NCBI GenBank assembly: GCA_946648015.1
Contig: CAMPCZ010000005.1
Location: 1-36,070 of the forward strand
Direction of reading: 5' to 3'
Length of the DNA stretch: 36,070 bases
Source of the DNA: an uncultured Clostridia bacterium
Lineage (GTDB): Bacteria > Bacillota > Clostridia > Christensenellales > CAG-1252
Shown: piece by piece, positions 1 to 36,070 of the stretch
Numbering within the stretch: the first letter of the stretch is position 1
How the letters are laid out: each line of letters starts with the position of its first letter
Translations under genes and position numbers: made by a program
Notes under the pieces: generated by a model
Told to the model about the DNA's origin: nothing
Database searches by the model: none
What the model saw: the letters and a program-made list of their open reading frames with translations, nothing else

Positions 1-442
1 CTGGCCCACCAGCGGTTTCTATCAATGGTGGCAAAAGTGGCTTGGCGTCGGCACCTGGGCCTATAGCATTTTGTTGGCAGTGTTGATTTTGTTCTTCAGC
101 TACTTCTATGCGAAGATCCAATTCAACCCCGAGGATATCTCCAAGAGCATCCAACAAAACGGTGGCTTTATCCCCGGCATTCGTCCCGGCAGACCTACGG
201 CCGAGTACCTCAACCGCATCAACAACCGCATTACGTTGTTCGGCGCCATCTTCTTGGCGGTCATCGCCCTCATTCCCGGCTTGGTGTTCCGCGCCATTCT
301 TACGACCAGTTCGACCGGCACCGGCCTTGTCAGCGCATTCTCGGCAACCGGTATGTTGATCGTGGTCAGCGTGGCCTTGGAGTTCAATACCCAACTCGAG
401 AACGAGTTGATGATGAAGCACTATAGAGGTTTCTTGAAATAA
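1..442 (+). CDS. secY: Protein translocase subunit SecY, C-terminal part (5' truncated by window edge)
   Basis: SecY is the channel-forming subunit of the Sec translocon in the cytoplasmic membrane. Only about the last 146 residues are here; the frame is open from base 2, so the track start at base 71 (TTG) is an artefact of the window edge. The visible part has two strongly hydrophobic stretches and the family-typical cytoplasmic segment with QFNPEDIS, GGFIPGIRPGRPT and then AEYLNRI. The C terminus ends in MMKHYRGFLK, matching the usual SecY tail. It is followed after one base by adk, the standard spc-operon order (secY-adk-map-infA). Identification rests on motifs and context; nothing looks odd. 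Confidence 0.95.
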   Translation, partial: WPTSGFYQWWQKWLGVGTWAYSILLAVLILFFSYFYAKIQFNPEDISKSIQQNGGFIPGIRPGRPTAEYLNRINNRITLFGAIFLAVIALIPGLVFRAILTTSSTGTGLVSAFSATGMLIVVSVALEFNTQLENELMMKHYRGFLK

Positions 443-443
443 T

Positions 444-1070
444 ATGAAGTTGATATTCTTGGGCGCCCCCGGCGCAGGAAAGGGCACGCATGCAACGCGC
501 GTCAAACAAGATTACAACCTACCCCATATCAGCACGGGAGATATCTTCCGTGCTAATATCAAGGGTGGCACCCCCCTCGGGTTGTTGGCAAAGAGTTATA
601 TCGACAAGGGCGCATTGGTCCCCGACAGCGTGGTGATAGACATCGTCAAGGATCGCTTGCAGCAAGCGGATTGCGCGGGCGGCTACATTCTGGACGGGTT
701 TCCCCGCACGGTGGCGCAAGCGGACGCCTTGTCGACTTTTGCCGATATAGACGCCGTCATCAATTTGATACTGGACGGCGAGGTCATCGTTGAGCGTGTG
801 GCCGGTCGCAGAGTGTGCGATTGCGGCGAAACCTACAACGTGGCTACACTGGGGGGCAAAACCACCTGTGCCAAATGCGGCAAGCCTCTCTATCAACGCG
901 AGGACGACAACCCTCAAACCGTGCGCAACCGTTTGGCCGTGTACGATAGGGAAACCAGTCCTTTGCTTGCATACTATCGCCAAAAAGGCCTACTTCGCGA
1001 CGTGGACAGCAACGGCTTGACCATCGACGAAGTGTACGCCAAGATCAAAGCGATATTGGATACTTTATGA
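444..1070 (+). CDS. adk: Adenylate kinase
   Basis: Catalyses ATP + AMP to 2 ADP in the cytoplasm. At 208 residues it is slightly shorter than the usual long-form enzyme. The P-loop GAPGAGKGT lies at residues 7-15, the AMP-binding ISTGDIFR follows near residue 30, and DGFPRT is near residue 85. The LID domain (about residues 120-155) carries four cysteines for zinc, ending in CAKCG, then the QREDDNP motif. An oddity is that the first pair reads C-x-C-G rather than the common C-x2-C-G, and the loop between the pairs is short. The start is one base after the secY stop, and the end overlaps map by ATGA, so translation is probably coupled. Confidence 0.97.
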   Translation: MKLIFLGAPGAGKGTHATRVKQDYNLPHISTGDIFRANIKGGTPLGLLAKSYIDKGALVPDSVVIDIVKDRLQQADCAGGYILDGFPRTVAQADALSTFADIDAVINLILDGEVIVERVAGRRVCDCGETYNVATLGGKTTCAKCGKPLYQREDDNPQTVRNRLAVYDRETSPLLAYYRQKGLLRDVDSNGLTIDEVYAKIKAILDTL

Positions 1071-1813
1071 TTACAGTAAAGACTGATAGCGAAATAGCCA
1101 AAATGCGTATAGCCAACGGCATTGTCCGCGACGTGTTGCTCCTTCTAGGTGAGCACGTCAAAGAAGGCGTTTCGACAGCTTACCTTGACAAGATAGCGCG
1201 CGAATTTATCGAGAAACAGGGCGCGACCCCCACCTTTTTGGGATACAACGGGTTTCCCGCCAGCATTTGCGCCTCGGTAGACGACGTGGTGGTGCACGGC
1301 ATTCCGTCCAAGCACACCATTCTCAAAGAGGGACAGATCGTAGGGTTGGACGTGGGCGCCTTTATCCACGGATACAACGGCGACGCGGCGCGCACCTTTG
1401 CGGTGGGCAAAATAAGCCCCGAAAAGCAACGCCTGATCGACACCACGCGAGAGTGCTTCTTCAAGGGAGTGGGCGTGATGAAGGACGGCGTCCGATTGGG
1501 CGACTTGTCCCACGCCATACAGGAGCACGCCGAGTCCAACGGATACTCGGTGGTACGCGAGTTGGTGGGGCATGGCATCGGCCAAGCAATGCACGAGGAC
1601 CCCTCGGTGCCCAACTACGGCCCGGCGGGGCACGGCATACGAATGCACGCCAATATGACCATAGCGGTAGAACCCATGATCAACATGGGCGCCAAAGAGG
1701 TGTATACCGCAAGGGACGGTTGGACTGTGCGCACCGTAGACGGCAAGCCGTCGGCGCACTATGAAAACACCATTCTCATCACCCAAGAGGGCATAGAGAT
1801 CTTGTCGCTGTAG
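1067..1813 (+). CDS. map: Methionine aminopeptidase, type I
   Basis: Removes the initiator methionine from nascent proteins. The 248-residue length fits bacterial type Ia enzymes. The conserved histidine is in VVHGIPS, and the metal ligands appear in order: Asp in GLDVGAF, Asp in NGDAART, His in GHGIG, Glu in AVEPMI, and Glu in the C-terminal ENTILI. There is no N-terminal zinc-finger extension. The ATG overlaps the adk stop (ATGA), the usual spc-operon coupling. It is followed by a KOW gene with a strong ribosome binding site. Confidence 0.97.
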   Translation: MITVKTDSEIAKMRIANGIVRDVLLLLGEHVKEGVSTAYLDKIAREFIEKQGATPTFLGYNGFPASICASVDDVVVHGIPSKHTILKEGQIVGLDVGAFIHGYNGDAARTFAVGKISPEKQRLIDTTRECFFKGVGVMKDGVRLGDLSHAIQEHAESNGYSVVRELVGHGIGQAMHEDPSVPNYGPAGHGIRMHANMTIAVEPMINMGAKEVYTARDGWTVRTVDGKPSAHYENTILITQEGIEILSL

Positions 1814-1821
1814 GAGGGGAT

Positions 1822-2082
1822 ATGGACGTAGGTAACGTAGTATATTCCCGCCAAGGCCGAGATGCGGGCCGTATGTACTTGGTGGTAGCGGCGGCCGACA
1901 AAGAGGGCTATGTGTGGGTGGCAGACGGCGAGGTTCGCACCTTGTCGAATCCCAAAAAGAAAAACGCAAAGCACTTGCGCTACAAAGGCGAAGATTTGAC
2001 GGCAATCGCCGCCAAGTTGAAAGAAGGCAAACAAGTATTCGATAGTGAGATCAAGAGCGCCTTGCGCGCGTATGCAAAGTAG
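1822..2082 (+). CDS. KOW domain protein, L14e/L6e/L27e-like
   Basis: An 86-residue protein of the KOW-containing RNA-binding family often found between map and infA in Clostridia and Bacilli. The N terminus (DVGNVVYSRQGRDAGRMYLV, about residues 2-21) matches a KOW-type beta barrel start. A VWVADGEVRTLSNPKKKN stretch follows, with the basic patch expected of an RNA binder, and the C-terminal third is helical and charged. AGGAGGGG lies just upstream of the ATG. Its exact role is not established; ribosome-associated function is an inference from family and neighbours. It is not a universal ribosomal protein. Confidence 0.85.
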   Translation: MDVGNVVYSRQGRDAGRMYLVVAAADKEGYVWVADGEVRTLSNPKKKNAKHLRYKGEDLTAIAAKLKEGKQVFDSEIKSALRAYAK

Positions 2083-2091
2083 GAGGGTACA

Positions 2092-2316
2092 ATGTCCAAG
2101 GAAGACGTAATCGAGATGACCGGCAGAGTGATCGAAGTCATGGCTTACCAAAACTACAAAGTTGAGTTGGACCAAGGGCACCGCGTCATCGTGGCTTACC
2201 CGTCGGGTAAGATGAGAACCAAAAGCATCAAAATCATCGAAGGCGACACCGTGCGCGTCGAGTTGAGTCCCTACGATTTGACCAAAGGCCGTATCGTATG
2301 GCGTGATAAAAACTAA
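2092..2316 (+). CDS. infA: Translation initiation factor IF-1
   Basis: IF-1 binds the A site of the 30S subunit during initiation. The 74 residues form a single S1/OB-fold domain. It starts MSKEDVIEMTGRVIEV and contains the hallmark SGKMR near residue 45 and the conserved VELSPYDLTKGRI near the C terminus. Compared with typical IF-1 the segment before SGKMR (VIVAYP) is unusual; most family members have AHI there. AGGAGGG precedes the ATG, which lies nine bases after the KOW stop. rpmJ follows after 14 bases. Confidence 0.96.
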   Translation: MSKEDVIEMTGRVIEVMAYQNYKVELDQGHRVIVAYPSGKMRTKSIKIIEGDTVRVELSPYDLTKGRIVWRDKN

Positions 2317-2330
2317 TGGAGGATTAGATA

Positions 2331-2447
2331 ATGAAAGTCAGACCGTCTGTAAAACCTATGTGTGGTAATTGCAAGATCATTCGTCGTCACGGTACCGTGA
2401 TGGTGATTTGTAGCAAAAATAAAAATCACAAACAAAAGCAGGGCTAA
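2331..2447 (+). CDS. rpmJ: 50S ribosomal protein L36 (bL36), zinc-binding form
   Basis: This gene is too short for the ORF track. The frame reads [14 protein letters not shown], then [13 protein letters not shown] and ends HKQKQG, 38 residues in all. This is a clear L36: the zinc ligands are Cys11, Cys14, Cys27 and a histidine six residues later. It is one residue longer than the usual 37. The ribosome binding site is TGGAGGAT, seven bases before the ATG. It stands between infA and the alpha-operon leader, its normal place in Bacillota. Keeping the cysteine form is notable beside the C+ forms of S4 and L33 in this window, which suggests zinc is not limiting for this organism (inference). Confidence 0.95.
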
Positions 2448-2452
2448 TTCGG

Positions 2453-2481
2453 TTGTCAAAAATCGAATAGTGTGTTAAAAT
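2453..2481 (+). promoter_or_regulatory. Internal sigma-A promoter upstream of rpsM
   Basis: TTGTCA at 2453-2458 and TAAAAT at 2476-2481, separated by 17 bases, just after the rpmJ stop. It would allow the alpha-operon genes (rpsM to rplQ) to be transcribed apart from the spc operon. Predicted by eye only. Confidence 0.6.
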
Positions 2482-2511
2482 AATATTTGCGACTTTTGTA
2501 ATTCATCCGTG

Positions 2512-2553
2512 TAGGCGCGGCTGGACGATTGTTTTCCACCGATCGTCCGCCTA
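2512..2553 (+). promoter_or_regulatory. Structured leader upstream of rpsM, possible ribosomal-protein autoregulation site
   Basis: Outer stem TAGGCG (2512-2517) pairs with CGCCTA (2548-2553). Inner stem GACGAT (2524-2529) pairs with ATCGTC (2542-2547), leaving a six-base asymmetric bulge on the 5' side and a 12-base loop. The structure lies within the roughly 125-base 5' leader made by the promoter at 2453. S4 represses the alpha operon at an rpsM leader in Escherichia coli; an equivalent role here is inference. No T-run follows the stem, so it is not an obvious terminator. Confidence 0.45.
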
Positions 2554-2613
2554 TGTTGGATAATTATCGAAGATAAATTCAACAAATTTACAAGGAGAAA
2601 TGGAGGTAAATTA

Positions 2614-2991
2614 ATGGCACGTATATCTGGTGTTGACTTGCCGAGAGAGAAAAGAGTAGAGATTGGCTTGACCTATATCTACGGCATTGGCTTGGCTACT
2701 TCAAAGAAGATATTACAAGAAACAGGTATCGATCCCGACATTCGCGTGAAAGACCTGACCGAAGCGCACGTATCCGCCATTCGTGAGTACATCGAGAACC
2801 CCGACAACCACTTGGTGGTAGAGGGCGACTTGAAACGTCAAATCGACATGGATATCAAGCGTTTGAGAGAAATCGGCTGCTACCGTGGTTTGCGCCACCG
2901 CAAAGGCCTACCCGTTCGTGGACAAAGCAGCAAACGTAACGCCCGTACCCGCAAGGGCCCGCGTCGTATCGTGAGTCGTTCCAAGAAATAG
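2614..2991 (+). CDS. rpsM: 30S ribosomal protein S13 (uS13)
   Basis: S13 sits in the head of the small subunit and contacts S19 and the P-site tRNA. At 125 residues the length is normal. It begins [20 protein letters not shown], has the family GIG turn near residue 25, and [17 protein letters not shown] near residue 90. The C terminus is the usual basic [12 protein letters not shown] tail. The start is set by TGGAGGT nine bases upstream. It is the first gene after the alpha-operon leader; rpsK follows after ten bases. Confidence 0.97.
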
Positions 2992-3001
2992 GAGGTAGAG
3001 T

Positions 3002-3394
3002 ATGGCAGCAAAAAAGAAAGTCGTTACAAAACGCAAAGACAAAATTCGTGTAGAAAAAGGACAATGTCATATTCAATGTTCCTTCAACAACACCATCGTT
3101 ACCTTTACCGATTTGCAAGGTAATACCATCTCTTGGTGCTCGGCCGGCAAGCTCGAATACAAGGGCAGCAAAAAGAGCACTCCTTACGTTGCGCAACAAG
3201 TGGCCGAGACGGCTGCCGACGTGGCGAAGGATTGTGGTATGAAGTACGTAGAGGTTTACGTGAAGGGTCCCGGCCAAGGCCGTGAGAGCGCTATCCGTGC
3301 GTTGGGCAACAAAGACATGATCGTTACTTTGATCAAGGACGTCTCTCCCATTCCCCACAACGGTTGCCGTCCCCCCAAACGTAGAAGACTGTAG
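3002..3394 (+). CDS. rpsK: 30S ribosomal protein S11 (uS11)
   Basis: S11 lies on the platform of the 30S subunit. At 130 residues it is the usual size. The conserved core reads [19 protein letters not shown], then [20 protein letters not shown], with [13 protein letters not shown] in the middle and the C-terminal [13 protein letters not shown]. The highly conserved PHNGCRPPK motif is intact. It has an AGGAGGTAG ribosome binding site. It stands between rpsM and rpsD as in nearly all Bacillota alpha operons. No anomalies. Confidence 0.97.
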
Positions 3395-3411
3395 TCAAGG
3401 AGGTAAATTGT

Positions 3412-4068
3412 ATGGCGAAATATACTGGTCCCAGTTGCCGCCTTTGCCGTCGTGAAGGCGAAAAACTGTTTTTGAAAGGAGACAGATGTTATAACATTTC
3501 CAAAGATGGTACCACCCGCGCGTTGTGTCCCTTTGATAAGGGCGAGAGAGTTACCCCTCCCGGTCCTCAACGCAACGGCAGAAGAAAGGTGAGCGGATAC
3601 CAACAACAATTGCGTGAAAAGCAAAAAGTAAAACGTATCTACGGCATCTTGGAAAAACAATTCTATATGTATTATGAAAAAGCCGAAAAGATGAAGGGTG
3701 CAACCGGTGAAAACATGCTCATCCTCATCGAGCGCCGCTTGGACAACGTGGTATTCCAGATGGGTATCGCCGTCAGCCGCGCGCAGGCCAGACAACTTGT
3801 ATGCCACGGTCACATCACCGTCAACGGCAGCAAGGTAGATATCCCTTCCTATTTGGTGAAAGCCGGCGATGAGATCGCCGTCAAAGCCGAAAAATCCGAC
3901 AATGCTTTCTTTGCCGCGTTGAAAGACGCGCCCATTCGTGCCAATATGCCCAAGTGGGTCTCGTTCGACAGAACGACTTTGACCGGTAAAATCGAGGCTT
4001 TGCCCGTGAGAGAGGATATAGATTCGAGAATCAAGGAGCATATGATCGTCGAGCTGTACTCCAAGTAA
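3412..4068 (+). CDS. rpsD: 30S ribosomal protein S4 (uS4), zinc form with extended finger loop
   Basis: S4 initiates 30S assembly on 16S rRNA and is an alpha-operon repressor in some bacteria. At 218 residues it is about ten longer than usual. Cys9, Cys12 and Cys26 are in the standard spacing (CRLCRREGEKLFLKGDRC), but the fourth cysteine is Cys39 rather than about four to five residues after Cys26, owing to an insertion (NISKDGTTRA). The S4 RNA-binding domain follows (ERRLDNVVFQMG, then SRAQARQLVCHGHITVNG, SYLVKAGD), and the tail ends MIVELYSK as usual. AAGGAGGTAAATTGT precedes the ATG. Confidence 0.97.
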   Translation: MAKYTGPSCRLCRREGEKLFLKGDRCYNISKDGTTRALCPFDKGERVTPPGPQRNGRRKVSGYQQQLREKQKVKRIYGILEKQFYMYYEKAEKMKGATGENMLILIERRLDNVVFQMGIAVSRAQARQLVCHGHITVNGSKVDIPSYLVKAGDEIAVKAEKSDNAFFAALKDAPIRANMPKWVSFDRTTLTGKIEALPVREDIDSRIKEHMIVELYSK

Positions 4069-4089
4069 TTTGAACTAGGAGGTTAGGAT

Positions 4090-5046
4090 ATGATAGAGAT
4101 TAAAAAACCCCAAATCGTTACCGAAGAGAGCAAAGACGGAAGTTTCGGCAGATTTACGGTAGAGCCCCTCGAGAGAGGTTTGGGCACTACGTTGGGTAAT
4201 GCGTTGCGCCGCATTTTGTTGGGCGCAATGCCCGGCGCAGCGGCAGTCGGTATCAAAATCGAAGGCGTAGACCACGAGTTTTCGACCATTCCTCACGTTG
4301 TAGAAGACGTGGTGGAGATCGTGCTCAACATCAAGGGCATCGCATTCAAGGCGCTGAGCCCCATCGACAACGATAACAAACCCATCGTGCGCTTGCAAAA
4401 ATACACGGCCGGTCCCGTGTATGCCAAGGACATTGATTGCGGTCTCGAGGTCGAAGTGCTCAATCCCGACCATTATCTGTGTACCATCGATGAGGGCGGC
4501 TCCATCAATATGGAGTTGACCATTGCCTCGGGCAGAGGCTATGTTACCGCCGATCGCAACAAAGACCCCCGTCAACCCATCGGTTATATCCCCGTGGATA
4601 GCATCTACACCCCCGTGGTGGCCACCAACTACATGGTGGAGGACACCCGCGTAGGGCAAAGCTTGGACTACGATAAGTTGACCGTCGAACTCAAGACCAA
4701 CGGCACCACCTCGGCGCGCGAAGTCATCAGCTTGGCCGCCAAAATTTTGGAGGATCACGCCAAATTGTTCGTGGATCTGTCCGACGACATGGACAAGACC
4801 AGCGTGTTGGTCAACCAAGAGGAAGACAAACAACAACGCGTGTTGGAGATGACCATCGAGGATTTGGATCTGTCCGTGCGCAGTTACAACTGCTTGAAAC
4901 GCGCCGCTATCCACACGGTAGAGGATTTGACAAAGAAGTCTTCGGACGAGATGCTCAAAGTGCGTAACTTGGGCAAGAAGTCTTTGGACGAAGTGATTAA
5001 GAAATTAGAAGACCTCGGTCTGAGTTTGCGTAACAACGACGAGTAA
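4090..5046 (+). CDS. rpoA: DNA-directed RNA polymerase subunit alpha
   Basis: The alpha subunit nucleates RNA polymerase assembly and binds upstream promoter elements and regulators. At 318 residues it has both domains. The N-terminal domain contains TVEPLERGLGTTLGNALRRI near residue 22, with the GNALRRILL dimer and beta/beta'-binding region. The C-terminal domain (about residues 255-315) includes IEDLDLSVRSYNCLKRA and MLKVRNLGKKSLDEVIKKL, the DNA-binding helix-hairpin-helix. AGGAGGTTAGGAT gives the start. It lies between rpsD and rplQ as expected. No anomalies. Confidence 0.98.
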   Translation: MIEIKKPQIVTEESKDGSFGRFTVEPLERGLGTTLGNALRRILLGAMPGAAAVGIKIEGVDHEFSTIPHVVEDVVEIVLNIKGIAFKALSPIDNDNKPIVRLQKYTAGPVYAKDIDCGLEVEVLNPDHYLCTIDEGGSINMELTIASGRGYVTADRNKDPRQPIGYIPVDSIYTPVVATNYMVEDTRVGQSLDYDKLTVELKTNGTTSAREVISLAAKILEDHAKLFVDLSDDMDKTSVLVNQEEDKQQRVLEMTIEDLDLSVRSYNCLKRAAIHTVEDLTKKSSDEMLKVRNLGKKSLDEVIKKLEDLGLSLRNNDE

Positions 5047-5058
5047 GGAGGCACTACA

Positions 5059-5565
5059 ATGGCAAGAAAATTAGGTAAACCTACAGATGCAAGAATGGCT
5101 ATGCTCAAAGGTCAAGTAACCGACCTGTTGTGGTATGGCAAAATCGAAACGACCGCCCCCCGCGGCAAAGACGTGGCCCGCATGGCGGAGAAGTTGTTGA
5201 CCTTGGCTATCAACACCTACAACGACACCGTTGAGGTTACCAAAACCGTCAAGAACGCAAAGGGCGAAACGGAAGAAAAGAAATTCGTCAACGATGGCGT
5301 CAAGAAATTGGCCGCTCGCCGCAAATTGATGGCTGAGCTCTACGACGTACAAGAGCGCAAAGAGTATGGCGAGAGCAAGACCGCGTATCAAGCGCGTATC
5401 CGCGACATCAAGCACCCCTTGATCGAGAAGATCTTCAACGTGTACGCCAAAAAGTATGACGCTCGCAACCAAGAGAACGGCCAAGCCGGCGGCTACACCC
5501 GCATTCTTCGCTTGGGCAACCGCAGAGGCGACGACGCCGAAGTGGTCATCGTCGAGTTGGTGTAA
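5059..5565 (+). CDS. rplQ: 50S ribosomal protein L17 (bL17), with internal insertion
   Basis: L17 lies near the polypeptide exit tunnel. At 168 residues it is about 40-50 longer than the usual 113-127. The N-terminal core (MARKLGKPTDARMAMLKGQV, then KIETTAPRGKDVARMAEKLL) and the C-terminal core (GGYTRILRLGNRRGDDAEVV) are typical. The extra sequence is a charged segment after the first core (about residues 57-85, VEVTKTVKNAKGETEEKKFV) and another around residues 95-115. Similar long L17 forms occur in some Clostridia (recollection, not checked). It is the last alpha-operon gene and is followed by a strong terminator. Confidence 0.93.
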   Translation: MARKLGKPTDARMAMLKGQVTDLLWYGKIETTAPRGKDVARMAEKLLTLAINTYNDTVEVTKTVKNAKGETEEKKFVNDGVKKLAARRKLMAELYDVQERKEYGESKTAYQARIRDIKHPLIEKIFNVYAKKYDARNQENGQAGGYTRILRLGNRRGDDAEVVIVELV

Positions 5566-5617
5566 TCGCACCAAGGCGCACCTGCGATATTCTTATCGGG
5601 GACAAACACAAACAAAT

Positions 5618-5658
5618 ACCCACAACGCTTCGCCTGTGCGAACCGCTGTGGGTTTTTT
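5618..5658 (+). terminator. Rho-independent terminator of the alpha operon
   Basis: Outer stem ACCCACA (5618-5624) pairs with TGTGGGT (5647-5653), with an inner TTCGC/GCGAA stem around a CTGT loop, followed by a run of six T. It lies 52 bases after the rplQ stop. Confidence 0.9.
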
Positions 5659-5802
5659 GTCTATGGCACTCGTTGGCGGTAGCGCAATCCGCATAAGAGA
5701 TGCGCGAACGGTCGCGCCGCGGTTGCCGTCCGAACAGGCTACAATTTTACAAAATTTACCATTATATATTACGCGTGCGAGCGCGTTTTACAAATTTGCG
5801 TA
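5659..5802. other. Non-coding spacer between alpha operon and lipoprotein gene
   Basis: No supportable gene on either strand. The second half is AT-rich and includes a short inverted repeat, ACGCG (5771-5775) with CGCGT (5782-5786), about 17 bases upstream of the -35 box of the next promoter. It could be an operator, but that is only a possibility. The ORF track entry 5456-5806 crosses the terminator and is a shadow. Confidence 0.4.
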
Positions 5803-5831
5803 TTGACAAAACGCCGATCGTGACGTAAAAT
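5803..5831 (+). promoter_or_regulatory. Sigma-A promoter of the lipoprotein gene
   Basis: TTGACA at 5803-5808 and TAAAAT at 5826-5831 with a 17-base spacer, a near-consensus promoter. The leader is about 38 bases and carries a GGAGGAT ribosome binding site before the ATG at 5877. Confidence 0.85.
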
Positions 5832-5876
5832 GAGAATGGTACACTATCGTGCACTAATCTTTATGGAGGATAGCTT

Positions 5877-8800
5877 ATGAAGAAAACACTCATAGCAATA
5901 ATTGCCGTTATATTGGTAGTGGTGATGAGTTTGACTTTGTTCGCCTGCAACAACGGCGGCAAGAACAACGACCCCGCCAACCCCGGCACGCAACCCGGTG
6001 GCAACACCGACAAACCGGGCGGCAATACCGACAAGCCTGCCACCAACACCGGCAAGGAGTTGTCCGCAGACGAGTTGAAGAACAGCGACTACGCTGCTTT
6101 GACCGAGCAACTGCGCATTTATGCCGACCAATATCTCACCAACAACGCGACCGACAAAAAGGACGTATCCAAAGCGTTGGCCTCTACCTTGAACGACCTT
6201 GTGGCCGACATCGACGGCGAGCCCATCAAGTCCATCAGCGTCAAGTTGGAAAGTGACGATTGCTACAGCATCAAATTCACCTACAAAAACAACGATACCT
6301 ATACGTATCATGAGGAAGGCGAATTGCAAGCGCGCGTAGCCGAGACCGGTGTGTATGCCGGCTACGAAAAAGTGCAAAAGTCCAAGGACAGCAACTTCTT
6401 CGATTCCACCTTGGCGACCGTGTACAACGCTGCGTTGCACACCATTCGTCAAGCCATTGCCGACGCAACCGAGTTTGGTGAGGCCTATCAAGCCGTGGCA
6501 ACCGGCACCGCCACAAGCGGCATTCCCTTTGGCGGCAGCGTAGAGGCGGCCTTTACCGTGAACTACGGCGTGGGCGAGGGTCAAATCGGCCCCATGAGTT
6601 ACGGCCTCAAAGTGTACGGCACCTTGGGCTACACCGCGGAGGAGACCGAAGTGGCCATCGAGGTGATCGACGAGTCGAAAGACGCCGTGTTGGGCGGCTT
6701 GTACTATAAGGACGCTACCTTGTATCTCGACCTCAACATCGGCGATTATCAACAAAAATTGTACCTCGACAATGCGGACATCAACGCCATCGTCGGCGGC
6801 TTCTTCGGTATGGCCAGCTACGAAGCGCCCGCTTGCTATGACGTTTTGAACGGCGAATACTATGACGCGCACGATTTCGTGAACGGCTACTGCACGCAAT
6901 GCGGCGCCATCGAGCCCAAAGGGGAAGAGCAACAGGAAGAGACCGAGCCCTTCTATGCCAAGACCGACAGCAAGGGCGAATACGTCGAGTACACCAGCAT
7001 CAAGACCGCTATCACCGAGTTGACCGGTCAACAGTTGGTGGGCACCATCGTCGGTATCGTGGGCGGTATGTTCGACTGCGGTTCTGTCAAAGTGGGCGCC
7101 AACACTCGCTATCAATATAGCCTCGACCTCGACGCCAAACTGCAAATGTTGTTGAACAACCCCACCATCGGCCCCATGGTTTCGCAAGCCGTCAACCCCA
7201 TCTTGGGCAGCATCGAATTCTTGAGTGAATTGGATCTGGGCAGCTTCAAGGGCATCGGCGGTGTGTTGACTCTGAGCTTTGACGTCAGCGGCAGTGGCGT
7301 GAATTCGCGCTTGGCCGGTGTGCAAATCTCCTACAACGCGGCGCAAAAAGATTTCCGTTGGAATGGCGACGACGACGTGGCCAAAGTGTATGGCCCCATC
7401 AACGGTGCCATCACCATCAGCGACTTCTATATCGGCGAAGTTCCCGTTGAGATCAACGGTGAAAAGGACGAAGAGTACACCTACTTCAGCCCCTTCAACG
7501 CCGAAGCGACCGCCCAAGTTACTTTGAGCGGCTACAGCGATGAAACGTTCAACGATACCTACGACGTTACCGTGCGTTCCGCTTTCAACCCCTTCGCGAT
7601 GGAAGACGGCTCTGCCGAGATCGTCATCGAAAAGGGCGAGGCCGCCGAAGAGTTCTTGCACATCTACTTCCACAACGTCAAGGACACTTGGACCGTAACG
7701 ACCTATTATGACGGCCTGTACTACGAGACCGCGGCCAGCGATTCCGATCTGTTCAACAATTTGCTCGAAGACTATATCAAACCTTTGGGCGATCGCGATA
7801 GCGACAGCGTCATCTCCAACATCAGCGCATACGTATGGGCTTTGGTCGATCAATTCAGCAAGGTCTACACCTATGCCGACCTCGAGACCGACGTAGATAA
7901 AGCCAAAGCCAGTATCAACGCTTTGACCGTAACCGAGAAAGACGCCGACGGCAACGTGTTGCCCTCCAGCAAATGGTTGGATGGTATCAAGACGAACGCG
8001 CTCAGAGAGATCGACGGCCTCTTTGCCGACATCGACACCGAGTCCGAAGAGGAGGTTTTGCGTGAAGCCAAGAGCTCGATCGACTACATCGTAAGCGGTG
8101 CAAAAGAGCAATATAGCGAGCAACTCGCCTTGGAAGGCAAAACCGACTCCCTGATGGAAGGCTTTGACATTATGGCTCTCGTCTCCAACGTGGGCAAACT
8201 CAAAGATTTGTTCATCGGCGACAACGGTGCTGCCAATCCCGAAGTGTTCGATTACAAACTCGACTTCAGCGACCTGCAACTCTACGCCAACCTCGACTAT
8301 AAAGTGTACAACAGCGTGATCGCGGTGCTCAAGACGGCTCTGCCCAAATTGCAAGAGTTCGACGCTACCGCTGCCAAAGTGAAAGTGGACATGAACTACA
8401 CGGCGGCCAACAAGGGCAAATTGGTAGTGAACGTCGAATACGAGGGTTACACCATCGACGTAGTCGTGGACGTTGCCGACTGCTTCGACGACAACGGTCT
8501 GAAAGCCAGCTGCACCATGACGGCCGACGTGTCCATCAAGACGCCCGATACCAACTACGTCTATGCGGCCAGCATCGTTTGCAACAACTGGAACAAGAAC
8601 AACGGCACCATCACCATCAGCTTCAAAGAGAGCGACGGTAAGAACGTGAGAACTGCCAGCGACGAATACGTGAACATCGTGGTGACCCAAAGCTGGGACG
8701 GCGAGGAATACTTGGGCTTTGACGCCGACGTGACCTTGGCTGCCAAGAACGCCGCGGGCGAATTGGAAACCTACGAATACGCCGTATCCGCCAAGCACGA

Positions 8801-9146
8801 AGGCGATATGTACAACCTGACCGTCGACGGCATCACCTTGGGCATGAGCAGCGTTACCGCCGGCTTGGATGAAGACAACACCTTGTCCTTTGGTATTCCC
8901 GCTCCTTATTGCAGCGTAACTTGCCGCATCGCCATGGGCGACGAGGACGTGACCATCGCTATCAACCAAGCCAAGTTGACCAAGTGGGGTAGCAGAGTGG
9001 AAGTCGAAGGCATCACCATCGAGCCGGGTGACGCAGTCATTCGCAACGACGAATCCGGCAAAGCGCTCGATGAAGCTTGGTTCGAGATCATCACCGAAGT
9101 GTTGAACAAATTCTTCTACACCACGACCGAGGCGGAACAGATCTGA
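5877..9146 (+). CDS. Large surface lipoprotein of unknown function
   Basis: A 1089-residue protein with a lipoprotein signal: MKK, a hydrophobic stretch to about residue 22, then lipobox LFAC with the modified cysteine at residue 24. A Gly/Asn/Pro/Thr linker follows with two copies of GGNTDKP, a likely wall-spanning spacer. The rest is acidic, rich in Asp, Tyr, Thr and Val, without further membrane segments, and looks beta-rich. Near residues 320-345 a Clostridia-type element ending HDFVNGYCTQCGA resembles short His/Cys repeats of other surface proteins. I do not recognise a catalytic domain. It is monocistronic (own promoter and terminator) and clearly coding; the 1041-residue antisense ORF is a shadow. 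Role as a surface adhesin or scaffold would be speculation. Confidence 0.85.
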   Translation: MKKTLIAIIAVILVVVMSLTLFACNNGGKNNDPANPGTQPGGNTDKPGGNTDKPATNTGKELSADELKNSDYAALTEQLRIYADQYLTNNATDKKDVSKALASTLNDLVADIDGEPIKSISVKLESDDCYSIKFTYKNNDTYTYHEEGELQARVAETGVYAGYEKVQKSKDSNFFDSTLATVYNAALHTIRQAIADATEFGEAYQAVATGTATSGIPFGGSVEAAFTVNYGVGEGQIGPMSYGLKVYGTLGYTAEETEVAIEVIDESKDAVLGGLYYKDATLYLDLNIGDYQQKLYLDNADINAIVGGFFGMASYEAPACYDVLNGEYYDAHDFVNGYCTQCGAIEPKGEEQQEETEPFYAKTDSKGEYVEYTSIKTAITELTGQQLVGTIVGIVGGMFDCGSVKVGANTRYQYSLDLDAKLQMLLNNPTIGPMVSQAVNPILGSIEFLSELDLGSFKGIGGVLTLSFDVSGSGVNSRLAGVQISYNAAQKDFRWNGDDDVAKVYGPINGAITISDFYIGEVPVEINGEKDEEYTYFSPFNAEATAQVTLSGYSDETFNDTYDVTVRSAFNPFAMEDGSAEIVIEKGEAAEEFLHIYFHNVKDTWTVTTYYDGLYYETAASDSDLFNNLLEDYIKPLGDRDSDSVISNISAYVWALVDQFSKVYTYADLETDVDKAKASINALTVTEKDADGNVLPSSKWLDGIKTNALREIDGLFADIDTESEEEVLREAKSSIDYIVSGAKEQYSEQLALEGKTDSLMEGFDIMALVSNVGKLKDLFIGDNGAANPEVFDYKLDFSDLQLYANLDYKVYNSVIAVLKTALPKLQEFDATAAKVKVDMNYTAANKGKLVVNVEYEGYTIDVVVDVADCFDDNGLKASCTMTADVSIKTPDTNYVYAASIVCNNWNKNNGTITISFKESDGKNVRTASDEYVNIVVTQSWDGEEYLGFDADVTLAAKNAAGELETYEYAVSAKHEGDMYNLTVDGITLGMSSVTAGLDEDNTLSFGIPAPYCSVTCRIAMGDEDVTIAINQAKLTKWGSRVEVEGITIEPGDAVIRNDESGKALDEAWFEIITEVLNKFFYTTTEAEQI

Positions 9147-9166
9147 TCGACCGCCGACGCAACAAC

Positions 9167-9197
9167 AAAGGCACAGCTACGGCTGTGCCTTTTTTTG
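9167..9197 (+). terminator. Rho-independent terminator of the lipoprotein gene
   Basis: AGGCACAGC (9169-9177), loop TACG, GCTGTGCCT (9182-9190), then a run of seven T. It starts about 20 bases after the lipoprotein stop and abuts the opposing terminator of the next minus-strand gene. Confidence 0.92.
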
Positions 9198-9198
9198 C

Positions 9199-9226
9199 AA
9201 AAAAGAGGGGCGTGCGCGCCCCTCTT
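9199..9226 (-). terminator. Rho-independent terminator of the minus-strand Cys-rich peptide gene
   Basis: Perfect stem AAGAGGGGCG (9203-9212) with CGCCCCTCTT (9217-9226) around a four-base loop. Read on the minus strand it ends in a run of six T. It begins two bases past the stop codon of the peptide gene, good evidence that the gene is real. Confidence 0.88.
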
Positions 9227-9228
9227 GC

Positions 9229-9390
9229 TTATTTGCCGCAACCGCAGCCGCCGTGACCGAACATCTTGGGCGTATTGCACGAGCCGCAGCACTCCAAAAT
9301 GAGCAGCAAGGGCAAAATGTCGCACAGGTTGTTGCCGCAGCAGCACACGAGCAAAATGATCCAAAGATAATTGTCGCCGAAATTCATCAT
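9229..9390 (-). CDS. Cysteine-rich 53-residue hydrophobic peptide
   Basis: Missing from the ORF track because it is short. The minus strand has GGAGGT seven bases before two ATG codons, and the frame reads MMNFGDNYLWIILLVCCCGN, continues with a second hydrophobic stretch DILPLLLILECCGSC and ends GHGGCGCGK. It has nine cysteines in 53 residues, and two hydrophobic segments (about residues 8-15 and 24-34) fit a small membrane peptide. It resembles tiny CCCG-type, high-cysteine peptides annotated in Clostridia, but that is recollection. A strong terminator follows directly. Function is unknown; metal or disulfide chemistry or a spore-layer role are guesses. Confidence 0.75.
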   Translation of the reverse strand: MMNFGDNYLWIILLVCCCGNNLCDILPLLLILECCGSCNTPKMFGHGGCGCGK

Positions 9391-9525
9391 AATATGTACC
9401 TCCAAATACGTTTGTATAACGGTTTTGCCGTTCTACTATAGCCTATGCGGGGGGCGGGGCGATTGTTACGCGATGGGCAAAATTTGCCTTGCCGAGGCAA
9501 AAGAAGCGCGTCTTGCCCCTTTTGC

Positions 9526-9555
9526 TTGACAAAGCCGAGCGCGGCTTGCTATTAT
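9526..9555 (+). promoter_or_regulatory. Sigma-A promoter of glyS with dyad in the spacer
   Basis: TTGACA at 9526-9531 and TATTAT at 9550-9555 with an 18-base spacer. The spacer holds a perfect inverted repeat AAGCCG (9532-9537), AGCG, CGGCTT (9542-9547), placed where a repressor would block polymerase. The leader is only about 27 bases, leaving no room for a T-box. Confidence 0.75.
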
Positions 9556-9588
9556 GTTGATATCAAAATATAGAAAAGAGGATTGATT

Positions 9589-10968
9589 ATGTCTAAAGAT
9601 TGTTTGACTATGGACAAATTGGTATCGCATTGCAAAACCGTCGGGTTCGTTTATCCCGGCTCGGACATCTACGGTGGCTTGGCCAACACCTGGGACTACG
9701 GCCCTTTGGGCGTGGAACTCAAAAACAACATCAAGCGTTCGTGGTGGAAGCGTTTTGTGCAAGAGAGCGCCAACACCTATGGTGTGGACGCTGCCATTTT
9801 GATGAACAGCCGCGTGTGGGAGGCCAGCGGCCATACCGCCTCTTTTTCCGACCCCAAGATGGATTGCAAAGAGTGCAAGACCCGCTATCGCGCCGACAAC
9901 CTGATAGAGGAGCATAGCAAAGGCGCCGTCAATCCCGACCTGATGACCAATGAACAAATGGAGGCTTATATCGAGGAGCATCACATCAACTGCCCCCGTT
10001 GCGGCCGCCACAATTGGACGCCCATTCGCCAATTCAATATGATGTTTTCCACCTCGCGCGGCGTTACCGACGAGGGACAGGATCTCATCTATTTGCGCCC
10101 CGAAACCGCACAAGGCGAGTTTGTCAACTTCCTCAACGTACAGCGCACCACGCGCGCCAAAGTGCCCTTTGGCATTGCCCAAATCGGCAAATCCTTCCGC
10201 AACGAGATAACGCCGGGCAACTTCATTTTCCGCACCATCGAATTCGAGCAAATGGAGCACCAATGGTTTTGCCACGCCGCCGACAGCGCCAAGTACTACG
10301 ACGAATACAAACAAAAGGCGTGGGCGTATCTCATCGACTTGGGCTTCGATCCCAACGAGTTGCGTTTCAAGGATCACGACAAGTTGGCCCACTATGCGGC
10401 CGCCGCTTGTGATATTCAATATCTGTTCCCCATCGGTTGGAGCGAGCTGAACGGCGTGCACAACCGCACCGATTACGACCTGTCGCGCCACCAAGAGTAT
10501 AGCGGCAAGAGTATGCAATACCTCGACCCCACCACGGGCGAGCGCTACGTGCCCAGCGTGGTGGAGTACAGCATCGGTTGCGACCGCTTGTTGTTGGCCA
10601 CCCTTTGCGCGGCCTATGACGAGGAGCAGTTGGAGGGTGGCGATACCCGCGTGGTCATGCATTTCCATCCCTATCTCGCCCCCTACAAAGTGGCCGTGCT
10701 GCCTCTGCAAAAGAATTTGGGCGACAAGGCGCGCGAAGTCTATAGTGCGTTGGCCAAGCACTTTATGTGCACCTACGACGAGGCCGGCTCTATAGGCAAG
10801 CGCTATCGCAGGCAGGATCAAATCGGCACGCCTATGTGCGTTACCATCGACTTTGACACCCTTGCCGACGACACCGTAACGGTGCGCGACCGCGACACCA
10901 TGGAGCAGATCCGTCTGCCCATAGCCGATCTGGTGGCCCACGTGGGCGCCAAGGTGGAGTTTTATTGA
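9589..10968 (+). CDS. glyS: Glycyl-tRNA synthetase, dimeric class II type
   Basis: Attaches glycine to tRNA-Gly. It has 459 residues from the ATG at 9589, chosen over the track's TTG at 9583 because AGAGGA stands eight bases upstream. The N terminus has GFVYPGSDIYGGLANTWDYG, typical of the alpha2 (eukaryote-like) enzyme, not the alpha/beta tetramer. Motif 2 is RNEITPGNFIFRTIEFEQME; the REF-type segment YLRPETAQGEFVNF precedes it; motif 3 contains SIGCDRLLLA. Cys pairs CKEC and CPRC in the insertion may bind zinc. The C-terminal anticodon domain starts at about residue 365. Gene symbol follows common Bacillota usage (glyQS in some schemes). walJ begins one base after the stop. Confidence 0.96.
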   Translation: MSKDCLTMDKLVSHCKTVGFVYPGSDIYGGLANTWDYGPLGVELKNNIKRSWWKRFVQESANTYGVDAAILMNSRVWEASGHTASFSDPKMDCKECKTRYRADNLIEEHSKGAVNPDLMTNEQMEAYIEEHHINCPRCGRHNWTPIRQFNMMFSTSRGVTDEGQDLIYLRPETAQGEFVNFLNVQRTTRAKVPFGIAQIGKSFRNEITPGNFIFRTIEFEQMEHQWFCHAADSAKYYDEYKQKAWAYLIDLGFDPNELRFKDHDKLAHYAAAACDIQYLFPIGWSELNGVHNRTDYDLSRHQEYSGKSMQYLDPTTGERYVPSVVEYSIGCDRLLLATLCAAYDEEQLEGGDTRVVMHFHPYLAPYKVAVLPLQKNLGDKAREVYSALAKHFMCTYDEAGSIGKRYRRQDQIGTPMCVTIDFDTLADDTVTVRDRDTMEQIRLPIADLVAHVGAKVEFY

Positions 10969-10969
10969 T

Positions 10970-11755
10970 ATGTCCGCCACCGTCTGCGTGCTGGCCAGCG
11001 GCAGCAAAGGCAACTGCACCTATCTTTCCGACGGCAATACCCACTTGCTGATAGACGCGGGTATCTCTTGTCGTCGCGTAGAGGAGGGGCTGTCCAAACT
11101 GGGCCGAACGATCGGCGATATCGACGCCATATTGTTGACGCACGAGCACATAGACCATACCTACGGCTTGGTTACGATAGAGCGGCGTTATCATACCACG
11201 GTGCTGGCCAATCGCGCCACAGCCGCCGGTGTGGACGCCCGTTTGTCTACCCAAATATCGCAGTTTTGCCGACCCGATTTCGACACCGGCTTTCGCGTGG
11301 GCGGCGTCTATATTATGCCGTTTCGCACCATGCACGACGCCGCTTGCTCGGTGGGCTATACCTTCGTGATGGGCGGACATCGCCTGAGTTACGTTACCGA
11401 CCTCGGCGTAGTTACGGACGGCGTGCGCCAAAACGTATCGGGCAGCGAATTGGTCATTTTGGAGTCCAACCACGACCTACAGATGTTGGCCACCGGCTCC
11501 TATCCGCCCGATCTACAGGCGCGCATCCGCTCGGACAAAGGCCATCTCAGCAACGCGCAAAGCGCCGCCTTCGCCGCCGAGTTGGCGGCGACGGGCACCA
11601 AGCACTTTGTGCTGGCGCACCTCAGTGAGGAAAATAACACCCCCGCTCTGGCACTGCAAGCGGCCAAGGAGAGCGTTTTCGCCCGTTTGGGCGTGAATGA
11701 CGTGCTTTGGACGGTCGCTTCGCAAAACGCCGCCTCCGAGGTCATCGAGTTATGA
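10970..11755 (+). CDS. walJ: Metallo-beta-lactamase fold hydrolase, YycJ/WalJ family
   Basis: A 261-residue cytoplasmic MBL-fold protein. The N terminus VCVLASGSKGNCTYLSDG and the metal motif THEHIDH near residue 60 match the YycJ/WalJ group, whose members are thought to be 5'-3' DNA exonucleases tied to WalRK-linked cell-wall growth and DNA repair. Further metal ligands are likely His in RTMHDA, Asp in SYVTDLG and His in FVLAHLS. GTGGAG is about ten bases before the ATG. In many Bacilli walJ lies next to rlmH; here two CPBP genes separate them. It shares the glyS transcript and its stop overlaps the next ATG (ATGA). Confidence 0.88.
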   Translation: MSATVCVLASGSKGNCTYLSDGNTHLLIDAGISCRRVEEGLSKLGRTIGDIDAILLTHEHIDHTYGLVTIERRYHTTVLANRATAAGVDARLSTQISQFCRPDFDTGFRVGGVYIMPFRTMHDAACSVGYTFVMGGHRLSYVTDLGVVTDGVRQNVSGSELVILESNHDLQMLATGSYPPDLQARIRSDKGHLSNAQSAAFAAELAATGTKHFVLAHLSEENNTPALALQAAKESVFARLGVNDVLWTVASQNAASEVIEL

Positions 11756-12726
11756 AATCCGCCGTACGGCAAGAGTTTCGTCCCAATACGGCGGGCATCG
11801 TTTTTTGTGTGGCGGTAGCCGCTTCGCTTTTGTTGCAGGTGGTGCTGTTTGCCGCTTTGCCGCACGACACGGCGCAATGGTGCTACACGTTTGCGGCACC
11901 CGTTCTGTATATCGTAGCCACCTTTGTGGGCGGTCTTTTCGACGGCACCGACGTGCCGCGCGCCCTGGGGCTTACGCGTGCGCCCCGCTTGTGGCAGATG
12001 GGTCTTGCCGCGGCGCTTGCTTTGGCGTGCATCTTCGCTTTTTTGCCTTTGGCAGAGGGCGTTTCTTTTCTTTTTGACAAAATGGGCTATCACGGCGGCC
12101 CCAATTATGTGGACTACACGTCCTCGTGGGGCAATATGCTTCTGGGCTTGGTGGTTTTGGCCCTTATGCCCGCCTTGGGCGAGGAGACGCTTTGCCGCGG
12201 CGCGGTGTTTGGCGCGCTCAAACAAAAGGGAACCTATTTCGGCATAGTGTTGTCGGCGTTGTTGTTTGCCTTGTGGCACGGTAGCCCCGTGCAGTTGGTG
12301 CACCAGTTTCTCATCGGCATAGTGATGGCGGTGCTCGTTCATCTCACCCGTACCGTGTGGGTGTCGGTATTGTTTCATTTTTGCAACAACGCCGCCGTCG
12401 TTTTGTACGAATTTGCGTATACGCAGGCGGGGTGGTCGTATACAATACCTTGGTGGGTCTATCTCATTATGTTCGTGGTGGGGTCGGCGATCGTTTCGGT
12501 GTTGCTGGTGGCGTATGCGCGCCTCACTTTGCGCAGCGCTCCCCCCCAAGAGGGCGCTTTGACGTCGGACGACGACAGACCTACGGCACGCTTGCGTCGC
12601 CTTGCGGACGTACACGGCGAATATACGCCCTACGTCAAGGGGCAAGCTATGTGGGGTATGTACGCCGCTTTTGCAGTGGTGGGCGTGCTGTGGATAATCA
12701 ATACCGTATCGGGGTGGATGGCCTAA
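11752..12726 (+). CDS. CPBP family intramembrane glutamic-type protease (copy 1)
   Basis: A 324-residue multi-pass membrane protein. The start at 11752 overlaps the walJ stop (ATGA) and is preferred to the track's 11707 TTG. About six to eight hydrophobic segments are visible. The three CPBP motifs are present: EETLCRG (motif 1, near residue 145), FALWH (motif 2, near residue 170), and HFCNN (motif 3, near residue 205). Family members cleave membrane substrates or process prenylated/bacteriocin proteins; the substrate here is unknown. A second CPBP gene follows with one-base overlap, likely an ancient duplication or a pair acting together. Confidence 0.88.
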   Translation: MKSAVRQEFRPNTAGIVFCVAVAASLLLQVVLFAALPHDTAQWCYTFAAPVLYIVATFVGGLFDGTDVPRALGLTRAPRLWQMGLAAALALACIFAFLPLAEGVSFLFDKMGYHGGPNYVDYTSSWGNMLLGLVVLALMPALGEETLCRGAVFGALKQKGTYFGIVLSALLFALWHGSPVQLVHQFLIGIVMAVLVHLTRTVWVSVLFHFCNNAAVVLYEFAYTQAGWSYTIPWWVYLIMFVVGSAIVSVLLVAYARLTLRSAPPQEGALTSDDDRPTARLRRLADVHGEYTPYVKGQAMWGMYAAFAVVGVLWIINTVSGWMA

Positions 12727-13760
12727 TGAGAAGTATGCGTAGCAAATTGATGATCACCTATTTTTGCAGTATGTTGGCACTCTCCATACTCAATATTTGC
12801 GTGTCTGTCATTCCTACCCGTCTTTCCTCCAACGACGCCGATATGGTGTTTACGTTGCTTAGCCAAATGGTGTGTATGGGGCTGATACCCATCGTGGGCA
12901 CCCTTCTGTCCAAGCCGCGCAAAGGAGAGCCTTTGGCCGTGTATGGCAGCAGGCTTGCGCGCAACTGGCGCTACCATTTGCCCACCACGTCCAAGTCGTG
13001 GCTGGTCGTGGTGCCACTGGCCGTTTCCTTTTACTTTACTACCCAACTGTTGTCTCGTTTCAACGTGCTCGCACTCACCCTCGCGCAGTTCACTTTCCCC
13101 GTGAGCGCCGGCACCATCTATACCAATTTCGGTGATTTGATCAAATGGATCGCGTTGGGCGCTTTGTTGCCCGCCGTTTTCGAGGAACTGACCCACCGTG
13201 GGTTGGTACTGGACGCGTTGTCTGACCGCGGCAACGAGATAGAGAGCGTGGTGTGGTGCGGCCTGCTGTTCGGCGCGATGCACACCAATATTATGCAGTT
13301 CTTCTATGCTTTCATAGGCGGTATGGTGTTCGGTTTTGTGGTCATCAAGACCAACAGTATCTATCCCGCCATGCTGTTGCACTTTTGCAACAACGCCTTT
13401 TCGCACGTGCAAAGCTACGCTTCGCAGCATCCTACGGGCGCGTTTCGGTGGATCGCCGCGCTAGACGACTTTTTTTATGGATCCAACGTCGGGCTTTTGG
13501 TCGGCGCGGTGTTGTTGGTCGCCAACTTCGTGCTGTCGGTATGGCTCTTGTCCACTTTGCAAAAGGTGAGCGGCAAACCGGAGGGCTTGCGCGAAAGGTG
13601 GCTGTTTCGCACCAAAAAGAGCGAGCGCTTTGCGCTTAGTCTGGACGCCTATCGGCCCGCGGGCAGGGCGACTTTGGCCGACAATTTGTTTATGTACGGC
13701 GCGTTCGCCATGTGCTTGGCCATGACCGTGTTTTCTTATGTGTGGGGCGTGATGCGATGA
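12726..13760 (+). CDS. CPBP family intramembrane glutamic-type protease (copy 2)
   Basis: A 344-residue multi-pass membrane protein. The ATG at 12726 shares its first base with the previous stop (TAATG), so the longer track ORF from 12357 is not needed. Motifs: EELTHRG near residue 155, FGAMH near residue 183, HFCNN near residue 221. Sequence outside the motifs differs clearly from copy 1, so the pair is not a recent duplication. The C-terminal region has an extra soluble basic segment (SGKPEGLRERWLFRTKKSER) before the last membrane helix. The stop overlaps the rlmH ATG. Confidence 0.88.
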   Translation: MRSMRSKLMITYFCSMLALSILNICVSVIPTRLSSNDADMVFTLLSQMVCMGLIPIVGTLLSKPRKGEPLAVYGSRLARNWRYHLPTTSKSWLVVVPLAVSFYFTTQLLSRFNVLALTLAQFTFPVSAGTIYTNFGDLIKWIALGALLPAVFEELTHRGLVLDALSDRGNEIESVVWCGLLFGAMHTNIMQFFYAFIGGMVFGFVVIKTNSIYPAMLLHFCNNAFSHVQSYASQHPTGAFRWIAALDDFFYGSNVGLLVGAVLLVANFVLSVWLLSTLQKVSGKPEGLRERWLFRTKKSERFALSLDAYRPAGRATLADNLFMYGAFAMCLAMTVFSYVWGVMR

Positions 13761-14224
13761 ACGTCTACGTCGTTGCCGTCGGCAAACTCAAAGAACAGTA
13801 TTGGCGCGACGCCATTGCCGAATACCAAAAGCGTTTGTCGCGCTATTGCCGCTTGGAGATAGTGGAAGTGGCCGAGAGCAAAAACACCTCGCGCGCCGCC
13901 AAGGATATAGCCAAAGCGCGCGACGAAGAGGCCGCCCGATTGCTGGCCGCCGTTCGCGGCAAGTGCGTCGTGTTGGATATGGGGGGCAAAGAGGCCTCCA
14001 GCGAAGACTTGGGTCAGTTGGTCAAGGAGGCGCAAGATAGGGGCGAGAGCCTCACCTTCGTCATAGGCGGATCGGACGGCTTGGGCAGGGCAGTGCTGGA
14101 GCGCGCCGACGTGTCGGTGCGTTTCGGACGCATCACCTTTCCGCACCAGTTGTGCCGCGTGGTTTTGACGGAACAGATCTATCGTGCTTTTTGCATCGCG
14201 TCGGGCACACCCTACCACAAGTAA
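13757..14224 (+). CDS. rlmH: 23S rRNA (pseudouridine1915-N3)-methyltransferase RlmH
   Basis: Methylates pseudouridine 1915 in helix 69 of 23S rRNA using SAM (SPOUT family). At 155 residues it is the usual length. The start at 13757 overlaps the CPBP stop (ATGA). The N terminus is NVYVVAVGKLKEQYWRDAI; VVLDMGGKEASSEDLG is typical; the SAM-binding knot carries FVIGGSDGLG; FPHQLCRVVLTEQIYRAFCI and the C-terminal GTPYHK are hallmarks. It is the last gene of the glyS transcript; its 3' end overlaps the converging minus gene by 13 bases, and I see no terminator in between. Confidence 0.97.
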   Translation: MNVYVVAVGKLKEQYWRDAIAEYQKRLSRYCRLEIVEVAESKNTSRAAKDIAKARDEEAARLLAAVRGKCVVLDMGGKEASSEDLGQLVKEAQDRGESLTFVIGGSDGLGRAVLERADVSVRFGRITFPHQLCRVVLTEQIYRAFCIASGTPYHK

Positions 14225-14898
14225 TCGTAGAGTAGGTGGTACAGTCCCGCCCAACAGGCGGCGTCGGCCGCGTCCAATCGCACGTCGCGGTGCGTGCTTA
14301 TTTCCCGTATGCCGAGTAGCGTATGTAGCCACACTGTGAGTTCCGCCGTCAGGCGGTTTTTTTGTGCCTCGGTGCCCACTCGATAGGCCTCGCCGAAGCT
14401 GAGCCGCTTGCCTTGCCACATAGGGGAGGGTAGCGACGACAGGTCTATGGGTTCGCCTGCCGCTCTATATAGGTGCAGATCGTCGTGTAGGTAGGCCTCG
14501 CCGCCATGGCAGGCCAGGTAGCAGGCCACCCCTTTGGGATAGGCGACCCGGTGCGCATTCGCCCACGGACATTCCCCTATCGCGTAGAGTGGGTCAAGGC
14601 CTTCGGCGGGCAAGTCTACGGCGGTTATTTCTCCTTGTAGCGATATGCTTTTGACCACTACGCCTTGGGGCGTGCTTTGCGCACCGTATAGCACGCGGCG
14701 GCTTGCCTCGATGCGTGCGTGCGGTTTGCCGCCACGGGGTGCCGCCCGAGCGCTCAGGTCTATCCAGCCCGCTTTGGCCAACGCGTCCACCGCGGATAAC
14801 ACCGTGCTCATGCTCAAACCGCTGTGTTGCTTAACGCACAGCTTGGTGCAGGGCTGGTGGCGGATGATGGTGCGCAAAACGAGGGCATGGCAGTTCAT
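14212..14898 (-). CDS. Short ROK-type regulator-like protein with N-terminal winged helix
   Basis: A 228-residue protein, start chosen at the ATG at 14898 (MNCHALVLRT) rather than the 15081 track start, which would run through the divergent gene. The first 60 residues form a MarR/ROK-like winged helix (LSMSTVLSAVDALAKAGWID, then a glycine-rich RGGKPHARIE wing). The next part (VVVKSISLQGEI) resembles the opening strands of a ROK domain, but the rest is too short for a full ROK fold (about 380 residues), and I see no sugar-kinase zinc motif. It faces the FAD dehydrogenase gene across 111 bases, so it could be a local repressor (inference). There is no Shine-Dalgarno; see leaderless finding. Confidence 0.65.
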   Translation of the reverse strand: MNCHALVLRTIIRHQPCTKLCVKQHSGLSMSTVLSAVDALAKAGWIDLSARAAPRGGKPHARIEASRRVLYGAQSTPQGVVVKSISLQGEITAVDLPAEGLDPLYAIGECPWANAHRVAYPKGVACYLACHGGEAYLHDDLHLYRAAGEPIDLSSLPSPMWQGKRLSFGEAYRVGTEAQKNRLTAELTVWLHTLLGIREISTHRDVRLDAADAACWAGLYHLLYDYLW

Positions 14899-14904
14899 TG
14901 CCTT

Positions 14905-14910
14905 ATTGTA
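14905..14910 (-). promoter_or_regulatory. -10 box of the ROK-like gene, six bases before ATG
   Basis: Minus-strand TACAAT preceded by GC, then AAGGCA, then the ATG at 14898. No convincing -35 at the right distance. The expected start point falls on the A of the ATG. Confidence 0.45.
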
Positions 14911-14994
14911 GCGCCAAGCGTTGCACGCATTTGGCACAAAAAGGGCGAAAGGGGCGAAAAATTGCCGATTTTGCTGCCTATTTGTACCTATATA

Positions 14995-15003
14995 TGCTAT
15001 AAT
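14995..15003 (+). promoter_or_regulatory. Extended -10 promoter of the FAD dehydrogenase, six bases before ATG
   Basis: TGCTATAAT: a TGn extension plus perfect TATAAT at 14998-15003, then GTGGGC and the ATG at 15010. No matching -35 at 17 bases. Transcription would begin on the start codon. Confidence 0.7.
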
Positions 15004-15009
15004 GTGGGC

Positions 15010-16545
15010 ATGGAAATCGTTAGCAATCTGACTATGCCGCTGGATGCAAACCAAGCGGCCGTACGCTCCGCCGCTTGCCATCGCTTGGGCTGGAAGGTGG
15101 GGCAGGTGCGCACCTTTGTGGTGTTGCGCCGTAGCGTTGACGCGCGCCGTATGCCCGTCAAATGGGTGTATACGGTGGGTTTATCGCGCGAGGTCGAGGC
15201 AGTGCCTTGCTATGCGCCCCGTGCGGCGCGCCCGCCGGAAATGCGCCCCGTTGTGGTGGGGTTTGGCCCTGCCGGCATGATGTGCGCTTTGTCTTTGGCC
15301 GAGTCGGGGTTGCGCCCCATCGTGCTGGAGCGCGGCGGCGACGTGGATACCCGCACCCAAAAAGTGCGCGATTTTTGGCAAAACGGCGTGTTGGACGAGC
15401 AGTGTAACGTGCAATTCGGCGAGGGTGGCGCCGGCGCCTTTTCGGACGGCAAACTCAATACCGGCACGGGCGACAAATGGATGCAACGCTACGTTTTGGA
15501 GACCTTCGTGCGCTATGGCGCCGATCCCTCTATCCTCTATGAAGCCAAACCCCACGTAGGCACCGACAAGTTGGTGGGTGTGGTGCGGGGCATACGCGAG
15601 CGCATACGTTCGCTGGGCGGCGAAGTGCATTGCAACGAGCCCGTGGTGGATATCGTCTCGTCGGCGGAGGGCGCGGTGCTTACTACGCCCGCGGCGCGCT
15701 ATACGACCCGCCACGCGGTGCTTGCCATAGGCCACAGCGCCCGCGATACCTACCGCTTGTTGCATAGCCGAGGCTACCTCATGGAATGCAAGGCGTTTGC
15801 GGTGGGATTGCGCGTGGAGCATTTGCAGGAGGACGTCAGTCGCGCGCTGTACAAAGAAGCATACGGACACCCATTGCTGCCGCCCGCCGACTACAAGCTG
15901 GTGTCGCACACCCCCTATGGCGGCGTGTATACCTTTTGTATGTGCCCCGGCGGCTACGTCGTGGCGTCTTCGGCCGAACGCGAAACGGTGGTCACCAACG
16001 GTATGAGCTATTCGGGACGCGACGGCGTCAATGCCAATGCGGCGGTGTTGGTGGGCGTTACGGCGGACGATTTGGCAGGCCGGCTATTCGGCGGCGTGGC
16101 TTTGCAGGAACAGTTGGAACGCTCGGCCTATCGCTTGGGCGGCGGCGACTATCGCGCGCCGGCGCAACGACTGGGCGACTTTGTGGCGGGGCGGCAAACC
16201 GTGGCTTTCGGCAAAGTGTCTCCTACCTATATGCCCGGCGTTACACCCGCCAGGCTCGACCAAAATCTGCCCTTTGCCCTGGCGCCGGCCATTCGGCACG
16301 CGTTTGGCGATTTCGGCCGAAAAATACGCGGGTTCGACGACGAGGACGCCGTGCTTACCGGCTTTGAAACGCGGTCGAGCGCACCTTTGCGCGTGTTGCG
16401 CGGCGACGACTATCGCGCGCCTACCGACCCGTGCGTCTATCCTTGCGGCGAGGGTTGCGGCTATGCGGGCGGCATCATGTCTGCGGCGACCGACGGGCTG
16501 AAAGTGGCCGAGGCCATAGCCTTGGACAACGGTGCGGAGGCATAA
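15010..16545 (+). CDS. FAD-dependent dehydrogenase, COG2509 family
   Basis: A 511-residue flavoprotein. An N-terminal domain (about residues 1-75, with VKWVYTVGLSREVE) precedes a Rossmann motif VVGFGPAGMMCALSLAESG near residue 80. The hallmark QFGEGGAGAFSDGKLNTG is near residue 135, and the C terminus holds CGEGCGYAGGIMSAATDGL, an FAD-binding closure. Length and motifs match COG2509, widely present in Bacillota with no settled function; reductase or dehydrogenase activity is inferred. The start is the ATG at 15010, directly after a strong extended -10, which makes the track start at 14824 impossible from this promoter. A minus-strand terminator follows. Confidence 0.88.
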   Translation: MEIVSNLTMPLDANQAAVRSAACHRLGWKVGQVRTFVVLRRSVDARRMPVKWVYTVGLSREVEAVPCYAPRAARPPEMRPVVVGFGPAGMMCALSLAESGLRPIVLERGGDVDTRTQKVRDFWQNGVLDEQCNVQFGEGGAGAFSDGKLNTGTGDKWMQRYVLETFVRYGADPSILYEAKPHVGTDKLVGVVRGIRERIRSLGGEVHCNEPVVDIVSSAEGAVLTTPAARYTTRHAVLAIGHSARDTYRLLHSRGYLMECKAFAVGLRVEHLQEDVSRALYKEAYGHPLLPPADYKLVSHTPYGGVYTFCMCPGGYVVASSAERETVVTNGMSYSGRDGVNANAAVLVGVTADDLAGRLFGGVALQEQLERSAYRLGGGDYRAPAQRLGDFVAGRQTVAFGKVSPTYMPGVTPARLDQNLPFALAPAIRHAFGDFGRKIRGFDDEDAVLTGFETRSSAPLRVLRGDDYRAPTDPCVYPCGEGCGYAGGIMSAATDGLKVAEAIALDNGAEA

Positions 16546-16568
16546 AAAAAGCGCCCTGATGGGGCGCT
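16544..16568 (-). terminator. Rho-independent terminator of the small minus-strand gene
   Basis: AGCGCCC (16550-16556) pairs with GGGCGCT (16562-16568); on the minus strand the stem is followed by a run of T (A-run 16544-16550). Its stem overlaps the stop codon of the gene. Confidence 0.85.
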
Positions 16569-16830
16569 ATACGTCATAATCGACGTTTTCTATGGTGAAT
16601 TTGGTAAAATCGACGGGTTCGATAAAATCGCGCGGCTTGTATTCCACAATGTTGAATCGGCGCAGATGGTTGAAGTGCATTGCCAAGGATACGGGGGTGG
16701 ATAAGTCGAGCCTTTGGCAGATCTCCACCAAAAAAGCCTCGTACTCCTCCCGCGTGAGGGGTGCGGCATTGCGCGCTATGATGTTGGCTCTAAGGTGTTC
16801 GCCATCTACGATTTTGGCCCACAATTTCAT
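16567..16830 (-). CDS. Conserved hypothetical protein, 87 residues (MKLWAKI family)
   Basis: A small soluble protein starting MKLWAKIVDGEHLRANII with a two-part layout: a strand-rich start, an acidic helix (REEYEAFLVEICQRLD, about residues 27-42), then a segment LSTPVSLAMHFNHLRRFNIV and the C-terminal RDFIEPVDFTKFTIENVDY. I recall similar unannotated proteins in many Clostridia, with the conserved HxxxxxxF and DFxKFxIE ends, but no function. It has a perfect consensus promoter, GGAGGA ribosome binding site and its own terminator, so it is a real single-gene unit. Confidence 0.8.
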   Translation of the reverse strand: MKLWAKIVDGEHLRANIIARNAAPLTREEYEAFLVEICQRLDLSTPVSLAMHFNHLRRFNIVEYKPRDFIEPVDFTKFTIENVDYDV

Positions 16831-16872
16831 GCCGTTTTTCCTCCGCTACGGGCGTTGTCCCACCGTTAGTCT

Positions 16873-16901
16873 ATTATAAAACGGACGGCGGCGCTTGTCA
16901 A
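16873..16901 (-). promoter_or_regulatory. Perfect consensus sigma-A promoter of the 87-residue protein
   Basis: On the minus strand TTGACA (16901-16896), 17 bases, TATAAT (16878-16873), with about 40 bases of leader to the ATG. It lies back to back with the tmk promoter. Confidence 0.88.
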
Positions 16902-16922
16902 CGGCAAAAATGGGCAAAGGGA

Positions 16923-16951
16923 TTGCTTTACGCGTGTATTTGTGCTACAAT
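16923..16951 (+). promoter_or_regulatory. Sigma-A promoter of tmk
   Basis: TTGCTT (16923-16928), 17 bases, TACAAT (16946-16951) with a TGC extension. The predicted start point near 16958 excludes the upstream in-frame ATG at 16953 and TTG at 16923 and leaves GAGGT before the ATG at 16971. Confidence 0.75.
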
Positions 16952-16970
16952 AATGGAGCGAGGTATGACA

Positions 16971-17582
16971 ATGAAAGGCAAGTTTATCGTATTCGAGGGT
17001 ATCGACGGCAGCGGCAAATCGAGCCACGCGCGCATCTTGGCCGAGCGTATGCAACGCGAGGGCGTCGCCGTGTATCGTACGGCCGAGCCGACCGACGGCC
17101 CCATAGGCACCCTTTTGCGGCGCTACCTCAAGGGGGAGTTGCGGGCCGATGAGCGAGCCATTGCCACCTTGTTTTTGGCCGATAGACTCGACCACATTTC
17201 GGCCCCGGGCGGGCTTGAGGAAACCTTGCTTGCGGGCGTCAACGTCGTGTGCGACCGCTACTTGTACAGTTCGGTGGCCTACAACTGCGCCTCGGAGGGG
17301 GTGGATTGGGTGGCCGAACTCAATCGCACGGCACACCATAGGCTGCGCCCCGACTTGGTGGTGTATTTGGATCTGCCGGTCGGCGTGATGGAACAACGAT
17401 TGCAAAATCGCAATTTCAAGGAGATCTACGAGACCGTCGCCTACCAAACTCGTGTGCGTGAGCGCTATCTCGAGGCGTTCGACCTGTTTGGCGACAACGT
17501 GGCCATGATCGATTGCAACCGAGCCAAGGCCGAGGTGGCAGAGGACGTGTGGCACGCCGTGCAACGCGTGTTGGCGCAATAA
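16971..17582 (+). CDS. tmk: Thymidylate kinase
   Basis: Phosphorylates dTMP to dTDP. At 203 residues it is a normal size from the ATG at 16971 (MKGKFIVFEGIDGSGKSS), chosen because GAGGT lies six bases upstream and the family starts here. P-loop is EGIDGSGKS at residues 9-17. The DR-Y/H motif is CDRYLYSSVAY near residue 90, and TAEPTDGPIG near residue 37 is the E-P-(T/G) segment. The lid region has an EQRLQNRNFKEIYE stretch. The gene has its own promoter and is followed after 61 bases by a PH-like membrane protein gene with its own ribosome binding site. Confidence 0.95.
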   Translation: MKGKFIVFEGIDGSGKSSHARILAERMQREGVAVYRTAEPTDGPIGTLLRRYLKGELRADERAIATLFLADRLDHISAPGGLEETLLAGVNVVCDRYLYSSVAYNCASEGVDWVAELNRTAHHRLRPDLVVYLDLPVGVMEQRLQNRNFKEIYETVAYQTRVRERYLEAFDLFGDNVAMIDCNRAKAEVAEDVWHAVQRVLAQ

Positions 17583-17643
17583 GCATAAGCGACCGCGTGC
17601 CGTGGAGGCGGCGAGGCGGTCGGCAGATAATGGAGGAAATGTT

Positions 17644-18525
17644 ATGGCAAATGTCAACGAAGAATTCGACGCTATGGACGAATTGTCCATAGGCGACTTG
17701 CAGGACGTAGAGTCCGAGGCGGCTGAGCAGCCCGCCCCGAGCGAGCAAGTGTTGGAGGTGCCCACCTTGGACGAGCCGCAAGGCGGTGTAGCCGTGGAAA
17801 ACGTTGTTGCGCCTACTCCGGCCGAGCAACCCGTCGCGCCCGTGCAAACGACGGAACAGCCTCGTCCGCAACCCGTATGCGAAGCGCCCAAACCCGCCGT
17901 GGTGCGGGCAATGCCTTTGCCCGACTACAATACGCGTTTGATGCGCAAAGAAAGGTCGGGCTATGCCGGCACGTTCCGCTTGGCGGAGGGCGAAGAGGTG
18001 CTGTCCATGTACCGCGCGCTCGCCGGCAAAGGCGTGGGCGGCCGCGTCTATCTCACCAATCGCCGCTTTTTGATGGAGGCTTCGCTACACACAGAGTTGC
18101 CCGTAGACAAAGTGGCGGGCTATTCCACCGGCAGATTTACCCATCTTAGCGTGTTCAAACTCATTTTCGGCATCTTGTTTTTGCTCGTTTGCGGCGGTGT
18201 GGCGGCGGCGTTTACTTTGCCCAACCTTTTGGGCAATTGGTCGGTATTCGAGGATATGAGTTGGCTCAGATACGTCTTCTATGCGGTAGGCGGTTTGTTG
18301 GGTTTGGTGGGGCTAATTATGGTATGCACCAGCGTGGATTCGCGCTTTATGCTGAGCATCATTACCGACGGCTTGCAACAGGCGGTGTCGGTGCGCTCGG
18401 GCGTGGGCAAAAACGACGTCAATATCTTCCAACCCATCGCCTACGGCAACAAGGGCAAAGACTACAAATTGTTCTGCCGAGAGTTCGGCGCAAGGTTGGA
18501 CGAGATCAAGCGCGCCCTCAAATAA
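17644..18525 (+). CDS. Membrane protein with N-terminal disordered region and PH/GRAM-like domain
   Basis: A 293-residue protein; start at 17644 (MANVNEEF) has GGAGGAAAT upstream, so the track start at 17602 is dropped. Residues 1-90 are acidic then Pro/Gln/Val-rich and look disordered. Residues 110-165 (AEGEEVLSMYRALAGKGVGG, then RVYLTNRRFLME) match the bacterial PH/GRAM fold: a strand, YLTNRR and a VDKVAGY strand. Two membrane helices follow (about 170-190 and 212-235), then a C-terminal domain with KDYKLFCREFGARLDEIKRA. The combination suggests a cytosolic sensor or scaffold tethered to the membrane; function unknown. Confidence 0.75.
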   Translation: MANVNEEFDAMDELSIGDLQDVESEAAEQPAPSEQVLEVPTLDEPQGGVAVENVVAPTPAEQPVAPVQTTEQPRPQPVCEAPKPAVVRAMPLPDYNTRLMRKERSGYAGTFRLAEGEEVLSMYRALAGKGVGGRVYLTNRRFLMEASLHTELPVDKVAGYSTGRFTHLSVFKLIFGILFLLVCGGVAAAFTLPNLLGNWSVFEDMSWLRYVFYAVGGLLGLVGLIMVCTSVDSRFMLSIITDGLQQAVSVRSGVGKNDVNIFQPIAYGNKGKDYKLFCREFGARLDEIKRALK

Positions 18526-18553
18526 GGCGACAAACCCAATATATAGTGTCTTC

Positions 18554-18596
18554 GAGGGCGGCGAAAGGGCGAAAGTCCATATAAACCGCCCTCTTT
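18554..18596 (+). terminator. Possible weak terminator after the PH-like gene
   Basis: GAGGGCGG (18554-18561) pairs with CCGCCCTC (18586-18593) across a 24-base loop; only three T follow. The long loop and short T-run make it weak. Confidence 0.4.
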
Positions 18597-18640
18597 GCTG
18601 CAAAATAAATAATTTTTTTGTAGGAATTGGCACAAAATCG

Positions 18641-18669
18641 TTGACACTTCTCTACGAGAATGATATAGT
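18641..18669 (+). promoter_or_regulatory. Sigma-A promoter of rpmG-secE-nusG
   Basis: TTGACA (18641-18646), 17 bases, TATAGT (18664-18669). The leader to rpmG is about 41 bases with AAGGAG near 18704. Confidence 0.88.
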
Positions 18670-18716
18670 TAGTTAGCACCTCGCAAAGGGGTGTAATTTT
18701 TTCAAGGAGTTTGATT

Positions 18717-18881
18717 ATGGCAGCGAAAGAGGCTCGTACTCGTATTACGTTGGCTTGCAGCGAGTGCAAACAGCGCAATTACAATACCAAAAAGAACAAG
18801 AAGAATTCTCCCGACCGTTTGGAGTTTAACAAATATTGTCCTTTCTGCAGAAAGCACACTTTGCACAAAGAGGCAAAATAG
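18717..18881 (+). CDS. rpmG: 50S ribosomal protein L33 (bL33), zinc-binding form
   Basis: Too short for the ORF track. 54 residues: [17 protein letters not shown], then [13 protein letters not shown], ending [16 protein letters not shown]. Two zinc cysteine pairs (C-x2-C) are intact, so this is the C+ form. AAGGAG precedes the ATG. It heads the secE-nusG-rplK transcript, the typical order in Bacillota. It is possible that a second, non-zinc copy exists elsewhere in the genome; this cannot be seen here. Confidence 0.96.
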
Positions 18882-18893
18882 TTGGAGGGTAGT

Positions 18894-19151
18894 ATGGCAA
18901 AGACGAACAATGCCCCAAAAGACGCAGCAAAAAAAGACAACAAATTCGTTGCCTTCTTTAAGCGCATCGGCACCGGCTGCAAAGGCATTATATCCGAGCT
19001 CAAAAAGGTGTCCTGGCCCACGTTTGGCAAGGTGATGGCCCAGACCGGCGTCGTGTTGGTCGTGGTGCTGTTCTTCCTCGTGGTCATCGGCGCATTTGAC
19101 GCAGGCCTGACCGCTTTGCTCAAATTGTTGTTGAGGAATTCCCAAATCTAA
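18894..19151 (+). CDS. secE: Protein translocase subunit SecE
   Basis: Single-helix clamp of SecY in the translocon. 85 residues from the ATG at 18894, with GGAGGGT upstream; the track's TTG at 18882 is part of that site. The amphipathic segment ELKKVSWPTF (around residues 39-48) is the diagnostic SecE motif. One membrane helix follows (VVLVVVLFFLVVIGAF, about 56-72). It shares a transcript with rpmG and nusG. Confidence 0.95.
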   Translation: MAKTNNAPKDAAKKDNKFVAFFKRIGTGCKGIISELKKVSWPTFGKVMAQTGVVLVVVLFFLVVIGAFDAGLTALLKLLLRNSQI

Positions 19152-19160
19152 GGAGCGCGT

Positions 19161-19688
19161 ATGGAAGCAAGTGATAAAGTGTGTTGGTACATCATTCACA
19201 CCAGCGCTTCGAGCGAGTTGAGTGTACGCGACAACATTCTCAAGATGGTCGAAAACAACGGTTTGCAAGACCAAATTTTCGACGTCAAAGTGCTTGAGGA
19301 AGAGGAAGTCGTCGAGACCAACGGCAAGCGCAAGGTGGTCATGAAAAAGAAGTTCCCCACCTATGCTTTCATCAAGATGATCTATTCCGATCACGTGTAC
19401 TACAAGGTAACCAAGATCCGCGGCGTAACGGGTTTCGTCGGCGCGGGTGGTCGCCCCGAGCCTTTGACGGCGGCCGAAATTCGTCGTATGGGTTTGGAGA
19501 AGGTGAAAGCCGAGGATTTGGGCATCGAAGAGGGCGACCAAGTGCGCATCATCAACGGTGCATTCGAGGGCTATTATGGCGAGGTGAGCAAGATCGACAG
19601 CGACGCCGGCGTGGCCGAGGTCGTGTTGCACATGTTTGGCAAGCCCACGCCCATCAAGCTGGAATTCAATCAAATAGAGCGCGCGTAG
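19161..19688 (+). CDS. nusG: Transcription termination/antitermination protein NusG
   Basis: Binds RNA polymerase and tunes pausing and Rho action. 175 residues with the NGN domain (CWYIIHTSASSELSVRDNI at the start, then FPTYAFIKM near residue 73, then VTGFVGAGGRPEPL near residue 92) and the C-terminal KOW (GDQVRIINGAFEGYYGEV, about 128-145). GGAGCGCG gives the ribosome binding site. The standard start of the NusG fold has one odd spot: GWYVV is usual, here CWYII. Confidence 0.96.
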   Translation: MEASDKVCWYIIHTSASSELSVRDNILKMVENNGLQDQIFDVKVLEEEEVVETNGKRKVVMKKKFPTYAFIKMIYSDHVYYKVTKIRGVTGFVGAGGRPEPLTAAEIRRMGLEKVKAEDLGIEEGDQVRIINGAFEGYYGEVSKIDSDAGVAEVVLHMFGKPTPIKLEFNQIERA

Positions 19689-19788
19689 GCGCGTGTATAT
19701 TGGCGGAGGGCGACCCCCGTCTGTGGGAGAAAAGTAAATCTATCTATGCTTTTCGTTCGTACCATGATTTGCAAATAGGAGGTAGACT

Positions 19789-20214
19789 ATGGCAAAGAAA
19801 ATCAATGCAATCGTCAAATTACAACTGCCGGCCGGCAAAGCAACCCCGGGTCCCCCCGTCGGTAGCACCTTGGGCCCCCACGGTATCAACATTCCCGGTT
19901 TTGTCAAAGAGTTCAACGAGAAAACCGCCAAAAACGTGGGTTTGGTCATTCCCGTGGTGATGACTATCTATGCCGACCGTTCCTTTAGTTTCGTGCTCAA
20001 AACGCCCCCCGCTCCCGTGCTGATCCTCAAAGCATGCGGTATCGAGAAGGGTAGCGCCGTGCCCAACAAGACCAAGGTCGCCAACATCACCAAAGCGCAA
20101 GTCGAAGAGATCGCCAAAATGAAGATGCCCGACCTCAACGCAGGTAGCCTCGAGGCCGCTTGCAGCATGATAGCCGGCACCGCCCGTTCGATGGGCATCG
20201 TCGTCGTAGACTAA
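19789..20214 (+). CDS. rplK: 50S ribosomal protein L11 (uL11)
   Basis: L11 forms the GTPase-associated centre with L10/L7/L12. At 141 residues it is of usual length. The N terminus is [33 protein letters not shown] is typical, and the C-terminal RNA-binding domain ends in [22 protein letters not shown] precedes the ATG. A 100-base spacer separates it from nusG; it contains no gene I can support. No anomalies. Confidence 0.97.
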
Positions 20215-20225
20215 GGAGGAGCAAT

Positions 20226-20912
20226 ATGAAAATTAGCAAGAGATATAAAGAAGCTTCCGCCAAAGTAGAAAACGGTAAAGTATACGATTATGCCGAGGCC
20301 ATTCGTTTGGCCGTCGAGGCCGCCAGTGCCAAATTCGACGAGTCGCTCGAGTTGCACGTGCGTTTGGGCGTAGATCCCCGTCATGCCGACCAACAAGTGC
20401 GTGGCGTGTGCGTGTTGCCCAACGGTACCGGTAAAAAGGTGCGCGTGTTGGTGTTTGCCAAAGGCGCAAAGGCCGACGAGGCCACTGCCGCCGGTGCGGA
20501 CTACGTAGGCGCAGAGGAATTGGTCGCCAAGATCCAAAAAGAGAACTGGTTCGATTTCGACGCCTGTATCACTACGCCCGACATGATGGGCGTTGTGGGA
20601 CGTATCGCCCGTTTGCTCGGCCCCAAAGGCTTGATGCCCAACCCCAAGAGTGGCACCGTTACCCAAGATATCACCAAAGCCATTCATGATATCAAGGCCG
20701 GTAAAGTCGAGTATCGTTTGGACAAAGCCGCCATCATTCACGTGCCCTTCGGCAAAGTGAGTTTTGGCGCGGACAAACTCATCGAAAACTTCGAGACCAT
20801 TATGGACGCCATCGTCAAGGCAAAACCCTCCGCGGCCAAAGGTACTTATCTCAAGTCCATCGCGGTTGCCTCTACCATGGGCCCCGGCATCAAAGTTTCT
20901 TACGCGAAATAA
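20226..20912 (+). CDS. rplA: 50S ribosomal protein L1 (uL1)
   Basis: L1 forms the mobile stalk at the E site. 228 residues from the ATG at 20226, with AGGAGGAGCAAT upstream, instead of the track's 20160 start, which overlaps rplK. Typical features: [11 protein letters not shown] at the start, [20 protein letters not shown] near residue 36, [12 protein letters not shown] near residue 55, and [12 protein letters not shown] near residue 135. The next genes, rplJ and rplL, are on a separate promoter. Confidence 0.97.
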
Positions 20913-20922
20913 CAAAAAACAG

Positions 20923-20951
20923 TTGACACTTGTGTGTCGGGCTGTTACAAT
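20923..20951 (+). promoter_or_regulatory. Sigma-A promoter of rplJ-rplL
   Basis: TTGACA (20923-20928), 17 bases, TACAAT (20946-20951), 11 bases after the rplA stop. The transcript begins with the L10 leader. Confidence 0.88.
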
Positions 20952-20957
20952 ATCATC

Positions 20958-21073
20958 GTTCATACAAAGACAGTAAGTGGCCTTGTGCCTTAAAGTTGCT
21001 TACCGAGGTGAATGTAAACATTTGATATGCTTTTACTGTCCTCTCGTCTTTGTATGGCGAGAGGATATTTTGT
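20958..21073 (+). promoter_or_regulatory. L10 leader (ribosomal protein autoregulatory element)
   Basis: GACAGTAA (20969-20976) pairs with TTACTGTC (21033-21040), enclosing a loop with the conserved CCGAGGTGAA (near 21003). An antagonistic hairpin CCTCTCG (21040-21046) with CGAGAGG (21058-21064) follows, then ATATTTTG, a weak terminator-like end. This matches the L10 leader of Bacillota, bound by L10(L12)4 to control its own operon. Confidence 0.82.
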
Positions 21074-21112
21074 ATAGCACCACTTTTGTGGAATCAATAT
21101 AGGAGGTAAATC

Positions 21113-21652
21113 ATGGCATCCAAAGCATCGGAATCCATTTTGAGTGCAAAGAGAGTAGTCATCGACGAAATCAAAGAGAAGATCCAAAGCGCTCAATCCA
21201 TCGTGCTGATGAGCTACCAAGGTTTGACCGCCGCCCAAGATACCGAACTGCGTGCCAAATTGCGCGAGGCCGGCGTCGAGTACAAGGTACTGAAAAACAG
21301 ATTGGTACGCATTGCGCTCAACGAGCTGGGCTACACCGAGTTTGACCACGACCTCGAGGGACCCACAGCGGTCGCTTTCGGTCATACGGACGCAGTTGCT
21401 CCTGCCAAAATTTTGTGCGAATACACCGCCAAATTTGGCAAGATCGCTGTCAAGAGCGGTATGGTTGACCACGTTGCCATCGACGCAAACGGAGTCAAAG
21501 AATTGGCCGAGCTTCCCTCCAAGGAAGTGTTGGTCGCGAAGGTACTCGGTATGCTGCAAGCCCCCATCACGGGTTTTGTGCGCGTACTCAACGGTACTAT
21601 CGGCGGTTTGGCCATCGCCCTCAAGGCGATCGCCGACAAACAGGAAGCATAA
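21113..21652 (+). CDS. rplJ: 50S ribosomal protein L10 (uL10)
   Basis: Anchors L7/L12 dimers at the stalk base. At 179 residues it is a little longer than average because of the N terminus, which reads MASKASESILSAKRVVIDEI. The core has LMSYQGLTAAQDTELRAKLR near residue 33 and EYKVLKNRLVRIAL, both typical. The C-terminal helix ending in AIADKQEA is the L12-binding segment. AGGAGGTAAATC precedes the ATG. Downstream of the L10 leader. Confidence 0.96.
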   Translation: MASKASESILSAKRVVIDEIKEKIQSAQSIVLMSYQGLTAAQDTELRAKLREAGVEYKVLKNRLVRIALNELGYTEFDHDLEGPTAVAFGHTDAVAPAKILCEYTAKFGKIAVKSGMVDHVAIDANGVKELAELPSKEVLVAKVLGMLQAPITGFVRVLNGTIGGLAIALKAIADKQEA

Positions 21653-21709
21653 TAGGCAACTACGGTTGCAACGCAACAAATTTTTGAAGAATAATTGGAG
21701 GATATAAAA

Positions 21710-22087
21710 ATGGCTGACATCAACAAAATGATCGAAGAAATCAAAGGTATGACCGTGCTCGAGCTCAACAACCTCGTCAAAGCACTCGAAGAAGAATTCG
21801 GCGTTTCCGCCGCTGCCCCCGTGGCCGTTGCCGCTGCTCCCGCTGCCGGTGCCGCCGCTCCCGCTGCCGAAGAGAAAACCGAGTTCACCGTGGTCTTGAA
21901 GGCCGCCGGTCCCAACAAATTGCAAGTCGTCAAAACCGTGCGTGAACTCACCGGTTTGGCCCTTGGCGAAGCCAAAGCCCTCGTTGACAACGCTCCCAAA
22001 GCCGTCAAAGAGAACGTCAGCAAAGAAGAGTGCGACAAACTCGTCGAGCAACTCAAAGCTATCGGCGCCGAGGTCGAAGTCAAGTAA
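21710..22087 (+). CDS. rplL: 50S ribosomal protein L7/L12 (bL12)
   Basis: Multicopy stalk protein that recruits translation GTPases. 125 residues from the ATG at 21710, with TTGGAGGAT upstream; the track's 21695 TTG lies in that site. The N-terminal dimer domain ([20 protein letters not shown]), an Ala/Pro hinge, and the C-terminal domain with [20 protein letters not shown] and [18 protein letters not shown] are all normal. A strong terminator follows; rpoB, its near-universal neighbour, is absent. Confidence 0.97.
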
Positions 22088-22100
22088 GTTTTTTGCAAGA

Positions 22101-22135
22101 CAACAAAAAGTGGGGTACGCCCCACTTTTTTGTTG
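22101..22135 (+). terminator. Rho-independent terminator after rplL
   Basis: AAGTGGGG, loop TACG, CCCCACTT with a six-T run, embedded in a wider CAACAAAAA/TTTTTTGTTG pairing. It lies 13 bases after the rplL stop. Confidence 0.92.
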
Positions 22136-22149
22136 CAGTCGTCGGGTCT

Positions 22150-23454
22150 ATGATAGCCACCGCTTGCATTGCGGGCGCCGCATTTTTGCTGCTGACGCTG
22201 TCCATACTGTTTTTGCCCACCCTACGTTTGGGCAAATTGCGCCTGTCCACCTATTGGATAGTGGCGCTTGTAGGCGCAGTCGTATTGGTTGCGTGCGGTT
22301 TTGCCTCGCCCAAAAATATATGGGAGCACCTCACCGCCACGGGCGACGTCAATCCTCTCAAGATATTGGCGTTGTTTTTCTCTATGACGTTTTTGTCGGT
22401 ATATTTGGACGAAGTGGGGTTGTTTCGGCATTTGGCGTCGGTATGTGCGGGGCGTGCGGGGCACAGCCAATGGTCGCTTTTTTTCGTTTTGTATGCGCTG
22501 ACTGCGCTGCTCACCGTTTTTACGTCCAACGACGTGGTCATTTTGACGCTTACGCCCTTCATTTGCTTTTTTTGCAAAAATACAGACGTGGACCCGGTAC
22601 CCTATCTCGTGGGCGAATTTGCCGCCGCTAACACTTGGTCGATGATGCTGGTCATCGGCAATCCCACCAACGTCTATTTGTCCACCTATTGGGGCATAGG
22701 CTTTGTGGAATACTGCAAGGTAATGGCGCTGCCTACGGTGGCGGCAGGCGTTGCGCAGGTGCTCATCATAGCCCTTGTGTTTTGGCGTAAAATGCGCCGC
22801 CCGCTGTCGGGCAATACCCAACTCTATGCCATAGAGAGCAAGCCCGATCTTGCGGTGGGTCTTGCGCATCTTTTGCTATGCCTTGCCTTTTTGGTGGCGT
22901 CCGGCTACGTGGGTATACCTATGTGGCTGGTCGCCGTAGCGGCGGCTCTATCGCTTGGCGTATGCGCCGTGGTGGTGCGCCTTGTCACCCGCAGTGGCTG
23001 GGGCTATCTGGGGCATACTTTGGCGCGCTTGCCGTGGCAGTTGGTGCCCTTTGTGCTGTCCATGTTCGTCATCGTCATTGCGCTCGATACCCAAGGCGTT
23101 TCGGGCGAAATAGCGCGCGTATTGGGGCAAAATGCCCCCATTTGGGCGTATGGCGGCGCCTCGGCCGTAGCCAGCAATCTCATCAACAACATACCAATGA
23201 GCATTTTGTTTGCCACGTTGCCGCAGTCTCTGCCCGCAATGCAGGCGCGGCAGGCGGTATTCGCCACCATCGTGGGCAGCAACGTGGGCGCGTTTCTTAC
23301 GCCCATCGGTGCCCTTGCGGGCATAATGTTTACCTCGCTTATTGCGCGCTATCAGGTAAAATACGGTTTTCGGCAATTCATAGGGTACGGTTTGCTCGTC
23401 GGACTACCCACCTTGGCCGCAGCGTTGGGTGTGCTGTGCGCCACCGCGCGTTAG
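22150..23454 (+). CDS. ArsB/NhaD-type (ion transporter superfamily) permease
   Basis: A 434-residue integral membrane protein with about 11 hydrophobic segments. FTSNDVVILTLTPF (near residue 130) and NLINNIPMSILFATLP (near residue 345) are the paired re-entrant motifs of ArsB/NhaD/SLC13-like transporters, which move arsenite, Na+/H+ or dicarboxylates. No ArsR, ArsC or ArsA gene is nearby, so arsenite export cannot be asserted. The start at 22150 is the first ATG after the rplL terminator; it lacks a Shine-Dalgarno and I see no promoter, so it may depend on readthrough. The track's longer ORF runs into rplL and is not used. Confidence 0.8.
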   Translation: MIATACIAGAAFLLLTLSILFLPTLRLGKLRLSTYWIVALVGAVVLVACGFASPKNIWEHLTATGDVNPLKILALFFSMTFLSVYLDEVGLFRHLASVCAGRAGHSQWSLFFVLYALTALLTVFTSNDVVILTLTPFICFFCKNTDVDPVPYLVGEFAAANTWSMMLVIGNPTNVYLSTYWGIGFVEYCKVMALPTVAAGVAQVLIIALVFWRKMRRPLSGNTQLYAIESKPDLAVGLAHLLLCLAFLVASGYVGIPMWLVAVAAALSLGVCAVVVRLVTRSGWGYLGHTLARLPWQLVPFVLSMFVIVIALDTQGVSGEIARVLGQNAPIWAYGGASAVASNLINNIPMSILFATLPQSLPAMQARQAVFATIVGSNVGAFLTPIGALAGIMFTSLIARYQVKYGFRQFIGYGLLVGLPTLAAALGVLCATAR

Positions 23455-23457
23455 CGC

Positions 23458-23486
23458 TTGCTTTCGGTAGGCGGCTATGCTACAAT
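23458..23486 (+). promoter_or_regulatory. Promoter of the ATP-grasp gene, -10 box six bases before ATG
   Basis: TTGCTT (23458-23463), 17 bases, TACAAT (23481-23486) with a TGC extension. AGTGGT then separates it from the ATG at 23493, so transcription should start at the A of the start codon. The same architecture is seen at 15010 and 14898. Confidence 0.75.
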
Positions 23487-23492
23487 AGTGGT

Positions 23493-24380
23493 ATGAAACG
23501 CGCCCTCATTCTCAACAATGCCTATATGCAGTTGGATAGTTATCTCTATCAATCCCGACGCCTTGCCGAGGAGTTGGGTGCTTTGGGCGTGGAGACCGAC
23601 GTGCGGCGCAACGATTTTTTCGCCGTCGCCATAGATGACGCGGGGCACATAGACTTGCGCTTGGACAAGTACGATTTTTGTGTTTATTTGGACAAAGACA
23701 AGTACGTTCCCTATCTGTTGCAGGCCAAGGGCTTGCGGCTATTCAATAGTGCCGAGTCGGTAGAGGCGTGCGATGACAAGATGACCACGTTCGTGCGTTT
23801 GGCAGAGGCGGGCATTGCCGTGCCCTACACTTTGCCGGGATTGCTGTGCTTCGACAACGGTGCCGCCATTCCCGAGGCCGTGTATGCCGACGTGGAGGCA
23901 AGGCTCGGGTATCCTATGGTCGTCAAGTCGAGTTTCGGCTCGCTGGGCAAGGGCGTCTACAAGGTGGACGACAGGGCCGCGCTTTGCGACGTGCTCTCGC
24001 GGCTCAAATGCAAACCGCATCTCTTTCAGCGCTACGTGGGCACATCTTGCGGCCGCGACGTGCGCGTGCTGGTGATAGGCGGCGAGGTGGTTGCCGCCAT
24101 GCTGCGTCGCTCCGGCGGGGATTTTCGCTCCAACATCGAGTTGGGCGGTACGGCCACGCCCTATCGAGTGCCTGCCGCTCTTGCCGATGAGTGTCGCCGC
24201 ATCAGCGAATTGTTGGGGCTGGACTATTGCGGCGTCGACTTCTTGTTCGGGCCCGACGGCTTTGTGCTTTGCGAGGTCAATTCCAATGCCTTTTTCGGGG
24301 GGCTTGAGCGCACGACGGGCGTCAATGTGGCGCGATGCTATGCCGAATATATTTGTCGCACCGTCTACGGGAATATGTAG
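23493..24380 (+). CDS. RimK-type ATP-grasp ligase-like protein
   Basis: A 295-residue cytoplasmic protein; the start at 23493 is set by the promoter directly upstream. The ATP-grasp core has LGYPMVVKSSFGSLGKGVYK near residue 140 (glycine-rich ATP loop), LFQRYVGTSCGRDVRVLVIG near residue 180, and the metal-binding VDFLFGPDGFVLCEVNSNAF near residue 250. The layout matches the RimK/LysX/CofF group, which adds amino acids to a carboxylate. The N-terminal pre-ATP-grasp domain (about residues 1-90) is unlike any I recall, so the substrate is unknown. No partner gene gives a clue. Confidence 0.8.
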   Translation: MKRALILNNAYMQLDSYLYQSRRLAEELGALGVETDVRRNDFFAVAIDDAGHIDLRLDKYDFCVYLDKDKYVPYLLQAKGLRLFNSAESVEACDDKMTTFVRLAEAGIAVPYTLPGLLCFDNGAAIPEAVYADVEARLGYPMVVKSSFGSLGKGVYKVDDRAALCDVLSRLKCKPHLFQRYVGTSCGRDVRVLVIGGEVVAAMLRRSGGDFRSNIELGGTATPYRVPAALADECRRISELLGLDYCGVDFLFGPDGFVLCEVNSNAFFGGLERTTGVNVARCYAEYICRTVYGNM

Positions 24381-24402
24381 TGTACGCTCAAAAAAATGTA
24401 TC

Positions 24403-24430
24403 AAAAAAGCGAGGACGTCCTCGCTTTTTT
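24403..24430. terminator. Bidirectional terminator, perfect 28-base palindrome
   Basis: AAAAAAGCGAGGAC followed by GTCCTCGCTTTTTT. It ends the ATP-grasp transcript on the plus strand and the 45-residue peptide transcript on the minus strand; it lies 22 bases from one stop and 7 from the other. Confidence 0.93.
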
Positions 24431-24437
24431 GTCGTTG

Positions 24438-24575
24438 TTAGGATTTACCGCAATCCTTGGTGCTGTTTTTGCCGTTGCCTGCGGATTTGCCGCAATCCGT
24501 TGTCTTTTCGCTGCAATCGCTCGTTTTGCTCGTGCAATTCGTACTCTTTTTGACGCTTTTGGTTTTGCCTTTCAT
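24438..24575 (-). CDS. 45-residue Lys/Ser/Thr/Cys-rich peptide with repeats
   Basis: The track lists a 135-residue ORF that includes this at its end, but the better start is the ATG at 24575: AGAGGT lies six bases upstream, and the longer N terminus is unlikely. The peptide begins MKGKTKSVKKSTNC and then repeats a seven-residue theme: NCTSKTS, DCSEKTT, DCGKSAG, with a final DCGKS. Four cysteines and many lysines. I recall small Lys/Asn/Ser/Cys-rich peptides of this kind in gut Clostridia, with no known role. A terminator directly follows, which supports an expressed gene. Confidence 0.6.
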   Translation of the reverse strand: MKGKTKSVKKSTNCTSKTSDCSEKTTDCGKSAGNGKNSTKDCGKS

Positions 24576-24726
24576 AAATACCTCTTTTGCCGCACCTTGA
24601 TTTGCCGTAGCCGATGCGACATATTCAGTATGTGCAGCAATAGCCCGCCTACTCGCCGCGGCGTTGCCATTTTTTGGAGGCGGGGCTTGGCCGCATATCG
24701 CAGGCGATAGGGGCATATAACACAGT

Positions 24727-25323
24727 ATGAACGTAGTGTTTGCGGTGCTATTCGTATCGGGCGTGGTGTTGGTGGCGGTCTCGTCGCCCGACGCCTTGTT
24801 GGGCGTGTTGCTCGACGGCACTTCGGGTGCCGTTGCCTTGGCCATTCGCTTGGCAGGGGTGTACGCCTTGTGGCTGGGTGTGTTGCAAATATTGCAAGAT
24901 AGCGGCGCCGACCGCTTGTTGGCGCGCGTCTATCGCCCCTTGCTATCGCGCCTGTTTCGCGGCGAAAGCGAGCGCACGCAATCTCTTATCGGGCTCAACC
25001 TGACGGCCAACCTGTTGGGTTTGGGCGCAGCGGCCACGCCGATGGGTATAGCCGCTGTAGAGAGTATGTCGCACGGCGAAGCGGCCGCCACCGACAATAT
25101 GATTTTGTTCTTTATCCTCAACGTTACGGCGGTGCAACTGTTGCCCACCACGGTGATGGCGCTATTGGCGTCGCACGGCGCCGCCAATGCCGCAAGCATA
25201 GTTTTGCCGGGGCTTTTGAGTTCGCTTGCCACCGCCGTTTTTGGGCTGCTGACGGTGAATGTTGTGCGCATCGTCGGTGCCAAAATGCCCCAACGTATGC
25301 GCCAAAAACGATGCAAACGATAG
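24727..25323 (+). CDS. spmA: Spore maturation protein A
   Basis: SpmA and SpmB act together in dehydration of the spore core; SpmA is a membrane protein of the nucleoside-recognition (Gate) family. At 198 residues the length fits. Typical parts: GVYALWLGVLQILQDSG near residue 42, then NLTANLLGLGAAATPMGIAA near residue 95. No Shine-Dalgarno is present; ATATAA ends six bases before the ATG (24715-24720), but without a -35, so a leaderless start is only possible. The stop region overlaps spmB by 13 bases. Confidence 0.92.
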   Translation: MNVVFAVLFVSGVVLVAVSSPDALLGVLLDGTSGAVALAIRLAGVYALWLGVLQILQDSGADRLLARVYRPLLSRLFRGESERTQSLIGLNLTANLLGLGAAATPMGIAAVESMSHGEAAATDNMILFFILNVTAVQLLPTTVMALLASHGAANAASIVLPGLLSSLATAVFGLLTVNVVRIVGAKMPQRMRQKRCKR

Positions 25324-25844
25324 TTTTACCATTGAATGCCGCCGACTATATATTGCCCGCCGTGCTGTTGGCGGTGGCCGTGGTGGGGCTGGTGTGCAAG
25401 GTGCCGCTGTTCGACAGTTTCGTCAAGGGAGCGGGGCGTGCGCTCAAGGTGGTAGCCGGCGTGTTTCCCTACTTGGCGGCGGTATTCGTGTGTGTACATC
25501 TGTTTGCCGCAAGCGGTTTGCAGGACAAGGTGGCCGCGTTCCTATCTCCCGTATTGTCGGCGGTGGGCATTCCTGCCGAGTTGGTGCCCTTGCTGCTGGT
25601 CAAACCGCTGTCCGGCTCGGGGTCATTGGCCGTGTTGGAGCAGATCATCGTGGACTACGGCGCCGACAGCGACGTTGCGCGCGCCGCGTCGGTGTTGGTG
25701 GGCAGCAGCGAAACGGTGTTGTACGTGGCCGCCGTCTACTTCGGCACGGTCAGCAACAAACGCTTGCGCTATGGTTTGCCCGTCGCTTTTGCTTGTACCG
25801 TCGCGGGAGCGCTTTTTTCGTGCTGGGCGGTGCGCTTTCTATAG
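25311..25844 (+). CDS. spmB: Spore maturation protein B
   Basis: Partner of SpmA. 177 residues, several membrane helices, with the Gate domain. Typical elements are LFDSFVKGAGRALKVVAGVF near residue 33, a KPLSGSGSLAVL segment near residue 98 and VLVGSSETVLYVAAVYFGTV near residue 128. The ATG lies within the end of spmA. Together with spmA this indicates endospore formation or at least its ancestry; other sporulation genes are not in this window. Confidence 0.93.
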   Translation: MQTIVLPLNAADYILPAVLLAVAVVGLVCKVPLFDSFVKGAGRALKVVAGVFPYLAAVFVCVHLFAASGLQDKVAAFLSPVLSAVGIPAELVPLLLVKPLSGSGSLAVLEQIIVDYGADSDVARAASVLVGSSETVLYVAAVYFGTVSNKRLRYGLPVAFACTVAGALFSCWAVRFL

Positions 25845-25871
25845 CGGTTTTGCGGGATTTTGCATTTTTAC

Positions 25872-25900
25872 TTGAATACGATGCTCGATTGTGGTATAAT
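25872..25900 (+). promoter_or_regulatory. Sigma-A promoter of the 25934-30346 operon
   Basis: TTGAAT (25872-25877), 17 bases, TATAAT (25895-25900) with a TGG extension. The leader holds a small hairpin, GTCGCC (25908-25913) with GGCGAC (25917-25922), directly before the AGAGG ribosome binding site. Confidence 0.85.
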
Positions 25901-25933
25901 CATTAGTGTCGCCTTTGGCGACCAGAGGTTAGT

Positions 25934-26494
25934 ATGGCAGACAAAAGCAGTACGAGCAAGTTCTTCTTGGGCGTGGCGGTAATGTTGGCGCTCAAGATAG
26001 TGGGGACGGTGATATGGCAGTTTATCAAAATTTTGGCCAACGTCATCGTCTATTTTGGCTTGTACGTTCCTTTTTTCTACTTTTTGTTGGGCACGGTCTT
26101 TGTGGGGCTGGGCGCTTTTAGTTTTTCGGTCGTCAGCATCAATATGATTTTGTTTTACGTGGGCTTGGCGTTGTGCTTTGGCGTGGCCGTTTGCATATTC
26201 GTGCGCTCCTATGGCAAAAAGCCCGTTTCGTCGGTGGTGCAGGGCAGTGCCGACGCCGTGCGCCGCGTCGCGGGGGAGCGTCGCCGCGCTCGTCGCCGCA
26301 CGCGTGTGGTAGCCGACACCGCGCAGGAGTCCGCTTCGGCCGCTCGGCCTTTGTTCATCTACTACAGCGAGCAAAATCCCGACCATTTGGTGCACGAATA
26401 CGAGGATTATTTCGACGTTTATCTCGATGACCGCGTTCACCCGATCAGTTTTCTCAAGCGGGTGGATAAGCCCAAATCGTCGGCGGGGGCATAG
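25934..26494 (+). CDS. Membrane protein of unknown function with Arg-rich segment
   Basis: A 186-residue protein. Three hydrophobic helices are visible (about residues 10-35, 38-62 and 68-92). The following cytoplasmic part has an Arg-rich stretch (GERRRARRRTRVV, about residues 115-127) and a C-terminal segment with LFIYYSEQNPDHLVHEYEDY and VHPISFLKR. I recognise no family. AGAGGTTAGT lies before the ATG. It heads an operon with the acyltransferase and flavoprotein genes, so a link to envelope lipid or sugar chemistry is possible but unproven. Confidence 0.75.
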   Translation: MADKSSTSKFFLGVAVMLALKIVGTVIWQFIKILANVIVYFGLYVPFFYFLLGTVFVGLGAFSFSVVSINMILFYVGLALCFGVAVCIFVRSYGKKPVSSVVQGSADAVRRVAGERRRARRRTRVVADTAQESASAARPLFIYYSEQNPDHLVHEYEDYFDVYLDDRVHPISFLKRVDKPKSSAGA

Positions 26495-26495
26495 T

Positions 26496-27419
26496 ATGAC
26501 CACTTGGTACGAGGGTATGCCCTTGCCCGATCGGCGTCTGTTGCCTGCGGCGCGCCGACGCATTTGGGAACTCGATTTTTTGCGGGGTGTGTTCATTTTG
26601 CTGATGATAATGGATCACACCTTTTTTGATATTGGTTACCCCTATATGTTTGGCGACGCTTGGGCCTATTCGGGCAATGCTTTCGCGGCCAAAATGGTGG
26701 CGTTTTGCCAATTTTATTGGGAAAACCCCGCGCGCGAATGGGTCCACGACGTCGTATTGTGGGGTTTCTTTGTGCTGTGCGGCATGAGCGTGGCCTTTAG
26801 CCGCAACAACTACTTGCACACCGCCAAGATAGCGGTGTGCGCCGTCATTTTGACGATGGGCACCTCGCTCGCCGAGAATTGGGGCATGGGTGAGGGCATC
26901 GTGGTGCGCTGGGGCGTGCTGCATATGTTGGCCGCCGCTTCGTTGCTGGTGGCCGTCGTATACGGCGCCGTGCGCCGCAACCGCGCCGCCCAAATCGCCA
27001 CCTTTTTTGCGTTGGGGCTGGCATTCTATTTGGTGGGGGTATTCTACCTCGACCGTCATAGCTGGCCCGCCCGCCCCGCGTGGTTGTGTATCATTTCGCC
27101 CAAAATGGGTAGCAGCTATCTCTTTACGCCGGGCGACAGCTTCCCCATGATGGGGTATATAGAGGCGCTTCGCGGCTATTCGCCCTATCTTGCCGTTCCT
27201 TTCGTTTCCCGCGTGTTGTGGGGCGCCGCTTTGGTGCCGCTTCTGTATCCCACAAAACGCACGCTGTTGCCGCGCCTCGACCGCGCTTGGCATCGGCCCG
27301 TATGCTTTGTGGGGCGGCATACGTTGGAGATCGTCATCTTGCACCAAGTCGCCATACCCGTGGTATTGGCGTTGGCGTCGGGTTGGTTCATCACCCCCGG
27401 CAATTACGTAATTTTTTAG
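26496..27419 (+). CDS. DUF1624/HGSNAT-like membrane acyltransferase
   Basis: A 307-residue multi-pass membrane protein; start at 26496 is directly after the previous stop, with GGGGGC upstream. The N-terminal motif ELDFLRGVFILLMIMDHTFF (residues 24-43) is the mark of the heparan-alpha-glucosaminide N-acetyltransferase catalytic family in bacteria (PF07786-type). RWGVLHMLAAASLL, a further conserved histidine in FVGRHTLEIVILHQ near residue 275 and several helices support it. The acyl donor and acceptor are unknown; cell-surface glycan acylation is an inference. The next gene follows after eight bases with AGGAGGGT. Confidence 0.82.
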   Translation: MTTWYEGMPLPDRRLLPAARRRIWELDFLRGVFILLMIMDHTFFDIGYPYMFGDAWAYSGNAFAAKMVAFCQFYWENPAREWVHDVVLWGFFVLCGMSVAFSRNNYLHTAKIAVCAVILTMGTSLAENWGMGEGIVVRWGVLHMLAAASLLVAVVYGAVRRNRAAQIATFFALGLAFYLVGVFYLDRHSWPARPAWLCIISPKMGSSYLFTPGDSFPMMGYIEALRGYSPYLAVPFVSRVLWGAALVPLLYPTKRTLLPRLDRAWHRPVCFVGRHTLEIVILHQVAIPVVLALASGWFITPGNYVIF

Positions 27420-27427
27420 GAGGGTCT

Positions 27428-28735
27428 ATGATCAAAATAGCTGTGGTCGGCGCCGGCGTCGGCGGTGTGGTGTGCGCATTTTATTTGGCGCGAAACGGGT
27501 ATGACGTTACGGTCTACGAGCGTTGCTCGCTCGACGACGTTACCTATTCTTGGCACGACGATATAGCGGTGGAATCCTTCAAGGATATAGGCCTCGGTAT
27601 GCCACCCGAAAACCTCTATTATCCCAAGCGAAATTGGACGTTCGTACCCCCTCTTTCCACCATGCACGTCTATGCCGGTTTGCCACAGCCTACCGACGTA
27701 TCCATTTCGCGGCGGGGGCTGCTGCATTGGCTTGTCGCCCAAGCCCAAGCCGAAGGCGCGCGTTTTGTTTTTGAGACGGAGGCGTCGCTTTGGGTGGAGG
27801 ACGATCTGGTGGTGGGGCTCACGGTAGACGACCAAAATATACCGTACGCTTTGGTGGTGGACAACGCCGGCGTGGATAGCGCGATCCGTCGTGCTCTGCC
27901 CCCTTCTTGCGGCATACGGCGCGAAGCGTACCGCGACGAGGTTTTTTGTGCATACCGCGCGTTTTACAGCCGCCGAGAGGGCGTAAGCGTGGCGGATAAC
28001 GAAACCAATCGCGTGTATTTGTTGCACGAGGGCGGCAAAGGCATCAGCTGGTGCATAGCCGACCCCACGCAACCCACCGTGGACGTACTCATCGGCCGCT
28101 TGGGCGACTTGGGGGAGGACGCGCTGGCCACGTTGCTTGCAAAGTTGCGCGAGGACAATCCCATCCTCACCGACGAGTTGACGTCGGGCGGTGCGGTGTA
28201 CCGTATCCCCGTGCGGCATCCCGCTTGGCGAATGGTGGCCGACGGCTACGCGTCGCTTGGCGACAGCGCCTTTATGACCATACCTATGCTGGGCTCGGGT
28301 ATGGCTGCCGGAATGGTGGCAGGGCGCATATTGGCCGAAACGGTGGTGGACAGACAGAGCGTCAGCAAAGAGGCGCTGTGGCATTATCAGGTGGCCTACT
28401 ACGATTATTGCGGCGCCGAGCATTGCGGCGTAGACGTCATGAAACGCTGGTTGTTGTCGGCCGATCCTGCCGACGTGCGTTGGTTGTTTGAGAGCGGCGT
28501 GCTGTCCGCGGACAATATCAACGCGGGCGCCGCGGGCGAAAATATCAAGCTGCGTTTTGGCGAATTGGTGCAAAAAGGCGTCAAGGGGCGCAAACGATTG
28601 GGCTTGCTGCTCAAACTGTCGGGTTTGCTGGGCGATTGCGCCAAGGCTGTGCGCTTGGCGCGGCGGATACCACGCGTGTACGACCCCGCGGAGGTCGAGG
28701 CTTGGCAGGCCAAAATGGAGGCTTTGTACCAATAG
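27428..28735 (+). CDS. FAD-dependent oxidoreductase, geranylgeranyl reductase-like
   Basis: A 435-residue flavoprotein; start at 27428 (MIKIAVVGAGVGGVV) has AGGAGGGT upstream. The N-terminal dinucleotide fold GAGVGG is intact, SISRRGLLHWLVAQAQAEG is near residue 97, and GDSAFMTIPMLGSGMAAGMV near residue 278 matches the second FAD motif of the geranylgeranyl-reductase/p-hydroxybenzoate-hydroxylase group. The C-terminal third is helical. Family members reduce polyprenyl chains or hydroxylate aromatics; substrate is not predictable. It sits between a membrane acyltransferase and ComEC. Confidence 0.8.
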   Translation: MIKIAVVGAGVGGVVCAFYLARNGYDVTVYERCSLDDVTYSWHDDIAVESFKDIGLGMPPENLYYPKRNWTFVPPLSTMHVYAGLPQPTDVSISRRGLLHWLVAQAQAEGARFVFETEASLWVEDDLVVGLTVDDQNIPYALVVDNAGVDSAIRRALPPSCGIRREAYRDEVFCAYRAFYSRREGVSVADNETNRVYLLHEGGKGISWCIADPTQPTVDVLIGRLGDLGEDALATLLAKLREDNPILTDELTSGGAVYRIPVRHPAWRMVADGYASLGDSAFMTIPMLGSGMAAGMVAGRILAETVVDRQSVSKEALWHYQVAYYDYCGAEHCGVDVMKRWLLSADPADVRWLFESGVLSADNINAGAAGENIKLRFGELVQKGVKGRKRLGLLLKLSGLLGDCAKAVRLARRIPRVYDPAEVEAWQAKMEALYQ

Positions 28736-28771
28736 CGCACTTGCCGCCCGATCTCATTCGTTATACCAAAG

Positions 28772-30346
28772 ATGAAATTCAAAATGCCCGCTATCAAAGT
28801 ATTCCATTGGCGTATGTTGCCCTTGGCTCTTGTGTGCTTGGTAGCGGGTCTTTTGTTCGTTTCCATTGATATTTGGTGGCTCACCGGGTTACTTATGACC
28901 TTGTGCGCCATAGGCATAGTGGTCGCCACCGTGCTGGCCAAAAGGCGGCGCGCCGTGGGCGTGGTGTGCCTTGCGGCATTGCTTGCGGCCTATTTGATGC
29001 TGGTGCCTATGGGTCAATACCTCGGCGCGATGATTGGGGACGAGATCTCGGCGCAAACGGTGGGTCGCATCGCCATGGTGTCTGCCGACGAGAACGGCAA
29101 AATAGACGCTTTGGTGCTGGACCATTTGCAAATAAACGGCCGCTCGGTCGGCGGCAAAGCCTCGGTCGATCTGCGCTATCAAACCACCGCCGCAATGGGC
29201 TATGTGTATGCGGACGCGGGGCGGAGCGACTACGTGGTGGGCATACCCCTCGAGATAGGGCAGACCGTGTCGGTAAAGGGCACTCTGACCGGTATCAAAT
29301 GGCACTATTTCGATAGCGCCGCTATGCACAATATCGTGCGCAAGGTCTACTTCCGCCTGCGTGCCGACGGACTTGCGATGGTGGACGCAACACCCCGCTT
29401 GGGTGCCACCGAAAAGGTGAGAGTCGCGCTCTATCGCACCTTGGCAGGCAATATGAGCGGGCAGTCGGCAGGTATGGCCTACGCCTTTCTTACGGGCAAT
29501 GCTTCCTTTGTGCCCGACGACGTGTTGGCGGGCTACCGATCTTCGGGCGCGGCGCATCTATTGGCGGTGTCGGGCTTGCACGTCGGTTTGGTTGCCGGCT
29601 TGTTGGCTCTTTTGCTCAAACGCTTGCGTTGCCCATCTTGGGGGCGAACGATCGTTTTGGCGGCGGTACTGGGCGTATACGCTTGGTTGTGCGGCGACGC
29701 ACCTTCGGTTTGGCGCGCTACCGCTCTTGTCGTGGGCGGTTCGCTTTGTTCGGCCTTGGGTAGGCGTCGCGATGCGCCCAGCCTGCTGTCGGGGTGCGGT
29801 TTGGTGCTACTTGCGGTGCGACCGCTGTGGCTTTTTGACGTTAGTTTTTTGTTGAGTTTTGCGGCATACGCGGGCGTTGTTTTGCTGTACGCGCCCTTGC
29901 GCAAAGTGCTTCGCCGTGTGCCCGGCAGGTGGGGCAACGCGCTGGCTCTCAACGTGGCCGTTACCCTTTCTACTTTGCCGATAAGCGTCTATTTCTTCGG
30001 CGGGTTTGCCCCTTTGTGCATTCCGCTCAACTTTGTGCTGATACCCGTTATGAGTGTGGTGTACGTGGTGCTCTTTGCGTGCGCGCTGGTTTCGGTGGTG
30101 CCCGCGTTGGGCATACTTCTTACGGGGCTCGACTACGTGTTGCGCGTCGTCAATGCCGCCGTGGTGGCATTGGGTGGCGTCGGCTACCTCGGCCTGCGAT
30201 TCGAAGTGTGGCATCTGCCCCTATACTACGGCGCCGCGGCGCTGGCGTCGCCCTATTGCTTGCCGCGCAAGGCGATCCGCTATTCGGCGGCGGCCGCCAC
30301 AGTGCTGCTGTTGGCGGTGTGGACGCTGGTCGACACCTTTGCATAG
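28772..30346 (+). CDS. comEC: ComEC/Rec2-type DNA-uptake channel, lacking the C-terminal MBL domain
   Basis: A 524-residue membrane protein. The N terminus has two to three helices, followed by an extracellular domain (about residues 80-195; KIDALVLDHLQINGRSVGGK) of the DUF4131/OB-fold type. The competence domain starts near residue 230 with SGQSAGMAYAFLTGNASFVP, then the family hallmark GAAHLLAVSGLHVGLVAG near residue 262, and many helices. The usual C-terminal metallo-beta-lactamase domain (full ComEC about 700-800 residues) is absent: the frame ends soon after the last helix. The start is uncertain: no Shine-Dalgarno, and ATGs at 28784 and 28813 are alternatives. No comEA neighbour. Confidence 0.85.
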   Translation: MKFKMPAIKVFHWRMLPLALVCLVAGLLFVSIDIWWLTGLLMTLCAIGIVVATVLAKRRRAVGVVCLAALLAAYLMLVPMGQYLGAMIGDEISAQTVGRIAMVSADENGKIDALVLDHLQINGRSVGGKASVDLRYQTTAAMGYVYADAGRSDYVVGIPLEIGQTVSVKGTLTGIKWHYFDSAAMHNIVRKVYFRLRADGLAMVDATPRLGATEKVRVALYRTLAGNMSGQSAGMAYAFLTGNASFVPDDVLAGYRSSGAAHLLAVSGLHVGLVAGLLALLLKRLRCPSWGRTIVLAAVLGVYAWLCGDAPSVWRATALVVGGSLCSALGRRRDAPSLLSGCGLVLLAVRPLWLFDVSFLLSFAAYAGVVLLYAPLRKVLRRVPGRWGNALALNVAVTLSTLPISVYFFGGFAPLCIPLNFVLIPVMSVVYVVLFACALVSVVPALGILLTGLDYVLRVVNAAVVALGGVGYLGLRFEVWHLPLYYGAAALASPYCLPRKAIRYSAAAATVLLLAVWTLVDTFA

Positions 30347-30384
30347 CATACAATGGTAGAGAGCGCAGTTCTTGCGGGTCGCTA

Positions 30385-30413
30385 TTGACACTATTATATC
30401 TTTGTGATATAAT
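30385..30413 (+). promoter_or_regulatory. Perfect consensus sigma-A promoter of the 30474-35963 cluster
   Basis: TTGACA (30385-30390), 17 bases, TATAAT (30408-30413). The leader contains GGCAAAG (30420-30426) pairing with CTTTGCC (30444-30450); no T-run follows, so attenuation is not clear. Confidence 0.9.
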
Positions 30414-30473
30414 AGGCTTGGCAAAGAGCGGGCGATGGCTTCGCTTTGCCCGAAATAGTATGGAGGATGGCTT

Positions 30474-31091
30474 ATGATAGGTTGTAAAGAAATCAGCGGC
30501 ATTCGGTCCAAAAAGTGCAAATTCCTGTTGGTGGAAAGGCAGGGGACCAAATACTATTTGTTGGCGTATGCCAAACCCGCGGCTTGCGAGATGCAGTACA
30601 ATACTTTGCGCAATCTCCGCTTGCGCGCGATGCGCGTGCCCAAAGTGGTACAGATGGCCGACAACGAAGTGTTGCTCGACTATATCGAGGGCTCCACTTT
30701 GTACGAGGAGATCAGCGCCGGTCCCGTGTTCAAATTCGCGATGCTGGCGGCGGGCATGGCCAAGTTTATGCAAGACTTTTGCCAAAACGTCCCCGGCAAG
30801 CGTATGGGCGACGTGGACTATCGGCTGTACGTCGTGCGCGGCTCGGTGGTGTATGGGCTGGACTGCGACTGCGTGATCTCGGGCACCTATGCCGAGGAGA
30901 TCGCCGACGCCTTGTGTTCGCTTTTGGCGGAGCCCAAGGTTCCCAAGGATAGGCAAATTGCATTTTGTCGTTATCTCTATCAGGCCAGCGGCGTGTCCAA
31001 AGAGGACTTGTCTGCCGCCCTTGACGAGATCGTTCCCATCGCGGCCAATCTGTCGATGACCAAAGAGGAAATACTCAAAGCAATTCTATAA
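30474..31091 (+). CDS. Kinase-fold (APH/LPS-kinase-like) protein, catalytic loop degenerate
   Basis: A 205-residue soluble protein. It has the outline of a small atypical kinase: a possible phosphate-anchoring lysine in LAYAKPA (residue 34), a helix-C-like EMQYNTLRNLRLR, VPKVVQ before the hinge-like LLDYIEGSTLYEEI (about residues 67-80), and GDVDYRLYV near residue 112 where HGDxxxxN would be expected. YGLDCDCVISGTYAEEIADA follows where the DFG/DFD region would be. The catalytic-loop asparagine is not apparent, so it may be a pseudokinase or a divergent kinase. I do not recognise a named family. GGAGGAT precedes the ATG. Confidence 0.55.
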   Translation: MIGCKEISGIRSKKCKFLLVERQGTKYYLLAYAKPAACEMQYNTLRNLRLRAMRVPKVVQMADNEVLLDYIEGSTLYEEISAGPVFKFAMLAAGMAKFMQDFCQNVPGKRMGDVDYRLYVVRGSVVYGLDCDCVISGTYAEEIADALCSLLAEPKVPKDRQIAFCRYLYQASGVSKEDLSAALDEIVPIAANLSMTKEEILKAIL

Positions 31092-31110
31092 ACTGAACGG
31101 AGACGACTAT

Positions 31111-32742
31111 ATGGAATCTAAATTTTTGACGCCCACGCAATTATGGCAGGACTTTGACCCCACGGGCAATTTGGACGTCAACTTCGTATCCAACCAAACC
31201 ATCGACGACATCACCGTCAAGGAGATGTACTTCAGCGCATTCAGAGCGGAGGACGGCTTTGTACGCGCGTTCGCGCGCATTTTGTTGCCCGCCGATTGTC
31301 CCAAAAACAACAAAAAATTCATCTTGTTTTTGGCTAGACCCAATATGGACCCCATGCCTTCGGCAATGCGCATTGCCGCCAAAGGCTATCCTGTCGGCTA
31401 CGTCGATTTGTCGGGCGAGGGCGACCCTTGCACGCAGTACGACGGTAGCTATGCCTATGGCAGATATGCTTTGGCCAAGGATAATCTGCATAACTGCACG
31501 CCCTCGGCTTTGGCCAGCCCCGTGTTGTTGTGGACCAAGATGTATTGCCGTTTTGTGTCCCTCGTGTTGCAACTCTATCCTCGTGTGATGCCCATCGCTT
31601 TTGCCGAGGAGCAGACCAACGAGATATTGTGGCCGTTATGTGCCAAAGACGCGCGCATATACGGCGGCGTCAGTTTGCTTGGCTCCGGCATTGTACAAAT
31701 GGACGAGGCCGACACCATCGAGCAGGACGAAAACGCCCAAAAATGGGCTATCGCACTGTCGCCGCAGGCGTATGCCAAATATACGGCTTGCCCCATGTTG
31801 GTGGTTACGGCTTCCAATCATAGCGGCCACAGCGTGGACAAGTTGGACGATTTGGTCAACCTTTTGCCCGTACCCGAAATGTGCGCGACCGTGGTGTCCA
31901 ATCGACTTTGTACCCAAATATCGGATAGCACCGAGTTTACTATTTGGCGTTGGATAGAGGGGCGCTACGTCGAGCGCAAAGAGTTGCCCAAAAATCCGAC
32001 CGTCGCGTATCAATTGCAACAGGACGGCAGCATTCACTTCGACGTAACTTGCGACGTTTCCGAGAAGAAAATCGCCGAGCAAAATCTCTATTATGCCTAC
32101 AACGAGGAGGATTCGGCCTATCGCGCTTGGCAGTGCCAGACGCAAAAAGGGGATGGCGACGGCTCTTTCAACGTGCGCGTCGCGGCGGAGGACAAAGTGT
32201 TGTTCGTCTATGCGTCGGTGCGCTACCGTGACGGCGTGGAGATAGCCAGTACGATGTTGCGCATCGACTTGCCTGCCGATATGCCTCGCCGCAGGCTCAC
32301 TCCCTCCAAACTGTTGTACGACACCTCGATGGGCGGCACGTTCTTTGCCGAAACGCAGGATATCGTGCTCGATTCCTCCCTCTATGGTGTGGGCTATAGC
32401 CCCAACGGCGTGGGCGGGTTGTACACCGACAAAGGCGACCTGGTCAGTTTTTGCGTGGGCGAAACGCGCCGCGTCAATCCCGTCGGTTCGTTTTCTTTGT
32501 CGGCCTATTCGCCCGTGGAGCGCAGTTTCGCTATCATCATCACGGTGTGGGAGAACGGCCAATACCACGACTATACGGCGGGGGTATTCTTGCGTGCCTC
32601 CGATGAGTGGCAGCGCATTCGCCTCGAGCCGGGTGATTTTCGCGACAATGCGTTGTTGCCTATGGGCGGTTGGCAAAATATGAAAAAGATCCGCATCTCG
32701 CACGCCGAGGGCGTTTTGTTCAACAATATGCTTTGGACCTGA
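31111..32742 (+). CDS. Alpha/beta-hydrolase-like protein of unknown function
   Basis: A 543-residue protein without a signal peptide or membrane helix. The first 300 residues resemble esterase/PqaA-type alpha/beta hydrolases: FILFLARPNMDPMPSAMRIA, then KGYPVGYVDLSGEGDPCTQY (oxyanion-side region near residue 93), and a nucleophile-elbow-like IYGGVSLLGSGI near residue 190, but not a clean G-x-S-x-G. A late His (NHSGHSVDKLDDL near residue 237) could be the acid-base. The rest (300-543) looks beta-rich, with NLYYAYNEEDSAYRAWQ. Function unknown; the enzyme may be inactive. It lies 20 bases after the kinase-fold gene, with a weak AACGGAGACG site. Confidence 0.6.
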   Translation: MESKFLTPTQLWQDFDPTGNLDVNFVSNQTIDDITVKEMYFSAFRAEDGFVRAFARILLPADCPKNNKKFILFLARPNMDPMPSAMRIAAKGYPVGYVDLSGEGDPCTQYDGSYAYGRYALAKDNLHNCTPSALASPVLLWTKMYCRFVSLVLQLYPRVMPIAFAEEQTNEILWPLCAKDARIYGGVSLLGSGIVQMDEADTIEQDENAQKWAIALSPQAYAKYTACPMLVVTASNHSGHSVDKLDDLVNLLPVPEMCATVVSNRLCTQISDSTEFTIWRWIEGRYVERKELPKNPTVAYQLQQDGSIHFDVTCDVSEKKIAEQNLYYAYNEEDSAYRAWQCQTQKGDGDGSFNVRVAAEDKVLFVYASVRYRDGVEIASTMLRIDLPADMPRRRLTPSKLLYDTSMGGTFFAETQDIVLDSSLYGVGYSPNGVGGLYTDKGDLVSFCVGETRRVNPVGSFSLSAYSPVERSFAIIITVWENGQYHDYTAGVFLRASDEWQRIRLEPGDFRDNALLPMGGWQNMKKIRISHAEGVLFNNMLWT

Positions 32743-32743
32743 T

Positions 32744-33415
32744 ATGGAAGAGAAATTTACCCCTCGCAAATTATTGCTTTATATCGTAGAAGTCATCTTG
32801 GTGGTGATGTTCGTTTTGTCCGCGGTGGCGCTGGTGCAACTCTTTTGGGTCAGTCCCATAGGCATCTCGGGCCCCTCTATGCAGCACACGCTGGATACGG
32901 GCGACACCGTGTACATCAACAAGGCGTTCAAAACCATCGACCGCGGCGACGTGGTGGTGGTCTATTTGCCGCAGGATTATACCAACTACGGGTTGGATTG
33001 GTGGCGCTATACGGGAGATAACGACGACACACAGCGCTGCCCCGCGTCGCGCACCAAGACTTTTGACGATTTCATCATGGCTATGCCCTTCTTCAATATG
33101 GGCACGGGCGACGACAATCAAGGCACCGCCAAGGACGGTTACAAAATGGTGATCAAGCGCGTGGTGGCCGTGCCCGGCGACACGGTGCAGATATTGGACG
33201 GCGTACTCACCGTCAACGGCGTGGAGGACGATCGCGGCGTGCGCGATTCTTCCCTGGCGTTCTATCACGTAATGGGCGCAGAGGAATACTTTATCATGGG
33301 CGACAATCGTTCCAAGAGTTTGGATAGCAGTAGCTACGGCCCAATTCGAGGCAGTTGGATCTGCGGCAAGGTGTTCGCCGCCAGAGTCAGTGGCAAATTT
33401 ACTACGAAACTATAA
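32744..33415 (+). CDS. lepB: Signal peptidase I
   Basis: Membrane serine-lysine protease that removes signal peptides of secreted proteins. 223 residues with one N-terminal helix (about 10-34). The catalytic serine is in ISGPSMQHTLDTGD (near residue 45), the lysine in MVIKRVVAVPGD (near residue 138), and box E is FIMGDNRSKSLDSS. Between the two residues is a long insertion (NYGLDWWRYTGDNDD and on) not seen in short Gram-positive forms. It starts one base after the previous stop and lies inside the unusual cluster, so it may be a dedicated copy (inference). Confidence 0.93.
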   Translation: MEEKFTPRKLLLYIVEVILVVMFVLSAVALVQLFWVSPIGISGPSMQHTLDTGDTVYINKAFKTIDRGDVVVVYLPQDYTNYGLDWWRYTGDNDDTQRCPASRTKTFDDFIMAMPFFNMGTGDDNQGTAKDGYKMVIKRVVAVPGDTVQILDGVLTVNGVEDDRGVRDSSLAFYHVMGAEEYFIMGDNRSKSLDSSSYGPIRGSWICGKVFAARVSGKFTTKL

Positions 33416-33429
33416 TAAGGAGATACGTT

Positions 33430-34479
33430 ATGGGTATGCAACACGAGATCAAAGCGCCGCAGCGCTTGCTGGACGCCAAAGGCAATATCGCCGAGCCCGG
33501 CTTCGCCAAAAAGTTGTATTGGCAATATGACCGCAAGGATATCAAGGCGGGCAAAATGCGCATAAAGGAGTGGGACTACTACTACATCGGCAACCAAGAC
33601 TACGGGCTGTGTCTTACCATCTCCGACGTGGGCTACGTCAGCAGTCTGTCCGTGTCCTTGTTGGGCTTTGGCGACAAACCCTTCCAGTTTAACGACAGCG
33701 AGTTGGGCGTTTTGCCGTTGGGCAAGGTGGGTATGCCCTCCACCAGCGAAAAGGGTAATGTTTCGGCCAAGGCCGGCACCATCGACATCACGTTCGACAA
33801 CGATGGTACGACGCGCCACCTCTTCGGCACCTACGACAATTTCGTCAATAGCAAAAAGCCTCTCACCTTCGACGTGGTGCTTACGGGGTTTCCCGAGGAG
33901 AGTATGGTCATCGCCACCCCTTTCGACAAAGACAAACACTTCTACTACAACCAAAAAATCAACTGTATGTATGCCGAGGGTTGGTGCGAGTTCGACGGGG
34001 TGCGATATGAGTTCAATCGCGCCAACGGCTCGTTGGGCACGCTCGATTGGGGGCGCGGCGTATGGACGTACGACAACACTTGGTATTGGGGCAGTGGCCA
34101 AATGATCTTGGAGTCGGGCGACCGCTTCGGCTTCAATATCGGCTATGGTTTCGGCAACACTACGGCCGCCAGCGAAAATATGCTGTTTTTCAACGGCAAG
34201 TCGCACAAGCTCGACGAAGTCAGCTTCAATATCCCCAAGGGAGAGGACGGCAACTATCGCTATACGGAGCCGTGGACGTTTAGTTCCAACGACGGCCGCT
34301 TCGAGATGAGTTTCGTTCCCGTCATAGACAGGCAGGCCCCCTTCGATTTGGGCATTTTGTGTATGATACCGCACCAAGTCTTCGGCAAATTGTCGGGCAA
34401 AGCGGTGCTCGACGACGGCACCGTCGTAGAGATCAAGGATCGTTTGGTCTTTGCCGAGCACGTGCACAACAAGTGGTGA
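33430..34479 (+). CDS. DUF2804 family protein (lipocalin-like)
   Basis: A 349-residue soluble protein; start at 33430 has AAGGAGATACGTT upstream, so the track start at 33355 is rejected. The DUF2804 N terminus (HEIKAPQRLLDAKGNIAEPG) is clear, followed by WQYDRKDIKAGKMRIKEWDY, and the later FNRANGSLGTLDWGRGVWTY near residue 200 is typical. Family members form a beta-barrel, lipocalin-like fold with no known activity. No signal peptide, so it acts in the cytoplasm. It follows lepB by 14 bases. Confidence 0.85.
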   Translation: MGMQHEIKAPQRLLDAKGNIAEPGFAKKLYWQYDRKDIKAGKMRIKEWDYYYIGNQDYGLCLTISDVGYVSSLSVSLLGFGDKPFQFNDSELGVLPLGKVGMPSTSEKGNVSAKAGTIDITFDNDGTTRHLFGTYDNFVNSKKPLTFDVVLTGFPEESMVIATPFDKDKHFYYNQKINCMYAEGWCEFDGVRYEFNRANGSLGTLDWGRGVWTYDNTWYWGSGQMILESGDRFGFNIGYGFGNTTAASENMLFFNGKSHKLDEVSFNIPKGEDGNYRYTEPWTFSSNDGRFEMSFVPVIDRQAPFDLGILCMIPHQVFGKLSGKAVLDDGTVVEIKDRLVFAEHVHNKW

Positions 34480-34483
34480 TCGT

Positions 34484-34792
34484 ATGGCGGAGTTCGATAT
34501 CGAGTATATAGCGGACGACAGCGACCCCGATTTTATCGCGCTCGCCGACGAAAAAGGCAACGAGGACCAATTCGTCATCATCGGCTGCGTGGCGGTGGAA
34601 GACGTGCACTACGTGCTGGCCGTTCCCGTCAGTCCCGAAACGGTGGAAAGTGCCGAGGAGGACTTGGTGTACGTATTTGCGGTGCGCCGCGACGGCGACG
34701 AGGAATATTTTGAATATATCGTAGACGAGGATGTGGTTACGGCCGCCTTTGAGCGCTACGACGAGTTATTTAGAGAAGTAGAAGAGGACTGA
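34484..34792 (+). CDS. DUF1292 family protein
   Basis: A 102-residue acidic protein; start at 34484 (MAEFDIEYIADD) four bases after the DUF2804 stop, so probably translated by coupling; the track start at 34451 is inside DUF2804. The sequence FIALADEKGNEDQFVIIGCV, then VEDVHYVLAVPV and EEYFEYIVDEDVVTAAFERY, matches DUF1292, common in Bacillota near alaS/ruvX but here apart from them. Function unknown. Confidence 0.8.
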   Translation: MAEFDIEYIADDSDPDFIALADEKGNEDQFVIIGCVAVEDVHYVLAVPVSPETVESAEEDLVYVFAVRRDGDEEYFEYIVDEDVVTAAFERYDELFREVEED

Positions 34793-34814
34793 TCCGTCCG
34801 GGGGGTACAAACCT

Positions 34815-35963
34815 ATGTTGAAAACGCAAAAGCAATTATCATTACGCGCCAAGACCATCATTTCGTTGGCGTGCTTCGCCGTGGTGTTTGCCGCACTTGC
34901 CGTCGTCGCCGCATTTTACGATTTGCAGATTAGCCGTATCCTCACCAAACATAGCTTGGTGGCGCCCGCATTCGGGCAGGAGCACGGCAGCTATATATCC
35001 AACAACGGCTTCGCCTTGTTCTTCGAGGCGTTGGGCAGCAGCCCCATCTATTTGATGGCCTCTGTGGCGGGTGCCATCGTGTTTTGGTTCTTCGCACGCA
35101 AGAGCGGCAAGTTGCGCGCTTTGGCCGCGCTCGGCGCCATTATGGTGGTGGCGGGCTTTACGCTCACCGTCAAGGATCTGTTTAGCTACGTTGCCGAGTA
35201 CATCGGTTCTCAGCTCGCTTCCCAAAGCGCCTTGGTGCTGGCCGCCCATCACGCGGCGGGTGCCGGCTATATTTTGGGGCTGTCCGTGGTGGTGGCGCTT
35301 GTGCCCGGCGTGGGCATGATTTTGCTTTGGCAACGCATTCCCAAGGCCGTCAACGACAAGATGATCTGGTGGGCGATCGCCATCGTTGCCACCCTCTTGT
35401 TCTATCTCATTCCCCACTTCGTCAAAGGACCCGTGGGCAGGGTGCGCTACCGCACTATGAATTATCTCAACGATTTCAGTTTGTATACCCCTTGGTACCA
35501 ACTCAACGGCAAGCGCGTGCTCACCGCCGACGGCGTGGTCGCATCCACGCCGCAGACCAAGGCTGCCATCATTGTGGCCAGCGACGCGTGCAAGTCGTTC
35601 CCCAGCGGGCACACGTTCTCGGCGGGCATGATCTATTCGCTGTTGGCTTTGCCTTATCTTAGCGACAAGTGCAACAAGACGGGGGTCAAGGTCGGCCTTT
35701 GGTGCGGTACCGTCGCCTATACGGCCCTCGTTGCCGTCAGCCGCATTGTGGCGGGCGCTCACTATATGGGCGACGTCTTGTTCGGCGGCAGCATCGCATT
35801 CGTCGGCTCTATGATCATGCGCGAGATCTTTGTCTGCCGGGGCGCCCATGTCAAAGCGCTCTTCGGCAAGCAACCTGCGGTCGAGGCCGTTTCCGGCGAG
35901 GCAACGGTTGCCACCGAGGAAGCCGGCGCATTGCCCGAAGAGGACAAAACGGACGCCGAATAG
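34815..35963 (+). CDS. PAP2 family phosphatase (membrane)
   Basis: A 382-residue protein with about five to six helices. The phosphatidic-acid-phosphatase motifs appear in order: KGPVGRVRYR near residue 204 (K-x6-R-Y, instead of the usual R-P), PSGHTFSAGM near residue 262, and SRIVAGAHYMGDVLFG near residue 308. Helices flank them. Likely acts on a lipid or pyrophosphate at the outer membrane face, such as undecaprenyl-PP or phosphatidylglycerophosphate (inference). The C-terminal 50 residues are acidic and disordered (EEAGALPEEDKTDAE). It may belong to the preceding operon (22-base gap); it ends at a terminator. Confidence 0.88.
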   Translation: MLKTQKQLSLRAKTIISLACFAVVFAALAVVAAFYDLQISRILTKHSLVAPAFGQEHGSYISNNGFALFFEALGSSPIYLMASVAGAIVFWFFARKSGKLRALAALGAIMVVAGFTLTVKDLFSYVAEYIGSQLASQSALVLAAHHAAGAGYILGLSVVVALVPGVGMILLWQRIPKAVNDKMIWWAIAIVATLLFYLIPHFVKGPVGRVRYRTMNYLNDFSLYTPWYQLNGKRVLTADGVVASTPQTKAAIIVASDACKSFPSGHTFSAGMIYSLLALPYLSDKCNKTGVKVGLWCGTVAYTALVAVSRIVAGAHYMGDVLFGGSIAFVGSMIMREIFVCRGAHVKALFGKQPAVEAVSGEATVATEEAGALPEEDKTDAE

Positions 35964-35991
35964 CGGCGGGCTTACAACCGATTTCAGCGAC

Positions 35992-36016
35992 AAAGCGGCG
36001 TTCACGCCGCTTTTTG
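35992..36016 (+). terminator. Rho-independent terminator after the PAP2 gene
   Basis: AAAGCGGCG (35992-36000), loop TTCA, CGCCGCTTT (36005-36013) continuing into a T-run. It starts 28 bases after the stop. The remaining bases to 36070 hold no supportable feature. Confidence 0.88.
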
Positions 36017-36070
36017 TTTGCCCCTATGGCGGTTTGCGGCGGCCGAATCGCATCGCAAATAGTCCGTGTA

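Follow-up and report, generated by a model that had tools for sequence, protein, structure and literature searches.

Can genes in a clostridial genome dominated by Shine-Dalgarno (SD) initiation be transcribed from the start codon itself, so that their mRNAs carry no leader? Accounts of leaderless initiation come mainly from Actinobacteria, Deinococcota and archaea, and little of it is seen in mapped Clostridia. The question is raised here by a divergent gene pair in the window (the whole stretch of DNA analysed, 36,070 nucleotides), which is contig C5 of a 1.74-Mb genome in 161 contigs.

Layout of the divergent start region

An earlier note on this DNA had placed -10 boxes exactly six bases before both ATGs and had seen no SD before either gene, and the coordinates and the sequence agree with it on both points:

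14212..14898, minus strand: predicted leaderless gene for a winged-helix regulator of 228 aa, a full-length relative of which has a ROK repressor fold
14899..14904, minus strand: 6-nt discriminator AAGGCA, between TACAAT and ATG 14898
complement of 14905-14910, minus strand: -10 hexamer TACAAT of the minus gene, with TANNNT at identical spacing across the family
14998..15003, plus strand: -10 hexamer TATAAT of the plus gene, at a 6-nt distance from the ATG that relatives retain
15004..15009, plus strand: 6-nt discriminator GTGGGC, between TATAAT and ATG 15010
15010..16545, plus strand: predicted leaderless gene for an FAD-dependent oxidoreductase of 511 aa (PF21688 FAD-depend_C, E 2e-68)

No SD-like motif lies 4-16 nt upstream of ATG 15010 or ATG 14898; the AAGG of the minus gene nearly touches the start codon and is too near to it to serve as an SD. 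Inspection of the sequence places an extended -10 TG (14995-14996) and a C before the TATAAT of the plus gene; in the same genome the minus promoter has no TG and an unrecognisable -35 (1/6 matches). With sigma-A, the -10 hexamer normally ends six bases before +1, which would put the first base of the RNA at the A of the ATG. From this standard distance, transcription of the plus gene is predicted to start at 15010, the A of its ATG, and that of the minus gene at 14898 or 14899.

Start codons and conservation of the pair

This prediction presupposes that the two ATGs are where the proteins begin. Both reading frames are open further upstream, with ORFs from 14824 (plus strand) and 15081 (minus strand). 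However, in five minus-gene homologues (L062, L065, L066, L067 and L070) the frame is closed by a stop 12-21 nt ahead of the ATG, and in-frame stops lie shortly upstream of the ATG in plus-gene homologues L032, L035 and L038. The N termini of the plus-gene homologues align from the Met at 15010, and relatives align at both candidate Met starts. The homologues thus begin at these ATGs and not upstream of them, so that one of the refuting outcomes named in the earlier note, homologous N termini starting further upstream, is not seen, and on this comparative evidence ATG 15010 and ATG 14898 are the true starts.

The layout recurs throughout the family of the minus gene. The ten homologues found first (about 22-46% identical to the minus protein, identity being computed for these ten) all show TANNNT six nucleotides before the ATG, as TAGAAT, TATGAT, TATAAT, TATACT or TACAAT, and so do all seven further homologues retrieved by a profile search that served as a prediction test once the pattern was known. 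In total the pattern is present in 18/18 members examined, the present copy included, across three genera, although these members are related by descent and are hence not 18 independent events. The spacing is fixed at exactly 6, although the hexamer and its flanks vary. For the plus gene, TATAAT-N6-ATG is found in all six copies in its own and the sister genus (the present genome, G001, G002, G003, G005 and G006), reading TATAAT-GGAAAT-ATG in G005, and coordinates show the divergent pair to be kept in G002, G003 and G005. In genus g3 the plus gene is located elsewhere and lacks the box, with a purine-rich, SD-like sequence preceding the ATG in several members; the g3 regulator nevertheless retains its box.

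The nature of the regulator was assessed on L066, a full-length relative of the shorter protein of the window. The AF2 model of L066 (pLDDT 90) combines a winged helix with a sugar-kinase-like domain, and Foldseek ranks ROK proteins at the top of its PDB matches, among them Mlc, MecR2 and Lmo0178 (E about 1e-16, TM about 0.7). The Pfam ROK model did not match the minus-gene family, which gave only weak winged-helix matches, a single one of them above cut-off (L038, HTH_24). The regulator is 331-337 aa long in genus g3, 315 aa in G003 and 219-232 aa in the other copies of the window's genus; much of the kinase-like domain has been lost from these short copies. The repressors Mlc, MecR2 and Lmo0178 have in common with L066 the fold predicted for it, but most copies of the genus miss much of the kinase-like part. 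The regulator occurs in 18/20 genomes of family f1, and no full-length copy was found elsewhere in the order sample. In its own genus, the minus protein probably acts on the divergent promoter region.

A genome-wide class of starts

Does the arrangement extend beyond this pair? TATAAT-N6-ATG occurs at 37 sites in the genome, and the control spacings N10-13 also sum to 37, or about 9 each, a 4-fold excess at N6 (P=8e-9). These spacings replaced a reversed-pattern control, which was dropped because it is biased by the start codons themselves. Genes were sampled (55% GC) from fetched stretches covering about 43% of the genome, complemented by whole-genome pattern counts. In these stretches, which took contigs with hits first and then contigs without such hits and therefore form a set that is not strictly random, 10 of 12 TATAAT-N6-ATG sites open coding ORFs, as against about 2 per spacing elsewhere; with 21 of the remaining 25, the total is 31/37. 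Allowing degenerate boxes gave 19 starts at spacing 6 among 552 genes, where 4.7 were expected. Scaled up, these counts suggest that roughly 35-60 genes, or 3-4% of all genes, are leaderless. The candidates include smpB, dnaX, uvrC, trmL and maf, identified by matches to NCBIfam profiles, each beginning within residues 1-9, that of trmL falling slightly below cut-off. A perfect TTGACA lies 17-18 nt from the box in 7 of 20 sample candidates, a set that includes both genes of the pair.

None of 282 SD-led ATG starts carries the box, and the two kinds of start therefore form disjoint classes. The genome scan that the note had proposed, for the box together with the absence of an SD, thus bears out its reading of the signature: in silico, box-N6-ATG is enriched genome-wide, separate from SD-led starts and conserved at orthologous starts. 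A T at -1, found in 30/37 N6 sites, was dropped as a signature of transcription start, as SD-led starts have it too (195/282, 69%; stretches L071-L110). TATG is a strong general start-context preference in this genome.

The window itself contains a third candidate, about 40 bp past the stop of the upstream gene:

23481..23486, plus strand: third candidate -10 hexamer TACAAT, preceded by TGC, with TTGCTT 17 nt upstream
23493..24380, plus strand: third candidate gene, for a RimK-like ATP-grasp protein of 295 aa (TACAAT-AGTGGT-ATG)

Also in the window, a ribosomal protein L10 leader (Rfam RF00557, 64.7 bits) at 20946-21080 on the plus strand marks an ordinary leadered ribosomal-protein operon. 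Two further divergent pairs have TATAAT-N6-ATG at both genes, one on contig C44 (L088 5406-6976) with 84 bp between the ATGs and one on contig C111 (L283: 2130 minus, 2270 plus) with 140 bp.

Orthologues and distribution

Among genes whose orthologue lies in the fetched part of G002, box-N6-ATG is kept in 6/7 candidates versus 1/86 other genes (Fisher P=6e-8); one of the seven, L073:11538, is unlikely to be a genuine leaderless start. The dnaX box stands at N6 in G000, G001 and G002, and before a GTG in G004; it recurs at N6 in other families (G021 of f3, G046 of f28 and G050 of f32), with an SD in many others. The G004 gene (L328) reads TATAAT-ATAATC-GTG, a possible leaderless GTG start. For smpB, the box is at N6 in G000, G001, G003 and G005, has moved by 1-3 nt in G002 and G006, and is absent in genus g3. 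The g3 smpB genes (L294-L307) mostly lack a strong SD or -10 box, and their start is no more than about 15 nt downstream of a terminator-like GGGGGC...GCCCCC-T7 element.

On a broader scale, the N6/control ratio has a median of 1.23 in 121 genomes of the order, 36% of them above 1.5, against a median of 0.75 and 2.8% above 1.5 in 143 scored genomes elsewhere in the phylum (Mann-Whitney P=3e-20, which overstates the number of events because genomes within a family are not independent). Ratios are high in families f15, f1, f3, f6, f32 and f24 and below 1 in f4, f13, f16, f23 and f33; those of f4, f13 and f23 suggest loss or avoidance of leaderless starts, and G053, of family f4 in the same order, has no box-N6 start among 323 genes. 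Another member of f4 (G357) shares 82% identity over 1.56 kb with Ca. Pullichristensenella stercorigallinarum, whose genus we take to be placed in Christensenellales; the order is probably GTDB Christensenellales.

Discussion

Because relatives keep the same layout, we regard the leaderless starts as a real, minor class. Our best reading of the sequence comparisons is that a conserved leaderless sigma-A minority, of roughly the proportion estimated above, coexists with dominant SD initiation, and that both genes of the pair are very probably leaderless via sigma-A -10 boxes, as part of a selected genome-wide minority class. Housekeeping (sigma-A) RNA polymerase would read each -10 box and place the 5' end of the RNA on the A of the ATG or at most one base away, and the resulting mRNA would have neither a 5' untranslated region nor an SD. 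The ribosome would then have to begin translation at the 5'-terminal AUG, presumably along the 70S/start-codon route that other leaderless mRNAs are known to use, and the ROK-type minus protein would bind DNA at the divergent promoter region.

It could be argued that AT-rich intergenic DNA at start codons yields TATAAT-like words at such a spacing by chance, and in AT-rich members of the order (e.g., G003 and G020) the N6 count indeed does not exceed the control. However, the present sample is 55% GC and its N6 count is four times the control, most N6 sites open coding ORFs, and the box is found in every examined member of the minus-gene family; by these sequence comparisons chance is refuted for the genome-wide class and, through conservation, for both genes, and we allow it next to no probability. 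The box might instead be conserved as an operator or other DNA signal, its distance from the ATG being incidental. Operators are to be expected in the gap because the product of the minus gene is a DNA-binding protein and the two genes diverge, also in G002, G003 and G005; yet the spacing is exactly 6 throughout while the TANNNT words vary and the flanks diverge, the g3 regulator has the box although the plus gene is not adjacent, and an operator search of the 111-bp gap between the two ATGs returned a single weak inverted repeat (77%). We therefore consider an operator very improbable.

Somewhat less remote, but still improbable, is that the promoters are real and that longer, leadered transcripts from upstream give most of the translation, leaderless RNA being a minor by-product. 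Such an arrangement was reported for most potential leaderless transcription start sites (TSSs) in Clostridium phytofermentans (PMC5171806), and with so short a gap, either gene could in principle be transcribed from a start site within its neighbour. Against this stand the absence of an SD before these ATGs and before most homologues' ATGs, and the mutual exclusion of SD and box-N6 genome-wide; any leadered mRNA here would remain without an SD. Leaderless transcription from the two boxes thus remains our preferred explanation. We further entertain, as a doubtful possibility, that leaderlessness is functional in a selected set of genes within some families (the family-specific regulator, dnaX, smpB and uvrC) and not passively retained; if true, the set might, for example, sustain translation when SD-dependent 30S initiation is limited.

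These observations describe, in a clostridial order, a leaderless class that is clear, conserved, patchy by family and reaches core genes. Families f1, f3, f6 and f15 versus f4, f13 and f23 offer a natural comparison for gain, retention and loss beside a strong SD system. For annotation, SD-tuned tools may misplace leaderless starts.

Leaderless genes as such are already known; what is new is the lineage and the depth of conservation. Our literature search, of partial coverage, turned up no study of leaderless genes in Christensenellales. The survey by Zheng et al. 2011 (PMC3160421) counted 56 of 209 Firmicutes genomes with predicted leaderless genes, at an average of 4.2%; the cases were concentrated in Lactobacillales and Mycoplasma, and the text does not mention Clostridia. 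The rarity in Clostridia-type genomes that the earlier note had assumed agrees with TSS maps, in which about 2-4% of TSSs or 15 genes are leaderless (2-3% in mapped Clostridia, PMC9045289; 4% potentially leaderless TSSs in C. phytofermentans, which as a rule have a ribosome-binding site (RBS) and a further TSS upstream, PMC5171806; 15 genes in C. difficile, PMC7438776), and with the 2.8% of our phylum scan.

The class described here has in common with the TA-led genes of Actinobacteria and Deinococcota (PMC3160421) a TANNNT box directly before the start codon and the lack of an SD. However, about 20-40% of genes are of this kind there, against about 3-4% here, in a clostridial genome where SD initiation dominates and the box is a near-consensus TATAAT. 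Lactobacillales and Mycoplasma (PMC3160421) likewise have a low-fraction class in SD-dominated Firmicutes, although they are of another clade, and Lactococcus has an extended TG before the box, as here (PMC3160421). In mapped Clostridia the fraction is comparable (PMC5171806, PMC9045289, PMC7438776), but whereas the cases in C. phytofermentans generally retain an RBS together with a TSS further upstream, the starts described here lack an SD and their layout is shared among species and genera.
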